Assembly (NCBI RefSeq): GCF_900103035.1
Contig: NZ_FMWO01000057.1
Location: 1-64,000 of the forward strand
DNA from: Nitrosomonas mobilis
GTDB taxonomy: Bacteria; Pseudomonadota; Gammaproteobacteria; Burkholderiales; Nitrosomonadaceae
Length of the DNA: 64,000 nt
Direction of reading: 5' to 3'
In this document: piece after piece, positions 1 to 64,000 of the stretch
Position numbering within the stretch: the stretch's first letter is position 1
Layout: each line of letters opens with the position of its first letter
Translations under genes and position numbers: made by a program
The notes under the pieces: generated by a model
Told to the model about the DNA's origin: nothing
What the model saw: the letters and a program-made list of their open reading frames with translations, nothing else
Database searches by the model: none

Positions 1-655
1 CAACTGATACGCACGGAAGCCGAGGAAGGTGGCACAGCATCATTCGTGCAGGATGGATCACTTTTGTTTTTCCTGCTGTCGAGAATAATCTCAGAACGAA
101 GCTGCGCGTTGGGCACGAGCACGCCATGGAAACGAATGAGGCTGAGCCTTGGCCTGAGAACTGCCGCGGCCAGCCGCTCATTGGCAATTGCCGGTCGCGT
201 AATGTAACGTCACAGGTGCTTCCGTTCCTTGCGCTGATTCATGGCGCAACGCACCCAGAGGCATGCAGGCTAAAGCCGTGGGCGTGGGCGCAGCTTGTTG
301 TATAACGCAGGCGTAAGAACCCATGGGCCAGAAGCCACATTCAAGCAATGCCTCAAATTCGTCTTTAACAAAGTCGGGCAACCCTGAACCGGCTTTCCGT
401 CTCAACCTGTGCAAAGAAAGTTCCGATGTACTCTTGCACCAACCGATACAGGGTGGTTTCTTCCGGTCGGTGCCATTCATTGTGGGGCTGATTTTCAACC
501 ACTGCGTGTTGAGCTGGTTGGCACAGGTTCTTTTGATGGAATTGGGCGCGGGGTATGGCCGTCGACATGATCTTTGAGAACGAATGTTTTCGCTCTCAAA
601 ATCTCGACTTCTCTTGCCAGGCCTTGAGCTGCTACAATCAGTCAGGATAGGGAAT
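1..655 (-). mobile_element. IS91-like element remnant (transposase fragments)
   Basis: The minus strand carries decayed pieces of an IS91-family rolling-circle transposase. The C-terminal side lies at about 1-250. The N-terminus lies at about 330-500 and reads VQEYIGTFFAQVETE, then ECGF..MGSYACV. Frameshifts and stops break it, and the central HUH region is missing. The same DNA recurs near 8.8, 32.1, 43.4, 49.7 and 54.2 kb. The window starts inside it, so its left terminus is not seen. It is certainly non-functional. The family call rests on the zinc-ribbon and HUH pieces preserved in sister copies. Confidence 0.75.
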
Positions 656-860
656 ATGGAATTCAACGCGGAACATGTTGATGAGGCCTGGTCTCAAATC
701 GCAGAGCGCCGGTGCGCGTAACTTGAATCCGGTGCGGTGAAACCAGCTAGCTGGGAACAAATAAAGCTGAAACTGAACCGTGAGTTGTGCAAACATTTTA
801 CTTTCATCCTGAAGTTGCGCCCGATATGCGTAAATCGGTCGTCTGGTATGAAAATCCTTT
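656..860 (+). pseudogene. Toxin-antitoxin relic carried next to IS91 transposase
   Basis: An ATG at 656 opens MEFNAEHVDEAWSQIAERR, which resembles the C-terminal half of the 'putative addiction module component' antitoxins (family knowledge). A TAA at 719 stops it early. About 75 bases on, in another frame (from about 794), FYFHPEVAPDM followed by SVVWYE resembles the start of a RelE/ParE toxin. The pair diverges from the transposase fragment. Sister copies at 9217 and 32693 have the same layout, so the module travelled with the element. Both genes are broken. Confidence 0.6.
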
Positions 861-1019
861 GTTAATCTTGCCTGCCAATGTCAGTAAGGCGTTGATGCAA
901 GCTTATCAATCACTGGCAACCAATTGGTAGAAAACACAAATTGGTTCATTGGCGGAACAAGATGTCGCCAGGAAAGAGGAAGGGGGCAATTAAGTGATAA
1001 AACCTGGTTACAGAGCGAG

Positions 1020-1286
1020 CACGCCAACCAACTCAACTCACCCGGATTTAACGTTACTGTGGATAGCAGCTGATCAGTCCGCAGCTATCGGAGAATTGGC
1101 TAGAAAGCTGCCACATTACCGTAAATATAGTTGGTGTCTGAAAAAAATGGGCTCAACAATATTGATAAAGGGCAACGGCCTGTGATCCACTCGCCATTAA
1201 CACAGCGTATCTTACAAAAAGACGATCTAACTTTTGTTTCGGATCATGTTGACACACTGTTTCCGCGGCATGCACTGGCAGAATAG
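1020..1286 (+). pseudogene. C-terminal stub of an unidentified (possibly peptidase) protein
   Basis: A frame from about 1020 reads HPDLTLLWIAADQS and ARKLPHYRKYSW, then shifts to DKGQRPVIHSPLTQRIL and ends in a TAG at 1284. The pattern (LPHY.KYS, then KG.WPV..SPLT) resembles the tail of some membrane-bound M1/M28-type peptidases from memory, but the link is weak. One frameshift near 1150 separates the halves. The upstream part is lost to the IS91 remnant. It is best treated as a gene relic of unknown origin. Confidence 0.35.
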
Positions 1287-1334
1287 CTACTTTTGTTCTC
1301 AATAGCTTATACACTAAGAGATGGAAGGAATAAT

Positions 1335-1769
1335 ATGATCAACAAACCAGGAAAAACAGCGGGAATTGGAATAGTGTTGCTAGGCTTATCTGCCTGTGCA
1401 AACCATCAACCTATTCTGTATCCCAATACGTATTATCAATCTGTTGGAAGAACCATTGCAGATCGAGATATCAATGAATGCAGGCAGCTGGCTGAATCAG
1501 CTGGAGCCAGGCGAGGAAGTGGGAGTACTGGCAATACGGCAAGAAGAACAGTTGTGGGCGCAGGAGCCGGTGCAGCCAGTGGTGCAGTTGGTGGAGCCAT
1601 TGCCGGCTCAGCTGGGCGTGGTGCTATGGTTGGTGCCGCTAGTGGCGCTACCTATGGATTATTGTCAGGCGTGTTTGGCTCAGGTACGTCACGGCCTGCT
1701 CCCGCCTACATGAATTTCGTAAACCGTTGCTTACGTGAAAGAGGCTACGAGGTGACTGGTTGGCAATAA
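1335..1769 (+). CDS. Glycine-zipper outer-membrane lipoprotein
   Basis: A protein of 144 residues. The ATG at 1335 is chosen because a GGAAGGA ribosome site lies just upstream and the product then starts with a lipoprotein signal: positively charged MINKPGK, a hydrophobic stretch, and lipobox LSAC with the lipidated Cys near residue 21. Residues about 70-115 form a Gly/Ala-rich segment with repeated GAxxGA steps, as in glycine-zipper (OmpA-like/RcpA-type) domains that insert in or span membranes. Cys at about 50 and 132 could pair. It stands alone between two mobile remnants. It probably sits in the outer membrane; no enzyme role is suggested. The exact function is unknown. Confidence 0.8.
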   Translation: MINKPGKTAGIGIVLLGLSACANHQPILYPNTYYQSVGRTIADRDINECRQLAESAGARRGSGSTGNTARRTVVGAGAGAASGAVGGAIAGSAGRGAMVGAASGATYGLLSGVFGSGTSRPAPAYMNFVNRCLRERGYEVTGWQ

Positions 1770-1849
1770 ATTCAGGTTAATCATCAATTTTTATTGCATT
1801 TTGAATTTTATTGCGAGAACAGGAGTTCCAACACGGGAGCAGTTCTTAG

Positions 1850-2115
1850 GGGTATAGGAAAAATAATCGCCCTTTTTCATAAGAACCGAATGTGCCGGGA
1901 AGTCACCCGAAATTCTTAAATTTGTTTTTGATCAGCAGCAAAAAGTGTTGGTTTAAGGCTTTTTTTCGCTATTTTCGTGAAAGACACCCAAGGGAAAAGA
2001 TCAGCCCAGTGATGAAGAGAACTGATAGGAGCGAGCACGGGATTAGGTTGGCTCGAACGGGTATACCAAAACAGATCCTGCGCTGAATGCTCCAGCGGAA
2101 AGCCGATGGCGCGCG
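1850..2115 (-). mobile_element. IS91-like transposase-3' end, solo copy
   Basis: The repeat terminus starts at 1853. The shared body follows (ttcttaaatttgtttttgat, then gatgaagagaactgatagg) and stops near 2060. The next segment, cagatcctgcgctgaat, is also seen at the edge of the copy near 30000 and marks a variant subtype. About 40 bases of the usual body are deleted after the 'gaatgtgccgggaag' part. No transposase coding remains. It abuts an IclR-type stub. Confidence 0.75.
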
Positions 2116-2336
2116 TTTTTGCTGGCCAGCATGCCACTGCAGCAGTTCACAAAAAATACCCTCACCGATCATCAGGCATTGGAACTGGAAATTGAGACGG
2201 TAAAGCAGCAAGGCTGCGCCTTCGATGACGAGGAATTCTTGCCCGGGCTTGTATGCCTTGCGGTGCTGTCCTCTAGTCCCAGTGGCGCTTCCAACATTGG
2301 TGTGGCCACGCCCATAACTCCAATCGGTTCTCGAAA
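2116..2336 (+). pseudogene. IclR-family regulator, C-terminal stub
   Basis: Reading from about 2119, residues LLASMPLQQFTKNTLTD, then QQGCAFDDEEFLPGLVCLAV and PSG..IGVATPI match the effector-binding domain of IclR regulators (family pattern NTITD...GYA.DDEEF..G..C.A.PV). The N-terminal helix-turn-helix part is absent, replaced by the IS91-like end. The reading frame runs on past the family's usual end, overlapping the 3' end of the opposite selO gene. The remnant is non-functional. Confidence 0.65.
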
Positions 2337-2338
2337 AG

Positions 2339-4054
2339 TCACGACGAACAGCTTAAATACGACGACCCACCGACGCCAAACAACTCCAGTGGCTTGGGTC
2401 TATAGTATTTCTCATCCACGCCCTTCGATTGCTCGGCGTATGGCTGTGTCATGACCTCCTGCAGCTCTTGAATTAAAGAGTAGTTCCCCGTATCCGCTTG
2501 CTGATACGCAGGCACCATGAACCATTCCCGCAAACTGTATTTTGGGTTGACGAGTTTCATCTGACGAGAAAGCTCCTCACGAGAGCATGGTTGAGTGAGC
2601 GACTTCCATTTTGTGAGCCACGCTGACCATCGTTTGTCCATCCTTTCCGAGTCTGCATGATATGTCGAGTTCTTGTAGAAGCTTTGTTTGAGTAAGCTAA
2701 TATCGTCGGGCACCATCGAGAGCTCACGGAAGAACATGCTGTAATCAACAGGCGTTAGCTCCATCAGCGTTATGAGTTCGTTGAACAACGCCGGGTGAAA
2801 AACGCCAAGACCAAGTTTGGCAGCCCACATCTCCTCCATTTGCGTTTGCATTGCCTTCGGAAAATCACTTTCGATCTCGTCGAGTTGCTCCAGGCAGTCC
2901 TGATGCGCTGTCAACAACGGCCGTAATGCCGAACAAAACATGTGGAAGTTGCGTTCTGCCGCCACGGGTTGGTTCAGGAACGAGTAATGATGCCCGCCGC
3001 CCGTCCATGGTTGGTAATGCGAATTGAACACATCGCAGAATCCGAATGGGCCGTAGTCGAGTGTGAAACCGCCGGCCGCACAGTTGTCGCTGTTGAAATT
3101 ACCCTGGCAGTAGCCGACGCGGATCCAGTTCGCCACAAGTGACGTGAGTCGGTTGAGGAATTCACGGGCAAGCAACACCACTTTTTCGGTGGTCGCCAGT
3201 TTCTGGTCGATGACGTCATCGTACTCACGATCGATCAAATGCAATACAATCTGCGCGAGCTCCTCCATCGCTCGTGGGTGTTCCATCTTACGGGCACGGC
3301 GACCGAAGAGCTCGAGTTGACCAACCCGAATGAACGACGGTGCCACGCGCGTTGAGATGGCCACTGCCTCCAATACAAGCATGTCCGGATCCAGTGAGCG
3401 TGAGCCCTCCGAGTACCATGGCCGCCGAACCCTCTCCGTTTTTGAGACGTACAGACTCAAAGACCGTGACGTTGGCACTCCGAGCGCGTGCATGTGTTCC
3501 TGCGCTAGGAACTCCCGAACACTCGACCGCAGAACGGCTCGTCCGTCGGCACCACGGCAGTAGGGTGTCCGGCCACCACCTTTTAGCTGCATTTCCCAGC
3601 GCTGACCGTTGATGACGGCTTCAAGCACTGAAATTGCGCGCCCGTCGCCGTATCCGTTGCCGGTTTGGAACGGACATTGCTGGTAATATTCGGTTCCAAA
3701 GATGGAAAGTGCATAGCCACACGCCCAACCGATCTTGCGCATCGGCTCCGGAACATGGGTAAGGTCGCCGGAGAACACGCGGATGAAGTCGGCCGACTTC
3801 GCCATGCTGTCTGCAAAGCCCAGTTCACGAAAAAAATTTTTGCTGTGCGCCACGTACTCGGGGTCTTCAATCGGCGTGGGCGTTACCGGGACATAGTGGC
3901 CCGTAAAGACTTGCCGCGGCGTGTGGTTGCATCCGTTTACTTTCGCGTCAGGGTCGCAGTTGAGAAAATCCATGAACGAATAATTTGCCAATTTTGCGAG
4001 ATCGTCAAGGGTCGCGATGATAGGGGGTGTTCCCTGGGTCAGTCGCTTTATCAT
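2339..4054 (-). CDS. selO: Protein adenylyltransferase SelO (YdiU/UPF0061)
   Basis: A pseudokinase-fold enzyme that transfers AMP from ATP to protein Ser/Thr/Tyr (family knowledge), linked to redox stress. The start is the ATG at 4054, preceded by a CGAGGAGTC ribosome site; an ATG 57 bases further up lacks one. The product is 571 residues, longer than E. coli YdiU (about 480). Visible family blocks are KGGGRTP (158-164), [15 protein letters not shown] (170-184), NSDN (321-324) and DYGPFGF (333-339), which carry nucleotide and metal ligands. The protein ends in CSS, the conserved C-terminal cysteine site where animal SelO has selenocysteine. It lies 65 bases downstream of the MFS gene on the same strand, possibly in one transcript. 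It looks intact. Confidence 0.92.
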
Positions 4055-4119
4055 AGGGACTCCTCGTGCGTGGGTTTGATTATAATCAATAGTCTGCATA
4101 GTTAAGTTCATTCCGTCTT

Positions 4120-5307
4120 TCAGTCATCCAACACATACAAATTACGCCCGGCTCCCATGCCGGCAACCACGGCGCCTAGACCAACCAACATCAGAAATAT
4201 GCCTGCAACCTGCCAGTCGCCCGTCATGCCATGCAGCACGCCAAGAAACAACGGGCCAAGTGCCGCCATGCTGTACCCGAAACTCTGTGCCATGCTGGAC
4301 AATCGTGCGGCGGTATCCGCATCGCGGGCACGAATAGCCAGTAACGTGAGCGCCATACTGAAGCCTCCGCCCTGGCCAAGACCCAATGCCACTACCCATA
4401 TCCACACGTCCTCGCTCCTGCCATAAATGCTGCCGCCCAAACCTGCCAGTGTCAGCGTCATTACCAGAAGGATCATTGCCCGCTGGTCGCGCATATAGCT
4501 GGCAACCCAAGGCGCGGTGATTGCGGTAATAACCTGAGCCATGATGGATACGGAAACCGCCAGACCTGCATCGACCGCATCAAACCCCCGGTCTTGGAGA
4601 ATGGTTGGCAACCAGCCAAACACAGTGTAAGCAAGCGATGATTGCAGCCCCATATAAAAGGCGATTTGCCATGCCAGCTTATCTCGGTAAAGGGACTTAG
4701 CAGGTACACTGGCGGGCTCTTTTGGTACTTGCTTACCATTCAGTTGTGCCCACCAAGCTATGGCCGCAATAACCGCTGGTATCAGCCAGAATGCCAACGC
4801 GGGCCGCCAATCACTGGTCAGAAGCTGGCGTAAAGGCTCGGAGGTACCGGCAGCAAGTGCCGCACCCAGGCACAAAGCTGCGGTGTACACGCCGGTTAAC
4901 AGGCTGGCATGGCTTGGGTAATCTCGCTTCACCAATCCCGGAAGCAGGACGCCAGCAATACCAATGCAGCCACCGGCAAAAACGGTCCCAATAAACAACC
5001 CGGCAACCCCTGTGTAAGGCCGTACGAGTAATGCCAGGGCCAGCACTAATAGAACAGCTAGCACAGCTCTCTCAATACCAAGCGTGCGGGCCAGTCTCGG
5101 TGCAAGTGGCGCAGCCAGTCCAAGGAACAACACCGGTAATGTCGTGAGTACGCCCTGCTCGGTGGACGACAGTGCCAGGCTGTCACCAATAGTCCGCAGT
5201 AAGGGCCCAACGCTGGTTAATGCCGGCCGTAAATTTAAAGCCACCAGCATCAAACCGATTAGCCCGAGGATAGCTGAGCGGGGATGATTAACAGTTGAAC
5301 TGCTCAT
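4120..5307 (-). CDS. MFS transporter, CynX/NimT type
   Basis: A 395-residue inner-membrane carrier with about twelve hydrophobic helices and a polar central loop near residues 190-205. The N-terminus [20 protein letters not shown] is the hallmark of the CynX/NimT (cyanate/2-nitroimidazole permease) branch of the major facilitator superfamily. [13 protein letters not shown] (about 230-242) and [19 protein letters not shown] (about 306-324) are also typical. The ATG at 5307 gives a short polar head before helix 1. Substrate cannot be read from sequence; members export or import small organic ions. No cyanase gene is nearby, so cyanate is not supported. It precedes selO. Confidence 0.88.
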
Positions 5308-5456
5308 TATCAGGTGCCGAATCCAGGTTATTTGTGAATTGGTGAAAGTAATTATTTACAAGTACGGTGTCATTAAAGCTGCTACAGCATCCCTTGACCG
5401 AACCAGAAGAGAGCGATCAGAAAGCTCTTGGTAAGTCATTACGCTGCTCTGGGTGA

Positions 5457-5885
5457 TCAGTTCATTGCCGTATACGCGCGCAGCTCTTCGTTGACGGTCT
5501 CGGAGAATATCTCTGCCCCCAGCTCGAAGTTCAGTCTCAGACTCCTGAGGTTCAAGTTTGCAGAACCTACAAAACTATATATACGTTTCATCAACACGCA
5601 GAAACTTGGAGTGAGAAAACGGAGCCGGTTGATAATAGATCCTGATACCCCACCGGATCAGTTCAATCAGGGTATTCCGGTTCGCCCAGTTCATATAGGT
5701 AAGGTTGGTTTTGCGGACAAAACAACACATACCTTAACGCCCCGCATAGACGCTGACATGAACCTGGAAATAAGTTCTCGACTGGGCAGGAAGCACGGTG
5801 TGACAATCAATATGGAGTCAGCAGCAATACTGACGACGGCAGCCAGAGTAAGTTCCAGGACATCAATGTGCTGGGCCTGGCTCAT
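5457..5885 (-). pseudogene. Cardiolipin synthase / phospholipase D family, C-terminal half, broken
   Basis: On the minus strand, from 5885, the frame reads ADSILIVTPCFLPSRELI and MRGVKVCVVLSAKPTLPI, then (after a break) IELIRWGIRIYYQPAPFSHSKFLRVDE, then (another break) VGSANLNLRSLRLNFELG. This is the second phospholipase-D half of bacterial cardiolipin synthases: the HSKFLRVDE and GSANLNLRS blocks are the degenerate HxK...GSxNxxxRS motif. At least two frame breaks and the missing first half show a pseudogene. An IS91-like end begins 50 bases to its right. Confidence 0.75.
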
Positions 5886-5936
5886 CTGCTATTAATCGGC
5901 AACCCACGTCACCGTGATGAGTCAGGCTCGTGTTAG

Positions 5937-6665
5937 GGTATAGGAAAAATAAACGCCTTTTTTCATAAGAACCAAATGTACCGGGAAACGGTTTGGTCGT
6001 CAACCTGACCGGGACGTCACTCGAAATTCTTAAATTTGTTTTTGATCAGCAGCAAAAAGTGTTGGCCTGAGGCTCTTTTTCGCTATTTGCGTGAAAGACA
6101 CTCCAGGGTAAAAATCAGCCCTGTGATGAAGAGAACTGATAGGAGCGAGCACGGGATCAGGTTGACTAGAACGGGTCAAAGATCTGCGCAGGCGCTCTAG
6201 GGCGGCGATGATTTTCAGGGTTCCCCTGCAATGCGGGCAATGACTCAATGTCAATATCGAACACCCGCTTGAGCCAACGCGCCCAACTGATACGTACGGA
6301 AGCCGAGAAAGATGGCACAGCATCATTCGTGCAGGATGGATCACTTTTTTTCCTTCTGCCGAAAATAATCTCAGAGCGAAGCTTCGCGTTGGGCGCGAGC
6401 ACGCCATGGAAACGAATGAGGTTGGACGTTGGTACGGCACTCCTGGTATGAGTGTTCCAGGTGTTGTGTGGGCGCAGTTTTCAACGTCAGTACTTTTTGT
6501 ACCTGTGCGACGATCAAGCGCAATCCGGTAGGTGCAAGCCGCCGATTGCAGTGGCGCCAATACTGCATCCGTTCCCATCTCGGCCAGGTAGCCCCCCTTC
6601 TCCTCTACAAGCGCGTCGAATCGGCTGTGTGCGTCTTCAACGACCACAGCTACCGTGGCGTGGGG
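5937..6665 (-). mobile_element. IS91-like element, 3' end plus C-terminal transposase
   Basis: The terminus is at 5939, followed by the full shared body to about 6180. Then the minus strand encodes the transposase C-terminus: VLAPNAKLRSEIIFGRRKK, RISWARWLKRVFDIDIE and APAQIFDPF. A second piece (LAEMGTDAVLAPLQSAACTYR) lies at about 6535-6620. These match IS91-family tails. Stops and frameshifts and loss of the N-terminal and HUH parts make it inactive. It is one of the longest C-terminal copies here. It ends against the pseudouridine synthase remnant. Confidence 0.8.
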
Positions 6666-6677
6666 TGTGTCTCCAGG

Positions 6678-7315
6678 TCATGATCTTCGGGTCCTCTTTG
6701 GTAGTTTTGCAGACCGGGTAGATGCAGGTCGATTTCCCGAAGGTGAGGCCGCGGGCAGATTGATGCGGATTCTACGGTAATCCCCCGGTTCCAGCCCTTC
6801 CAGCGACCAGTCGCCAATACGATAGCGGATCAGTCGCAACGCTGGAAAGCCGACGGCGGCCGTCATTCGTCGCACCTGTCTGTTACGGCCCTCCGTTATG
6901 ATCAGTTCCAGCCAGCTGGTAGGGACCGAATTGCGCCAGCGCACCGGCGGAACTCTGGGCCACAGAGCCGGCTCTTCCATTGCGCGCGCTTTAGCTGGCC
7001 GGGTGCGCCCATCTTTAAGCGTTACGCCGGCCGAAAGCGCTACTATAGCACTTGCAGAAATATTGCCCTCTACCTGCACCCAGTAAGTTTTCGACATTTT
7101 TTGGGTCGGCGACGCAATGCGATGCTGCAAGGAACCGTCATCGGTCAGTAGAAGGAGGCCCTCGGAATCGTAATCCAGTCGCCCGGCCGGATAGGCGCCA
7201 GGAATCTCGATCCAGTCTGCGAGGGTAGATCGGAGTTCTGGCTCGGCCGCCGTGCGTTTATCTGTAAACTGGCTGAGTACATGAAACGGCTTATTGAAAA
7301 GGATGAGCTCAGCTA
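6678..7315 (-). pseudogene. RluE/RsuA-type rRNA pseudouridine synthase, 5' end lost
   Basis: The frame reads ELILFNKPFHVLSQFTDKR, then GAYPAGRLDYDSEGLLLLTDDG, KMSKTYWVQVEG and LIITEGRNRQVRRM..VGFPALRLIR. These are the family blocks of the RsuA/RluE group; the catalytic Asp is in GRLDYDSEG. The C-terminal domain is complete. Upstream of the LILFNKP start there is no ATG, GTG or TTG before a TGA, and an IS1595 fragment begins within about 15-45 bases, so the start codon was probably removed by that insertion. A CTG near 7333 is the only possible start. The coding part is otherwise unbroken, so decay is recent. The likely target, 23S rRNA U2457, is inferred from the RluE resemblance. Confidence 0.7.
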
Positions 7316-7329
7316 TGAGGTAGCTCCCG

Positions 7330-7850
7330 GGCAGGTAATGAGGAAATCAAGTAGGATGGTACGCAAGTAAGACGCCATTTGCAGCGACAATAATAAACAA
7401 ACAGCGAGAACAAGCCACTTTATATACGCTTGACTCCCGTAGCGGGTTTTACATATGAAGCCCTCAAACAATGAATGGTCGGCTGAATGTCTGTCATCTA
7501 CTGCACGAATCGTATCTGATGGTTTGGGGTGTTTCGGGGCGGTTACACATACAGCCGCGCAGCATGAGCGCCATATTGTGGGAAGTGGCGAACTTGCTGT
7601 GCAGCGTGCCGAGTTTCGCTGGGTCAATACGCTTCTTGGCAATCTCAAGACTGCCTTCAGCGGAACCTACCATGCATTCAATCACGCCAAGTTGTACAGA
7701 GTGCTATCTTGCAGAATTCTCCTATCGCTTCAACCGCCGTTTTGATTTGGCTGCCATGGTGCCGCGATTGCTGCGCGCCGCCGCAACGACAGAAACTCTT
7801 CCACTCGGTATATTGAGAATTTCTGAAACAGGTAGCTAATCAGGAAAGGA
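7330..7850 (+). mobile_element. IS1595-family element, 3' half
   Basis: The plus strand encodes the C-terminal half of an IS1595-type DDE transposase: SDGLGCF, HERHIVGSGELAVQRAEFRW, GTYHAFNHAK and, in other frames, RYLAEFSYRFNRRFDLAAMVPRLL. The end reads ctaatcaggaaa, matching the terminus of the longer copy at 58.8-59.7 kb. The N-terminal zinc ribbon and first catalytic Asp are missing. Frame breaks show it is dead. It truncates the start of the neighbouring pseudouridine synthase. Confidence 0.75.
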
Positions 7851-7913
7851 TTTGCAAAAAATACTATGGCACGTTACGTACCTTTATGCAGAATAACCCA
7901 GATATGCGCCTAA

Positions 7914-8796
7914 TTATGCCATATAATTTATCTTGTGACGCCATGCCGCGAAACCAAGGCCAATTAGGACAATGCCGAATAACGAGAGCGAGGTGGGTTC
8001 GGAGATATATTGTTGGTTGGCAGAGATAATAATGTGGATACGTCCTCATGTTGACCCTTCCAACCATTCGCATTCATCAAAGCAATAATATCTAGTGGCA
8101 AACAATTAGGATCAATGACATTGATATTAAATATCGCATCACAGTAAAGGCCCTCATTTATAAGAAATTGACGATCATTCTCAGACAACCGATTTCTCAC
8201 CGTAGACAGACCAAGACCAGTCAAATCAACCTCGCTGGAATCACTCTCCCATGTAAATGTACGTAGTGTTTTCCAACTATTATCGTCGTATACACCAACC
8301 AACGATGTCATAAATTTCATGCTGGCTCCAAATAGGGGAATAAAATAGCTATTTGGTGTGCCATCGAAATTTAATGCTTTCCCATCAAAAATATTATCCT
8401 CTATATAAAAATCGCTTCCCACTCTAACCTCATCTAGATAGAACGGTAGATCGTTCGCTGGTTCCCGAAGGAACCCTCCATTTGGAGAGTCAAAAAAGGG
8501 TCATCGATAATTGCACCATTCGCACCAATCAAGAATCCAGGGTACTCAAGAACGTATTGCGCCCAGTTAAAATGATCAAATCCTCCGATATTCGCCACCT
8601 GCTCAAGAGTGGCACCAAAATTGGGTCTGAACTCGGCAAGCATCGTTGGGCCAGAAGGGGAAACACTCAATCCTCCAGTTTTCGTTGTTTCAACTAAATT
8701 CTGAATAGTAATAGCGTGGCTCGATACGCCACCAGTACCAGAAGCACAATCAGAGATGGAACCAGGTGAACAGCCGTATGCGCTGCTGCCGCCCAC
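7914..8796 (-). pseudogene. PEP-CTERM sorting-domain protein, frameshifted and 5'-truncated
   Basis: The minus strand reads a secreted-type protein: ASGTGGVSSHAITIQ, then VANIGGFDHFNWAQYV. At a run of six T near 8497 the frame shifts to SPNGGFLREPANDLPFYLDE and VGSDFYIEDNIFDGK, continuing to about 8000. A second shift gives the tail ISEPTSLSLFGIVLIGLG followed by AWRHK and a stop at 7914. That tail is a PEP-CTERM signal: an SEP motif, a hydrophobic helix and basic residues, recognised by exosortase. The signal peptide is missing because an IS91-like element abuts at about 8797. Two frameshifts plus truncation make it a pseudogene; the body has no recognised domain. Confidence 0.72.
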
Positions 8797-9216
8797 CGCA
8801 CAAGAGGCAAAATTTACGCCGATTGCAGGAAAAAGTCACCAGTTTCTCATGGGCGCAGCTTGTACAACGCAGGCGTAAGAACCCATGGGCCATGATGCCA
8901 CATTCAAGAAATACATCAAACTCGTCTTTAACAAAGTCAGGTAACCCTGAACAGGCTTCCGTCTCAACTTGTGCAAAGAAAGTTCCGATGTGCTCTTGCA
9001 CAACCGATACAGGGTGGTTTCTTCCGGTCGATGCCGTTCATTGTGGAGCTGATTTTCAACCGCTGCGTGTTGAGCTGGTTGGCGCAGGCTCTTTTAGTGG
9101 AATTGAGCGCGGGGTACGGCCGTCGACATGATCTTTGAGAACGGATGTTTTCGCTCTCAAAATCTCGACTTCTCTTGCCGGGCCTCGAGCTGCTACAATC
9201 AGTCAAGATCGGGAAT
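8797..9216 (-). mobile_element. IS91-like element, transposase N-terminal part
   Basis: The minus strand from about 9010 reads VQEHIGTFFAQVETEACSG, LPDFVKDEFDVFLECGIMA, FLRLRCTSCAHEKLVTFSC and RRKFCLLCGGRQQ. This is the N-terminal zinc-ribbon region of IS91-family transposases (CxxC...C...CxxC), and the best preserved N-terminus in the window. It stops within the broken PEP-CTERM gene. The sequence right of 9010 is the intergenic part between transposase and toxin-antitoxin relic. Confidence 0.82.
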
Positions 9217-9600
9217 ATGGAATTCAACGCGGAGCATGTTGATGAGGCGTGGTTTCAAATCACAGAGCGCCGGTTCGCGCAACTTGAATCCCGGTGCGGT
9301 GAAACCGGTTAGCTGGGAAGAAATAAAGCTGAAACTGAACCGTGAGTTGTGCAAACGTTTTACTTTCATCCTGAAGTTGCGCGCGATATGCGTGAATCGG
9401 TCGTCTGGTATGAACAACAGGCAAAAGGATTGTTTGAGCTCTATTTCCAGCCCATTGTGAATACTGCCACAGCGAATTGCGTGCTGTGGAAGCGCTTCTG
9501 CGCTGGAACAATCTCGTTATGGGCATGGTTATGTCAGGTCCCTTTATTCCGCTGGCTGAAGAAACCGGGCTTATCAACACCATGATGTGCACCCTGATTG
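9217..9600 (+). pseudogene. Toxin-antitoxin relic joined to an EAL-domain fragment
   Basis: An ATG at 9217 opens MEFNAEHVDEAWFQITERRF (antitoxin-like), broken by a frameshift. FYFHPEVARDMRESVVWYEQ from about 9358 is ParE/RelE-like. Immediately after, the frame reads GLFELYFQPIV and, in shifted frames, EALLRWNNLVMG and SGPFIPLAEETGLI. That is the family pattern of EAL cyclic-di-GMP phosphodiesterase domains (ELYFQPIV...EALLRW...P..FIPLAEETGLI). So a toxin start is fused to a fragment of an unrelated signalling gene. All parts are decayed; the junction lies near 9424. Confidence 0.62.
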
Positions 9601-9712
9601 CGTGCAGTAAGGAGTATCCCCTATAGCCAGCTTAGAGTGCTTATTCTCATAATCAACGGTCTCAATTTCACCCGGCGTCTCTCATTGGCGCAAGTGACCA
9701 CAGGAAATTGTT

Positions 9713-11698
9713 ATGAGCCAGTTTGAATACCTTAGAAAGCAGATGATCGATACCCAGTTATCTGCACGCGGACTGCACGATGAAACGGTTTTGAACGCAG
9801 TGACTGCGGTACCGCGCGAAGATTTTGTTCCGACAGAACTGGTGGAGTTTGCCTATAACGACTCTCCCCTGCCCATCGGCGCCAGCCAGACCATCTCGCA
9901 ACCGTATATCGTGGCCCTTATGACTGCCGCGCTCAACCTGCAGACGGGGGACCGCGTGTTGGAAATAGGCACCGGTTCAGGGTATGCGGCTGCCGTTCTG
10001 GCAGAAATAGCTGCCGAGGTTTACACGGTAGAACGGAACAAAATTCTAGCCGATTCAGCCCGCAACAGGCTTGCCGATCTCGGCTATAAGAATATTCAGG
10101 TTCTGCATGGCGACGGCACGCTGGGCTGGCCCAACCACGCCCCTTTTAATGCCATCATCGTCGCTGCGGGTGGTCCCGAAGTGCCCGAGACACTCAAACA
10201 GCAATTGGCTATTGGCGGGCGCCTTGTGATCCCGGTAGGCACCAGCTTGCAAACGCAGAAACTACTGCGCGTACGGCGTATCACAGAGCAAGAGTACATC
10301 GAAGAGGATATGGGAAGCGTCCGTTTTGTACCGCTGATCGGCGCCGCGGGCTGGGAGGATGAGACCGCTACCGCAGTTGCGACGGGAAATAGTGAAGCAT
10401 CCCTGCCTGAACTGATTTTTAAATCCAGTGAGCACTTTGCTTCAATTGATCATGTCAATCTGGACAAGCTACTGGCGCGCATCGGTGACAGCCGCCTCGT
10501 ACTGCTGGATGAGGCTTCACACGGCACGGCCGAGTTTTATGAAATGCGGGCGCGGATCACCCGGGAGTTAATCGAAAAGAAAGGCTTTACCATCGTTGCT
10601 GTGGAAGCCGACTGGCCCGATGCGGCACACCTCGATCATTATATTCACGACACCGCCCCGGACCCGATGCTAGAGAGCACACCGTTTTCCCGATTTCCGA
10701 CCTGGATGTGGTCGAATACGTCGGTGCTTGAATTCATTGACTGGCTCAGGGCTCACAACGAAAAAGTCCGCTCAACTGAAAACAAGGTAGGATTCTACGG
10801 TTTGGATCTGTACAGCCTGAGTTCTTCTATAGAAGCCGTTTTATCCTACCTGGATACAGTGGACCCCGAAACAGCGGAAGTGGCGAGAGTGCGCTATGGC
10901 TGCCTCACACCGTGGGCCAATGACCCTGCTTTGTACGGCCGGATGACCAGGACCAAAGAGTACCGGGCGTGTGAAGCCGGAGTGTTAGCGACCCTGCAGG
11001 ACTTGATGAAGAAACGCCTGGATTATTCAATAGCGAACTGCAAACAATTCTTCGACGCCAAACAGAATGCCCGCCTGATAGCCAATGCCGAGCGCTATTA
11101 CCGCACCCTGTACTACGCCGAAAACAACTCGTGGAATCAGCGCGACCGGCATATGTTCGAGACGCTGCAATCGGTGATGAAGTTCCGAGGCCCGCAGTCA
11201 AAAGCGGTAATCTGGGCACACAACTCGCATATTGGCGATGCGCGGGCAACCGAAATGAGTGCGCGCGGTGAGTTCAACGTTGGTGAATTAGTGCGGAAGC
11301 AGTATGGTGATGCTGCGTATATTATAGGTTTTGGTACCGATCACGGCACAGTCGCGGCCGCCTCAGAATGGGGTGGCCCTATGGAAATCAAGCAGGTGCA
11401 GCCAGCGCACATCGACAGCTATGAACGTATCTTCCACGACGTCAACACCGACAACTTTCTGTTGCCATTGCGTTACCCGCTACAGGAAATCACACGTCAA
11501 AAATTGCTTCAGGAGCGATTGCAGCGTGCTATCGGTGTTATCTACCGGCCTGAAGCGGAGTTGCAAAGCCACTATTTCTACGCTTCACTACCGCATCAGT
11601 TTGACGAATATATCTGGTTTGACGAAACCCGAGCGGTTGAACCCGTAACCAGAAAAACCACAAAAGGAACACTGGATACGTTCCCCTTCGGCGTTTAG
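9713..11698 (+). CDS. pcm: L-isoaspartate O-methyltransferase fused to erythromycin-esterase-like domain
   Basis: A 661-residue two-domain protein. Residues 1-215 are a Pcm repair methyltransferase: SQTISQPYIVALM (58-70) and SAM motif I VLEIGTGSGY (82-91). It methylates isoaspartyl residues in damaged proteins. Residues about 235-655 match the erythromycin-esterase/EreA-like fold: LLDEASHGTAEF (264-275), VAVEADWPDA (295-304) and WAHNSHIGD (about 500), carrying the conserved Glu and His. Pcm alone is about 210 residues, so this is a true fusion in one frame. A CAGGAAATTGTT leader gives a good ribosome site at the ATG. The fusion occurs elsewhere in proteobacteria from memory; the esterase-like half is not shown to hydrolyse macrolides. 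It is monocistronic here. Confidence 0.9.
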   Translation: MSQFEYLRKQMIDTQLSARGLHDETVLNAVTAVPREDFVPTELVEFAYNDSPLPIGASQTISQPYIVALMTAALNLQTGDRVLEIGTGSGYAAAVLAEIAAEVYTVERNKILADSARNRLADLGYKNIQVLHGDGTLGWPNHAPFNAIIVAAGGPEVPETLKQQLAIGGRLVIPVGTSLQTQKLLRVRRITEQEYIEEDMGSVRFVPLIGAAGWEDETATAVATGNSEASLPELIFKSSEHFASIDHVNLDKLLARIGDSRLVLLDEASHGTAEFYEMRARITRELIEKKGFTIVAVEADWPDAAHLDHYIHDTAPDPMLESTPFSRFPTWMWSNTSVLEFIDWLRAHNEKVRSTENKVGFYGLDLYSLSSSIEAVLSYLDTVDPETAEVARVRYGCLTPWANDPALYGRMTRTKEYRACEAGVLATLQDLMKKRLDYSIANCKQFFDAKQNARLIANAERYYRTLYYAENNSWNQRDRHMFETLQSVMKFRGPQSKAVIWAHNSHIGDARATEMSARGEFNVGELVRKQYGDAAYIIGFGTDHGTVAAASEWGGPMEIKQVQPAHIDSYERIFHDVNTDNFLLPLRYPLQEITRQKLLQERLQRAIGVIYRPEAELQSHYFYASLPHQFDEYIWFDETRAVEPVTRKTTKGTLDTFPFGV

Positions 11699-11793
11699 AG
11701 TCTGCCAGCGATGCCGGAGGCAACCCGCTTGGAAACCTGCGGAGTGGAAGAGTATTCCTGGTACTCGACCACAATAATTCGCATGAGACGTTG

Positions 11794-11990
11794 CTAATGT
11801 GATTTGTCGACTGCTCTTACCATAATTTGCTTTGGCTTCACCTGGGACTCTTCATTCTTGGGTAAACGAATACTCAGGACACCCTTTTCAAGTAAAGCCT
11901 CCATTTTTGACTCATCAACACTACCGGCAACCGGCAGGCAGCGTCGGAGCAATCCAAAAATGCGCTTGTCCCTAAGAAAACTTGTCTGGG
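11794..11990 (-). pseudogene. Hsp20 (alpha-crystallin) small heat-shock protein, C-terminal stub
   Basis: The minus strand reads LPVAGSVDESKMEALLEKG, VLSIRLPKNEESQVKPKQI and MVRA, the end of the alpha-crystallin domain (family pattern VD..K..A...GVL.I.LPK.EE..PK.I.V). Only about 60 residues remain. The 5' part is cut at 11990 by a solo IS91-like end, so the gene start was removed at that junction. Confidence 0.75.
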
Positions 11991-12032
11991 CATAGGAAAA
12001 ATAAACGCCCTTTTTCATAAAAACTACATGTC
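11991..12032 (-). mobile_element. Very short solo IS91-like terminus
   Basis: Only the outermost 40 bases of the dispersed terminus remain (cataggaaaaataaacgccc, then tttttcataaaaactacatgt). The sequence then switches to unrelated DNA. It sits exactly at the cut end of the Hsp20 stub. Confidence 0.7.
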
Positions 12033-12086
12033 AAAATAATCGGTCAACTGATCTTTATTCAGACCATGACCTATCAGCGGAGCATT

Positions 12087-12805
12087 ATGATGAATGAAGA
12101 TCTCGACATCACAGGCTTAAACGGCCGAATCATTGACGTGATTAAAACGGACTTCCCAAAATTCCATATCACAGAGAAGAGCAAGGTGTGGCACCAAGTA
12201 GCCCTTGGATACCTCATGTTTTGGATGTGGAGATGGCCAAAAAATGAGAACGGAAAGAGAAAGTGGTCGAGCACATTCATGACGGAATTCACCACCACCA
12301 TGGGTTACGGAATGTACGTCACTGATATAAGCATTCTGACCAGAAGACGGTACTGGTGGACTATCGCCCACGAGTTCGTCCACATATCAGACATGGAAAA
12401 GTACGGCTCAATCCCATACTCCATCGCCTACCTCTTCCCACAATGTCTAGTCCTACTGGCACCGCTAGCCATCGGAACTATATGGTTCCCATCCATGATC
12501 TGGTTTCTTGCGTTCCTGGTTTCCGGGCTCCCTTGGCCGTCCCCGGAAGGTCACATCTGGAATGGAGAGGATATACAATGACCCTTGCTTGCAGATATTG
12601 GGAAACTGGCGGAATAGGAATCGAACACCTACCAATGATTATCAACAGCTTCACAGGCTCCGATTATTACTTCATGTGGCCATTCAGACGTTCAATTACA
12701 GCTAAATTTCAAGAGTCCTTGCGTAAGATTACGTCTGGAGAGATCCTTGAAGACGAAGTTTTCAGGAAGATCCATGATGCCTATCATGTAAGTCTAAATA
12801 ATTAG
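12087..12805 (+). pseudogene. Putative HExxH metalloprotein, phage-like, frameshifted
   Basis: From the ATG at 12087 (GCGGAGCATT upstream) the frame reads about 165 codons. They include WWTIAHEFVHISDMEKYG, a zincin-type HExxH signature, followed by two hydrophobic stretches (about 108-155). That frame ends at 12579. The next frame (from about 12545) continues coherently with RSHLEWRGYTMTLACRYWE, GSDYYFMWPF and GEILEDEVFRKIHDAY to 12805, so one frameshift near 12545 splits the gene. From memory, similar proteins with a MWPF tail occur in phages of aquatic bacteria; this is not confirmed. Function unknown. IS91-like ends flank it on both sides. Confidence 0.5.
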
Positions 12806-12837
12806 CATATTCAACAAGTTTAAAGGTCATGGAGTCG

Positions 12838-13165
12838 GAGAGTATAGGAAATATCAACGCCTTTTTTCATAAGAACCACATGTACTGGGAAACGGTTTGG
12901 TCGTCAACTTGACCAGGAAGTCACCCAAAATCCTTAAATTTGTTTTTGATCAGCAGCAAAAAGTGTTGGTTTCAGGCACTTTTCGCTATTTATGTGAAAG
13001 ACACTCAAGGGTAAAGATCAGCCCAGTGATGAAGAGAACTGATAGGAGCAAGCACGGGATCAGGTTGGCTCGAACGGATCAAAGATTTACGCAGGTTCTC
13101 CAGGCGGCACTCGGGAGAACAAGCCAGGATGGTCAAGAATTTTAGTGATTGAGCCAGATTCCAGG
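12838..13165 (-). mobile_element. IS91-like transposase-3' end, solo copy
   Basis: The terminus is at 12843 with the complete shared body through gatgaagagaactgatagg to the caggttctccaggcggcac segment near 13105. No transposase domain follows. It is bordered on the right by the left end of an IS30-type element. Confidence 0.75.
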
Positions 13166-13189
13166 ATGGCGGCGATGCTTCTCAGGGGG

Positions 13190-13785
13190 CGGATTCAACT
13201 TTGAAGTGCAACCTTTGTAAGGAAGTTCAGGAGGCAAGTTGCGGTAGGTAGTATCGGAGCTTCTTAAACTACCAAGTAGAAGGAGCATAGATGAAACACT
13301 ACAAGCAGCTCACCAAGGAGCAACGATATCAGATTTCTGGTTTAAAAAAGGCGGGTTTGAATCAATCGTGAATAGCGGATGAAGTGGGCGTGAACAAATC
13401 GACTATTTCGCGGGAATTCAGGCGGAACAAAGGTTTGCGTGACTGGCATCCGAAGCAAACTCAGGAATTACGGGACGAGCGTCGAAAGCAATGCGCCAAC
13501 GCCCAGCGTTTATCATTGCTGGGCTGGACAGAAGTCGAGCGATTGGTTCGGCTGGACATGAGTCTGGAGCGATTGGTTCGGCGACTTGCTTTGGAAAGTG
13601 TGTTGCAAATTAGTCATGAGACGATCTACTTGCGCATTTATGCAGACAAGCGCCGGGGTATGATCAAAAATCGGACCAGCATTGACGAATGTCCAGAGAT
13701 TGTGGATCAGAAGAACCGCATAGGCGACTGGGAGGGCGACACCGTAATCGGCAAGAACCATCAAGGCGCAAGCCCATGCTGACGG
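13190..13785 (+). mobile_element. IS30-family element, 5' half
   Basis: The left end is ggattcaactttgaagtgca. An ATG at 13291 follows AGAAGGAGC. The transposase reads MKHYKQLTKEQRYQISGL, a TGA inside the HTH region, then IADEVGVNKSTISREFRRNKG, LQISHETIYLRIYADKRRG and GDWEGDTVIGKNH, where the first catalytic Asp (DWEGD) sits. The frame ends early in GASPC; the second half with the remaining catalytic residues and the right end is gone. A decayed IS30-type left end also occurs near 22058. Confidence 0.8.
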
Positions 13786-13829
13786 AACAGGTGCAAATGC
13801 AACACATCCGTGTATAACTGAGGGACGGA

Positions 13830-14025
13830 TAATACACTGGAGAAAATTGCTGCTATTGGCGGCGATCTCGGTTTGATTGTATTGGATAAAAAAGGAAATT
13901 ACACAATGCGTTTCAACACCAAAAGGATGTACTGGGAAACTATAGGAAGTGACGGCATCGCCCAAGTGGATATTTTCTCAGAGGCGGGAGCGCCGGTAGC
14001 TGCTTTCCCGGTTACTTTGCCGTGA
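13830..14025 (+). pseudogene. Isoaspartyl peptidase / plant-type asparaginase, C-terminal stub
   Basis: The plus strand reads LEKIAAIGGDLGLIVLDKKGN, YTMRFNTKRMYWETIGSDG and AQVDIF to a TGA at 14023. This matches the end of the beta subunit of Ntn-hydrolase asparaginases (pattern GG.GGLIALD..GN....FNT..M.RG). The catalytic Thr and everything upstream are missing, replaced by the truncated IS30 element. The Gly-Arg usual after FNT..M is changed to WE. Confidence 0.68.
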
Positions 14026-14173
14026 AAATCAATTGATAGGAATATTGGCGAGTATATGGTTTTTCCGTTGATTAAAGTCCAGGCGATACAAATATCAGCT
14101 TTTCCCCACTTAGGGCTTGCTGTCATATTGCGACTGCAAGCCTCCTTACTCCAGTGGGCCAAGCGTCATTTTT

Positions 14174-16951
14174 CTATTCTTCCAAAAACTGCCGAAGCAC
14201 ATACTGCAATATACCACCGTGTTTCACATACGCTACTTCAACAGGCGAATCCAGGCGCGCTATGGCTTTGAATTGAATGGTTGTCCCATCCGATTTCGTC
14301 GCGATGACATCTAGTTTTTTATTCGGCTCCAAGCCTGATTCGATGCCAATGATACTGATGACCTCCTGACCCGATAAACCGAGCGAATTCGCATTTTCGC
14401 CTGCTTCAAATATCAATGGCAAAACACCCATCCCGATCAAATTTGAACGATAGATGCGCTCGTAGGAGGTGGCAATAACCGCTTTGACACCAAGCAAACT
14501 AGCCCCTTTTGCCGCCCAATCCCTTGATGAACCAGAACCAAAGTCTGAGCCGGCAAGCACCACCAGCGGTATCTTATTTTCAACATACTTCATGGCGGCA
14601 TCAAAAACCGTCATCTCTGTATTGTCGGGAAAATAATTGGTATAACCGCCTTGCCTTGAAACAATTTCATTTTGGATAAACACGTTGGCGAAAGTGCCAC
14701 GCATCATCACTTCGTGATTGCCACGCCGTGAACCATAAGAGTTGAACATATTCCGTTCAATCCCTTCTGATATCAGATACTGACCAGCCGGACTATCTTC
14801 AGAGAAAGAACCAGCAGGAGAGATATGGTCGGTCGTGACAGAATCACCCAACTTTACCAAAACCCGCGCATTTTCAATATTGACGAGCGGCTGGGGTTCG
14901 GTGCTAATGTTTTTGAAAAATGGGATTTCCTTGATATAGGTGGAATCGCCCCTCCATTGATAGTCCAGGCCCGTCGGTGCCGGCAAATTTTGCCATTGCG
15001 CATCCCCGTCAAAAATTACACCATATTCTTTTGCGTAATCATCTTTGGTGGTCGATGATTCAATGACTTGCTGAATTTCATCTTGTGTGGGCCAGATGTC
15101 TTTCAAATATACTTCGAGGCCATTGGCATCTTTGGTGAGCGGGTCTTCCAGCAAATTGATGTCTACCCGCCCTGCAATGGCATAAGCGACGACGAGCATC
15201 GGCGATGCCAAAAAGTTCATCTGTATCTTAGGATGAATCCGCGCTTCAAAATTGCGGTTGCCACTCAATACTGCTGACACCACCAAATTGCTGTTGTCAA
15301 CCGCTTCTTCGATATGCGGTGGCAAGGGGCCAGAGTTGCCAATACAGGTTGTACACCCATAACCGACCACGTGGAATCGCAATGCTTCCAAATCTTTTAG
15401 CAAGCCCGCTCGCTCCAGATAGTTGGTGACCACTTTGGAACCAGGCGCCATTGAGGTTTTGACCCAAGGCTTGACATCAATTCCTCGGGCAACCGCTTTG
15501 CGTGCCACCAGGCCCGCCCCCAACATCACCGAAGGATTGGAAGTGTTGGTGCAGGAGGTAATCGCCGCCATCACAATCGAACCATCACTTAGTACATATT
15601 CCTGGTTGCCTTTTCGCACACGGACAGACTTCATGTTATGGTCTTCTACCGTCACCTCGACATCCTTCCGCTTGCTTTCAGATTTCAGGTTTTCAGTCCG
15701 GGCTGTCCCCGAACCGCCCTCTGCATACCAGTCTTCCCGGTCTTCCACGGACACATAAGTCCTCCCGTGGACTTTGTCCATTAAGTTACCAAATTGTCCT
15801 TTCAGGTCTTTTACCAGGATTTTATCCTGTGGTCGTTTCGGGCCTGCAACTGAAGGCTCCAGTTTGGACAGGTCTACCGAGATGACATCGGAATATTCGA
15901 TCGCTTCCTCGTTTTCTCGCCATAGCATATTCTGCTTGCAGTATTCTTCGACCAGGTCCAATTGCGCTTTTGTCCGGTTGGTTTTTTCCATATACCGGAT
16001 CGTCTGATCATCAATCGGGAAATAAGTAACCGTACAACCAAACTCGGGAGACATATTGGCAATCGTCGCACGGTCGGGCACAGATAAATGGTCGAGGCCA
16101 TCACCAAATACTTCTACGAAGTCATTTACGACACCGTATGCGCGTAGTTGTTTGGTAATTTCCAGGACCATATCCGTGGCAGTAATGCCTTCCGGAAGTT
16201 TGCCCGTCAATTTCAGACCAATGACTTTCGGGCAAGAAAAATAAATGGGTTGCCCCAGCAGTGCGGCCTCAGCCTCGATCCCGCCAACTCCCCAGCCCAG
16301 CACACCAATGCCATTGACCATCGGGGTATGCGAATCCAAACCGACCAAAGTATCGGGAAATGCCCAATTATCCTTTTCGACAACGCCTTTCGCCAAGTAC
16401 TCCAGGTTCACCTGATGGCAAATCCCCATGCCAGGAGGAACCACCGTAAAATCTTCAAAGGCATTTTGCGCCCATTTCAAAAATTCGTAGCGCTCGCTAT
16501 TGCGCTTGTATTCGTATTCGACATTCTTCTTATAGGCGTAGTCCGTCCCAAAATAATCAACTTGAACGGAGTGGTCAATAATCAAATCGACCGGCACCTT
16601 GGGATTAATTTTAGAACCGTCTTTTCCCTTCTTGATTGCTTCTGAACGAATGCTTGCAATGTCCACCACGGCGGGCACGCCAGTAAAGTCCTGCATCAAC
16701 ACTCTGCTCGGTTTGTAGGGGATAGATTTGTCACTCCCCTTTGGGTTCCAATTAATTAAGGTATCAAGATGCTCCTCATTCACTAGGAAACCATCGAAAT
16801 TACGGAGCGCATTTTCCAATAAAATGCGAATCGAAAAAGGGAGTTTTTTGACTTGTGGAAAAGCGTTGGCCACTTTCTCAAGACTTACAATGCTCAATTT
16901 TCCCTTTTTGGTTTGGAGGCTGTCCTGATATTCTTCTTTTCCCTTTTTCAT
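14174..16951 (-). CDS. acnA: Aconitate hydratase, AcnA/IRP type
   Basis: A 925-residue aconitase converting citrate to isocitrate in the TCA cycle. Cluster ligands are visible as Cys467 (SCTNTS) and Cys533/Cys536 (GCTTCIGN). Other family blocks are RVLMQDFTGVPAVVD (83-97), DSHTPMVNGIGVLGWGVGG (206-224) and, near the end, SDFGSGSSRDWAAKG plus SYERIYRSNLIGMGVLPL. Length is slightly above the usual 890-910. The head MKKGKEEYQDSLQTKKGK and Lys-rich surface look unlike typical proteobacterial AcnA and recall Bacteroidetes-type sequences, suggesting transfer (inference, untested). Transcribed alone; IS-type remnants lie on both sides. No interruption seen. Confidence 0.93.
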   Translation of the reverse strand: MKKGKEEYQDSLQTKKGKLSIVSLEKVANAFPQVKKLPFSIRILLENALRNFDGFLVNEEHLDTLINWNPKGSDKSIPYKPSRVLMQDFTGVPAVVDIASIRSEAIKKGKDGSKINPKVPVDLIIDHSVQVDYFGTDYAYKKNVEYEYKRNSERYEFLKWAQNAFEDFTVVPPGMGICHQVNLEYLAKGVVEKDNWAFPDTLVGLDSHTPMVNGIGVLGWGVGGIEAEAALLGQPIYFSCPKVIGLKLTGKLPEGITATDMVLEITKQLRAYGVVNDFVEVFGDGLDHLSVPDRATIANMSPEFGCTVTYFPIDDQTIRYMEKTNRTKAQLDLVEEYCKQNMLWRENEEAIEYSDVISVDLSKLEPSVAGPKRPQDKILVKDLKGQFGNLMDKVHGRTYVSVEDREDWYAEGGSGTARTENLKSESKRKDVEVTVEDHNMKSVRVRKGNQEYVLSDGSIVMAAITSCTNTSNPSVMLGAGLVARKAVARGIDVKPWVKTSMAPGSKVVTNYLERAGLLKDLEALRFHVVGYGCTTCIGNSGPLPPHIEEAVDNSNLVVSAVLSGNRNFEARIHPKIQMNFLASPMLVVAYAIAGRVDINLLEDPLTKDANGLEVYLKDIWPTQDEIQQVIESSTTKDDYAKEYGVIFDGDAQWQNLPAPTGLDYQWRGDSTYIKEIPFFKNISTEPQPLVNIENARVLVKLGDSVTTDHISPAGSFSEDSPAGQYLISEGIERNMFNSYGSRRGNHEVMMRGTFANVFIQNEIVSRQGGYTNYFPDNTEMTVFDAAMKYVENKIPLVVLAGSDFGSGSSRDWAAKGASLLGVKAVIATSYERIYRSNLIGMGVLPLIFEAGENANSLGLSGQEVISIIGIESGLEPNKKLDVIATKSDGTTIQFKAIARLDSPVEVAYVKHGGILQYVLRQFLEE

Positions 16952-17012
16952 ATCGCTATTCTATTTTATGATGGCTAGCAGAACACGAATGCACTCGAAT
17001 TCCGAATACATT

Positions 17013-17372
17013 CGTGTATAGGAAAAATAAACGCCCTTTTTCTTTTCATAAGAACCCAATGTACCGGGAAACGGTTTGGTCGTCAACTTGACCAGTAAGT
17101 CACCCGAAATTCTTAAATTTGTTTTTGATCAGCAGCAAAAAGTGTTGATTTGAGACTTTTTTCGCTATTTGCGTGAAAGATACCCGAGAGTAAAGGTCAG
17201 TCCAGTAATGGAGAGAACTCATAGGAGCGAGCACGGGATCAGGTTAGCTCGAACGGATCAAAGATTTGTGCAGGTGCTCCAAGCGGCACTCGCGGGTGTT
17301 GGGTGCTCGCTGATTGTTCGGCTTGTGATGCGATGGAGCCAGTCTCGGGTACCGCCCACCCATGCGGATCAC
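17013..17372 (-). mobile_element. IS91-like transposase-3' end, solo copy
   Basis: The terminus is at 17017 with a 5-base insertion (cttttcttttcataag) and the usual body to about 17300. The flank from 17300 to 17590 has no recognised gene; a plus frame near 17490 reads VHVTGIRITDVVSKEFYWE but could not be assigned. Confidence 0.72.
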
Positions 17373-17590
17373 CGCACGAAGGGCGTCTATAAGCACTGCT
17401 CTAGTGGAGTTGTGCAGCATGAGCCGGTTCGATGTCGCAAGGTTCGGTCAGTCCGTTAGTTTCGCACCAGGTTGCGGAGCCCCCCACACCCAAGCGTCCA
17501 TGTTACGGGTATTCGGATTACGGATGTCGTCAGTAAAGAATTCTATTGGGAGCGGGTCAACAGCACATCTTTTATTTTGAGGAATTCAGG

Positions 17591-20500
17591 CTAGCCTTGA
17601 GTATTCTCCGAAACACCATGCGCTTTCGGGTCGTGTTTGATAAGCGCACGTCCCGACAATTTGCGTAGGGCGACATAGAACACTGGTGTAAGGAACAGTC
17701 CGAACAGAGTTACGCCGATCATGCCTGCGAACACGGTAATCCCCGTGACTGAGCGCACCTCCGCGCCAGCACCAGTTGAGAGCACCAGCGGTACGGAGCC
17801 AGCAAGAAAGGCAATGGATGTCATGATGATCGGTCGCAAGCGGAGGCGACAAGCTTCCAGCGCCGCTTCAACGATCCCCCTGCCCTGGAATTCCAGTTCA
17901 CGCGCGAATTCGACAATCAGGATCGCATTCTTGCAGGCCAGGCCCATCAGCACGACCAGCCCCACCTGCACGAATATATTGTTGTCGCCACCGGTCAGCC
18001 ATACGCCGAGCAAGGCGGCACACATACATACCGGCACTATCAGGATGACGGCAAGCGGCAACGTCCAGCTTTCGTAGAGTGCGGCGAGCACGAGGAAGGC
18101 GAGCAGGACGGCAAGCGGAAATACAATCAGCTTTGCGTTGCTTTGTGTCACTTGTTGATAGCTCAGGTCCGTCCATTCGAGCATCATGCCGTCCGGCAGT
18201 ATTTCGCTGGCTTTTTCTTTGAGTTTGATGATCGCCTCTCCCGAGGATAACTGACGTGGATCCGAATCGCCAATGAGATCAGCAGCGGGATAACCGTTGT
18301 AACGTAACACCGGATCGGGACCATAGGTCGGCGTGATTGTCGTCATCGCGCTCATGGGTATCATGTCGCCATTATCATTGCGTACGCGCAATTTCTCTAT
18401 ATCTTCAATGCGTTGACGTTTCGCTGCTTCCGCCTGGACAAAAACGCGATAGACGCGGCCGAACAGATTGAAGTCATTCACATAGGCTGAGCCCAGGTAG
18501 ATTTGTAGCGTATCGAACAGTTCGCTCAGTGGTACGCTCTGCGCTTTGGCTTTGGTACGATCAACCTTGATTTCAAGCTGAGGGATATTTGCCTGATAAG
18601 CGCTGATCGGATAAGTAAACCCCGGCGTCTGCGCGATCGCGCTCTGGAACTTGAGAGTCGCATCCTGCAGTGCGCCATAACCAAGACCGGCGCGATCCTC
18701 CACGTACAGCGAGTAACCGGAACCATTGCCCAGCCCCTGGATCGGCGGTGGCATTAACGCGAAGGTGACACCCTCCTCAATAGAAGAAAGTTTTTCATTG
18801 AGCTCGGCGACGATAGCTTTGGCGCTACGGCTGCGCTGATCGAACGGCTTGAGGATGACATAGGCCACGCTGAAATTAGGTGTGTTGGTAAGCTGCAAGG
18901 CGTTGAGGCCCGCGTAGGGTGCAACTTTGTCCACACCGTCGGTGCCAAGTGCGATATCGACCATCTTGTGCACGACCTCGTCCGTGCGAGCGAGCGAGGC
19001 GCCCTCGGGCAGCTTGGCGCCAGTGAAGAGGTAGAGTTTATCCTGTGTCGGGATAAAACCATCCGGCACCGTGCGAAACAGCATTACAGTGCAGGCCAGC
19101 AGCATGAGGTAAATGCCAAACACGAGTCCGCGTCTTTTCAAGGCGAACCCGACGTTACGATGATAGCGATCGGCGCTATGCCGGAAGAAGCTGTTGAAGG
19201 GACGGAATACCCAGCCAAGCAAACTCTCCATCACGCGCGATAGCGCATCTTTGGGCGCATCGTGGCTTTTAAGCAGCAAGGCCGCCAAGGCCGGCGACAG
19301 GGTTAATGAATTGATGGCCGAAATCACCGTGGAAACCGCAATTGTCACGGCGAACTGCTTGTAAAATTGGCCGGTTACACCCGTCAGGAATGCCATCGGC
19401 ACGAATACCGCACACAGCACCAGCGCAATGGCTATGATGGGACCCGATACTTCCCTCATCGCCTGGTGCGCGGCAGCCAGCGGTGTCAGCCCTTCTTCGA
19501 TATTGCGCTCGACGTTCTCGACGACGACAATCGCATCGTCGACGACGATGCCAATCGCGAGCACAAGACCAAACAAGGTCAAGGTATTGATCGAAAAACC
19601 GAGTACGTATAACACGGCAAAGGTGCCCACTATCGACACAGGTACTGCAATCAGGGGAATGATCGAAGCACGCCAGGTTTGCAGGAAAAGAATCACGACA
19701 ATCACAACAAGTAAAATTGCTTCCAGCAGCGTAATCTGCACGGCGCGAATCGAATCGCGCACAAAAACTGTTGGGTCCCATACCGGATCGTAGGCGACAC
19801 CTGGCGGGAAGCGCGTGGATAACTCTTCCATCTTCGCGTACACCGAGTCCGCTACTGCCAGGGCGTTGGCGCCTGGCGAAAGGAAGATGCCTGTCGCGGC
19901 GGTAGGCATATTATCGCTATACGCACGCACCGTATAATTGCCGGAACCGAGTTCCACGCGCGCTACGTTTGACAGGCGCACCATTTCCCCATTCGGGCCG
20001 CTCTTCAGAATGATATCCCCGAATTCGGCTTCCGTGCTCAGCCGGCCGCGCACATTGATGGAAACCAGGAAATCCGGTTTGTTTGGCGAAGGTTCGGCAC
20101 CGAGCTGGCCAGCCGACACTTGCACACTCTGTTCGCGCAGTGCCTTAAGCACGTCGTTGCCGGTCAGGCCACGCGAGGCAACTTTATCCGGATCGAGCCA
20201 AATGCGCATGGCGTAATCGCCCGAGCCGAACAGCTGCACATCGCCGATACCGTTCAGGCGGGATAATTCATCCTTGACATGCAGTACCAGGTAGTTGCGC
20301 AAGTAGAGCGAGTCGTAGCGCCCATCCGTCGAAGTCAGGTTCATGTACATCAACGGCGTCGGGGATTGCTTTTGTGTGGTCACGCCATATTGCCGAACCG
20401 CCTCCGGCAGACGCGGTAGCGCCTGGCTCACCCGGTTCAGTACGCGCACTGCAGCGATATCCGGATCCACGCCAGGTGTGAAGGTAATCACTATCTGCAG

Positions 20501-20767
20501 GGTGCCGTCAGAACTGGCGACAGACTTCAGGTACATGATGCCTTCAACGCCATTAATGGCTTCTTCTAGCGGCACAGCTACCGATTCAGCAATCTCTTTC
20601 GGGTTGGCGCCCGGGTAGTTGGCACGTACTAGAACGGACGGCGGGACAACTTCAGGATATTCACCACTCGGCAGCAAGGGAATCGCAATCAAGCCGGCGG
20701 CAAAAATCACGATCGACAGCACTGCGGCGAAGATCGGTCGGTCGATAAAGAATCTGGAGAAATCCAC
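17591..20767 (-). CDS. RND multidrug efflux transporter, MexF/OqxB-like
   Basis: A 1058-residue inner-membrane proton/drug antiporter of the HAE1 family. It begins MDFSRFFIDRPIFAAVLSI, standard for this class. The proton-relay aspartates are Asp410-Asp411 in GIVVDDAIVVVEN; the partner Lys is in GLACKNAILIVEF near residue 950. Two large periplasmic loops (about 40-335 and 565-875) and twelve membrane helices are evident. It lies 20 bases downstream of the membrane-fusion gene, so the two form one operon. No outer-membrane channel gene follows, because mobile debris begins at the 3' side; the pump presumably borrows a channel encoded elsewhere. The MexF/OqxB subgroup assignment is by overall look. 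Confidence 0.93.
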   Translation of the reverse strand: MDFSRFFIDRPIFAAVLSIVIFAAGLIAIPLLPSGEYPEVVPPSVLVRANYPGANPKEIAESVAVPLEEAINGVEGIMYLKSVASSDGTLQIVITFTPGVDPDIAAVRVLNRVSQALPRLPEAVRQYGVTTQKQSPTPLMYMNLTSTDGRYDSLYLRNYLVLHVKDELSRLNGIGDVQLFGSGDYAMRIWLDPDKVASRGLTGNDVLKALREQSVQVSAGQLGAEPSPNKPDFLVSINVRGRLSTEAEFGDIILKSGPNGEMVRLSNVARVELGSGNYTVRAYSDNMPTAATGIFLSPGANALAVADSVYAKMEELSTRFPPGVAYDPVWDPTVFVRDSIRAVQITLLEAILLVVIVVILFLQTWRASIIPLIAVPVSIVGTFAVLYVLGFSINTLTLFGLVLAIGIVVDDAIVVVENVERNIEEGLTPLAAAHQAMREVSGPIIAIALVLCAVFVPMAFLTGVTGQFYKQFAVTIAVSTVISAINSLTLSPALAALLLKSHDAPKDALSRVMESLLGWVFRPFNSFFRHSADRYHRNVGFALKRRGLVFGIYLMLLACTVMLFRTVPDGFIPTQDKLYLFTGAKLPEGASLARTDEVVHKMVDIALGTDGVDKVAPYAGLNALQLTNTPNFSVAYVILKPFDQRSRSAKAIVAELNEKLSSIEEGVTFALMPPPIQGLGNGSGYSLYVEDRAGLGYGALQDATLKFQSAIAQTPGFTYPISAYQANIPQLEIKVDRTKAKAQSVPLSELFDTLQIYLGSAYVNDFNLFGRVYRVFVQAEAAKRQRIEDIEKLRVRNDNGDMIPMSAMTTITPTYGPDPVLRYNGYPAADLIGDSDPRQLSSGEAIIKLKEKASEILPDGMMLEWTDLSYQQVTQSNAKLIVFPLAVLLAFLVLAALYESWTLPLAVILIVPVCMCAALLGVWLTGGDNNIFVQVGLVVLMGLACKNAILIVEFARELEFQGRGIVEAALEACRLRLRPIIMTSIAFLAGSVPLVLSTGAGAEVRSVTGITVFAGMIGVTLFGLFLTPVFYVALRKLSGRALIKHDPKAHGVSENTQG

Positions 20768-20787
20768 GAAGGCTACCTCACCGTACT

Positions 20788-21945
20788 TTACAGTTTTGCC
20801 ATCGGGGTTTCATTAGGTTTGACCAGCACACCGGGATAGATTTTCTGCTGGCCAGCGACTACAACCTTGTCGTCAGGCGCAAGGCCGGACTGTATTACGC
20901 GCAATCCCTCCGCCATGCGGCCGGGTACGATATCCTTGCGTTGAATTTTATTATCCTTGCCCACCACGTAGACGTACTTGCGGTCCTGATCTGTCATCAC
21001 AGCCTTGTCATCGATTAGCAGTACATTTTCCTTCCTATCGCTAGTGAATTGCACGCGTACGAACAAGCCGGGGGTAAAAATACGATCGGCATTGGGAAGT
21101 ACGGCGCGAACGCGTATGGTCCCAACGTCGGCATTAACCTGGTTGTCGAAGAAGTTGATCGTGCCTGTGTGGGGATAGCCTTCCTCATTGGCCAGGCCAA
21201 CACGTACGGAGGTGCCTGCCGGCTCGCCTCCGCTATCGCGTTCCTGTTCGCCGTAGCGCAAGTAGCTACTCTCGTCGACGTCAAAGTATACATACATCGG
21301 ATCCTGCGACACTATCGTGGTCAGAATGGTCTGGTCGGCAACGGCCAGATTGCCAGCGGTTATTCGGGCACGACTCGTTTTTCCGGCAATTGGCGCGCGT
21401 ACTTCAGTAAATTCCAATTGGAGCTTCGCGTTGGCTACCACTGCCTTTGCAGCATCAATATCTGCGGCGCTCTGCGTGAGCGTGGTACTGCGCATGTCCA
21501 GCTCTTCCTGTGAGATCGCTTCTGCTTCAATCAGCAGCCGGGCGCTCTTGTCCCGCATGCTCGCGAGCCGTTTTGCCTCGCGGGCTCGATCAAGCTGTGC
21601 CTGCGCATTGTCCAGTGCCATCCGATAGGGACGCTGATCGATAAGGAAAAGCAAATCGCCCTGCTTCACCTCCTGGCCTTCCTGGTACGCAAAGCGCTGC
21701 ACATAGCCGCTCACGCGGGCTCGCAGTTCAATAGTATCGATTGCGCTGACACGGCCAGTGTATTCGTCCCACTGTTGTACCGATCTCGAGAGCACTTGGG
21801 CGATGCTGACTTCCGGCGGAGGTAGCGCCTGCCCGTCACCCGCCTGCTCGCCGCTACAACCCAACAGCACCAGCGCCAATACGACGGCTAAGCCTAGTAT
21901 AAGCGACTGTGTACGGTACGCTCGACCGATTTGAAAGTGACGCAT
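20788..21945 (-). CDS. RND periplasmic adaptor (membrane fusion) lipoprotein
   Basis: A 385-residue partner of the downstream RND pump, bridging inner and outer membranes. The signal MRHFQIGRAYR plus a hydrophobic run ends in lipobox LLGC, with Cys30 lipidated. The biotinyl-lipoyl part follows (IDTIELRARVSGYVQRF, EGQEVKQGDLLFLID), then a coiled-coil hairpin (about 120-175) and barrel (FTEVRAPIAGKTSRARI). The C-terminal part includes GRMAEGLRVIQSGLAPDDKVVV. An AGAGGA site precedes the ATG. The upstream region holds a short palindrome that may be an operator. It resembles MexE/OqxA proteins. Confidence 0.92.
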   Translation of the reverse strand: MRHFQIGRAYRTQSLILGLAVVLALVLLGCSGEQAGDGQALPPPEVSIAQVLSRSVQQWDEYTGRVSAIDTIELRARVSGYVQRFAYQEGQEVKQGDLLFLIDQRPYRMALDNAQAQLDRAREAKRLASMRDKSARLLIEAEAISQEELDMRSTTLTQSAADIDAAKAVVANAKLQLEFTEVRAPIAGKTSRARITAGNLAVADQTILTTIVSQDPMYVYFDVDESSYLRYGEQERDSGGEPAGTSVRVGLANEEGYPHTGTINFFDNQVNADVGTIRVRAVLPNADRIFTPGLFVRVQFTSDRKENVLLIDDKAVMTDQDRKYVYVVGKDNKIQRKDIVPGRMAEGLRVIQSGLAPDDKVVVAGQQKIYPGVLVKPNETPMAKL

Positions 21946-21965
21946 GCATATTCCTCTTGCAAAAC

Positions 21966-21984
21966 GACAAGGTGGGAACTTGTC
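21966..21984 (-). promoter_or_regulatory. Candidate operator palindrome upstream of RND operon
   Basis: GACAAG-N7-CTTGTC is a perfect 6-base inverted repeat, 21-39 bases before the adaptor ATG. RND operons are often repressed from such sites by TetR- or MarR-type proteins (general knowledge). No regulator gene is next to it, so the binder is unknown. A chance hairpin remains possible. Confidence 0.35.
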
Positions 21985-22002
21985 TTGTATTATTCATAAC
22001 GG

Positions 22003-22100
22003 AGTATAAGGAAAATGAACCACCTTTTCCATGAGTTTCTAATGTACCGCGGATTCAATTTCGAAGTGCAACGCCTAACGATGGTTTGGTGTAGCGCACC
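22003..22100 (-). mobile_element. Divergent IS91-like terminus (subfamily B) plus IS30-like end
   Basis: The first 40 bases (tataaggaaaatgaaccacc, then ttttccatgagtttctaatg) belong to a second, diverged version of the dispersed terminus also seen at 27440 and 29757. From 22056, ggattcaatttcgaagtgca resembles the left end of the IS30-type element at 13190. Both are short relics. Confidence 0.6.
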
Positions 22101-22711
22101 GTCTTCCCGAAGAATACCTCAAACGAAGTTCTGAATCCAAGCGCCTTGAGGAGCGTGGTGTTGCACTTGACTATTCTACAGTGAGCCGTTGGGCGATCCG
22201 GTTTCTATCGTTATTGGAAAATATTTTCAGAAGAAAGTATAAACGCTCGATTGGTAAAAGCTGACGCATGGAGGACGAGACTTATATCAAGTCAAAGGTG
22301 CCTGGAAATACCTTTATCGTGCTATCGACAAAGAGAGAAACACAATTGATTTTCTATTGACAGCCAAGCGTGATAAAGCAGCTATTGATAAGATCAACAA
22401 GGATAATGACACTTCCATTGTCGTCAGACAGGTCAAATACCTTAGCAGTATCATGGAACAAGATCATCGAGCAGTGAAGCGAGTGACGAAACCAATGCTC
22501 GGATTCAAATCTTTTCAATCAGCTAAAAACATCTTGGCTGGCATCGAGCTAATGCACATGATTCGCAAAGGTCAGATGATGATGGAGGGAGCGGACAAAA
22601 TGTCTTTTGCTGAGCAATTTTATGTGTTGGCAGAATAAATCCGCCTGGCTTAAAGAAATGGCATGTCAGCTCATCCGAAATATGCGTTTTTGCGCTTAAT
22701 GCGACAGAACC
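22101..22711 (+). mobile_element. IS6-family element with internal deletion
   Basis: Coding pieces match an IS6/IS26-type transposase: RLEERGVALDYSTVSRWAIRF, then IKVKGAWKYLYRAIDKERN (shifted), KRDKAAIDKINKDNDTSIVVRQ and LSSIMEQDHRAVKRVTKP, ending MSFAEQFYVLAE at 22638. About 35 residues between KRDKAA and IDKINK are missing, taking part of the DDE site, and the N-terminus is absent. The right inverted repeat gcgcttaatgcgacagaacc ends at 22711. A matching left end lies at 24793. Confidence 0.8.
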
Positions 22712-22715
22712 AGAA

Positions 22716-24215
22716 TTAGAAGGCTATCTGACTACGGAACATGAAAGTATGCAGGCCATCCGGCTTTCCACCACTTGCCGTGACTAGCGGCGAATCCTTG
22801 ATTTCCAGGATTTTGTCATAGTTAAACATGAAGCGAACGTTGTTGTTCACATACCAGTTCAGGGCAACGGTAAAGTTTTTCATCTTACCTCCCCTGAAGG
22901 CGCCATAGTTCATATCTACTCCGGCGACACGTGCTGCCAGCTCCCATGCACCCCATCCCCCCTTGGAAAAGCTGAAGTTTTGGGTTGGCTCCACTCTGTG
23001 AAACTTTCCTTCTTTGTATTTACGCGATTCTCCTGTGAGCGTCCATGCAGCTTCTCCGTACCAGCCCTGGAAGCTCAGTGAATCCAGACCGTTTCTACGG
23101 CCAATCCAACTATGGGTATACTCGCCTCCCGCGCTGAACGGACCATATACGCCGCTGGCCTCCAGGCCAAGCATCTTGATGTCCTCGATATTTCCTATGG
23201 TGCCCGAATCAGTCGGAAACAGGTTAGTTATATGCGACGTTTCATGCCTGAACCTCATGCCATTAGAGGGACCGAATAGTTGGCCGCTGCCACTCGGTTT
23301 GCGATAGTTTCCCGCCACACCTAAATGGACAATTCTGGCCTTTTCGTTAATGGGTGCAAAAGTGACACGCGAATTGGTTCCCCAGCTTTCATCCATGCTG
23401 TTGTTATTAGAGTCGATTGACTCACCATAAAGTCCAACCTGTCCAGTCCAGTTTTTATCGCTTTTTGACACATTTAGACCAATAGCGCGATCGACGAGCG
23501 GTGCGTTAAGCACATTCATTAACGATCTTTCCATAAACATGAGATCGTTGGAGCTTTCTTGTAATTCACGACTAAAAGCCTGCTTCTGGTGGCCTACGTT
23601 GACCTTCGCGAAGCCCTCTCTATATGAGATAAACATGTCTTTAACGCCGACGCTGTTATCAGCAAAGTCGATCTGGCTCTTAAAATCCCAATCCTTAAAG
23701 AAAGTACCTGAAAACTCCAGGCGCCCTCTGCGCAGCTCTGTGCCATCATTAGCTTGAATTGGAGAGCCGTCACTAAAGAAGAAATTATCATTACCGCTAT
23801 GGGTGTAATCCGTGTGAATCCGGCCACCGATCTTGAACCTGAAATTCTTGTCTGCAGTTTCGAATTGCAAGCCGTTTTTATCCAAAGTGAGTTGCTTTTC
23901 TCTTTCTTTGACACGTTCTTCAATGGACTCAATCTTGCCGACGAGCTGAGCACGTTCCGCCATTTCTTTTAATCTCGCGCCTCTGTCGCCGGACGTTGAC
24001 TGGCCGGTTCTTTCCGTCTTCGGCGCTGGCGTTGCATTGTTCGATGGAGCACGTTCAGCTCTCTCAAAATTACCTATAGGTTGCCGGTCAGACCCGGGCT
24101 CTCCGTATATCTGCTTGGTTTTGGTGTCCATATAAAGGTCAAGCGCAAAAGCTTTGGATGATGTGCTTGTTCCCAAGACAGCTGCGGCTGCCAAAATAAG
24201 TTTCGAAAATTTCAA
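22716..24215 (-). CDS. Phosphate-selective porin O/P family
   Basis: A 499-residue outer-membrane beta-barrel that lets phosphate or polyphosphate through (family knowledge: OprP/OprO). A signal peptide (MKFSKLILAAAAVLGTSTSS, then KAFA) is cleaved near residue 24. Residues about 75-115 form a coiled-coil-like Lys/Glu region, as in trimeric OprO/P-type proteins. The barrel starts with FKIGGRIHTDYTHS and RRGRLEFSGTFFKDWDFKSQ, typical of this family, and ends MFRSQIAF with the terminal Phe needed for outer-membrane assembly. A Pho box lies about 80 bases upstream, supporting PhoB control. IS6 pieces lie on both sides. Substrate selectivity between phosphate and polyphosphate cannot be decided. 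Confidence 0.88.
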   Translation of the reverse strand: MKFSKLILAAAAVLGTSTSSKAFALDLYMDTKTKQIYGEPGSDRQPIGNFERAERAPSNNATPAPKTERTGQSTSGDRGARLKEMAERAQLVGKIESIEERVKEREKQLTLDKNGLQFETADKNFRFKIGGRIHTDYTHSGNDNFFFSDGSPIQANDGTELRRGRLEFSGTFFKDWDFKSQIDFADNSVGVKDMFISYREGFAKVNVGHQKQAFSRELQESSNDLMFMERSLMNVLNAPLVDRAIGLNVSKSDKNWTGQVGLYGESIDSNNNSMDESWGTNSRVTFAPINEKARIVHLGVAGNYRKPSGSGQLFGPSNGMRFRHETSHITNLFPTDSGTIGNIEDIKMLGLEASGVYGPFSAGGEYTHSWIGRRNGLDSLSFQGWYGEAAWTLTGESRKYKEGKFHRVEPTQNFSFSKGGWGAWELAARVAGVDMNYGAFRGGKMKNFTVALNWYVNNNVRFMFNYDKILEIKDSPLVTASGGKPDGLHTFMFRSQIAF

Positions 24216-24296
24216 AACTATGCTCCCAGTTGTGATGTTTTTTTGTAAAACTGGGGCAAGAATAGGGAAAAAAGATGACCGTCTTATTAAGCTTTT

Positions 24297-24314
24297 GTTA
24301 CAATTCTATGACAG
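24297..24314 (-). promoter_or_regulatory. Pho box (PhoB site) of the porin gene
   Basis: On the minus strand the sequence is CTGTCATAGAATTGTAAC: two 7-base direct repeats, CTGTCAT and TTGTAAC, spaced by four bases. This fits the known PhoB consensus with one or two mismatches. A TAATAA-type -10 element follows about 8-10 bases downstream (AAAAGCTTAATAAG), the layout of PhoB-activated promoters that lack a -35. The start codon is about 80 bases on. Function of the gene and site agree. Confidence 0.75.
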
Positions 24315-24495
24315 CACCAAGGGCAGCGTTGAACGATGATGACTCGACCCGAGTGCGAATAGCTCTCTACCCTAGCTTCCACCCAAACCATTTCAAATAG
24401 AAGTGCAAGGGATGGAAGCCGAATGGCCGGAACTGCTACAGGCAGGCCCGGTTCACGACAGCCTGGCCCGAACGGGTGCCCATAGAAATTATCGC

Positions 24496-24789
24496 TCACT
24501 CGAAACGTTGTTCGCTTTTTTCATCGCGATTTTTTTCCCGTTCACGCTCAAGGAAAATGTCCTTCTCAAGCTGTCGGATGTGGTCCTCAAGAGCGGCAGA
24601 TGCTGACATGAACTCAGCATTCTGTAGCCCCTCAAGACCTTGCTTGCGTGCGTTGAGAATCTCGGAGTGATTGCTAGACCAGTTTATGTGTCGCACACCG
24701 CGAACTATCGCTGCCAACGCTGCTTCTTGATTTGGCGCATGTTGAAGCAGCGCTATAGCCTGATCTGTAAGCTGCCCATTGGCAGGAAA
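24496..24789 (-). other. Open frame of an unrecognised protein, C-terminal part
   Basis: A minus-strand frame is open from about 24790 to 24496. It reads ALLQHAPNQEAALAAIVRG, VRHINWSSNHSEILNARKQG and FMSASAALEDHIRQLEKDI, then a charged coiled-coil tail. No start codon suits the beginning, because the IS6 left end at 24793 cuts it. Composition looks coding, but no family is recognised. Probably a truncated gene. Confidence 0.4.
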
Positions 24790-24792
24790 AAC

Positions 24793-24955
24793 GGCTCTGT
24801 CGCATTAAGCGAAATCATCGATACCTTCGTGTAGACTGTCGACATAGAAAAAATGGTGAGGCTACATGCTGGTTGTGAAAGGAATGCGATTCCCGATTGA
24901 GGTGATTTTCAAAAAAGGGGGCGCTGCCCTATCTTATTGGATTTAGTTACAATCC
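24793..24955 (+). mobile_element. IS6-family left end and transposase N-terminus
   Basis: The inverted repeat ggctctgtcgcattaagcg matches, in reverse orientation, the right repeat ending at 22711 (one mismatch over 19). About 70 bases on, an ATG at 24866 opens MLVVKGMRFPIEVI, the start of IS6 transposases (pattern FKG.HFP..VI). It then breaks into KKGGAALSYWI and a stop. Only the first 150 bases of the element remain. Confidence 0.7.
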
Positions 24956-25089
24956 ATGAATGCCAAGACCAAGCAGAGCTGTATTTTCCGGGATACCGCA
25001 TCACATCACACAGCGAGGAAATCGGCGAGAAAGAATAATATAGGGTAGCGTCCCCTCTTTTCACGAGCACCTACAAAATCCGCCAGTGC

Positions 25090-25634
25090 CGGAGGTAACA
25101 TTATCGCCTGCACTTTCGCTTTTTTCCCAGCCGGGCGAGAGAAGCATCCGCACACGCAGAATCGCAATTCTGGTCGCGGATTGGGTAGATGGGAAGCCCG
25201 TGGTGGCGCTGAATGTCAGTCTCTCGAGCGAGTAGGCCGTGTCGCGGTTTGTTGGAACCCGCCTTGGTGTCGTACAGGCCAGCGGTAGCAATGCGATCGA
25301 AGTTGACACCACCTTTGAAACAATGCCGGCCGTTCTTTTTGATGCCCTTGTAGTGCCCGATTTTCGCCATGGTACGGTCTCGTCTCATTCAGCGGACGCG
25401 GTCCAATTTATCCACGAGCAGTATCGCCACTGCAAGCCCATCCTAGTACGGGGAACTGGCAAGAGCATGATCGAAAGCGCGGGTGTAAAATTGACACTCC
25501 CATCTGGCGAACCCGATCCTGGAATTCTTTACATCCAGGGCGGGAACCTTGACGATATCCTGCCGCAATTCGTTGAAACGGTTGCCGCTCGTCAACATTT
25601 TGAAAGGGCGATTGAGCCGCCTCGGTCAATGTAA
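25090..25634 (+). pseudogene. Large-subunit catalase (KatE), C-terminal DJ-1/PfpI domain stub
   Basis: The plus strand reads TRRIAILVADWVDGKPVVAL, a TAG, then FVGTRLGVVQASGSNAIEVD, AVLFDALVVPDFRHGTV and DAVQFIHEQYRHCKPIL, to a TGA at 25632. The order RRIAILVADGVDG...G......G..I..D.T......LFDALVVPGG is the flavodoxin-like C-terminal domain of clade II catalases (HPII). The haem domain is absent. One in-frame stop and one frame change show decay. It sits next to IS6 debris. Confidence 0.68.
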
Positions 25635-26130
25635 CCCAGCCAACGTCACGGACATGCGTATGAAAAAGATGTAACTTCAATCTCGCGATAAGCACTCGTC
25701 CCTTCGGATGAGCTCAATTCACAGCCAAGGCTGTAGAGTCTGCCGAATCGGTGACGGAAAAAGGCGTTGCCCGTGGAACTGGCGGAGCGGGGCCTGATTG
25801 CTCAGTTACAACTGCCGCCTATATACAACTGCCGCCTATATAATCGAATATTATTTTGTCCCGAAACGTTTCACGCCCGTCTTCGAAAAAAATGCCTTTT
25901 CGCAAGATCACTGACCACTATCTTTGTCACGCCAGCAATAGAACTCACCGCGCGTGCCGCCCGAAATGGCAGTAGAGAAGCGCGAAGTCAGCGTGCCGGG
26001 TGTCGTGTGTGTCTCTTCCGGCTTTTCTTCCCGCAGGATGATGACATCCGACAGATTTGGTAGAATCCCGACTCATAGTCAAGTCGCTTAGCCATATGGC
26101 AGCGTATCGCGTATCCAGATAAAAAGAGGA
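25635..26130. other. Non-coding stretch before metY
   Basis: No gene is recognised here. A tandem duplication of the 17-mer acaactgccgcctatat occurs at about 25808-25842. The last 100 bases should contain the metY promoter; no clear SAM riboswitch or MetJ-type box was seen by eye. Short open frames have no family look. Confidence 0.4.
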
Positions 26131-26135
26131 CCAAT

Positions 26136-27410
26136 ATGAAGTTAGAATCGCTGGCATTGCATTATGGGTATGAATCAGAAGCGACGACGAAGGCAGCGGC
26201 GGTCCCCATATATCAGACAACCTCCTACACTTTCGACAATACCCAGCACGGCGCCGACCTGTTCGATCTGAAGGTAGCGGGGAATATTTATACACGCATC
26301 ATGAATCCCACTACCGCCGTGCTGGAGAAGCGCATCGCTGAGATGGAGGGCGGGGTCGGCGCACTGGCCGTGGCTTCGGGCATGGCTGCGATCACTTATG
26401 CCATCCAGTGCATTACCAGCGCTGGGGATAATATCATCAGCACTACCCAGCTTTATGGTGGCACTTACAATCTGTTTGCCCATACGTTTCCTCGGCAAGG
26501 CATTGATGTGCGCATGGCTTCGCACGATGACTACGGCGCGGTGGAGAAACGGATAGATGACAATACCAAGGCGATTTTTTGCGAATCAATCGGCAATCCC
26601 GCCGGTAATGTCGTCGATATTGAAAAATTGGCGAATATCGCGCATAAACATGGTTTGCCACTCATTGTGGACAGTACCGTTTCTACTCCATACCTCTGCC
26701 AGCCGTTCAAGTTTGGCGGTGATATCGTTGTACACTCGCTCACAAAATACATCGGTGGCCATGGCACGACTGTGGGTGGAGCGATAGTCGATTCAGGGAA
26801 GTTTGACTGGGTGAAGCACAAAGCACGTTTTCGGCTTCTGAATGAGCCCGACCCGTCTTATCATGGGGTCGTGTACACCGAGGCTTTCGAAAACGCAGCG
26901 TACATCGGTCGTTGCCGGGTTGTGCCGCTACGCAATACTGGTGCAGCTCTGTCGCCGCACAGCGCTTTTTTGCTGCTGCAAGGCTTGGAAACACTGGGTC
27001 TGAGGATGGATAGGCACTGCGAAAACGCATTGAAGGTCGCTCAATTTCTGGAGCAACATCCAAAAGTGGAGTGGGTCAACTACGCGGCATTGCCGAGCAG
27101 CCGGTATCATGACCTGTGTAACCGGTTAAGCAAGGGAAAATCCTCAGGTTTGCTGAGCTTCGGAATCAGGGGCGGTACTGCTGCCGGGGCGCAGTTTATC
27201 GACGCCCTGAAGATGATTTTACGCCTTGTCAATATCGGCGATGCGAAGTCACTCGCTTGCCATCCCGCATCCACCACACATCGGCAGTTGAGCCCGGAAG
27301 AGTTGGAAGAGGCGGGAGTTTCAGAAGGCCTGATCAGAATATCCGTAGGCATCGAGCACATTGATGACATCATTGAGGATATAGCTCAGGCGCTGGATGC
27401 GGCTGATTGA
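26136..27410 (+). CDS. metY: O-acetylhomoserine sulfhydrylase (Cys/Met metabolism PLP enzyme)
   Basis: A 424-residue PLP enzyme, probably making homocysteine from O-acetylhomoserine and sulfide. The PLP lysine is Lys204 in VHSLTKYIGGHGT. Substrate-side blocks are PIYQTTSYTF (24-33), YTRIMNPT (52-59) and ASGMAAI (80-86). The tail LACHPASTTHRQLSPEELEE and VGIEHIDDIIEDI are standard. The insertion HKARFRLLNEPDPSYHG (227-243) and total length of about 425 favour MetY over shorter cystathionine synthases or lyases. An AGAGGAC site precedes the ATG. It is monocistronic, followed by an IS91-like end. Methionine gamma-lyase is the alternative reading, less likely. Confidence 0.88.
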   Translation: MKLESLALHYGYESEATTKAAAVPIYQTTSYTFDNTQHGADLFDLKVAGNIYTRIMNPTTAVLEKRIAEMEGGVGALAVASGMAAITYAIQCITSAGDNIISTTQLYGGTYNLFAHTFPRQGIDVRMASHDDYGAVEKRIDDNTKAIFCESIGNPAGNVVDIEKLANIAHKHGLPLIVDSTVSTPYLCQPFKFGGDIVVHSLTKYIGGHGTTVGGAIVDSGKFDWVKHKARFRLLNEPDPSYHGVVYTEAFENAAYIGRCRVVPLRNTGAALSPHSAFLLLQGLETLGLRMDRHCENALKVAQFLEQHPKVEWVNYAALPSSRYHDLCNRLSKGKSSGLLSFGIRGGTAAGAQFIDALKMILRLVNIGDAKSLACHPASTTHRQLSPEELEEAGVSEGLIRISVGIEHIDDIIEDIAQALDAAD

Positions 27411-27435
27411 GGTGTTCCGCAGATTCGCGATGGGG

Positions 27436-27710
27436 CGGGTATAGGAAAAATAAACCACCTTTTCCATGGGTTTCTAATGTACTGAAAGCTGGCTCAACTG
27501 TCAAACACGATGATAATCTATCGAAAAATGACTATATTCCGGTTCAGTTAGCACAAAAAGTTAAAAATTTTGCTGCATTTTGGCGCTTCAGGCGAAAAAC
27601 GCCCAGGGGCAGAGGTCACCCCCCTGACGAAGAGGATTGAAAGGAGCGAGCACAGGGTCAGGTTGGCTCGAAAAGATCGTGGATTTGTGCAGGTGCTCTA
27701 GGAGGACAAC
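27436..27710 (-). mobile_element. IS91-like terminus, subfamily B
   Basis: The terminus is at 27440 (tataggaaaaataaaccacc), then a body that differs from subfamily A in the first 150 bases (actgtcaaacacgatgataa, tcgaaaaatgactatattcc). It rejoins the common body at gattgaaaggagcgagcac and ends near 27710. Shared features with 22005 and 29757 define the subfamily. Confidence 0.68.
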
Positions 27711-27855
27711 GTAATTCATACAAGGAATGCCTTATGGGAAAGGAAAGTCTAGACAGGTGATTATTTCCCAAACGATTGAAATGAACCAGGGATTTAACTC
27801 CCCATCTCCTTGAATTACAAACGATTACGCTGAAATTTGTCCAACTCAATCGGCC

Positions 27856-29340
27856 TTAATCCATCGCAATCCACACACTCTTCACTGCAGTATAAGTATC
27901 CAGGGCATATGAACCTAATTCGCGTCCAATCCCGGACTGCTTAAAACCACCAAATGGTGTCGCAACATCAAAGACGTTATAGCAGTTCACCCACACGGTG
28001 CCAGCACGGAGTCTTGCGGCAATATAATGTGCATGTTTCACATCCTGTGTCCACAATCCGGCGGCCAGGCCATATGGCGTATCGTTCGCCCGTTTAATTA
28101 CGTCATCCAAGTTATCAAACGGAATTGCCGCAAGCACGGGTCCAAAGATCTCTTCCTGAGCAATAACCATTTCGTCTCGTACATTGGCAAACACGGTTGG
28201 CTTGACAAAGTATCCTTCCTCCTGAGGCCTTTTCCCACCAGCCACCAGCTCTGCCCCTTCACTTACCCCTTTTTCAATATACCCTAATACCTTTTCTTGC
28301 TGAGCAGTTGATATGAGAGGTCCTATTTCAGTATCCGCATTGATTCCGGGTCCTTGTTTAATTTTTTTGGCATAATCAATCATTTCTGCCACAACTTTAT
28401 CGTAATGTTTCTTATGAACGAAGACGCGGGAACCTGCTGTACAGTTTTGACCTTGATTCGCCATGACTCCATTCAATGCGCCTGGGATGGCCTTGGATAA
28501 ATCAGCATCTGGCATGATGATATTCGGGGATTTGCCACCAAGCTCTAATGTAATATTTTTTAACGTTTTTGCGGCATTTTGCATAATCACTATTCCGGTC
28601 TGTGTCGAACCCGTAAATCCAATTTTATCAACAAGCGGATGTTCGACTAACTGTGCTCCAACCGGCCCACCAAAACCAGGAACGACATTAAATACACCCG
28701 GAGGAAACCCGGCTTTGTCCGTTAATTCTGCCAGGTATAGAGTTGATAGGGGTGTGAGTTCTGAAGGCTTAAGAACCATCGTGCATCCCATGGCAAATGC
28801 CGCTCCCATTTTATACATCGCCATAAGCAGTGGTAAATTCCATGGAACAATTTGCCCTACGACTCCCAATGGTTCATGACGTGAATAATTGAAATATGGA
28901 CCACTGACTGGAATCGTTTGGCCGACAATTTTTGTAGGCCAACCAGCGTAATACCGCATATGTTCGACCGAAAGTGGCACATCCATATTTCTAGACTCAC
29001 GGATGGGCTTTCCATTATCTAATGTTTCAAGTAGTGCTAATTCTTCTGCATGCTCTTCCATCAGATCCGCGAGTTTATACATCACTCTGCCTCGTTCAGC
29101 CGCACTCATTTTTAGCCATGGACCGTTATCAAAAGCCTCACGAGCCGCTTTGACGGCAATATCAACATCTTCTGGTCCTCCTTCAAATACCGTTGCCAAG
29201 ACTTCTCCCGTTGCAGGGTTATACGTTTCAAACGTTTTTCCCGATTGGCTTTTGACAAATTTCCCGTTAATAAACATCCGTTTTGTACCCTTAAGAAATT
29301 CCTCGACCTTCGAGTTTGAACTACCTTTTGTCTGACTCAT
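27856..29340 (-). CDS. NAD(P)-dependent aldehyde dehydrogenase, Bacillus-like
   Basis: A 494-residue aldehyde dehydrogenase oxidising aldehydes to acids. The catalytic Cys300 (NQGQNCTAGSR) and general base Glu266 (TLELGGKSPNI) are present. Cofactor-binding blocks IVPWNLPL (164-171), KPSELTP (191-197) and GFTGSTQTG (241-249) are intact. A very strong AGGGGAGGGG ribosome site precedes the ATG. Both that site and the sequence, AT-rich at wobble positions, resemble Bacillus DhaS/AldA-type enzymes more than proteobacterial ones, so transfer from a Firmicute is likely (inference). The AT-rich leader to about 29640 may belong to the same import. Substrate is unknown. Confidence 0.9.
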   Translation of the reverse strand: MSQTKGSSNSKVEEFLKGTKRMFINGKFVKSQSGKTFETYNPATGEVLATVFEGGPEDVDIAVKAAREAFDNGPWLKMSAAERGRVMYKLADLMEEHAEELALLETLDNGKPIRESRNMDVPLSVEHMRYYAGWPTKIVGQTIPVSGPYFNYSRHEPLGVVGQIVPWNLPLLMAMYKMGAAFAMGCTMVLKPSELTPLSTLYLAELTDKAGFPPGVFNVVPGFGGPVGAQLVEHPLVDKIGFTGSTQTGIVIMQNAAKTLKNITLELGGKSPNIIMPDADLSKAIPGALNGVMANQGQNCTAGSRVFVHKKHYDKVVAEMIDYAKKIKQGPGINADTEIGPLISTAQQEKVLGYIEKGVSEGAELVAGGKRPQEEGYFVKPTVFANVRDEMVIAQEEIFGPVLAAIPFDNLDDVIKRANDTPYGLAAGLWTQDVKHAHYIAARLRAGTVWVNCYNVFDVATPFGGFKQSGIGRELGSYALDTYTAVKSVWIAMD

Positions 29341-29441
29341 AATGCCCCTCCCCTAAAATAAAATTTTCCATTGAGTGTGCCCATTAACGACAGACTGTCA
29401 ATTTTTTTAGATAGCCCGCTTTCTTTGTAAATTTCCACTAT

Positions 29442-29633
29442 TTATTCCTTCCACATGCCAATTACGTCTCTTCGCGTTGATGTGAAAATTTGGTATGCCG
29501 GAAACGTTTCAAAGTAATCAAACATCTCGGCGAATAGGTTTTCAATGATTGTTTGATCGATTTTTATTTCACGTGAACATCTGTGACCACTTGATTGCTC
29601 ATAATTCAATAGCTCCGGATACGACATAAGCAA
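29442..29633 (-). CDS. Small open frame upstream of aldehyde dehydrogenase
   Basis: A 63-codon frame reads MLMSYPELLNYEQSSGH and later NLFAEMFDYFETFPAYQIF, ending 100 bases before the dehydrogenase start on the same strand. The protein is acidic and aromatic with no recognised domain. It has no convincing ribosome site. It may be the tail of a gene brought in with the dehydrogenase, or chance. Confidence 0.25.
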   Translation of the reverse strand: MLMSYPELLNYEQSSGHRCSREIKIDQTIIENLFAEMFDYFETFPAYQIFTSTRRDVIGMWKE

Positions 29634-29756
29634 GAACGTCTCATAGGCTTAAATTCAATAACCTGGCATCTGCCATCAATGCTCCCCGACCATCTCTATT
29701 TCCGGATTATCCAATTCAACAACTCTCACTGCTCTTTCACACTTAGCATTTGGGTC

Positions 29757-30020
29757 GAGGAAAAAATAAACCACCTTTTCCATGAACTCTGAAGGTAATA
29801 AAAACTTCCAAGGATGTCAAACACGGTGCTAATCGATCGAACAATGCCGATATTCTGGTTCAGTTTCCACAAAAAAATTAAAGAATGTGCCGCGTTTTAG
29901 TGCTTCGGGCGAAAGACGTTAAGGGGTATAGGTCAGCCCGGGGATGAAGAGAACTGATAGGAGCGAGCACGGGATCAGGTTGGCTCGAATGGGCATACCC
30001 GAACCGATCCTGCGCTGAAT
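29757..30020 (-). mobile_element. IS91-like terminus, subfamily B, variant right junction
   Basis: The terminus at 29757 lacks the 'tata' (gaggaaaaaataaaccacc). The subfamily-B body follows, with gatgaagagaactgatagg at 29943. The right edge at about 29995-30020 (cgatcctgcgctgaat) matches the edge of the copy at 1853 rather than the usual gatttgcgcaggtgctcc. Confidence 0.65.
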
Positions 30021-30285
30021 ACTGCAGCAGCAACGCCGTGAATGTTCTTGATGAAATCTTCGGAGGCACCCAGGAATGCTTTGAACGACGGGCTGCCGTC
30101 GCATCGACCAAGCATTTGTCAATCTGGTGTGGTGACCATTTCGATTAATCGTGGCGTGGTCCAGTCTTCATCCAGCAAATATCCCAAGATAGCTTGGAAG
30201 TGTTCGCTGACCTGGGCTGCCAGCAACTTGCGTGCAGCGTCTTGGCGGATTTGATCGGGTTCACGAATAGTGGGATCAGATATAA
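30020..30285 (-). pseudogene. Unrecognised gene relic downstream of the AlbA_2 gene
   Basis: The minus strand is open from 30285 and reads DPTIREPDQIRQDAARKLL, AAQVSEHFQAILGYLLDED and TTPRLIEMVTTPD, then a TGA at about 30118. It continues as GRCDGSPSFKAFLGASEDF and IKNIHGVAAAV. It looks like coding sequence with one nonsense mutation. No family is recognised. It starts at the stop of the upstream AlbA_2 gene, so the two may once have been one operon. Confidence 0.35.
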
Positions 30286-31635
30286 TTAGAGCCTTCCCGA
30301 AATGAGCTTTTTCTGGTCGCTTCGAATGGATTCTTCATTCGGTGATAGCCATCCCAGACATTCGACGAGCCAAACAATAGCTTTCAAAGAGTGCTCCAAA
30401 CTCTCAGAAACCAGGCTTTCACTAGATACTTTCCATGTCTTGGATAAATTGTCCTCGCTTGCGACACAATTTTGGCTCCACATGCGATCCCAATCAGTTG
30501 TGAGCATATACCCCTTTACGCCAGTCAGTCCGATATCAATGTCGAGATTTCCCTTGTACACGCCTGCCTGGCATATGCGTGCAGCAAACTCAAAGTATTC
30601 CGTAACTGTGTAGATCAAGTTTACCAAGGAGATGTAACCAGGGACCGTATCCCAATCAACACTACCTAGTCTTCCGAGATGACTCTTTGTGGCTTGTTGC
30701 AACTTGTCTCGCCACTCGGTCTCCGTCGCCTCACGTAAGGCGGAGAAGTGAACGAACTGGCCACTCTGAAATAGATACCAATATTCCATGCTGCCCATGA
30801 AGTTCGCCCAAGAACCAATCGATTGTGAACCACGGACTACTCCGTGGCTTGAATCCGATGACCTTGCTAGATGAGGGAAATCCCATCCTCGAAACTGCAC
30901 CCTTGATTTTTCAACTAGTCGGAAGCAATCAGACAGGGTGGGTATCAAATCAGAGTCGTAGAATTCTGGGTGATATTGGACACGCCAAAAAGGATAGGTT
31001 TTTATGGGAACCGGGTCGCCTTCTACGGTGGCGAGTTCCGCTTCGTATTTCGTTTTAGAAGATTCCGCTGGCACCAATCCGACTCGTTTCCCAACTTCAA
31101 GCATTCTTCTTGCCCGAAACTCCGAAGCCAATTCAAGAAGATCGTGAAGTCTTGCTGCGTCTGTTACTCTCACAGTTTGCGGTTTGCCTATTGTTGGGCG
31201 TACATACACATCTCCGGCAGAAAATTGGTCCTTTGGCTTCAGATCGTTAGGGGAATTTTTGCGGCAGACCACTGGCGAGTCATTGAATTGGTGAACATGG
31301 AACGTTAAGTAGCGTTTTCCGTCGTCGTGGTCGTGAAGCACGATGTCCATGTTGATTTGCGGCGAGGCATATTTACTGAGTTGATCAATAATGTTGTCGT
31401 AGTCGAAGGTGGTGAGATGTGCGGGGTCAATCCCGGTAAGCTCCCAAGTCGTTCCTTTCTCGCCGACTCCGATCAGAATTAGACCGCCATCCCGTAGGTT
31501 TGCCATTCCCATGATCGTTTTTAGCAACCGCCAGCAAAGCTTAGGCCAAGGTTGTTCCTGGCACCGGCTTAAGGCGAGGGAGATCCGAGCGTTGAGATCA
31601 ATATAACCCGACATTCGTGTTGTTGGAAAAGCCAT
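30286..31635 (-). CDS. AlbA_2 (Schlafen-like) domain protein
   Basis: A 449-residue protein. Residues about 25-165 fit the AlbA_2 putative nucleic-acid-binding domain: PKLCWRLLKTIMGMANLRDG and GLILIGVGEKG, then YLTFHVHQFNDSPVVCRK and GDVYVRPTIGKPQ (the family pattern K...AMANT.GG.I.IGV...P....). The remaining 280 residues have no recognised domain but look globular. A GAGGTGG site precedes the ATG. AlbA_2 proteins occur in regulation and in defence islands (family knowledge); here it lies among mobile debris with only a relic downstream, so the role is open. No internal disruption is seen. Confidence 0.65.
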   Translation of the reverse strand: MAFPTTRMSGYIDLNARISLALSRCQEQPWPKLCWRLLKTIMGMANLRDGGLILIGVGEKGTTWELTGIDPAHLTTFDYDNIIDQLSKYASPQINMDIVLHDHDDGKRYLTFHVHQFNDSPVVCRKNSPNDLKPKDQFSAGDVYVRPTIGKPQTVRVTDAARLHDLLELASEFRARRMLEVGKRVGLVPAESSKTKYEAELATVEGDPVPIKTYPFWRVQYHPEFYDSDLIPTLSDCFRLVEKSRVQFRGWDFPHLARSSDSSHGVVRGSQSIGSWANFMGSMEYWYLFQSGQFVHFSALREATETEWRDKLQQATKSHLGRLGSVDWDTVPGYISLVNLIYTVTEYFEFAARICQAGVYKGNLDIDIGLTGVKGYMLTTDWDRMWSQNCVASEDNLSKTWKVSSESLVSESLEHSLKAIVWLVECLGWLSPNEESIRSDQKKLISGRL

Positions 31636-31769
31636 TAAGCCACCTCATTCGTATGGACTGTTTTCCCCACCATAAAAATCGCTGATCGTCTGAATCGACT
31701 ACTCGGGTGAGCATCAGCAGTTTCAATTTTCGATGGCTCATCAATGAATGTCTTTGCCGTCTCTTGCGG

Positions 31770-32692
31770 TTCTAGAAAAAATAAACGCCTTTTTCATAAG
31801 AACCAAATGTACCGGGAAACGGTTTGGTCGTCAAACTGACCGGGAAGTTACCCGAAATTCTTAAATTTGTTTTTGGTCGGCAGCAAAAAGTGTTGGTTTG
31901 ACGCTCTTTTTCGCTATTTGCGTGAAAGACACCCAAGGGTAAAGATCAGCCCAGTGATGAAGAGAACTGATAGGAGCAAGCGCGGGATCAGGTTGGCTCG
32001 AATAAATCAAAAATTTGCGCAGGTGCTCCAGGCGGCGCTCGGGAGGACAAGCTAGGATGGACTACTTTTGTTTTTCCTGCCGCCGAGAATAATCTCAGAA
32101 CGAAGCTTCGCGTTGGGCGCGAGCACGCCATGGAAACGAATGGTGTTGAGCCTTGGCCTGGGAACTAAGTCGCTGCATGAATTCCAGCGACGACATGACG
32201 ATATGTGTGGTGCCATCCAATAAGGCATTTTTGAAGCGCCAGACGCTCATTGTCAATTGCGGTCGCGCGATGCAACGACACAGGTGTTCCAGCTCCTTGC
32301 GCTGATTCATGGCGCAACGCACCCAAGCATGCAGGCTAAAGCCGTGGGCGTGGGCACAATTTGTACAACGCTGGCGTAAGAACCCATGAGCCGGAATGCC
32401 ACATTCAAGCAATGCCTCAAATTCGTCTTTAACAAAGTCAAGTAACCCTGAGCCGGCTTCCGTCTCAACCTGTGCAAAAAAAATTCCGATGTGCTCTTGT
32501 ACCAACCGATACAGAGTGGCTTCTTCCGGTCGGTGCCGTTCATCGTGGAGCTGGTTGGTGCAGGTTCTTTTGGTGGAATTGGGCGCGGGAGGTGGCCGTC
32601 GACATGATCTTTGAGAACGAATGTTTTCGTTCTCAAAGTATCGACCTCTCTTGCCAGGCCTTGAGCTGCTACAATCAGTCAAGATCGGGAAT
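31770..32692 (-). mobile_element. IS91-like element with both transposase ends, centre deleted
   Basis: The terminus at 31771 (tctagaaaaaataaacgcc) and the full body run to about 32060. The minus strand then carries the transposase C-terminus (TTHIVMSSLEFMQRL, FPWRARAQREAS) at 32100-32290 and the N-terminus (VQEHIGIFFAQVETEAGSG, FVKDEFEALLECG) at 32390-32510. The HUH centre is deleted, joining the two ends. The intergenic part leads to a toxin-antitoxin relic at 32693. This copy has the most complete outline of the element in the window. Confidence 0.8.
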
Positions 32693-32809
32693 ATGGAATT
32701 CAACGCGGAACATCTTGATGAAGCGTGGTTTCAAATCGCAGAGCGCCGGTTCACGCAACTTGAATCCGGTGCGGTGAAACCGGTTAGCTGGGAGTCCGAA
32801 GTTTCATAA
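32693..32809 (+). pseudogene. Antitoxin-like gene fragment of the IS91 passenger module
   Basis: An ATG at 32693 opens MEFNAEHLDEAWFQIAERRF and TQLESGAVKPVSWESEVS, ending at a TAA. It is the best-preserved antitoxin reading of three copies (others at 656 and 9217). The last five residues are read from flanking DNA, because the copy is cut before the toxin gene. It resembles the AW...AERRL..L.SG.V..I..EEV tail of addiction-module antitoxins. Confidence 0.55.
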
Positions 32810-32873
32810 AATAAAAACATGATATCGAAAACAAAGATGGAAGTACCGCGAATACGCTATAGCAAGGAGATTT

Positions 32874-33818
32874 ATGAATACTTGGGATAACGGGTTTCGT
32901 GGCAAACCCGGACAGGGGATGTCGCATACTCTAAGTTTCGGAGGTGCAGCGAGTTTTTTTCGCGTGCCTTACCAGACAGATATGACAGGAGTTGATGTGG
33001 TTGTAACCGGGGTGCCGTTGGATATCGCCACCACCAATCGATCCGGCGCGCGATTGGGACCTCGCGCTATTCGTAATGCATCGTTATCGCTGGCATGGGA
33101 GCGTCCTTGGCCTTGGAATATAGATCCGATGACTGCGTTGCGTGTAATTGATTGTGGTGATTGCGAGCCCGTTACCGACGATTTGTTGAGCGTAGCTCAT
33201 ATCGAGGCGCATATCGCCAATATTATCGGGGCAGGAGCAGCAGCCCTGGTGCTCGGTGGAGATCATTTTGTCGCTTACCCAAGCCTGCGGGCACACGCCG
33301 CTGTACATGGCCCTATCAGCCTGATTCATTTTGATGCGCATACTGATACCTGGCCTTCCTCCGGCAATGGTATTAATCACGGCACCATGTTTTATCAGGC
33401 AGCACATGAGGGAATTGTAAATCCCGCATCATCCACACAAATTGGCATTCGCACCACTAATGATGACACACTGGGTTTCCATATTGTTTCCGCAGCAGAT
33501 GTGCATCAAACGACCGGTCGCGACATAGCCAGCCAGATACGCGCGCGAGTTGGTGGAAAACCGGTGTATATCACCTTTGATATCGATTGCTTGGACCCAG
33601 CTTTTGCACCCGGCACTGGCACACCTGTACCGGGTGGGCTGTCATCCTTCCAGGCACTGAGTATTATTCGTGAACTAAAAGGCATCAATCTGGTAGGCAT
33701 GGATGTTGTCGAAGTGGCGCCCGCATATGATCATGCTGAGATTACTGCGCTAGCGGCTGCACAGATAGCAGTTGAATTGTTATGCCTTTACGCTGAGAGT
33801 CACAGACAACGAAATTGA
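32874..33818 (+). CDS. speB: Agmatinase (ureohydrolase)
   Basis: A 314-residue Mn-dependent ureohydrolase that splits agmatine into putrescine and urea. Metal ligands are visible: GGDHF (128-132), FDAHTDTW (153-160) and FDIDCLDP (235-242). GSGARLGP-like NRSGARLGPRAIR (55-67) is the usual substrate-side block. An AAGGAG site lies six bases before the ATG. It is 11 bases upstream of speA, so arginine to agmatine to putrescine is encoded as one operon. Guanidinobutyrase or guanidinopropionase are alternatives in the family, but the speA partner makes agmatinase the best call. IS91 debris ends 65 bases upstream, which may alter its promoter. Confidence 0.93.
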   Translation: MNTWDNGFRGKPGQGMSHTLSFGGAASFFRVPYQTDMTGVDVVVTGVPLDIATTNRSGARLGPRAIRNASLSLAWERPWPWNIDPMTALRVIDCGDCEPVTDDLLSVAHIEAHIANIIGAGAAALVLGGDHFVAYPSLRAHAAVHGPISLIHFDAHTDTWPSSGNGINHGTMFYQAAHEGIVNPASSTQIGIRTTNDDTLGFHIVSAADVHQTTGRDIASQIRARVGGKPVYITFDIDCLDPAFAPGTGTPVPGGLSSFQALSIIRELKGINLVGMDVVEVAPAYDHAEITALAAAQIAVELLCLYAESHRQRN

Positions 33819-33829
33819 AAGAGTAATCG

Positions 33830-35791
33830 ATGACCAATGCCAATGAAGCAGTAGCAAAACACGATTGGTCCTGTGAGGATTCACAGGTACTTTATGCCAT
33901 GAGTAAATGGGCAGATGGCTTCTTTTCGGTGAACAAGATGGGGCATGTTTCCGTTCGTCCTATAGAAGGTCAGGATCTGCACATAGATATCATAGATGTA
34001 ATTCACTCGGCTCGCTCCGAAGGTGCTTCTCTACCACTGCTGATTCGTTTTCAGGATGTGATAAGTTCGCGCGTGCGGCGCCTGAATCAAACGTTTCGGA
34101 AGGCGATTCAGGAAAGTGGTTATGAGGGGACATACCGCAGTATTTTTCCTATTAAAGTGAATCAGCTACAAGAAGTGGTGGCAGAGGTACTGGAAGCTGG
34201 TCAAGAATTTAACATTGGACTGGAATGCGGTTCCAAAGCCGAGTTATTAGCCATGCTGCCACTGGTTGCCGATGAAACACTGCTGCTTTGCAATGGCGTA
34301 AAAGACCGTACGATGTTGACCCTAATGCTGAATGCGCAGCAAATCGGACAGCAAGTGATGCCCATCATTGAAAAATACTCGGAGTTTGAGCAGTTGATGA
34401 ATTTGGCAGAGGTACGCCAGATGAAACCGCGGCTGGGTGTGCGGTTAAAGTTGAACACCAAAGGATCGGGGCGATGGTTTGAGTCCGGCGGTGCAAGTTC
34501 CAAGTTTGGACTGACTATTCCAGAACTGGTACAACTGATACGGACATTGGAAAATCGGGAGATGGCCGGGCAATTGGAGCTGCTGCATTTTCATCTGGGA
34601 AGTCAAATTGCTGATATTCAGGTACTGCGAAGTGCAGTCAGAGAAATCATGCAGGTTTATGCTGATTTGATGTTGCGGGGGATGCAGATCAAATATCTGG
34701 ATGTCGGTGGGGGACTCGGAGTGAATTACGGTGGTGATTACGACAGCCCGGAATCATCCATTAATTACGGATTGCGCGAATATGCCAATGTTGTAGTTTA
34801 TACAGTTAAAGAAATTTGTGACGAGCGGCAAGTACCCATGCCGCACCTTTTGTCAGAAAGTGGTCGCGCACTCACTGCGCATCACTCCTTGCTGGTGGTT
34901 CCTGTTTTGGGTGTACACAGGCCGGACAGCCCGTACATGGCCGAATTTCCGGCTGAACCACCTGCCGTGGTGCTGCGAATGACGTCGGTATATAGCGATG
35001 CGCAATCTGCGGAGAAAATGAGTATGTTGCTGGAATGTTATCACGATGCTCAAGAAATCCGTCAGGAAACCGAACAGATGGCGCGGTTGGGTTATCTGTC
35101 TGTTGAACACATGGCGCAATCGGATAGTTTGTACTGGAGTATTTGCCGTGAAGTGCTGCGCAAGCTAACGGCGATTGGGTCGATTCCAGTCACAGCTGAG
35201 CAGATTGAGTTGGAGAAGCAGCTTACGGACATGTATCTGGGAGACTTTTCCGTATTTCATTCGATTATCGACCACTGGGCCATCGGACAGGTATTCCCCG
35301 TGATGCCTCTCCATCGGTTGCAGGATAAACCTGAACGACGCGGTCAACTGGTTGATTTAACCTGCGACTCGGATGGCAAAGTAAGTCAGTATGTAACATC
35401 GTCCGGCACCAGTGATTGTTTGCCTTTGCATAATTTTCGTCAAGATGAATCCTATTATCTGGGTATTTTTCTCGTCGGGGCTTATCAAGAGATACTGGGA
35501 GACGCTCACAATCTTTTCGGACGTGTGGACGAGGTTCACGTTTATGCAAGAGCAGAAGAAGCAAACGGTTTTTGGATCGAGACACTGCTGAAGGGAATTA
35601 GTGTTAAGGAGATGCTAAGCCAAGTGCAGTATTTTCCCAATGACCTGGGTCGCCGTATGTCGGAGTTTATCCGCAGACAGATAAATGCTGGACGTATCAA
35701 GCCTGCAGAAGGAACACGAATTCTTAATAATTATACTCAGCGCTTGGGAGATACCACTTACTGTGATGTTTCTTCCAATGAACCGTTATAG
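33830..35791 (+). CDS. speA: Biosynthetic arginine decarboxylase
   Basis: A 653-residue fold-III PLP enzyme decarboxylating arginine to agmatine. The PLP lysine is Lys109 in FPIKVNQ. Other blocks are LECGSKAELLAML (145-157), LHFHLGSQI (near 250), YLDVGGGLGVNYGG (about 283-296), LLSESGRALTAHH (about 340) and SSGTSDCLPLHNF near residue 525, where the active-site Cys lies. Length matches SpeA (about 630-660) rather than LysA or SpeC. An AAAGAG site precedes the ATG. It is co-transcribed with speB. No signal peptide is seen. The frame is intact to DVSSNEPL. The 200 bases downstream hold no recognised gene. Confidence 0.95.
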   Translation: MTNANEAVAKHDWSCEDSQVLYAMSKWADGFFSVNKMGHVSVRPIEGQDLHIDIIDVIHSARSEGASLPLLIRFQDVISSRVRRLNQTFRKAIQESGYEGTYRSIFPIKVNQLQEVVAEVLEAGQEFNIGLECGSKAELLAMLPLVADETLLLCNGVKDRTMLTLMLNAQQIGQQVMPIIEKYSEFEQLMNLAEVRQMKPRLGVRLKLNTKGSGRWFESGGASSKFGLTIPELVQLIRTLENREMAGQLELLHFHLGSQIADIQVLRSAVREIMQVYADLMLRGMQIKYLDVGGGLGVNYGGDYDSPESSINYGLREYANVVVYTVKEICDERQVPMPHLLSESGRALTAHHSLLVVPVLGVHRPDSPYMAEFPAEPPAVVLRMTSVYSDAQSAEKMSMLLECYHDAQEIRQETEQMARLGYLSVEHMAQSDSLYWSICREVLRKLTAIGSIPVTAEQIELEKQLTDMYLGDFSVFHSIIDHWAIGQVFPVMPLHRLQDKPERRGQLVDLTCDSDGKVSQYVTSSGTSDCLPLHNFRQDESYYLGIFLVGAYQEILGDAHNLFGRVDEVHVYARAEEANGFWIETLLKGISVKEMLSQVQYFPNDLGRRMSEFIRRQINAGRIKPAEGTRILNNYTQRLGDTTYCDVSSNEPL

Positions 35792-35993
35792 ATTGTTATG
35801 GCCCAGTAAAACCGGACACATTTCTAACGTACATTTTTCAAATTCTATGGGTGTCAATCAGCAATTAATTGTTATATAAATCGTCCCGATATTTCCGGAG
35901 ACTTTTGTAAGCGTTCAGCGCTACCACCTGTTATTCATTCAATTTCTCCTCATGGTTAATTACCATTCCTATTCCCCGAACCACATGCATGGG

Positions 35994-37628
35994 TCAGACA
36001 CTGCGCAGCCGCGAAAGTCGTACCAGCAGGATGGCCAGTAATGGAAGTACAAACCCGACTGCGGTCACAACCATGAGCAGCGTGCCAAGCTCACTGTAAT
36101 CCGCCGGTACGGATAAATTGCCGGTCACGGGATCTTTCACCTCGCGCGTGACCTTGAAAATCTGATTCAAGTATTTTGTTCCCAATTGACTCGCCGAAAG
36201 AGCAAGATTGGTGAACGACGCCATGACCGCAAAGAAGGTGGCCTTCAAGTTCTCGGGGGCGGAGTTTGCGATCCAGGCGAGCATCGGGATCATGGCGACC
36301 TGACCGAGCGGCGACTCAAGGGCGGTATCGACCAGAGCAATAAATCGCGCGTCCACCAGACCACCGGTGTGAGCTGCGGTCCACTCGTGGAGACCATAGA
36401 ACATGCCGATGATCGGCAGGCTCAGGCAGGTGCTCACTACGGTGAGAAACACCACAATATAGGCGATGGATCTCTCCGCCATGAAACGCCTGAACATGAA
36501 CATGCCGAACAGCGTGATGGTGCTTGCGATCAGCGACAGCACCGAGAGAAATTGTTGATCGAAACCCAGTTCGTCGATCATCCACCAGGTCGAGCCCGCA
36601 CCGGGCGTTGGGATGGCGCGGTACACGAAGATGATGATCGCAGTACCCACCAAAGTGCGACTGGCCTCGGTGTCCAGCGCGCTCACCAGCCGCGACATCA
36701 AGAATAAGATGATGGCGAGTGAACCGAAGAATATGATCTCCTGATTGTAGGGTACGCCGCTGAGACCGGTAGAGAGGGTGAATATCGCAAAGATAATGCT
36801 GCCCCCGAGAATCCACCAGTTCGGTCGCGTTGGCGCTATATGCCCCTCGATCAGGTCTCTGGCTTCGCTCGCAGCGTAGCCCTGGATTTCGAGCCGCTTC
36901 CTGTCGCGTCGTTTCAGATACCCGCCGAGCAGGACACCAAGCACGGACACGACTGGAATCAACAGCGCGAGCTGATAGATCTGGACATATACTTCGGCTT
37001 TCATGTCATCGGACATGGCTTCCACGCCGTTGAACAAGGCCACGTTGAGCAGCGCTACGGCGACGCTCCCGCCGATGATCGCGACCCGCCCCAGGGTTTG
37101 CATGGTGGTATGCATCAGCCGGCGCCGTTCCGCCTCTACCGGTTGTCCGTTCTCGTCAATACGAGGAACGGCCTCCACGGTCATCGCGTCCGCCACTACG
37201 TCCTGAACCACATAGCCCACCGGCGCGAGCAACGTGCTCAGTACGAACCAGGCCTCAACCGGCATGATTGTGCGCATGGCATCGGTGTGCGCGATCAAGC
37301 CGATCATGATGAGGAGACTGCTGGCGATCAGCGTGGCGCCGACGTACACGAGTCCCGCCTTGTGCCGCCAGATGAGGTCGACAAGATGGCCGAGCGGCAT
37401 CTTTAACGCCCAGGGAATGCCAGCCCAGAATCCCAGTGCCGCCAGGAATTCCGCCGACAGCCCCAGATAGTCTTTAACGAAGAATGTCCCGACGATGCCG
37501 GTGAGCCCGGAAATGCCCGCCGCCACGTAGACCATGAGCGGTGGCAGATAGGAAACTCGCAGCTCGCGTCCGAGCTGGAGCACGGTGCGGTCGAACCAAC
37601 GCTGAATGATGCCCAAAAATGAAATCAT
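35994..37628 (-). CDS. BT1/folate-biopterin transporter family (MFS) protein
   Basis: A 544-residue membrane protein with about 12 hydrophobic helices. The N-terminal part VAAGISGLTGIVGTFFVKDY and LGLSAEFLAALGFWAGIPW, then LKMPLGHLVDLIWRHK, and VGYVVQDVVADAMTVE near 160 are typical of the folate-biopterin transporter (BT1) branch. An insert VPRIDENGQPVEAERRRLMH follows, as in many bacterial members. The long loops near 250-275 and 500 are cytoplasmic by charge. Substrate may be a pterin or folate by family, not shown here. Monocistronic; the start ATG at 37628 follows atgattt without a clear ribosome site. The next gene, on the same strand, is 680 bases away. Confidence 0.8.
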   Translation of the reverse strand: MISFLGIIQRWFDRTVLQLGRELRVSYLPPLMVYVAAGISGLTGIVGTFFVKDYLGLSAEFLAALGFWAGIPWALKMPLGHLVDLIWRHKAGLVYVGATLIASSLLIMIGLIAHTDAMRTIMPVEAWFVLSTLLAPVGYVVQDVVADAMTVEAVPRIDENGQPVEAERRRLMHTTMQTLGRVAIIGGSVAVALLNVALFNGVEAMSDDMKAEVYVQIYQLALLIPVVSVLGVLLGGYLKRRDRKRLEIQGYAASEARDLIEGHIAPTRPNWWILGGSIIFAIFTLSTGLSGVPYNQEIIFFGSLAIILFLMSRLVSALDTEASRTLVGTAIIIFVYRAIPTPGAGSTWWMIDELGFDQQFLSVLSLIASTITLFGMFMFRRFMAERSIAYIVVFLTVVSTCLSLPIIGMFYGLHEWTAAHTGGLVDARFIALVDTALESPLGQVAMIPMLAWIANSAPENLKATFFAVMASFTNLALSASQLGTKYLNQIFKVTREVKDPVTGNLSVPADYSELGTLLMVVTAVGFVLPLLAILLVRLSRLRSV

Positions 37629-38308
37629 AAAATCTATGAGATGATCGTGACGTGGCCCATGGACACGAGCCGCATTCTATCAGGAGGAGCCATTGCCGGT
37701 CACCTGCATATTTCCTGGAGTGAGCAGCGCAAAAGGATCATGCGAGTCGCGACACTCATCGTCAGCGACCTTATTCAGATAGCGACCGCACAGACCAGAC
37801 CACACCGGACGTGCAGGCAGGTCGCCCCTTGGCCCTGCTCACGTACACATCTGTACGCTCCGTCCGTCCAAGCGGCTGCGGCCTTCCCTTCGGCAAAGCT
37901 CAGGGCAAGCTCTTCGAGCGTCCTCAGGACAGGTTACCACGCTACAATTTATTCTCTGTTAAGCCTCCGGGATTCATAAGCTGATTAAACAGAAAAATCT
38001 TTATCATATTCCATGATCATATTATAGCTAAGTGTCGGGCCACTATCTTGGAAAAGGATGGGTGACCAAAGAGTTGGATGGCCACGGTCATCCTATTGTA
38101 AAAACTTTTGCTTTGCCCGTCACTGGACCACTTCCCCCCTCTCCTTCAGGAACATTCCTCGTGGATCCGGCACAGGAACCTGTCCCTGCATCAAGTAGGG
38201 ATTCCTCACTAACGGGCAGGAACGCCCACGCATAGCGGTCGGGATACAAGTCCAGCTTCAACACATCAAATCTATCTGCTTGAAATACTTCACTGTTGTG
38301 GTGGTCGG
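37629..38308. other. Long gap without a recognised gene
   Basis: GC-rich sequence at 37790-37930 contains a short dispersed-repeat-like motif (cttcggcaaagctcagggca). An AT-rich stretch follows at 37935-38030. A plus frame at 38032-38235 (GHYLGKGWVTKELDGHGHP, then VTGPLPPSPSGTFL) is Pro-rich and could be a gene scrap, but it matches no family I know. No RNA gene is evident. Confidence 0.4.
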
Positions 38309-39265
38309 TCAGGCTTCGAGATTGAGCGCGAGCGCCTGGATGGGCAGGCTCGAGCCCGTCCGCTTGTAGAGCCGGGTGCAGGCGTCGGCGAATTTGATGT
38401 CGTGGTCATTGAGTCCGGCAGCCGCTTTCTGCGCTAGCTCGTGAAGGATATCGAGTTCTGACCCTGCTTCGATCTTGAGCAGGTCGGGCGAGGCCGAGTT
38501 ATCGTCGAAGGCGACCACTGCAGCCACTACGAAACCGATAACAGCCGATTCGAGTCTGCGTTGGGCGGCCTCATGGAGGTAAGGCAGAAGCTCGGCTGCC
38601 ATCATCGAAACCGTGACACCGTGCAGTAACGCAAAGTTGTTCAGGCCGGTGTTTCGCACCTGCGCCGCACATGCCGCCAATGCCAGTCGGTCGAAGGCGG
38701 CAGGCAGATCTTCAGCCGGGCGGGTTGATGCAACAAGGTCGAACACACCGGGCTCGTCCATCGCCATTCGTAAACCATAAACGAGTAGTCCATCTGGCCT
38801 CTGAGCCGCATCCAAACGGGGAAGCCTGGCGAGCAGGTCGCTCAGTTCAAGAGTACCGCTGAGTGCCTCGGGAGATTTCAGCGCAGTACCTCGTGACCAG
38901 TAACCCAGGGCCGCAGTCAATTCCCGTCGGCGAATCTCAGACTCGTGACGACCTAACGCTCGGGTGGCGTGGGCAACTCGGAGGAGTCCGTGACCTGCTT
39001 GAGACCCAGCTTTGTAAACTATCTGAGGAAGCTCTTCTTGTAGTTGCGACTGCCAATCGGCCCGACCAATATAGACGTCTTCGGTGAGTTCAAGTTTCTT
39101 CGATACTTCGGTCACATAAGGACCAAACGCGTCTGGTAATTCAAGCGACGCCAATGCCTCAAGCGCCATCGGGCCATGGTTGGAAAAGCCACCGTCATAC
39201 TCCGCGCCAAAGACAATTAGCCGTTCCAGCTCTGAATCGTAGAGTTCGTTAATAGTGTTCCTCAT
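38309..39265 (-). CDS. Questin-oxidase-like family protein
   Basis: A 318-residue protein. NHGPMALEALASL (29-41), preceded by EYDGGFSN, and GHGLLRVAHATRAL (about 92-105) plus ELTAALGYWSRG are typical of the questin oxidase-like family (DUF4243). Fungal members act in Baeyer-Villiger-type ring cleavage; bacterial roles are unknown. The C-terminal half includes NNFALLHGVTVSMMAAEL and HDIKFADACTRLYKRTG, also family-like. The conserved His residues could bind cofactor, but this is untested. It stands alone; an IS91-like end begins 40 bases upstream of its start and may have replaced its promoter. Confidence 0.65.
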   Translation of the reverse strand: MRNTINELYDSELERLIVFGAEYDGGFSNHGPMALEALASLELPDAFGPYVTEVSKKLELTEDVYIGRADWQSQLQEELPQIVYKAGSQAGHGLLRVAHATRALGRHESEIRRRELTAALGYWSRGTALKSPEALSGTLELSDLLARLPRLDAAQRPDGLLVYGLRMAMDEPGVFDLVASTRPAEDLPAAFDRLALAACAAQVRNTGLNNFALLHGVTVSMMAAELLPYLHEAAQRRLESAVIGFVVAAVVAFDDNSASPDLLKIEAGSELDILHELAQKAAAGLNDHDIKFADACTRLYKRTGSSLPIQALALNLEA

Positions 39266-39302
39266 ACGGTAATTTATAAAATCTCAAGTAATGTCAGGGT
39301 CA

Positions 39303-39392
39303 GGGTATAGGAAAAATAAACGCACTTTTTCATAAGAACCACATGTACCGGAAAACGGTTTGGTCGTCAACCTGACCGGGAAGTCACCCGGG
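39303..39392 (-). mobile_element. Short solo IS91-like terminus
   Basis: The terminus at 39306 and about 85 bases of the shared end (through aacctgaccgggaagtcaccc) remain. It then joins a GNAT-type stub. No transposase coding remains. Confidence 0.75.
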
Positions 39393-39524
39393 CCCAGCCG
39401 GGCCAACGACGGCTTGCCAGGCGGTAGCGTGGATTTCGGCGATCGCTTTGGCCTCGCACAAAGAGGCAGGGCGCACCGGAAAACCGGTGCGGGCAAGGGG
39501 CAAACCTGCTGTGGGCAATAACAT
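39393..39524 (-). pseudogene. GNAT acetyltransferase, N-terminal stub
   Basis: From the ATG at 39524 the minus strand reads MLLPTAGLPLARTGFPVRPA, then SLCEAKAIAEIHATAWQAVVG, and is cut by the IS91-like end. VRPA...DA.AIAEIH...W is the standard start of GNAT N-acetyltransferases. Only 44 residues remain. It lies directly downstream of the PAP2 operon terminator. Confidence 0.6.
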
Positions 39525-39542
39525 GGGAGAAAATTCTAGAGA

Positions 39543-39584
39543 TAAAAAATCGTGTCGCAATCCGTTTTTAGACACGGATTGTCG
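39543..39584 (-). terminator. Rho-independent terminator of the PAP2 operon
   Basis: On the minus strand CAATCCG pairs with CGGATTG across a 10-base loop (tgtctaaaaa). An outer CGACA/TGTCG pairing is possible. A run of six T follows after about ten bases. It lies 20 bases after the PAP2 stop codon. Confidence 0.55.
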
Positions 39585-39604
39585 TCGTTGATTGCAATTC
39601 TTGG

Positions 39605-40303
39605 TCAAGGCGAAAGACTTTTTTGTGTTGCGCGCCAGATTTCTACAGCGGCGACGACCAGCGCCAGCCAAGCCGCGCCTGATGCGTAGCCGGCCAATAC
39701 ATCGCTGATGAAATGCGCCTGCAGATAGACTCGACTGGCACCAACTGCAAGTATTGTGATCAGTGCCAACACTGGCATCGCCACTGCCCAGCGCCGCGCT
39801 GCCACGCACCAGACCAGATAGGCGAGCATGCCGTAAATGACCATCGCGCCGGAAGAATGACCGCTGGGGAAACTGTAACCCAAGGCTGTAGAAACGCCGA
39901 TATCGTTGCTTGGACGAAGGCGCATGAAGATATCTTTCAGCGTCAGATTCAACCAGGCATTGCCGGCCAGCGCACCCAGCCAACCGAGCAAAAAGACAGG
40001 TTCCCGGCGCCACAGCAGAAACACTGCAACCGCCGCGCCGATCCCGGCCAATGTTGCTGGATCGCCGAGGTGAGTCACGGCCTGCATGAAATGTGCAAAC
40101 GGTGCGGACCAGCCCTGCCCGACCAGCGCAGCAGCCCAGCGGTCGATCTGCAGACCATCAGGCGAATTGCGCCAAGCCCACGCCAGCAGCAGCGTCGCCG
40201 CGCCTGCGACCATTGTAGTCAGCGCCAATGCCAGTACGGTGCGAATCCCCAATTGCCGCCGTGGCCGACCGTTTGAATCCGCAAACAGCTCCATAGGACT
40301 CAA
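39605..40303 (-). CDS. PAP2-family lipid phosphatase
   Basis: A membrane phosphatase of about 230 residues, likely acting on phosphatidate, undecaprenyl-pyrophosphate or similar lipid phosphates. All three PAP2 signature motifs are visible: KDIFMRLRPS (about 123-132), SFPSGHSSG (about 143-151) and SRVYLQAHFISD (about 189-200), with catalytic His residues in the second and third. About six membrane helices surround them. The start is either a TTG at 40303, overlapping the previous gene's stop, or the ATG at 40294. It is the last gene of a four-gene overlapping operon with a diacylglycerol-kinase-like enzyme and a metallophosphoesterase, suggesting linked lipid phosphate turnover. Confidence 0.9.
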   Translation of the reverse strand: MSPMELFADSNGRPRRQLGIRTVLALALTTMVAGAATLLLAWAWRNSPDGLQIDRWAAALVGQGWSAPFAHFMQAVTHLGDPATLAGIGAAVAVFLLWRREPVFLLGWLGALAGNAWLNLTLKDIFMRLRPSNDIGVSTALGYSFPSGHSSGAMVIYGMLAYLVWCVAARRWAVAMPVLALITILAVGASRVYLQAHFISDVLAGYASGAAWLALVVAAVEIWRATQKSLSP

Positions 40304-41154
40304 TCAGATACGTCAACACACGCCAACACATCGCCTAACTGCAGCATTTGTCGGCCAACAGCGGCAAACTCGCCAATATCGGGCTGAAAGTCCCAGCGCT
40401 CAATCTGCCCGTTGTGGCGCTCCGAGGCCGGCACGGCGCCGTCGACAGTGATTGTCTTGATCAGATTGACCGAATTTTCGGTTTTGTGACGAATTCGCGT
40501 CGAGAGCGCCGTGCCGGCCTGAACCGCCCACATCGGCCGGGTCAAGCCGCTGTGACTTTCATGCAAAGCCTGCACAAATGGCAGATGGATATGACCGCCC
40601 AGTATCAGATCAGCGCCGGCGTCCGCCCACCGATTGATCGCCTGATTGTGGCGATGCAGCAGATTGTGTTTGTCCTGCACCCTGCTGACCGCGACCGGCT
40701 GGTGGGTGACGACTATGCGCAATTGCCGTGGCGAAGCCTTGTTCAGGCGCTGCGCGACTTGCTCGATCTGCTGCAGCGACAGCTCGCCGTCGATGTGCCG
40801 CCAAGGCCGCGTCGTATTCAGTGCCAGCAACAGCAGATCAGGCAGATCGATCTCGGTTTCCAGTTCGGGGCCGAAACAACGAAGGTAGTTTGCATAAGGC
40901 CAGAACAGCCGGGCAAATGGATTGAACAGCGAAATGTCGTGGTTGCCGGGAATGGCAACAAATCGTGGCACGGCAAGGCGGTCGACAAAGCGGCGTGCGG
41001 CGCTGAACTGTGCCCGCGTCGCACGCTGCGTGATGTCACCCGACAACACTAACAGGTCTGGACTTTTCTGCCGAGCCAGCCGGATCAGCGCTTCAAGCAC
41101 TGACGGTCGTTCAGTGCCAAAGTGGGGATCTGAAATCTGCAACAACACCGTCAT
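40300..41154 (-). CDS. Metallophosphoesterase (calcineurin-like)
   Basis: A 284-residue binuclear metal phosphoesterase. The start ATG at 41154 overlaps the preceding stop by four bases (ATGA). Metal ligands are clear: ISDPHFG (6-12), LSGDITQR (about 36-43), IPGNHDIS (about 62-69), VTHQP (about 150) and GGHIHLPF (about 187-194). This is the standard order of the calcineurin-like family. The C-terminal 90 residues form a beta-rich tail. Sequence resembles CpdA/UDP-diacylglucosamine-hydrolase-like enzymes but is not clearly either. Membership in a lipid-phosphate operon suggests a phospholipid-related or nucleotide-lipid substrate (inference). Confidence 0.9.
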   Translation of the reverse strand: MTVLLQISDPHFGTERPSVLEALIRLARQKSPDLLVLSGDITQRATRAQFSAARRFVDRLAVPRFVAIPGNHDISLFNPFARLFWPYANYLRCFGPELETEIDLPDLLLLALNTTRPWRHIDGELSLQQIEQVAQRLNKASPRQLRIVVTHQPVAVSRVQDKHNLLHRHNQAINRWADAGADLILGGHIHLPFVQALHESHSGLTRPMWAVQAGTALSTRIRHKTENSVNLIKTITVDGAVPASERHNGQIERWDFQPDIGEFAAVGRQMLQLGDVLACVDVSD

Positions 41155-42167
41155 GATGGCCCGCCTGCAGTGGCCACAGCGTTGGCAACCTCGGTTTTTT
41201 TGATCAGCCACAAGGGTTTCTCGAACACCTTGAACTCGAACGGCGGCCTCATCCATGCCAATTCGCCGTCGGTGGCGATTCTGAAGCGCCGCCGGCCAAA
41301 CCGTCCGGCAGGCGCGACACTCAGCCGCTCGAAGGCCAGGCTGCGCACCGAATCGGCTTCACCGAGCTGACCGATTGCACCTTGCAACGCCAAACTAAAC
41401 AGGGCCGCCGTTCCGATTGCACGGGGAGCCAGCGCGACCAATCGACCGTGCCCCAGCTCGCCCGCCTCGGCGACGCCGATCTGCTCTAGCTGCAGGCGGT
41501 TGTTGCCGACAAATAGCGTAGGCGTTCGCAATTGATGCAGCCCGCCGGCATTTTCAGCGCCTTCGCCTGCGCCAACAGCCGGGCCCGCTGCATTGCTCCA
41601 ATGGACGTTCAGCAACAACTGGCGATGTTCACCCAGCAGGCTGATGATGGCCGAAAACACCGCCATCAGTCGACTCCGACCAAAGCGGTTCTTAAAGGCT
41701 TCACGATCTTCCAGCAAGTCCGGATAAAGACCCAGGCTGGCATTGACGAGGAAGATCTTGTTGTTGACGCAGCCAACCTGGACTGCGGTCGGTGTCCCGC
41801 TGAGCAGCAGTTCAAGAGCCGCGTCGGTATCCTCCGGGATGGCATGGCTGCGCCCAAAATAATTGAACGTGCCCTGTGGCAATACACCGAAAGCACAGCC
41901 GCTGCCGATTGCCTCTTGGGCGACTGCGTTAATTGTTCCATCGCCTCCTGCCGCAACAACGACACCGTTGACCGACACCGCTGCCTGCACCGCCTCTTTG
42001 GCAACTGCCGTGATCGGTCGCCGCCGGTCGAACAAAAACAACTGGTAGCAGCGGCTGGCGCTGTCCATTGCCTTGACGATCGAATCCTGACGCGCCTGCT
42101 CACCCTGTCGACCGGAGCCGGCATTCAGAACAATGAATACCGGCCCGTGCGCCGGCGGCATCTTCAT
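41151..42167 (-). CDS. Diacylglycerol kinase-like lipid kinase
   Basis: About 338 residues from the ATG at 42167, which overlaps the ParA-like gene stop as ATGA. The catalytic-domain blocks are FIVLNAGSG (about 10-18), VVAAGGDGTINAVAQE (about 68-83) and VLPQGTFNYFGR (about 94-105). These are the DAGK_cat nucleotide-binding and GGDGT motifs of the DgkB/YegS group. The C-terminal part has FRIATDGELAWMRPPFEFKV, the usual end of the family's second domain. It phosphorylates diacylglycerol or a similar lipid. A Gly/Ala insert near 195-215 (AAGPAVGAGEGAENAGG) is unusual. A longer start at 42221 lies inside the upstream gene and is unlikely. Confidence 0.88.
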   Translation of the reverse strand: MKMPPAHGPVFIVLNAGSGRQGEQARQDSIVKAMDSASRCYQLFLFDRRRPITAVAKEAVQAAVSVNGVVVAAGGDGTINAVAQEAIGSGCAFGVLPQGTFNYFGRSHAIPEDTDAALELLLSGTPTAVQVGCVNNKIFLVNASLGLYPDLLEDREAFKNRFGRSRLMAVFSAIISLLGEHRQLLLNVHWSNAAGPAVGAGEGAENAGGLHQLRTPTLFVGNNRLQLEQIGVAEAGELGHGRLVALAPRAIGTAALFSLALQGAIGQLGEADSVRSLAFERLSVAPAGRFGRRRFRIATDGELAWMRPPFEFKVFEKPLWLIKKTEVANAVATAGGPS

Positions 42168-42538
42168 TTGCACGGCAAGGCGTCGTGGAGCGCAACCAGC
42201 TCCAGGGTCAGCTTGTGGCACGGATCAAGCTTGCTCTGCATTTCTTCGAAGCCAGGCAAAGACGGCATCAGGTGCAAACCCTCGAACCGGGTTTCGTAAA
42301 TGAATTCGGCGGTCGGTTTGGGTCGGGCCAGAAACTTCAAGGTCTGCTCAAACAATTCGGTCACATTGGCCAGCGGCTCATCAGCAGCTTCGCCCAGCAG
42401 ATAACGGGTCGAGTTGTCTTGTGGATCAAGGTCGACAACCAGGATTTTCAGGCCCTGCCAGACGCTGACGGCAGCCAGGTTGCAGGTCAACGTGGACTTT
42501 CCCACTCCACTTTTTTGATTGAAGATGACATGACGCAT
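42164..42538 (-). CDS. Short ParA/MinD-like ATPase, C-terminal half missing
   Basis: A 124-residue protein. It starts MRHVIFNQKSGVGKSTLTCN, a deviant Walker A motif with the signature Lys (K9) and catalytic Lys, followed by ILVVDLDPQDNSTRYLLGE (Walker A'). The family normally runs 200-260 residues. Here the frame ends at ELVALHDALPCK, just before the DTPP (Walker B) region. The stop overlaps the lipid-kinase ATG (ATGA), so translation is coupled although the ATPase lacks its second half. It is either a truncated relic retained by coupling or a specialised short form. Upstream sequence to 43063 contains no gene. Confidence 0.65.
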   Translation of the reverse strand: MRHVIFNQKSGVGKSTLTCNLAAVSVWQGLKILVVDLDPQDNSTRYLLGEAADEPLANVTELFEQTLKFLARPKPTAEFIYETRFEGLHLMPSLPGFEEMQSKLDPCHKLTLELVALHDALPCK

Positions 42539-43063
42539 ATGGAATTCCAGGTTCTTTTACTCGAGACTGTCGCGCCAGACACCTGCCTGATGCGCAGCTC
42601 GAATCTGATCTTGGTACGAGATTGTACATTGCAGCATACCAAATGGCGCTGTTCAGGTCTGCGTAGACCTGCAACTACTCGTTCACCGCACGCAGACGAT
42701 CAGAAATCTGGCTGGGCATATCAGGACTCCACGGCGGTCATAAACCCGCCAGACGGCGATATGAAAGCCTGCCTGAACTCGCTGAATGGGCTGCACACAG
42801 AGCACCTTGATTTTACGCCCGGCCACGGTCGCCACTCACACATTGCGATTGATCATCTGGTGACTCACCGCCTCTCATGAGAGCGTAGAATCATCAAAGC
42901 CATGGAAGTCGCTGGCCCTGCCAGCAGCGGTGAAATTACTAAAGCGACTTACGATGGTGCGCCTCCCGCTATACATCCACTAGCACAGAGCCCATTACTT
43001 GCTCACTTGTTCAAGCTGGAGCAAGAACATGTGGTCGCGCAGACTGAAGTTCAATGGCGGTTA
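42539..43063. other. Gap without a recognised gene
   Basis: Several short frames occur. A minus frame (LQVYADLNSAIWYAAMYNLV, 42585-42670) looks mildly coding, and a plus frame ends GRHSHIAIDHLVTHRLS. Neither matches a known family. The promoter of the parA-like operon should be just right of 42538. Confidence 0.35.
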
Positions 43064-43103
43064 CTATAAAAACTAGAGCTGATGGAAACACCATCATCAG
43101 CTC
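43064..43103 (-). terminator. Rho-independent terminator after the yqaE-like gene
   Basis: GAGCTGATG pairs perfectly with CATCAGCTC (43076-43084 with 43095-43103) across a 10-base loop. On the minus strand it is followed by TAGTTTTTATAG. It begins 18 bases after the gene's stop codon. Confidence 0.7.
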
Positions 43104-43120
43104 CGGAATAATGGCAGGAC

Positions 43121-43279
43121 TTACTTTTTTGCGATGATCCAAACGGCATGAACAATACCAGGGATATAACCGAGCAGCGTAAGCACAATATTGATTCAAA
43201 AATGCTTGCCAATACCAGCCTGCAAAAATACGCCCAGCGGTGGCAGCAAAATTGCAATGAGAATGCGCAGTAAATCCAT
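43121..43279 (-). pseudogene. YqaE/Pmp3-family small membrane protein with in-frame TGA
   Basis: A 52-codon gene: MDLLRILIAILLPPLGVFLQ, then AGIGKHF, TGA, INIVLTLLGYIPGIVHAVW and IIAKK. This is the UPF0057/Pmp3 (YqaE) pattern of two membrane helices, and the family usually has Trp at the TGA site (HFWIN). TGG to TGA at codon 28 (43196-43198) is a single change. Everything else is intact: an AAGGGA ribosome site before the ATG at 43279 and a terminator after the stop. Family members occur in stress and salt tolerance. Read-through or a sequencing error are alternatives to a true nonsense mutation. Confidence 0.7.
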
Positions 43280-43325
43280 AAGGTTTACGTCCCTTGTAAA
43301 GTAAAGTGATCATCAGGGTGCAGGA

Positions 43326-43935
43326 GGGGTATAGGCAAAATAAACGCCCTTTTTCATAAGAACCCAATGTACCGAGAAACGGTTTGGTCGTCAACCTGAC
43401 CGGGAAGTCACCCGAAATTCTTAAATTTATTTTTGATTCGCAGCAAAAAGTGTTGAAGAGAACTGATAGGAGCGAGCACGCCATGGAAACGAATAGGTCA
43501 AGCCTTGGCCTGGGAACTAACGTGGCCAGTCGCTGCATGAATTCCAGCGGCGGCATGACGATATGCGTGGTGCCATCCCGATAAGGCGTTTTTGGTGTCA
43601 ACACCACCTGCCCAGCATCATTTAGCGCCAGACGCTCATTGACAACTGGTGGTCGCGTGATGTAACAACACAGGTGTTCCAGTTCCTTGCGCTGATTCAT
43701 GGCGCAACGCATGCAGGCTAAGGCTGTGGGTGTTGGCACAGTGCCCCCTGGCCTGACTGTTCCAGATGTTGTGTGGGCGCAGCTTGTACAACGCAGGCGT
43801 GAGAACCCAAGGGCCGGAATGCCACATTCAAGCAATGCCTCAAATTCATATTTAACAAAATCAGGCGGCCCTGAACCGGCTTCCGTCTCAACCTGTGCAA
43901 AGAAAGTTCCGACGTATTCTTTCACCAAAAAGGTA
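43326..43935 (-). mobile_element. IS91-like element with internal deletions
   Basis: The terminus is at 43330 (one change: taggcaaaataaacgccc). The body jumps from cagcaaaaagtgttg at 43456 directly to aagagaactgataggagcg, losing about 100 bases. Transposase C-terminal pieces (LNDAGQVVLTPKTPYRDGTT, THIVMPPLEFMQRLATLVP) lie at 43500-43640, the central part is gone, and the N-terminus (MVKEYVGTFFAQVETEAGSG) lies at 43780-43928. Confidence 0.78.
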
Positions 43936-44164
43936 TTATCAAAAATTAAGCGTGCCAGGCATCGATAGTTATTCCTCTGTGGCGGGCAAGATGGGCAGCT
44001 AGGAATAGGTGCTTTATTCGCCGCACTGCACTAATCGCGAGTCCACGTTTTTGCCTGTATTCAGAGCTGCCCTGGTAGCAAGCAAGTGCTCAGTGCTAAA
44101 TTGAGCCTGATGATGCATTTATTTAAGTAGCAGGCGATAATCGCCTGGCGGTACTGAAAAATGA

Positions 44165-44419
44165 ATGCGTGCAAGCTTATTGAAACGGTTTACATACGGG
44201 AATTTTAAAACCAACCGCCAGCGTATCGCCAATTTCCCGGCCATCAGTAATGACCTGGGCGAATTGTTGCAAGTGTCAGGGATTGCGCAAACGGTAAACT
44301 TTGAGCATATCAAACAACATGACTACGGCAGCTACATCACTATCAACCCGATGCAGGAGGTGCCGCTGGGGCCGGATCAGGATTTTACGTTGCCGCATAA
44401 CCGGGGCCGGTTAGAATGA
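44165..44419 (+). pseudogene. Glutathionyl-hydroquinone reductase (Xi-class GST), C-terminal stub
   Basis: The plus strand reads YGNFKTNRQRIANFPAISND, then LGELLQVSGIAQTVNFEHIK, YGSYITINP and VPLGPDQDFTLPHNRGRLE. It matches the end of YqjG/ECM4 glutathionyl-hydroquinone reductases (pattern HFKCN..RI.DYPNL...LRELYQ.PG...T.N..HIK.HYY.SH..INP..IVP.GP..DF). The catalytic N-terminal domain is absent. Upstream is IS debris. Confidence 0.72.
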
Positions 44420-44453
44420 GCGTATATCGAGTCCCCAATTTTGGAGGTTCTAC

Positions 44454-45299
44454 ATGAATAGGGTATTAACGCAGGTGTATCGGGCGCGGCCATCGCGCGA
44501 TGGCGATGGGGTCAAGATCAATCGCATTGCCGGCGCGCAAATGAACCGGGTACTGGATCCATTTTTGATGATCGACGAGATCCACGCGGATTTGGCGGCT
44601 GATTACTTGGGAGGCTTTCCGGAGCACCCACACCGTGGTTTTGAAACCATAACGTATATGAAAGCCGGTCGCATGCGCCATCGCGACCACATGGGCAACG
44701 AAGGGGTGATCGGCCCCGGTGATGTGCAGTGGATGACGGCGGGGCGAGGTGTTTTGCACTCGGAGATGCCCGAGCAAAAGGAGGGCCTGATGCACGGTTT
44801 TCAGCTGTGGTTGAATCTGCCCGCGGCGGAAAAAATGAAACCGGCGGCTTATCGCGATATTCCCAGTACCGAGATTGCCAGCTATAAGGATGCGCATGGC
44901 AGTGAGCTGCGGGTAATCGCCGGTGAGATTGGCATCGACGGCACCCGCATCAGTGGCGGTTTACCTGCCATGGCCACCCGGCCATTACTGGCGGATTTGT
45001 CGGTGGCGCCCGGTGCGGACATAGTTCTGGAAATCGCTGAATACGAGCAGGTATTGGTGTTTGTTTATGCCGGTGTCAACAGCGAGATCGATACCAGTGG
45101 GCTCGGCGTTTACGGCAAAGGTGATCAGTTGACACTGCGCGCGGGAGCGCAGGGATTTGAAGCGCTGGTGTTATCGGGCAAGGCCTTGCGTGAACCGATT
45201 GCCCAGCATGGTCCTTTTGTGATGAACCAGCCCGAGGAAATTGAGCAGGCCATTCGCGATTTTCAACAGGGGAAACTGGTGGCGCCTGCGTCCGGTTAG
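44454..45299 (+). CDS. Pirin family protein
   Basis: A 281-residue bicupin of the pirin family. The iron-site residues are in FPEHPHRGFETITYM (about 55-69: His, His) and HSEMPEQ (about 102-108: His, Glu), with GDVQWMTAGRGVLHSE between. The C-terminal cupin reads GEIGIDGTRISGG, then FVYAGVNSE, ending GPFVMNQPEEIEQAIRDFQQ, as in quercetinase-like pirins. A TTGGAGG ribosome site precedes the ATG. Bacterial pirins may have quercetin dioxygenase activity or regulate metabolism; the present role is unknown. It stands alone next to a GST-like stub. Confidence 0.9.
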   Translation: MNRVLTQVYRARPSRDGDGVKINRIAGAQMNRVLDPFLMIDEIHADLAADYLGGFPEHPHRGFETITYMKAGRMRHRDHMGNEGVIGPGDVQWMTAGRGVLHSEMPEQKEGLMHGFQLWLNLPAAEKMKPAAYRDIPSTEIASYKDAHGSELRVIAGEIGIDGTRISGGLPAMATRPLLADLSVAPGADIVLEIAEYEQVLVFVYAGVNSEIDTSGLGVYGKGDQLTLRAGAQGFEALVLSGKALREPIAQHGPFVMNQPEEIEQAIRDFQQGKLVAPASG

Positions 45300-45478
45300 T
45301 CGGCCACACGCCTTGAGCATGGAACAGCAGGTATTTGAACAGGCTCCCTTCGATTAACGTGGCGTGGCGGGTTTTGTACCGGTATCGTGGTGGCGCGGAT
45401 GTCGGGTGGTGGCTGGAATCTGCAGCGCCCACCCGGCTTCGAGGCTGTGGCCTTGTCGCTGTTGAGAGTCGTGCTGTT

Positions 45479-45781
45479 TCAAACGGGCCCACGATCCAGC
45501 TGTGACAACGCTTTGTTCACAGCAAAGATCTTTCCATTTACATGGGCAATTCCAAAGCCTTTGAGCCGCGCCGTGTGCATTGCCAGATAGGCTTCGGCAC
45601 TGGCGATGTCCTCGAAAAGATAGATGCCACCGGCTTCGCCAGCCGCCTCGTTTTCCGTCCATATCTTCCAGAGTAACCCCGGCTGTTCGGCAATCGAGCG
45701 TGCGAGATCCTCCATGACGTCGGTCATGGCTTGTCCCCAGGGGCCTGAATAGGGAAAATCAACTTGTAATAGGTAGCTCAT
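45479..45781 (-). CDS. YdhR-family putative mono-oxygenase
   Basis: A 100-residue dimeric alpha/beta barrel protein. It begins MSYLLQVDFPYSGPWG and contains EQPGLLWKIWTENEAAGEAGG, then IYLFEDIASAEAYLAMH and IFAVNKALSQLDRGPV, the order seen in E. coli YdhR (pattern GLIWKIWTENE....GGIYLF....A..Y...H). Family members are proposed small mono-oxygenases of aromatic compounds; no activity is proven. Monocistronic. The 180 bases between pirin and this gene hold no recognised feature. Confidence 0.85.
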   Translation of the reverse strand: MSYLLQVDFPYSGPWGQAMTDVMEDLARSIAEQPGLLWKIWTENEAAGEAGGIYLFEDIASAEAYLAMHTARLKGFGIAHVNGKIFAVNKALSQLDRGPV

Positions 45782-45964
45782 AAGGCAATTCCGTATCTAT
45801 TCAAAAATAACGGGTAACATGGCAGTGACTTAATGATGGAGTGCCTGTCCTGATGACTTGCTCTGAACGAGTGTGTCTTTGAGCTGCTATGGTAGCACTC
45901 CTGGGGTGTTTATATGATGCTGCTGGAGTAGCATTCAATTAACGCAGGTAAGAGAAGTAGCAGT

Positions 45965-46966
45965 ATGAGTGATCAACAAAAAGTGGCTTTTTCTGTATTG
46001 GATTTAGCCTCGCGTAGAGACACAGACCAGGGCCCTGCGCCAGCACTACAGCGCTCGCTGGCCTTAATTCAACATGTTGAACGTTTGGGGTTCACCCGCT
46101 TTTGGGTGGCAGAGCACCATAATATGGATGCTATTGTCAGCTCGGCAACGGCGGTGTTGATTGCTTATCTCGCGGCAGGTACGCAACGTATTCGAGTAGG
46201 CGCCGGAGGGGTGATGCTGCCCAATCATGCCCCTTTAGTCATTGCTGAGCAGTTTGGCACCCTGGAGGCTATGTATCCCGGGCGAATTGATTTGGGTCTT
46301 GGCCGAGCACCGGGTACTGATCCGATAACCGCGCGGGCTTTACGCAAGCATCGCAGTGGTAGCTCCGATGACTTTCCTGAAGATGTAGCTGAACTACAAA
46401 AGTATTTAGGGCCACGCGGCGCTGGACAGCAAGTCATTGCGATGCCAGGTGTGGACAGTAACGTGCCAATCTGGTTGTTAGGGTCCAGTCTGTTCAGTGC
46501 ACAATTAGCCGCAGAAAAAGGGTTGCCTTACGCCTTCGCTTCGCATTTTGCCCCGCGCATGATGATACCGGCCATCGAGCAGTATCGCCGTCACTTTAAA
46601 CCATCAGCGGTGCTGGATAAGCCCTATGTGATGCTTGGAGTCCCTTTGGTCGCAGCCGATACCGATGCGCAGGCAGAATTTTTAGCGACCACTACCTTCC
46701 AGCGTATCCTGGCCTTGATTCGTGGCCAAAACATGCTGATGCGCCCACCCGTTGAGAGTATGCAAGGCCTCTGGCAGCCGCATGAAGAGCAGGCGGTGAA
46801 TGAATTTTTAAGTATGGGCATGATAGGTAGCGCCGCAACGATTGAGCAGAAAATACAGATATTGTTGCAGCATACCCAGGCGGACGAATTAATTTTTACC
46901 TGCGATTTGTATGAGCACAAAGATCGTTTGCGTTCATTTGATATCCTTGCCGGCTTGCAAGCGTAG
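45965..46966 (+). CDS. LLM-class flavin-dependent oxidoreductase
   Basis: A 333-residue member of the bacterial luciferase-like family (YhbW/MsnO8 subgroup by look). [12 protein letters not shown] (9-20) starts the barrel; [13 protein letters not shown] (about 44-56) is the signature substrate/flavin segment. [20 protein letters not shown] (about 77-96) and [16 protein letters not shown] (about 107-122) are standard. It probably uses FMN or F420-independent flavin reduction; the substrate is not readable. An AGAGAAG site lies eight bases before the ATG. A CDF transporter follows 35 bases on in the same direction, so they may share a transcript. Confidence 0.88.
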
Positions 46967-47001
46967 ATTAATGATCCCTGGTATAAATTGGAGCGCTTTT
47001 A

Positions 47002-48147
47002 ATGGATAGAAAGCAGGCGGCCCAAGTGCGCGATAAAGCGATGCGCACTACGAGCATGGTCGGTGCTATTGTTAATTTGGGCTTAACCATCATCAAAGTG
47101 GTGTTTGGCATTATCGGGCAGTCGCACGCCTTGATCGCCGACGGTGTGCATTCCCTGGCGGACTTAATCACTGACCTGATGGTGTGGTTTGCGGCCAAGT
47201 ACAGCAACCGGCCCGCTGACAAGGAGCACCCTTACGGGCATGCCCGGATTGAAACCGCCTTCACCGTTGGGCTCGGTGTGGTGTTAATCGCTACGGCGGT
47301 TGGAATCGTGCTTGATTCAGCGCAACGCCTGCTCAACCCGGAAACCCTGATGCATCCCACGCCCATTGTATTATTGATTGCCGCATTGTCGATTCTGGCC
47401 AACGAGGGACTCTTTCACTACACCTTACGGATCGCACGCCAGTGTAATTCAAGCCTGTTAACAGCCAATGCGTGGCATCACCGCTCCGATGCAATCTCCT
47501 CGATTGTGGTGCTCGTCGGTGTGACAGGCAGCTTGATGGGCTTCCCTTACCTGGATGCCTTTGCTGCCCTGGGGGTGGCAATATTGATTGCCAAAATTGG
47601 CTGGGAGCAAGCCTGGAGCTCGATTCAAGAGCTGGTGGATACCGGTATGGAGCCGAAAACGGCCGCCGCACTCGAGCGCATCATCAAGACGATTGACTGT
47701 GTGCGAGGTGTGCACATGCTGCGCAGCCGGCGTATGGGTGGTGCTTATTTGATTGATGTGCATATTGTAGTGAACGATCGATTAAGTGTTTCGGAAGGTC
47801 ACAAGATTGCCGAGTATGTCCGCTTAAAACTGATCGATTCGCATGAGAATATTACTAACGCCCTAGTGCATATTGACCCTGAGGATGACTCCGTGGCGGT
47901 TTCGTGCGCCGACTTGCCGTTGCGACGGGAAGTGTTGAGGGACTTGCGCAACGTATGGGCTCAAGATATTGATTTATTCGAGTTGAGCGAGGCAACTTTG
48001 CACTATTTGGACGGCAAAGTGCATGTGGATCTGGTGCGTGTTGCCGATACTGACAATGCCAGGGTTGAGCAATTAAGCCAGCGCTTGCAGGAGCAGGTCA
48101 GGACGCTTAACTACATTGGTGATGTGAGGGTATACAGGCAGTGTTAG
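47002..48147 (+). CDS. Cation diffusion facilitator (metal efflux)
   Basis: A 381-residue CDF antiporter exporting a divalent metal (Zn, Fe, Co or Mn). Membrane-site motifs are visible: ADGVHSLADL (46-55, helix 2) and WHHRSDAISS (about 156-165, helix 5), each HxxxD. HPYGHARIETA (about 74-84) is the standard CDF loop. Six helices occupy about 20-210; the C-terminal cytoplasmic domain (IDVHIVVNDRLSVSEGHKIA, ITNALVHIDPEDD) binds regulatory metal. An extra 75-residue segment after HIDPED lengthens it beyond FieF (300). Metal specificity is not decidable. It follows the LLM gene. Confidence 0.9.
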   Translation: MDRKQAAQVRDKAMRTTSMVGAIVNLGLTIIKVVFGIIGQSHALIADGVHSLADLITDLMVWFAAKYSNRPADKEHPYGHARIETAFTVGLGVVLIATAVGIVLDSAQRLLNPETLMHPTPIVLLIAALSILANEGLFHYTLRIARQCNSSLLTANAWHHRSDAISSIVVLVGVTGSLMGFPYLDAFAALGVAILIAKIGWEQAWSSIQELVDTGMEPKTAAALERIIKTIDCVRGVHMLRSRRMGGAYLIDVHIVVNDRLSVSEGHKIAEYVRLKLIDSHENITNALVHIDPEDDSVAVSCADLPLRREVLRDLRNVWAQDIDLFELSEATLHYLDGKVHVDLVRVADTDNARVEQLSQRLQEQVRTLNYIGDVRVYRQC

Positions 48148-48168
48148 GCGATCATTTTTTTCAGCGGA

Positions 48169-48636
48169 TTATAAATAAAGCATTATCAAACCGCTTATTG
48201 CGCTTGAACTGGGTGAATAAATAGCAGCTAACGTTTTGTTAACTGCTAGCCGTGTTTGTCGTTGCCTGCGCTCGAACCACTTGATCAGTTCTTCCTTACG
48301 TATAGCTTCGATGACCGTCGGGCGTTCGACAACTCGGCCCATATAATCAGTGAGCGCCGGCCATTTGCTGATATTGACCTGGAGAAAACCGGTCCAGCCC
48401 AGCAGCGTAAACAGATACGCATCTGCAATAGTGAAGCGGTCGGCGAGCAAATAGTGTTTGCCAGCAAGTCGCGTGGCGAAAATCTCACAGCGCTTGCCAA
48501 AGGTGGCAAGCTGGGCATTCTTCCAGCCCGGTGAAATGGCCGGATTAAACAGTATCTCCAGTGTTTTGCGGATCTCGGTTGCGATGAAATTTAGCCATCC
48601 CATCAAGTGATAACGTTCCATAGCGCCGGACGGTTA
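48169..48636 (-). pseudogene. Glutathione S-transferase, N-terminal half missing
   Basis: The minus strand from 48621 reads MERYHLMGWLNFIATEIRKT, then LFNPAISPGWKN and HYLLADRFTIADAYLFTLLG, the alpha-helical C-terminal domain of beta-class GSTs. In-frame residues PSG just upstream of the ATG continue the family sequence, but a TAA soon follows and the thioredoxin-like N-terminal domain with the catalytic Cys is absent. The tail after RKEELIKWF is unusually long (about 35 residues) and probably read-through. An IS3-type fragment lies beyond the cut end. It is unlikely to bind glutathione. Confidence 0.72.
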
Positions 48637-48739
48637 CGGTTTATTAATACCAACCGAATTAAGTGCCCATCGTGAAGCTGTGCGAGGGGGAGAGGCCGTG
48701 CGTACAAAGCTCGGCGAGTTGCTTGTCGTTTCTGCCTCC

Positions 48740-48886
48740 CAGGCACGTAAGGTGCAACAGGACATTCTGGGTTACATTGTGACGTTTTATAATGGTCGAA
48801 AGCGGCATTCTATGCTGGGTTATACCGACTCGAACGATTACGAGTCAGTCGTTGCCGAATTGAGCAGGCTTCGTTTTTTAAATTGA
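48740..48886 (+). mobile_element. IS3-family transposase, last 45 codons
   Basis: The plus strand reads ARKVQQDILGYIVTFYNGRK, then RHSMLGYTDSNDYE, the end of IS3-type OrfB integrase domains (pattern AR..V..YI..FYN..R.HS.LGY.SP..YE). It stops at 48884 after LRFLN. Nothing else of the element remains. Its DNA overlaps the 3' end of the PEP-CTERM gene on the other strand, which now reads its last codons from it. Confidence 0.72.
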
Positions 48887-49467
48887 AGCAACATGCCCGC
48901 TACGGGTAGAGCGAACAATACCAACGGTGAAGGCTCTGGTAGATGGACTCCTTGGAAGTTAAAACGATACGCGATCTGATCCGGTGGGTTACTGCTGATA
49001 TCGCCTAGCACACTGAACCTACTGATAGTAGCAGTGACGTCAAACTCATCATAGTGGCCGCCATGGCTAAGTCGACCGGTCATGGAAAAATCGACGTTGT
49101 TTTGGTCCTTGTGGTCCTCGCCCATAACGAATAGGTCGCCATCGAAAAGACCGCCGCCGTCGCTACCATCGACACTGTGTAGTTTTATCTGATGTTTTGC
49201 GCCAAATACGATGGTCAGCTCGTCACCCCCACTAAAACCTGGCGTCTCAATGATTATGAAATCGACGCCCCAAGGCAACCCAAGTGACGAAGTGCTGACC
49301 TCCAGCGGTCGACTGGCTGATGTTATTGAATTGCCTTCTGCACTGTAGAAAAAGTATCCCGGTGTGTTGATTTGGCTTGATAGTATTGGTACTGCCTGTG
49401 CGTTAAAAACAAACAGGTAGTTAAGCAGAAAACTAACAAGTGATCGAAGATAAAGTCGGTTCATCAC
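48838..49467 (-). CDS. PEP-CTERM sorting-domain secreted protein
   Basis: A 209-residue exported protein. Residues 1-26 are a signal peptide (hydrophobic LVSFLLNYLFVF, cleavage after AQA). The middle is a beta-rich region (WGVDFIIIETPGFSGGDELT, DGSDGGGLFDGDLF) without a known enzyme motif. The C-terminus LPEPSPLVLFALPVAGMLLQ followed by FKKR is a PEP-CTERM signal, recognised by an EpsH/exosortase system encoded elsewhere. Such proteins are often surface or extracellular-matrix components. The last ten residues (SLLNSATTDS) come from IS3 debris. It could be secondarily altered but looks functional. Confidence 0.75.
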   Translation of the reverse strand: MMNRLYLRSLVSFLLNYLFVFNAQAVPILSSQINTPGYFFYSAEGNSITSASRPLEVSTSSLGLPWGVDFIIIETPGFSGGDELTIVFGAKHQIKLHSVDGSDGGGLFDGDLFVMGEDHKDQNNVDFSMTGRLSHGGHYDEFDVTATISRFSVLGDISSNPPDQIAYRFNFQGVHLPEPSPLVLFALPVAGMLLQFKKRSLLNSATTDS

Positions 49468-49490
49468 ACGGACTCTCCGATTTCGTAAAG

Positions 49491-49925
49491 GGGGTATAGG
49501 AAAAATAAACGCTCTTCTTCATAGGAACCAAATGTACCGGGAAACGGTTTGGTCGTCAACCTGACCGGGAAGTCACCCGAAATCCTTAAATTTGTTTTTG
49601 ATCAGCAGCAAAAAATGTTGATTTGAAGCTCTTTGTCGTTATTTGCGTGAAAGACGTCCAAGGACAAAGGACAGCCCAGTGATGAAGAAAACTGATAGGA
49701 GCAAACACGCCATGGAAAGGAATGAGGTTGAGCCTTGGCTTGGGAACTAACGCGGCCAGTCGCTGCATGAACTCCAGCGGCGACATGACGATATTCGTGG
49801 TGCATCCCGATAAGGATTTTTTAGTGTCAACACCAACTGTCCAGCATCATTTAGCGCCAGACGCTCATTGGCAAATTGCCGGTCACGTGATGTAACGACA
49901 CAGGTGCTCCCGTTCCTTGCGCTGA
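49491..49925 (-). mobile_element. IS91-like element, 3' end plus C-terminal transposase piece
   Basis: The terminus is at 49495 with the full body to about 49700, then transposase C-terminal fragments (MSPLEFMQRLAALVPKPRLN and upstream frames) to 49920. There it switches abruptly to a tyrosine-recombinase fragment, giving the hybrid reading THMDRGGVQRALHHESAQG. Confidence 0.78.
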
Positions 49926-50200
49926 TTCATGGTGCAACGCTCGTTGCACTCCACCACGATCCATGTGCGTCATGGCGCTGGCTGCGCCTGCGAGGCCTTT
50001 TGGGCGACTGGGAAACAACAGCACCGGGTTGTGGTGTTCTTTCCAGAACTCGCGCAACACTTCCGGCGTGTGGGTGGGCAGCGGCACCAGCCGATCCCGG
50101 TTGCCGTTGGCATCGCGAACATGTACCCGCAACCGCTTGTGCATCGAGATCGCCCACCTGCGGCTGCAATCCTTCCCCAAGGCGCAAGCCCATGCTGTAC
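49926..50200 (-). pseudogene. Tyrosine recombinase fragment (IS91-associated integrase)
   Basis: The minus strand reads, across frames, GLRLGEGLQPQVGDLDAQ, RVHVRDANGNRDRLVPLPTHT, PEVLREFWKEHHNPVLLFPS and MDRGGVQRA. This matches the catalytic part of the integrases often found next to IS91-type transposases (pattern YGAGLR.GE...L...D.D...R..V.V..GKG.KDR..PL). The catalytic His-Arg-Tyr end is missing. Frames are broken. Its left side is fused to a transposase piece and its right side to the DUF167 gene. Confidence 0.68.
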
Positions 50201-50476
50201 GGAGTAAAAAAGAACACCCGATTCTATGTCCAGCCGGATGCAGGGCAGACTGAAGCAATCGGTGTGCATGGCGAGGAGCTGAAAATAAAACTGGCGGCTC
50301 CCCCGGTGGATGGCAAAGCTAATCGCGCTTTAGCAGAATTTTCGGCAAAACGCTTCAATGTCCCCCTGAAGCGCGTCACCCTGAAACGGGGTGCGCAATC
50401 CCGGCATAAAGTCGTCGAGATCTACCAGTCGGTTAATGACCCCGAAGTATTGTTCAACGAAATAAGAGCCGAATAA
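50191..50476 (+). CDS. DUF167 (YggU/UPF0235) protein with altered start
   Basis: A 94-residue protein. TRFYVQPDAGQTEAIGVHGE, LKIKLAAPPVDGKANRALAE and VTLKRGAQSRHKVVEI are the family pattern (RV.P.A....I.G..G..L.I.L.APPV.GKAN..L..FLA...GV....V.L..G..SR.K). The first eight codons (MLYGVKKN) are read from the adjoining recombinase fragment, so the natural start is lost and the ATG at 50191 is opportunistic. The core fold is otherwise complete. Function of this conserved family is unknown. Expression in its new context is uncertain. Confidence 0.75.
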
Positions 50477-50593
50477 TCTGCAGTTGTACCCAATGTTTGT
50501 TTTGTCGGGCGTAACATAGTGTTTTCAAGTGAGGCCGGCCTGAATTTCGAGCTTGCAGAGTTTATTTCTTCAGGATATGAAAGAGGAGGTTTT

Positions 50594-51676
50594 ATGTCAG
50601 ACAAAAATATACAGGATCGTGCCGCCGGAGCCATTATGGGTGCGTTCATCGGGGATGCATTGGGGCTGGGGCCGCATTGGTACTATGATCTCTCCGAGCT
50701 GCGACGTGATTATGGTGACTGGATTGCCGACTATGCTGACCCCAAACCAAATCGCTACCATGCCGGATTAAAAGCGGGACAGCTATCGCAGGCGGGTTTC
50801 ATCCTGAAGCTAATGGTTCAGTCGTTGGTCGAGCGGGGTGGTTACGAGGCAGAGGACTTCTGCCGTCGTATGGATGAAACATTTTTTCCATTGCTTGACG
50901 GTACACCCGTCAATGGCCCGGGTGGTTACACCAGCCAGTCAATCCGTGAAGCCTGGCGGCGACGCGTACAGCAGAAGCTGCATTGGGGGCAGACCGGCGG
51001 TCATGCCGATACCACCGAGGCAGCAGAACGTACGCTGGCCATTGCTGTTCGTTATGCGTTCCGGCCAGACAAACTCGCAGCAGCCATCGCAGACAATACG
51101 ACACTGACCCAGTCTGATGAGATGGTGGCAGCGATGACTGTAGCTTACGGTGCTGTGTTGGGACTGTTGATTCAGGGGCATGCGCTGGATACCAGCTTAT
51201 CTGGAAAGCTCATGAATCTCGTGAAGAGTGGTGCGTTGCCATTTCACGCCGTGACGGGTAACAATCTGCAACCGCCACGCCCTGGTGATCCAGATCCACC
51301 ACGTGCCGGGCGTTTTGCTTCTCCAGATGCATTGCTTACTCCTTCTTATATGGCTGCGGCGGCAGTGGATCCTGATATTCGGATTGAGCCAGCCTGGAAG
51401 GTATCCATTGTGTACGGCATGCCGTGCGCAATTTATCACTTACTACCTGCTGCTTATTATCTGGCTGCCCGGTTTCATGATGATTTTGAATCGGCTGTTT
51501 TACATGCAATTAATGGTGGTGGGCAAAATTTGTCGCGAGCCATGTTGACCGGGGCACTCGTAGGCGCGCAGACCGGCTTGTCCGGTATCCCGCAACGTTT
51601 TCTGGATGGACTCGACGATTCAGCAACACTTGGTAAATTAGCAATGGAACTTGCAGCCATGGCGGATTCAACCTGA
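50594..51676 (+). CDS. ADP-ribosylglycohydrolase-like protein, metal-site residues changed
   Basis: A 360-residue DraG/ARH-fold protein. The ATG at 50594 follows GAGGAGG at ideal spacing; a frame opening at 50519 has no such site. RAAGAIMGAFIGDALGLGPH (9-28) is the family start. The usual C-terminal metal motif GGDTDT is here GGGQNLSRAMLTGALVGAQ (about residue 320), without the two Asp, and the N-terminal DD pair is also absent. SIREAWRRR and GGHADTTEAAER are present, as in a subfamily I recall. It may be non-hydrolytic or use other ligands. It lies 76 bases upstream of gnd in the same direction, a possible operon with zwf. Confidence 0.78.
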   Translation: MSDKNIQDRAAGAIMGAFIGDALGLGPHWYYDLSELRRDYGDWIADYADPKPNRYHAGLKAGQLSQAGFILKLMVQSLVERGGYEAEDFCRRMDETFFPLLDGTPVNGPGGYTSQSIREAWRRRVQQKLHWGQTGGHADTTEAAERTLAIAVRYAFRPDKLAAAIADNTTLTQSDEMVAAMTVAYGAVLGLLIQGHALDTSLSGKLMNLVKSGALPFHAVTGNNLQPPRPGDPDPPRAGRFASPDALLTPSYMAAAAVDPDIRIEPAWKVSIVYGMPCAIYHLLPAAYYLAARFHDDFESAVLHAINGGGQNLSRAMLTGALVGAQTGLSGIPQRFLDGLDDSATLGKLAMELAAMADST

Positions 51677-51751
51677 GACTGGCGTTCTTGATTCCGTATC
51701 TGATAAACCAGTATTCCTGATTGTGATTGTATCTGCTCAAAGGAGAAAAAC

Positions 51752-52660
51752 ATGGAATTCGGTATAGTGGGTTTAGGGCGAATGGGTGGCAACATGGCAC
51801 GCCGTCTCGCCCAGAAAAATAAAAAAATCGCAATAATGAATCGCAGCTTTAATGTAACCGAAGCATTGGCCAGAGACACGGGACACATGGCGTGCAAAAG
51901 CTATGCTGACCTGGTTGCTTCACTTGAAAAACCCCGCATCATCTGGCTGATGCTGCCTGCGGGTGAAGTAACTGAAACAGCACTTTCTACATTATTGCCG
52001 TTATTGTCGCCGGGTGATCTGATCGTGGATGGTGCCAATGCGCATTATCAGGACGATGCGCTTCGTGCGGCACGCTGCGCAGAACAGAGTGTCGAATTTG
52101 CCGATGCCGGAGTTTCCGGGGGGGTATGGGGGCTGGAAAACGGCTATTGCATCATGTTTGGTGGATCAAATGCTGCCGCGGCACGCCTGAAACCCTATAT
52201 GGAAGCATTGGCGCCAACCCCGATGACCGGCTGGCTACATACCGGGCCGGTTGGATCGGGGCATTACGTGAAGATGGTACATAACGGAATCGAATACGGC
52301 ATGATGCAGTCCTTGGCCGAAGGGTTTGCTCTGATGAAAGATAAACCTGGATTTGATCTTGACCTTGCTGCAATCGCCGAATTGTGGCGACATGGCAGTG
52401 TGGTGCGTTCATGGCTACTTGATTTGTCTGCGGACTTCCTGGTGGAAGACCAGGCTCTTGATGATATTGCTCCTTTCGTGGCGGATTCCGGTGAAGGGCG
52501 TTGGACGGCACTTGCTTCCCTGGAGCAAGGAATTCCTGTGCCCGTGATCACGCTTGCACTGATGATGCGTTTTGCCTCACAGGGAAAAAATGATTATGCC
52601 GCTAAAATGCTAGCGAAAATGCGTCATGGCTTTGGTGGTCATGCTGTTAAAAAGGATTAA
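51752..52660 (+). CDS. gnd: 6-phosphogluconate dehydrogenase, short (GndB/YqeC) type
   Basis: A 302-residue oxidative decarboxylase yielding ribulose-5-phosphate and NAD(P)H. The Rossmann start GIVGLGRMGGNMARR (4-18) and the catalytic pair Lys174 and Asn178 in GHYVKMVHNGIEYG are present; SGGVWGLENGYCIM (122-135) is standard. Length near 300 marks the short class. MNRS at 29-32 leaves cofactor preference open. An AAGGAGAAAAAC ribosome site precedes the ATG. The stop codon TAA is directly followed by the zwf ATG, so both steps of the oxidative pentose phosphate route are translated together. Confidence 0.93.
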   Translation: MEFGIVGLGRMGGNMARRLAQKNKKIAIMNRSFNVTEALARDTGHMACKSYADLVASLEKPRIIWLMLPAGEVTETALSTLLPLLSPGDLIVDGANAHYQDDALRAARCAEQSVEFADAGVSGGVWGLENGYCIMFGGSNAAAARLKPYMEALAPTPMTGWLHTGPVGSGHYVKMVHNGIEYGMMQSLAEGFALMKDKPGFDLDLAAIAELWRHGSVVRSWLLDLSADFLVEDQALDDIAPFVADSGEGRWTALASLEQGIPVPVITLALMMRFASQGKNDYAAKMLAKMRHGFGGHAVKKD

Positions 52661-54154
52661 ATGATGGATGGTGCAAAAATGGATCAATCCCAAAATTTAC
52701 CTTGCTCGTTTGTTATTTTTGGAGCAACAGGGGATCTTGCGGCACATAAATTGTTACCAGCCTTGTTTGATCTGGAGCATGCCGGTCGCTTGGCTGATAA
52801 CCTTTCCATCATTGCTTTTTCACGGCGGGAATGGACAACGGACGATTGGCTTGAATATGTACGTTCGATACTGAAAAACAAACTTGATCAGCCGTCTTGC
52901 CAAGCGTTACTGGAACGTTTTCTGGCGCGCTTTCGTTACTTGCGAGGGGATCTTAAAGACGTAGATTCCTATCACGCACTTGCTGCGGACATAGCACCTG
53001 GATCAGCCTGTTCTCGCACAGTGTTTTATCTGGCAATCCGTCCAGCTGATTTTGTAACGGCAATTAAAAATCTCAAAGTTGCTGGTTTGAATGAGCCACG
53101 CGGTATGAATCGAGTGGTCATCGAAAAACCATTTGGGGAAGATCTGGAATCGGCACAAGTGCTGAACCGCGTATTACACCAGTATTTTGATGAAGAACAG
53201 ATTTATCGTATTGATCACTTTCTGGGTAAGGAAACAGTACAAAATCTGCTGGTTTTCCGGTTTGCCAATACAATAATCGAGCCATTGTGGAATCGCAATT
53301 TTATCGACCATGTGCAAATTACGGTTGCGGAGTCAATTGGTATTGAAAAACGCGCAGGCTATTATGATCGCGCAGGAGCATTACGTGATATGTTGCAGAA
53401 TCATCTCATGCAACTGTTAACTGTGGTAGCAATGGAGCCTCCGCCTGCCCTGGAAGCAGATGCGTTGCGTGATGAAAAGGTCAAGGTGTTGCGTTCGATT
53501 CGCCCGATTGCTAAACGCGCGGTGCATGCACATGCAGTACGCGCACAATATACACATGGCAATATTGACAGACAGCCAGTGGTGAGTTATCAACAGGAAG
53601 AAAACGTTGAGCCGGATTCAATTACTGAAACTTTTGCTGCAGCCAAATTCTATATTGATAATTGGCGTTGGCGCGGTGTTCCATTTTATCTGCGAACAGG
53701 AAAACGTATGCCCAGGCGGCATTCAATGATTGCGATTCGTTTCAAACACCCTCCGCAGCAACTTTTTCGCGAAACACCACTGGAATCAATCGATCCTAAC
53801 TGGGTATTGTTGTCGATTCAACCGGAGGAATCCATGCATATGGAAATTCACGTTAAACAACCAGGTTTGGATATGAATACCCGCGTAATACAAATGAATG
53901 CAAGTTTCCTCAGGACGGATGAGCAAACGCTTGGTGCCTATGAAACCTTGCTGCTGGATGTAATTGAAGGCGACCGTTCATTGTTTATTCGCTTTGATGA
54001 GGCCGAATGGGCATGGCGAGTCATTGATCCGATCCTGAAATTCTGGACAGTCGAGCGTGAATATATTCCGACTTATCCTGCCGGCAGCTGGGGGCCGGCT
54101 GAAGCCAACCGATTGTTTGACAGTGATGATCAGGTTTGGCGTAATGAGCTTTAA
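52661..54154 (+). CDS. zwf: Glucose-6-phosphate 1-dehydrogenase
   Basis: A 497-residue enzyme oxidising glucose-6-phosphate with NADP. Cofactor site GATGDLA (21-27) and active-site RIDHFLGKE (183-191, catalytic His) are intact, and EKPFG (155-159) is also conserved. The ATG immediately follows the gnd stop; a second ATG lies in the next codon and another (MDQSQN) six codons on. 6-phosphogluconolactonase is not in the window. The gene ends close to an IS91-like terminus whose first bases follow the TAA. It provides NADPH for the peroxiredoxin and other reductive systems of the cell. Confidence 0.95.
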   Translation: MMDGAKMDQSQNLPCSFVIFGATGDLAAHKLLPALFDLEHAGRLADNLSIIAFSRREWTTDDWLEYVRSILKNKLDQPSCQALLERFLARFRYLRGDLKDVDSYHALAADIAPGSACSRTVFYLAIRPADFVTAIKNLKVAGLNEPRGMNRVVIEKPFGEDLESAQVLNRVLHQYFDEEQIYRIDHFLGKETVQNLLVFRFANTIIEPLWNRNFIDHVQITVAESIGIEKRAGYYDRAGALRDMLQNHLMQLLTVVAMEPPPALEADALRDEKVKVLRSIRPIAKRAVHAHAVRAQYTHGNIDRQPVVSYQQEENVEPDSITETFAAAKFYIDNWRWRGVPFYLRTGKRMPRRHSMIAIRFKHPPQQLFRETPLESIDPNWVLLSIQPEESMHMEIHVKQPGLDMNTRVIQMNASFLRTDEQTLGAYETLLLDVIEGDRSLFIRFDEAEWAWRVIDPILKFWTVEREYIPTYPAGSWGPAEANRLFDSDDQVWRNEL

Positions 54155-54900
54155 CGGGTATAGGAAAAACAAGCGCCCTTCTTCATAGGAACCGAATGAA
54201 TGTACCGGGAAACGATTTGGTCGTCAATCTGACCGGGAAGTCACCCGAAATTCTTAAATTTATTTTTAATAAGCAGCAAAAAGTGTTGGTTTGAGGCTCT
54301 TTTCCGATATTTGCGTGAAAGATACTCAAGAGCAAAGGTCAGCTCCAGTGATGAAGAAAACTGATAGGAGCGAGCACGCTATGGAAACGAATGAGGTTGA
54401 GCCTTGGCCTGGGAACTAACGCGGCCAACCGCCGATTACAGTGGCGCCAACGCTGTATCCGTTCCCATCTCGGCCAGGCAGGTCATCCCCTCCCCCTCTA
54501 TAAACGCGGCGTGGCGGGTCAATGCTTCCATGATGCGCTGGATGATCCGGCTGAGCAGGCTTTGCTACTGCTCAGCCGGCGGTGACCGTGCGCCGTGGAA
54601 TTCCGTCGCACCATTCTAGACACGGTAAACGCCGTCAAGCACGAGACAATGCAGATGAATATTGAGATTAGCAGCCGAACCGAAACGGTGAATAAGTGTA
54701 ATCGCACCAGTCTGTGCTTTGGATCGTTTCAATCCAGCCTGCTTGTTCAGAAAAATTGAGGTGGCACGGTGAATCACCTGCAATACCGGTGCGATTAAGC
54801 GCGGATGAGCGGCTAACAGGTGGCGTAGCGCCCTTGAAATCAATCGGCTTGGACGAAACGGAAATTCCCTTCATTCAGGCATTGCTCGATTAAATCCTGC
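54155..54900 (-). mobile_element. IS91-like element with HUH region of the transposase
   Basis: The terminus is at 54159. The body runs to about 54400, then transposase pieces. The minus strand 54843-54616 reads RALRHLLAAHPRLIAPVLQV, then LKRSKAQTGAITLIHRFG and SAANLNIHLHCLVLDGVYR, which contains the HUH nuclease signature (HLH). Downstream pieces FIEGEGMTCLAEMGTDAVLA follow. N-terminus and the region between this and the end are deleted. A perfect 9-base hairpin (ggctgagca/tgctcagcc) at 54549-54577 lies inside and recurs at 61182. Confidence 0.85.
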
Positions 54901-54971
54901 GAGTCTACTGGTGTCAACGTGTTGGAGCAAGATTACGTGTGAATTCGAACCATTTACACACCATCATTGGG

Positions 54972-55841
54972 TCAGTGTCGAAGCGGCGGCACGGCGGTTT
55001 CCTCAAACAGCTTGCGTACCGCGTCGGCATCGTAGCGATACGTGTGATTGGATAGGTCGTCGTGAATCTCGACAACGCCTTCGGCGGCCAGTATCGATTC
55101 GACCTCCGCGCGCCCTAGGCTGCGCAGCATGGTATCGATCTTTTCGGGATCGACCGGCCAGCGATGAACGACCGGACGCGCTTCAAACACCCGGACCTCT
55201 TCTTCATGGAACAGTCGCGTGAGCAGAGTAGTGGCGTCGAGTGTGCGCAACTCATCGCCTGAAACCGTGTCAGCGAGCTGGTTGATACGTGACCAGCCAT
55301 CAGGATCTCGCCGGTCGGCATCGGGCAGCTTTTGCAAAAACAGACCAGCGGCGCCATGCGCATTGGCGGACAACCACAACGCAGCGGGTTGTTGTTCGGA
55401 CTGCACGAGGTAGTGCTGGAATATTGCGGCAATGGTGTCGCCTTCAAGTGGCACAAAACTTTGGTAGGGCTGTTGCAGGCCGGGCGCGTCGAGCGTAAGC
55501 AGTAGTCGGCCCGAGCCCAGCAGCGCCGCCTCGCTGGCTGTCGACAGCGTCTCGTCGGCCTTGGCGTAGCCGCGCAGGTTGAGGGCTTCGGTGCAGTCGA
55601 CCACCAACAGTTTGAGCCGCCCGTTGCCTTGCAGCTGGAAGGTCAGCCGTCCGGGTTGCTTCAGATTGCCGGTCATGATCGCGGAGATCGCCGCCAGTTC
55701 ACCGAGAACATCACGCACACGCGGCGCGTAGGCACGATCGCGCTGCATCTCTCGCCACACATCGTTGAGCTGAACGAAAGCGCCACGGATATCGAGCGCT
55801 TCAAAAAAGAATCGCTGGACGAAACTGTCGTGCGTGCTCAT
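54972..55841 (-). CDS. hslO: Hsp33 family chaperone without the zinc cysteines
   Basis: A 289-residue Hsp33. The N-terminal fold is typical: VQRFFFEALDIRGAFVQL (8-25), GRLTFQLQGNGRLKLLVVDC (64-83) and the GSGRLLLTLD segment. In the C-terminal redox-switch domain the usual CxC and CxxC sites are replaced: VVHRWPVDPEKID where FxCxCS is expected, and IHDDLSNHTYRYDADAV where CEFC is expected. All four zinc ligands are lost in an otherwise clean domain (MLRSLGRAEVESILAAEG is conserved). So redox activation by disulfides is not possible in the classical way. The start overlaps the yffB stop (ATGA). It shares an operon with tex and yffB. Confidence 0.88.
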   Translation of the reverse strand: MSTHDSFVQRFFFEALDIRGAFVQLNDVWREMQRDRAYAPRVRDVLGELAAISAIMTGNLKQPGRLTFQLQGNGRLKLLVVDCTEALNLRGYAKADETLSTASEAALLGSGRLLLTLDAPGLQQPYQSFVPLEGDTIAAIFQHYLVQSEQQPAALWLSANAHGAAGLFLQKLPDADRRDPDGWSRINQLADTVSGDELRTLDATTLLTRLFHEEEVRVFEARPVVHRWPVDPEKIDTMLRSLGRAEVESILAAEGVVEIHDDLSNHTYRYDADAVRKLFEETAVPPLRH

Positions 55842-56200
55842 TCGCCTTGGCCTCCGCGCAAGGCGGTGGCGTAACGCGCAGCGTCAAAACCGACGAGCAA
55901 GACGCCTTCTTCGGTGTCGATGACGGGGCGTTTGATGAGGCTGGGGTGTGCCGCCATAAGGGCCACGGCGTCGGCATCGTTGTCGATAGTTTTATCCGTA
56001 TCGTTAAGTTTGCGCCAGGTGGTGCCGCGGGTATTGATCAGTTCGCTGCGCGCGGCGCGTGTGAGCCATCGAGTCAGTGTCGCTGGCTCAATGCCGTGTT
56101 TCTTGTAATCATGAAATTCATACGTCACATCATGTGCGTCCAGCCACGCAAACGCCTTTTTCATGCTGTCGCAGTTGCGAATGCCATAGATGCGGATCAT
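55838..56200 (-). CDS. yffB: ArsC/Spx-family thioredoxin-fold protein YffB
   Basis: About 120 residues: MIRIYGIRNCDSMKKAFAWL, then LTRWLTRAARSELINTRGTT, LNDTDK and HPSLIKRPVIDTEEGVLLVG. This is the YffB (ArsC-like) subfamily, with one N-terminal Cys (CDSMKK) and the RPV element shared with glutathione-dependent arsenate reductases. The ATG at 56200 is preferred; a GTG at 56212 overlaps the tex stop and is the alternative. It is translated between tex and hslO with overlaps on both sides. True arsenate reduction is not established for this group; no ars genes are near. Confidence 0.85.
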   Translation of the reverse strand: MIRIYGIRNCDSMKKAFAWLDAHDVTYEFHDYKKHGIEPATLTRWLTRAARSELINTRGTTWRKLNDTDKTIDNDADAVALMAAHPSLIKRPVIDTEEGVLLVGFDAARYATALRGGQGE

Positions 56201-56208
56201 GTTATGCC

Positions 56209-58524
56209 TCACTTTTTCAGCGCGCGCGTCAGCGCATCGCCAAGCGAACCGGTTTTGCCCGATTCACTGGATTTGTGGGCCAGCTTCTGCTTCTGCGGCG
56301 CGCGGCGTGGAGGGGCCGACGGGCGGTTCCCGCCTTCGACGCACTTGGCTGGCGTGTCGCCGAGTCGCATAGTGAGCGCCACGCGTTTTCGCTGAACGTC
56401 CACCTCCAGCACCTTCACCTTGACCACATCGCCCGCGCTGACGATGGCATGCGGATCCTTGACGAAGCGCTCGGCAAGCGCGGACACATGCACCAGTCCG
56501 TCCTGATGCACGCCCACATCGACGAAGGCGCCGAAGTTGGTGACATTGGTGACCACCCCTTCGAGTAACATGCCGGGCGCCAGATCGCTAAGTTTTTCCA
56601 CGCCCGCACGAAACACCGCCGTCTTGAACTCGGGGCGCGGGTCGCGCGCGGGCTTGTCGAGTTCGCTAAGGATGTCGCGCACCGTCGGCTCGCCGAAGCG
56701 ATCGTCCACATAGCGGCGCGGATCGAGCGCCTTGAGGACGGCGGAGTCGCCCATCAATTCCCGAACCTTGCGCTGAACATCACGCAGAATCTTTTCCACC
56801 ACCGGGTAGGCCTCCGGGTGCACGCTGGAGGCATCGAGCGGATTGTTGCCACCGGCAATGCGCAGGAAGCCAGCCGCCTGCTCGAAGGTTTTTGCGCCGA
56901 GACGCGGCACGGCCTTGAGCGTATTGCGATCCGAAAAGCGGCCGTTGGCATCGCGGTAAGCGACGATGTTCGAGGCCAGCGTGGCATTGAGGCCGGAGAT
57001 ACGCGTAAGCAATGGCGCGGAGGCAGTGTTGACGTCGACACCGACGGCGTTGACGCAGTCTTCCACCACCGTGTTGAGCATGCGTGCCAGGCGCGCCTGA
57101 TTGACGTCATGCTGATACTGACCGACACCGATCGACTTGGGATCGATCTTGACCAGTTCGGCGAGTGGATCCTGCAGCCGGCGCGCAATCGACACCGCGC
57201 CACGCAGACTCACGTCGAGATCGGGAAACTCGTCGGCCGCCAGCTGCGAGGCGGAATACACCGAGGCGCCCGCTTCGGACACCATCAGACGGGTGAGTTT
57301 GAGTTCGGGGTGACGCGTGGCGAGATCATCCGCCAGTTTTTCGGTCTCGCGCGAGGCTGTGCCGTTGCCGATGGCGATCAGATCGGCACCGTGGGCGGCG
57401 GCCAGACGCGCCAACGTGGCAATGGCACCGTCCCAGTCGCGGCGGGGCGCGTGCGGGTAGATGGTGGCCGTGTCGAGCAGCTTTCCAGTGGCATCCACCA
57501 CCGCCACTTTCACGCCAGTGCGCAGTCCGGGGTCAAGGCCGATGGTGACGCGCGGGCCGGCGGGCGCGGCGAGCAGCAGATCCTTGAGGTTGCGCGCGAA
57601 CACGCCGATGGCTTCTTCGTCGGCGCGCTCGCGCGTGGCGTTCATCAGTTCGAGTTCGAGGTGCACAGAGATCTTGACTGTCCACGCCCAGCGCACGGTG
57701 TCGAGCAACCAGCGATCGGCGGGACGGCCGGCGTCGCGGATGCCAAAGCGTGCCGCGATGCGTTGTTCGCAACGGCCGAGCTGCCCGTCGGGCCGGGTTT
57801 CGGGTAACTCGATGCTGAGGCGCAACACGCCCTGATTACGTCCGCGTAGGAGCGCGAGAAAGCGGTGAGAGGGGATGGTTTTGAGCGCCTCGGAGAAGTC
57901 AAACCAGTCGCGGAATTTTTCGCCTTCCGCCGCCTTGTCTTCGACCACGCGAGAGACCACGCGGCCGTCTGCCTGCAGGATGCCGCGCAGCGTCTCAAGC
58001 AGCATGGCGTCTTCGCCGAACTGCTCGACGAGGATCAAGCGCGCGCCATCAAGCGCAGCTTTGACATCGTCGACCCCGCGTTCGGCATCAACGAAGTCGT
58101 GCGCCGCGTGCTCGGGGTTCAGATCCGGATCGTTGAGCAATGCATCGGCGAGCGGCGCCAGACCCGCTTCGCGCGCGATCTGCGCCTTGGTGCGGCGCTT
58201 CTGCTTGTAGGGCAGATAGAGGTCTTCAAGCCGTTGCTTGGTGTCGGCGGCGAGAATCGACGCGCGCAACGCATCGGTCAGTTTTTCCTGGCCGGCGATG
58301 GCGTCGAGCACCGTCTCGCGGCGCGCATCGAGTTCGCGCAGGTAACCGAGTCGGTCTTCGAGTGCGCGTAACTGGGTGTCGTCGAGCGCACCCGTCATCT
58401 CCTTGCGGTAGCGCGCAATGAAGGGCACGGTAGCGCCTTCGTCGAGCAGGCGGACGACCGCGCTGACTTGCTTCTGACTGATTTTCAGTTCGGTGGCGAG
58501 GCGGTTTTCAAGCGATGGCAACAT
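56209..58524 (-). CDS. tex: Transcription accessory protein Tex
   Basis: A 771-residue RNA-binding protein of the Tex/YqgF-S1 type. It starts [20 protein letters not shown] at the ATG 58524. [20 protein letters not shown] (28-47) and [20 protein letters not shown] (near 100-120) are signatures. The YqgF domain holds [19 protein letters not shown], the HhH region [19 protein letters not shown], and the C-terminal S1 domain [20 protein letters not shown] near residue 660. A Pro/Lys-rich tail ends the protein. An in-frame extension to 58722 reads through the IS91-like terminus ([20 protein letters not shown]) and is not native. It opens the tex-yffB-hslO operon. The exact molecular role of Tex is not settled. 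Confidence 0.93.
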
Positions 58525-58654
58525 GGCAGCAGAAGTCAATAAAAACGAGGCCGATTTTGACGAGGCATCTCGGCTGCAAAGTATCTCAGTCACACGCTGG
58601 CAGGACAAGTCGAGGTGCGCTGAGTCGGAATGCGGTGATCGTGCCGACGTGTTA

Positions 58655-58770
58655 GGGTATAGCAAAAATAAACGCCCTTTCTCATAAGAATCAAATGTAC
58701 CGGGAAACGGTTTGATCGTCAATCTGACCGGAAAGTCGCCCGAAATTCTTAACCATTTGTTTTCCTGATT
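58655..58770 (+). repeat. Left arm of a 116-base inverted repeat (IS91-like terminus)
   Basis: From gggtatagcaaaaataaac to gttttcctgatt this arm matches the reverse complement of 59725-59840 with about three differences. It contains the first 95 bases of the dispersed terminus. It shares private changes with the opposite arm (gatcgtcaatctg, gcccgaaatt) not found in other copies, so the two arms were made from one another recently. It overlaps the outer end of the IS1595 element at 58761. Confidence 0.8.
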
Positions 58771-59734
58771 AATTACTTCTCTCAGAAGTTTTGTAGAATC
58801 TACAAATTGCGAAGAAATGTAGCAAGATCAGAGGAGAATGACAATGGCGATGAATAAAATTCAATTTCAGGCAGGCCTGTCACTGCATGAATTTCTACAT
58901 CAGTATGGCACGGAAGCACAATGTGAAGCAGCATTGTTTGCTGCGAGGTGGCCACATGGCTGGGGATGCCTGCGCTGCGATGGGGCGCGATACTCCTGTA
59001 CTCATAACGGCCGCAAGCTATGGGAGTGCCTGGATTGTGGCTACCAGTGTTCTTCAATTGTCGGCACCGTGTTTGAAAATACTAAATTGTCGCTAAAGAC
59101 CTGGTTTCTGGCGATTTACTTGATGACGCAAAGCAAGAATGCGGTCAGTGCGTTGGAACTCAAACGTCAGCTGGGGGTAAGTTACAAAACGGCATGGTCG
59201 ATCAAGCATAAGCTGTTACAGACCATGCTGCTGCGCGAAGAAGAACGCCGTCTGGATGGGCGCGTGGAGGTTGACGATGCTTATCTGGGAAGTGCAAGGC
59301 CGGAAAAGTGCGGCCGAGGCGCGGCAAGTAAGACGCCATTTGAAGCGACAATACAAACAAACAGCGAGGGGAAGCCACTTTATATACGCTGCTTGACTCC
59401 CGTAGCGGGTTTTACATGTGAAGCCCTCAAACAATGGTCGGCTGAATGTCTGTCATCTACTTTGTGGGAAGTGGCAAATCTGCTGTACAGCGTGCCGAGT
59501 TTCGCTGAGTCAACACGCTTCCTGTCAATTTCAAGACTGCCCTGAGCGGAACCTACCATGCATTCAACCACGCTAGGTATGCACAGCGCTATCTTGCAGA
59601 ATTCTCCTATCGCTTCAATCGCCGCTTTGATTTGGCTGCCATGGTGCCGCGATTGCTGCTCGCCACCGCAACGACAGAACCTCTTTCGATCGGTATATTG
59701 AGAAGTTCTGAGACAGGGTAACTAAATCAGGAAA
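58761..59734 (+). mobile_element. IS1595-family element with internal deletion
   Basis: The transposase starts at an ATG about 58844 (MAMNKIQFQAGLSLHEFLHQ). Its zinc ribbon is GCLRCDGARY...WECLDCGYQCS. An HTH region (ALELKRQLGVSYKTAWSIKH) and the first catalytic Asp region (RLDGRVEVDDAYLG) follow. After KQWSAECLSST the centre of the catalytic domain is missing and the frame is wrong; the end reads FNHARYAQRYLAEFSYRFNR and DLAAMVPRLLLATA. The element ends in tttcctgatt inverted repeats. It is likely inactive but could move in trans. No direct target repeat is seen, because the flanks are inverted copies of each other. Confidence 0.8.
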
Positions 59735-59840
59735 ACAAATGGTTAAGAATTTCGGGCGGCTTCCCGGTCAGATTGACGATCAAACCGTTTCCCGGTACAT
59801 TTGGTTCTTATGAGAAAGGGCGTTTATTTTTGCTATACCC
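59725..59840 (-). repeat. Right arm of the 116-base inverted repeat
   Basis: The reverse complement of the left arm at 58655, ending ttttgctataccc. It is the only clear copy of the dispersed terminus in reverse orientation. Beyond 59840 the sequence is unrelated. Confidence 0.8.
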
Positions 59841-59844
59841 CTCA

Positions 59845-60010
59845 AGTATCAGTCCGAGAAGATCTTCCCGGGCTGTCGACTGATTGACATCCACGAATAC
59901 CTGATGAAGAAGAACATCAAATTCGATTGCGTTTCAGGTGTCAGATACATGTACCACGAACCCTGCCGCGCTTCGCTAACAGTGGCGGCATCGAGCAGGT
60001 GCTGCTGTGA
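59845..60010 (+). pseudogene. Cysteine-rich (CCG) domain stub of an Fe-S oxidoreductase
   Basis: The plus strand reads YQSEKIFPGCRLIDIHEYLM, KKNIKFDCVSGVRYMYHEPC, then loses similarity. H.PC after a GCR...H.YL pattern resembles the CCG (heterodisulfide-reductase-like) domain found in glycolate-oxidase-type and large FAD/FeS oxidoreductases. Only about 45 residues survive. The assignment is by motif only. Confidence 0.45.
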
Positions 60011-60091
60011 ACCGTTCGCTAGTCGATTCGTCGTTCGACGCCTATCCTAAGAGTAGGCTTTTAATTTTTCCAACCCCGTAAGGAGAGCATC

Positions 60092-60751
60092 ATGGCTTTG
60101 CATATTGGAGACACCGCCCCGGATTTCACTGCAGAAACCACCGAAGGCACAGTCAAGTTTCATGAGTGGATTGGCGACAGCTGGGCGGTACTGTTTTCGC
60201 ACCCGAAGGATTTCACTCCGGTGTGCACCACCGAACTGGGCTATATGGCCCGTCTGCAGCCCGAATTTGAAAAGCGCAATACCAAGATCATCGGCTTGTC
60301 GGTGGATTCACTCGAAGACCACAAAAAGTGGATTCCCGACATTGAAGAGACACAGAACTGCACCGTCAGCTATCCGCTGATCGCCGACACCGATCTGAAG
60401 GTCGCCAAGCTCTACGACATGCTGCACCCCAACGCCGACGGCGAAACCAAATCCCGCACCGCGGTCGATAACGCCACCGTGCGCTCGGTCTTCATTATCG
60501 GGCCAGACAAGAAGATCAAGCTCATGATCACCTACCCAATGAGTTCGGGGCGTGACTTCAACGAAATTTTGCGGGTGCTCGACTCGTGCCAGCTTACCGC
60601 CGAGCACAAGGTCGCCACGCCGGTAAACTGGAAAGCGGGTGAAGACGTCATCATCGCCCCGTCGATCAAGGACGAAGAGGCACGCGAGAAGTACCCCGAT
60701 GGCTGGAAGACGGTCAAGCCCTACTTGCGCATCGTCCCCTCACCCAAGTAA
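60092..60751 (+). CDS. Peroxiredoxin, 1-Cys Prx6 type
   Basis: A 219-residue thiol peroxidase reducing hydrogen peroxide and organic or lipid hydroperoxides. The peroxidatic Cys45 lies in FSHPKDFTPVCTTELGYMAR. The resolving Cys of 2-Cys types is absent; length and the C-terminal part (VATPVNWKAGEDVIIAPSI, GWKTVKPYLRI) mark the Prx6 class. TYPMSSGRDFNEILRVLDS (about 149-167) is family-typical. A TAAGGAGAG ribosome site lies before the ATG. Monocistronic. It resembles the redox-defence theme shared by tex-hslO but is not linked to that operon. Confidence 0.94.
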   Translation: MALHIGDTAPDFTAETTEGTVKFHEWIGDSWAVLFSHPKDFTPVCTTELGYMARLQPEFEKRNTKIIGLSVDSLEDHKKWIPDIEETQNCTVSYPLIADTDLKVAKLYDMLHPNADGETKSRTAVDNATVRSVFIIGPDKKIKLMITYPMSSGRDFNEILRVLDSCQLTAEHKVATPVNWKAGEDVIIAPSIKDEEAREKYPDGWKTVKPYLRIVPSPK

Positions 60752-60789
60752 GCAGAGGCCGCGGGCGCGGAACCCGATGAACACTCGCC

Positions 60790-61065
60790 CGAAAAAATGG
60801 AAATACTGCGCGTACTCGGCGCCGACGTGCGCCTGGTGCCGCCCAAATCCTACAAGGACGACGAGACAACTATCAGAAGATCGCCGGCTGCTTCGCCGCT
60901 GAACTGCCCGGTGCAATCTGGGCCAACCAGTTCGACAATACCGCCGACTGCGACGCCCATTTCGACACCACCAGCCCCGAAAGCTGGCACCAAACCGCTG
61001 CCTTCACCTGCGCCACTGGTGAAGGCAGCGCAGGTGAAGGCAGCGCGCTCTACAACTCGATTTTA
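60790..61065 (+). pseudogene. Cysteine synthase-like fragment
   Basis: The plus strand reads PEKMEILRVLGADVRLVPPK and SYKDDE, then in the next frame NYQKIAGCFAAELPGAIWAN, QFDNTADCDAHFDTTSPESW and FTCATG. The order matches the middle of cysteine-synthase-A-type PLP enzymes (pattern PIEK..IL.ALGAEV.LVP...Y.D...Y...A..LA.....A.WANQF.N.AN..AH...TG.EIW). One frameshift lies near 60870. The PLP-lysine part and the rest are absent; IS91-like DNA follows. Confidence 0.65.
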
Positions 61066-61094
61066 AGGATATCGAACGGGTAGCTCTTTAGGTA

Positions 61095-61740
61095 CCTGAG
61101 AGCTGAGGTAGGTCATCCCCTCCTCCTCTATAAGCGCGCCGTGGCGAGTCAATGCTTTCATGATGCGTTAGATGATCCGGCTGAGCAGGCTTTGCTACTG
61201 CTCAGCCGGCGGTGACCGTGCGCTGTGGAATTCCGCCACACCATTCTGGACACGGTATACGCCGTCAAGCACGAGACAATGCAGATGAATATTGAGATTA
61301 GCAGCCGAACCGAAACGGTGAATAAGTGTAATCGCACCGATCTGTGCTTCGGATCGTTTCAATTCAGCCTGCTTGATCAGAAAAGCTGAAAGACCGTCAG
61401 TTTCTCATGGACGCAGCTTGTACTGTACAACGCAGGCGTAAGAGCCCATGGGCTAGAATGCTACATTCATACGCAGCTGCCGTCGGGTAGGGATATTCCC
61501 CGCAGCGGCTGCGCAGGATCGTTCTCCAGCCCTTGTTGTGATGTGCTGCTACTTTAGCTGAGTATTTGCTGCCATGTCAGCGACCTGTCTGTAAGAAAAT
61601 TTACTCGTGCCCAAATCTTGAACGAGCTAGTATAGGGTATAGGATGGCTTCCTTCGCGCAGAGCTCCCTCACCGTAGATATGATTTTCTACTGACACGAA
61701 TTGAGCTGATTTTTGCGGGCTGTTTTGGTAGAGTTGGTTG
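61095..61740 (-). mobile_element. IS91-like element, HUH-region pieces and degenerate terminus
   Basis: At 61100-61390 the sequence is close to that at 54490-54760, including the ggctgagca hairpin and the HUH part on the minus strand. Then comes an N-terminal piece at 61400-61480. A second stretch near 61636 (gggtataggatggcttcctt) begins like the terminus but diverges at once. The 61690-61750 part resembles the transposase/toxin-antitoxin intergenic region and runs into the mscS gene start. Confidence 0.65.
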
Positions 61741-61836
61741 CGGGATATGACCGTCGCCACAAAATTATGTAGTTTCGGTATTATCCATATTCTGGAATAC
61801 TTAACTATTACAACGTTATTCACAAGCATTGATTCA

Positions 61837-62694
61837 ATGCACGTGAATCAAAAAACACTAGGTTTAATGATGTCTGCATTTTTTTCTTTCTATATTGACA
61901 ACCAAATCATACAAAGCTGTGTGTTGCTCACAGTTTTTTTGTTGTTGCGAATTTTCCTTGTCTATCTGATCAAACGTAAAAGGGCAATCCTGACGGAGAG
62001 TCGGCGACATTGGATTACTATTGTGAAAAATTTCAGCTGGCTGATGATTGTTTTTGGCTTACTTACGGTCTGGTGGCCAGAACTGAGCAATTTTGCTATT
62101 TCAATTGCCGCCGTTACCTTGGCACTAGTAATCGCAACAAAAGAATTGATTCTTTGTTTTAGCGGGGCAATGCTGCGTGCAGGCACGGGCGCATTTACTA
62201 TCGGCGATTGGGTAGAAGTGGGGTCGCATAAAGGGGAGGTTATTGACTACGATATGTTTTCTACAACATTGCAGGAACTGGACAAGCCTCCCAATGATTA
62301 CAGTTTTACGGGCAAAACAATTCTGATGCCAAACAGCGTCTTTTTATCCGAATCGATAAAAAACCTTAATTTTTCCAAACGTTATATCTTTCACCGTTTT
62401 GATATCATCACTGAACCTCACTTGAACATTCAGGATATCCAACAATGGATTGTCGCCGAACTCGATCATATTTCTGGTGATTTTATTGAAATCGCCCGGC
62501 GCTACAATGCTTTTATTGAGAAAAGAACAGGAGTGGATATTCCGGGGCCGGAACCACGGATCATGATCAGCACAAACGAATTAGCCAAGCGTGTAATTAC
62601 TGTGATTATTTTTTGCCCTACTGAGAAAGCCGCAGAACTGGAGCTGCATATTACTCACGGTGTACTGGAACGGATTTATCAAACAAGAAAATAA
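61837..62694 (+). CDS. Mechanosensitive channel, MscS family
   Basis: About 285 residues, with three hydrophobic helices (about 10-30, 65-85 and 95-120). The pore/beta-domain block LIATKELILCFSGAMLRAG, AFTIGDWVEVGSHKGEVIDY and the segment TILMPNSVFLSESIKNLNFS match MscS proteins (pattern FTIGD.I......G.V..I......I.LPN..). The start is uncertain: the frame is open from 61738, but that part is IS91-like DNA. ATG at 61837 or 61867 is more plausible, and no strong ribosome site is seen at either. It protects against hypo-osmotic shock by family role. The tail (residues 200 on) is more divergent. Confidence 0.8.
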   Translation: MHVNQKTLGLMMSAFFSFYIDNQIIQSCVLLTVFLLLRIFLVYLIKRKRAILTESRRHWITIVKNFSWLMIVFGLLTVWWPELSNFAISIAAVTLALVIATKELILCFSGAMLRAGTGAFTIGDWVEVGSHKGEVIDYDMFSTTLQELDKPPNDYSFTGKTILMPNSVFLSESIKNLNFSKRYIFHRFDIITEPHLNIQDIQQWIVAELDHISGDFIEIARRYNAFIEKRTGVDIPGPEPRIMISTNELAKRVITVIIFCPTEKAAELELHITHGVLERIYQTRK

Positions 62695-62966
62695 TCACCA
62701 AAATAACCACCACTTAAGAAATGAATATGCTTGCAAATACCTGAAATCATAGATTAATACTCCTGTGAACTATTTCCAACCAGGTGCTTTTTGGTGATGA
62801 TTAAAACAATAAAGATGCAACTAGTTATGTAAATTCCGGCTAATTCCTCTGTGCTCCGTCCTTCCTACTGAAAATAGTATAGAGGCATATTCAAGTTTAA
62901 GCATTCATCACCAGAGAATCAATCCTTAGAATTCGTTCAAAGCCCTTCCTGATTAGTATTAACGAC

Positions 62967-63296
62967 TTAAGCTTTAAAGATTATCGTGAGTAAAACAACC
63001 GAGTCTTCAACTGCCTTAACTGAATGCTGCTCATCAGGCATTAAATGCAATAATTGGCCAGGCATCAACACTTGTATTTCGCCCATTGCAGTAAACTCTA
63101 TTTTCCCATTTATGCAATGAACAATAATTGGTCCTGATACTTTGTGAGTTGGAAATTCTTTACCGGCTAGAATAACAAGGCGAGCAAGTTCCATTTCATC
63201 TGTTTTTACAATTACTTTAGTTTGTTCATTAGGCATATCTTGCGCCCAGGTTTCCAAGTCAACAATTTCAGCTGGTGATGCGTGATGTGTAGCCAT
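62967..63296 (-). CDS. Small cupin-domain protein
   Basis: A 109-residue single cupin: ARLVILAGKEFPTHKVSGPI, VHCINGKIEFTAMGEIQVLM and PGQLLHLMPDEQHSVKAVED. His pairs fit the cupin metal site loosely (H55 in THK, H92 in EQHSV); the usual first HxH is reduced to THKV. Such small cupins bind metals or ligands as regulators or enzymes; no function is assigned. An AGGAGATAGTC ribosome site precedes the ATG. It stands alone between mscS and a defence-type relic. Confidence 0.78.
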   Translation of the reverse strand: MATHHASPAEIVDLETWAQDMPNEQTKVIVKTDEMELARLVILAGKEFPTHKVSGPIIVHCINGKIEFTAMGEIQVLMPGQLLHLMPDEQHSVKAVEDSVVLLTIIFKA

Positions 63297-63386
63297 GACT
63301 ATCTCCTAATAGGTTTATGTATATTGGTCCTACCCAACAAAAGCAGAATGTAACGGCGCTTTTTGCAGTCTAAGTTTATAGCTTTA

Positions 63387-63740
63387 TTAGCAGGATTGGC
63401 GGGCATGGATCGTGCCGGTGCCGTCGAATTCCCAGGTGAAATTTACGCCCACGCTGCTTGTAGACTCCTTCATCTTCTCGAAGTTTTCTTTCTGTTGTTC
63501 GCCTTTGAACTCGTCTTTTGTTATCACCAGATGGATGATCACCTCCTCATCCGGAACCTTGTGCTTGACCACAAGTCTCCAAAAATTCCATGAAGTTGCG
63601 CATCCCTCTCAAAGTTGTAGTAACAGCCATGGTTCTCATCACATTCAATTTGTGCACGGGCACATTTGTAGATTTGATGAAACAGGAAATTGAATTCTGT
63701 TACGTAGTCCTTCAGGTATGGAGTCATTAATGCAATATCA
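63387..63740 (-). pseudogene. MIT_C (PLD-like) domain relic
   Basis: The minus strand reads ATPYLKDYVTEFNFLFHQIY-type sequence and, after a frame break, RDAQLHGIF overlapping RNFMEFLE, then VVKHKVPDEEVIIHLVITKD, EFKGEQQKENFEKMKESTSS and VGVNFTWEFDGTGTIHARQ. The last part fits the MIT C-terminal phospholipase-D-like domain (pattern V.L.T..DE....EQ...FEELK.SL...GI.F...F....HDR). In bacteria this tail occurs at the end of Lon-like or ATPase proteins, some of them in anti-phage loci (from memory). At least one frameshift; the enzyme part is gone. Confidence 0.5.
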
Positions 63741-63832
63741 CTGACCTGATCTGTTCAGGCTATTGAGACTTGCTTTTGTTCAAAGTACTCGGAAGCCGTT
63801 TAGAGCGCGACCTGGCACTGCCAGATCTCGAA

Positions 63833-64000
63833 TCACTCCCACTCGATGGTTGCTGGTGGTTTGCCTGAAATATCGTAAACGACTCGGTTGATGCCCCGCA
63901 CTTCATTGATGATGCGGTTGGAGATTTTAGCAAGCAAGGTGTAGGGTAATTCTGCCCAGTGCGCGGTCATGTAGTCTTCGGTCTGTACGGCACGTAACGC
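63833..64000 (-). CDS. guaA: GMP synthase (glutamine-hydrolysing), C-terminal end
   Basis: Only the last 55 codons lie in the window. They read [20 protein letters not shown], then [20 protein letters not shown] and [14 protein letters not shown], stopping at a TGA. It is the C-terminal dimerisation domain of GuaA, ending in the nearly invariant KPP.TIEWE. The enzyme converts XMP to GMP. The rest lies beyond 64000. The frame is open and clean, so the gene is likely intact. Confidence 0.95.

Follow-up and report, generated by a model that had tools for sequence, protein, structure and literature searches.

A decayed IS1595 copy between mirror-image ends of a Y2/IS91-like element in Nitrosomonas mobilis reads as a rearrangement scar

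Introduction

How do two mirror-image copies of one transposon end come to enclose an insertion sequence of another family? The question is raised by positions 58655-59840 of a 64,000-nucleotide stretch of Nitrosomonas mobilis DNA (referred to here as the window), which corresponds to positions 1-64000 of contig C74 in a 3.08-Mb draft genome of 112 contigs with two genes of the ammonia monooxygenase (AMO) family. Is the structure an inverted duplication, or is it a composite with long terminal repeats that could move as one piece? Both were proposed in the initial annotation of the locus. The analysis described below makes inverted duplication a good description, and it remains the favoured class. 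The unit reads as a rearrangement scar made via the terminal repeats of IS1595, not as a composite transposon. That the unit is a scar which arose in one way or another from the IS1595 ends, be it by fold-back copying or by the joining of sister ends, is probable, with fold-back as the first choice and joining as a close rival.

Anatomy of the unit

The structure is nested: a dispersed terminus (T, plus strand) is followed by an IS1595 remnant (plus strand) and by a second, inverted terminus (T', minus strand). The left arm (58655-58763, plus strand, outer edge at 58655) is the outer 109 bp of T, and the right arm (59732-59840, minus strand, outer edge at 59840) is the same segment inverted, with three substitutions in 109 positions (58691/59804, 58732/59763 and 58736/59759) and a longest identical run of 40 bp. 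Together with 7 bp of the IS1595 ends, the arms make up the inverted pair 58655-58770/59725-59840, 116 nt long and 97% complementary, in agreement with the near-perfect 116-base repeats and the roughly three differences first reported. Arms of such length and identity are plainly not due to chance, and the inverted pairs reported in the window (ten in number, with a minimum length of 40 nt) invariably include the right arm. Both arms also stop, as had been claimed, exactly at the T outer edge seen in other copies, where the sequence is most often GGGTATAGG with some variants; past this edge the two sides agree at only 3 of 20 bases.

Are the arms each other's closest relatives? An alignment with 21 other T copies bears out the claim of private variants, since three substitutions are found in both arms only, as is a CC insertion just outside the IS target (a reading of gapped alignment columns). 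The tree built from these 23 copies (the two arms, 16 others from the same genome and five from relatives) leaves aside short or rearranged copies (window 1850, 11988, 22002, 27437, C36 and others) and weaker matches from further relatives. It is partly resolved, with 3 of 20 inner branches starred, and places the arms in one clade (95/89) that is present in 95% of 200 bootstrap trees, the bootstrap being not fully settled. Comparing the arms with all other termini, as the annotation had advised, therefore makes them sisters but does not set them apart: the T copies at 5936 and C15:18472 (98.2%) and those at C15:2427 and C15:20785 (97.2%) are as alike with no IS between them. Because other sister pairs are equally similar, arm similarity alone is insufficient to establish a local duplication.

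The junctions are more telling. Elsewhere in the genome, 12 of 16 distinct IS1595 left ends can be matched to a right end by an exact 8-bp repeat (11 of 15 in another set of flanks; in one case the same 8-mer adjoins two left ends, and either of two right ends could be the partner). These target duplications are AT-rich, and the 12 paired insertions give a target preference of A-N8-T with A or T adjoining. Uninterrupted T copies carry such a site, AA-TTTGTTTT-TG, which ranks in the top 0.6% of window positions as one of about 390 equally good sites. The left junction of the unit falls there, with TTTGTTTT (58756-58763, plus strand), preceded by A, beside the left IS end at the canonical target position within T. 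A normal insertion would repeat TTTGTTTT on the right and continue into inner T. Instead, the outer part of T is mirrored, and the 8 bp beside the right IS end (59732-59739, plus strand) read AAAACAAA, the exact reverse complement of the left octamer and not a direct repeat. The reported lack of a direct target duplication around this IS1595 is thus accurate. Its absence is to be expected in a rearranged copy, and internally deleted IS1595 copies on contigs C27 and C14 are likewise without an 8-bp duplication, so it is the mirror image, and not the missing duplication, that is special here. The left junction looks like a normal IS1595 insertion into T, and the right junction like its mirror copy.

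The IS1595 remnant and its relatives

The central IS1595-family remnant (58764-59731, plus strand; CCTGATT...AATCAGG) is 968 bp long, about 94% identical to the recent copies in the genome, and carries a 73-bp internal deletion. Its left terminal inverted repeat spans 13 bp (58764-58776, plus strand), while the right one (59718-59731, minus strand) reads CCTGATTTAGTTAC with one extra base; both are slightly decayed relative to CCTGATTAGTTAC, the consensus found at both ends of recent copies. The transposase frame (58838-59545, plus strand) is truncated to 235 aa, compared with 316 aa in the open copy L020. Its zinc ribbon scores 37.9 bits, above the cut-off, and its DDE domain 20 bits, below the Pfam cut-off of 27, for which reason the copy is classed as a remnant only. 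Frameshifted and lacking 73 bp, the element is dead. For how long has it been so? It differs from a recent copy at 50 positions, which two Nitrosomonas outgroups assign to the unit lineage (32) or to the recent lineage (7), leaving 11 unpolarised. Changes on the unit lineage (9 synonymous, 20 nonsynonymous) match the neutral expectation of 29% synonymous (P = 0.84); those on the recent lineage (6 synonymous, 1 nonsynonymous) do not (P = 0.003). Since the one lineage is neutral and the other is not, the unit copy seems to have been in decay throughout its private history.

Among the other copies, L020 has both domains above the cut-off (DDE_Tnp_IS1595, 118.6 bits; Zn_ribbon_IS1595, 39 bits) in an open frame, whereas the frame of the recent copy L016 is interrupted. 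The right ends of recent copies are 98-100% identical across 220 bases, and the 13 outer bases of their terminal repeats are identical. The closest IS1595 transposase among named genomes is that of Nitrosomonas sp. Nm51 (82%), which together with the AMO genes points to a Nitrosomonas-like ammonia oxidiser. IS1595 has spread recently over contigs of this genome (L002-L020, L178-L207), many of which end within the IS; 19 right flanks and 16 distinct left ones could be read. Two fragments, at window 7363-7847 and at G000:C34:7022-7494 (L212), are cut at the same internal point (position 685 of the unit query) and are probably one truncated copy duplicated together with its surroundings. The terminal repeats, transposase domains and AT-rich 8-bp duplications of the other copies agree with what is described for the IS1595 family (e.g. 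ISApl4; PMC12561309). The unit copy departs from this in being dead, without a target duplication and placed between 109-bp mirror-image arms of another element.

The dispersed terminus

What is T? In other copies it sits 3' of Y2 transposase sequence or remnants, and by analogy with known elements it is taken to be the end of a Y2/IS91-like element on the ori side. For IS91 and IS801 the origin is described as lying at the right (3') end, which is essential (PMC3189936), and in CR elements terIS forms the 5' and oriIS the 3' boundary (PMC9376610). PF04986 exceeds the cut-off at four places on C74, every one partial; one Y2 frame (43011-43928, 46.4 bits) overlaps the T at 43327, and the arms themselves hold no Y2 sequence. 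The Y2 copies linked to T are decayed, so that only remnants are seen beside it: no full Y2 domain was found next to a T, and the best preserved covers 95-167 of the 183 profile positions. Contig C14 carries a longer Y2 that is open, and no T match was found there. IS91/ISCR-type rolling-circle elements such as IS91 and IS801 (PMC3189936; PMC9376610) are thus resembled in the position of T 3' of Y2 remnants, on the ori side, and in the many end-only fragments adjoining foreign genes. The differences from them are the decay of the T-linked copies and the lack of a Y2 gene in the arm pair. Before the listed T edges, no common tetranucleotide of the kind beside which the ori end of IS91-family elements inserts is obvious by eye.

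T matches on C74 number twelve on the plus strand and one on the minus strand, the latter being the right arm; all five on C15 are on the minus strand. These same-orientation ends are arrayed (twelve over window 1850-58655, five on C15) about 0.9-10 kb apart, with unrelated, partly high-G+C genes or fragments in between, an arrangement that looks like serial one-ended capture of passenger genes.

Distribution and surroundings

Does the unit occur elsewhere? The whole 1.2-kb unit is present once in its own draft genome. A 146-base query across the arm-to-IS junction has matches in 12 of 101 genomes (its own included), all in one genus, but those in other genomes stop by position 109 and are therefore without the IS junction; among the candidates scored, at most eight per genome, the junction is found in none of the 100 relatives. 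In 72,556 plasmid records a single match turned up, limited to 70 bases of the IS. A search for other loci with the complete unit, which had been suggested as a check, has thus returned none from the draft genome, the relatives (with the same maximum of eight scored candidates each) or the plasmid records. Other inverted structures are also scarce. Of ten loci checked out of 51 with IS1595 relatives, eight have no inverted pair of at least 30 nt; L086 has 32-nt arms that reach about 9 bases past the terminal repeats, plus a 55-nt pair at the contig ends, and L128 an overlapping palindrome of 30 nt. No inverted T pair was found in either C15 piece, in C109, in C74:59500-66901 or in one locus of a relative. 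The sole inverted pair in these stretches is at the ends of contig C109 (L216; 1-129 and 17404-17532), which are exact 129-bp inverted copies and could reflect either an overlap in the assembly or a genuine inverted repeat.

To the left of the unit lies a tex gene (56209-58530, minus strand, 64.5% G+C, its start at 58530 placed from the Tex_N domain). The right arm abuts a 127-bp fragment of a conserved gene (59841-59967, plus strand), which has no Pfam match and is 76-81% identical to scattered genomes; its homology reaches the outer edge of the arm, the alignment running from 59841, the first query base, to base 127 in four listed genomes. Further right come an AhpC/TSA-type peroxiredoxin gene (60092-60751, plus strand; at most 71% identity in the genus genomes listed), a segment with one match listed within the order (60773-60987) and a Y2 transposase gene remnant in the usual orientation (61106-61469, minus strand). 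Across the order, matches to the flanks occur in scattered genomes at 64-81%. They reveal no pre-insertion site: in the eight genomes with positions for both tex and the 127-bp fragment, the two are on different contigs in seven and 2.7 Mb apart in G156. Given the patchwork nature of the island, not finding a clean empty site carries no information.

Origin of the mirrored junction

How could the junction have been mirrored? The first choice, a tentative one, is fold-back copying. On this account IS1595 first entered a normal target site 109 bp into T, at the ori side of a Y2/IS91-like element, a step that is strongly supported because the left junction is canonical. The T-IS junction would then have been mirrored onto the other IS end, displacing the second target copy and the rest of the element. 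This outcome is what is observed; the process may have been as follows. A 3' end in the right terminal repeat of IS1595 would pair with the left terminal repeat, and DNA synthesis would copy T outward, running off where the template strand ends at the T outer edge. A nick of Y2 type at the origin would be expected to produce a template end of this kind. The mirrored junction and the missing target duplication would follow automatically from the fold-back of the right onto the left terminal repeat, and the exact stop of the copy from a template ending at the ori edge. The last step is shown by the sequence: the transposase was lost, and the IS went on to drift neutrally.

Several features fit. 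The arms are sisters that end at the T edge, the homology of the right-flank gene fragment reaches exactly that edge, and the right arm is the one reversed T match on the contig. Fold-back copying has been proposed before to occur at short interrupted inverted repeats (PMC4689423; PMC10622511), and here the IS1595 terminal repeats flank the turning point as just such a repeat. If the arms were as old as the IS, 7.9 differences between them would be predicted from the 32 of 885 IS sites changed; three are seen (P = 0.065, falling to 0.017 with 41 changes on the unit lineage and to 0.004 with more). The arms thus appear younger than the IS insertion, although with three events the argument is weak; their youth fits a mirroring after insertion, and could also be explained by gene conversion between the arms under either fold-back or sister joining. 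On the other side, neither an intermediate nor a reciprocal product of fold-back has been seen, and for synthesis to run off at the T edge a Y2 nick is required, yet the full domain was not found beside T. Tandem inversion duplications, as described for the Kugelberg model and ODIRA (PMC4689423), likewise have an inverted copy of a segment joined at a short interrupted inverted repeat. In the unit, however, an IS and its terminal repeats take the place of that interrupted repeat, and where a fold-back duplication has a second junction leading back to the original strand, the copy stops at the T edge and gives way to unrelated DNA. A shallow literature search found no description of fold-back of an IS91-type intermediate. 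A more specific version, which is unlikely, sees in the unit a fossil left by an IS91-like element that carried IS1595 and was caught as a single-strand intermediate of rolling-circle transposition. The IS1595 terminal repeats would fold this strand, self-copying would proceed as far as its 5' end at the ori edge, and T-IS-T', now with two ends, would integrate as a single piece.

The close rival to fold-back, possible but ranked below it, starts from an IS1595 copy in one T, to whose other end a second genuine T, a sister from the same sub-lineage, became attached at an identical target position. The joining could have come about by intramolecular transposition (with inversion or deletion), by recombination between two opposite-orientation IS copies at that site, or by recombination between terminal repeats that faced each other in two sister elements, each with the IS inside it; the reciprocal side would have been lost in later deletions. 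Each T would keep its own neighbour, which explains exact outer edges with different flanks, the edges as well as fold-back does; sister T pairs at 97-98% are known elsewhere; and the gene fragment at 59841, like the Y2 remnant at 61106, is in keeping with a neighbourhood that was rearranged. For a relative in the IS1595 family, insertions at the same place in opposite orientation and inversion between close copies are described (PMC12561309). Yet the joining requires a repeated hit at one site or short-repeat recombination, most versions needing the second hit to choose one among the roughly 390 equally good sites of the window. Fifteen T matches of the same genome run uninterrupted past the target site, and C74 has no reversed T match besides the right arm. 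The reciprocal junction, inner T beside IS1595, is absent from 15 left and 17 right flanks, which were located via near-consensus IS ends, so that decayed copies could be missed. Arms younger than the IS would also speak against joining, except where the IS had come down to both sisters by inheritance or homogenisation had acted on the arms.

Could the unit instead be mobile as a whole, with the T ends as terminal repeats of a T-IS1595-T' composite? The termination of both arms at the T edge would suit this, as would the mobility of IS91-type elements from one intact right end, described for IS801 (PMC3189936). The proposal is nonetheless improbable and has found no support: further copies were sought in the draft genome, in 100 relatives (at most eight scored candidates each) and among plasmids, and the draft holds a single copy, while no junction or whole unit came from the rest beyond the short plasmid match to the IS. 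The outer edges of the unit are without direct repeats. Composite transposons have two transposase-bearing IS ends, and here the arms are 109 bp without a transposase gene, the only IS being the central one, broken and evolving neutrally. Still less probable is an insertion of IS1595 at the centre of a pre-existing T-T' palindrome, or a stem-loop replacement as in IS1272, which is reported to insert by replacing inverted repeats without a target duplication (PMC5678879). That precedent shares with the unit an IS lacking a duplication and tied to inverted repeats in its target, but it concerns another IS with target repeats of 5-17 bp against 109 bp here, and the IS1595 group in this genome does make 8-bp duplications (at the 12 of 16 left ends). 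A central insertion with duplication would leave a direct 8-bp repeat, no IS-free T-T' of at least 40 nt was found in the two C15 pieces or at a relative's T in L060, and the inverted pairs reported in the window all include the right arm. Least probable of all is an assembly artefact in which the right arm is an inverted read-through, even in a draft of 112 contigs with many broken inside IS1595. What makes it unlikely is that the arms carry three differences, have no identical run longer than 40 bp and lead into different flanks, the right one being unrelated DNA whose homology reaches the edge; the IS differs by about 6% from the recent copy and so is not a collapsed repeat.

Implications

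As it stands, the unit is one decayed copy and a tidy example of nested insertions creating long inverted repeats. If fold-back copying is right, two unrelated transposable elements have combined to mirror a transposon end, so that a cargo has an IS91-type end on either side. Since a single end is enough for IS91-type elements to move DNA, a natural two-ended derivative would be informative. If the unit were in truth the fossil of a rolling-circle intermediate, a one-ended rolling-circle element would have acquired two matching ends by a new route, which would also be a possible origin of foldback or MITE-like elements.
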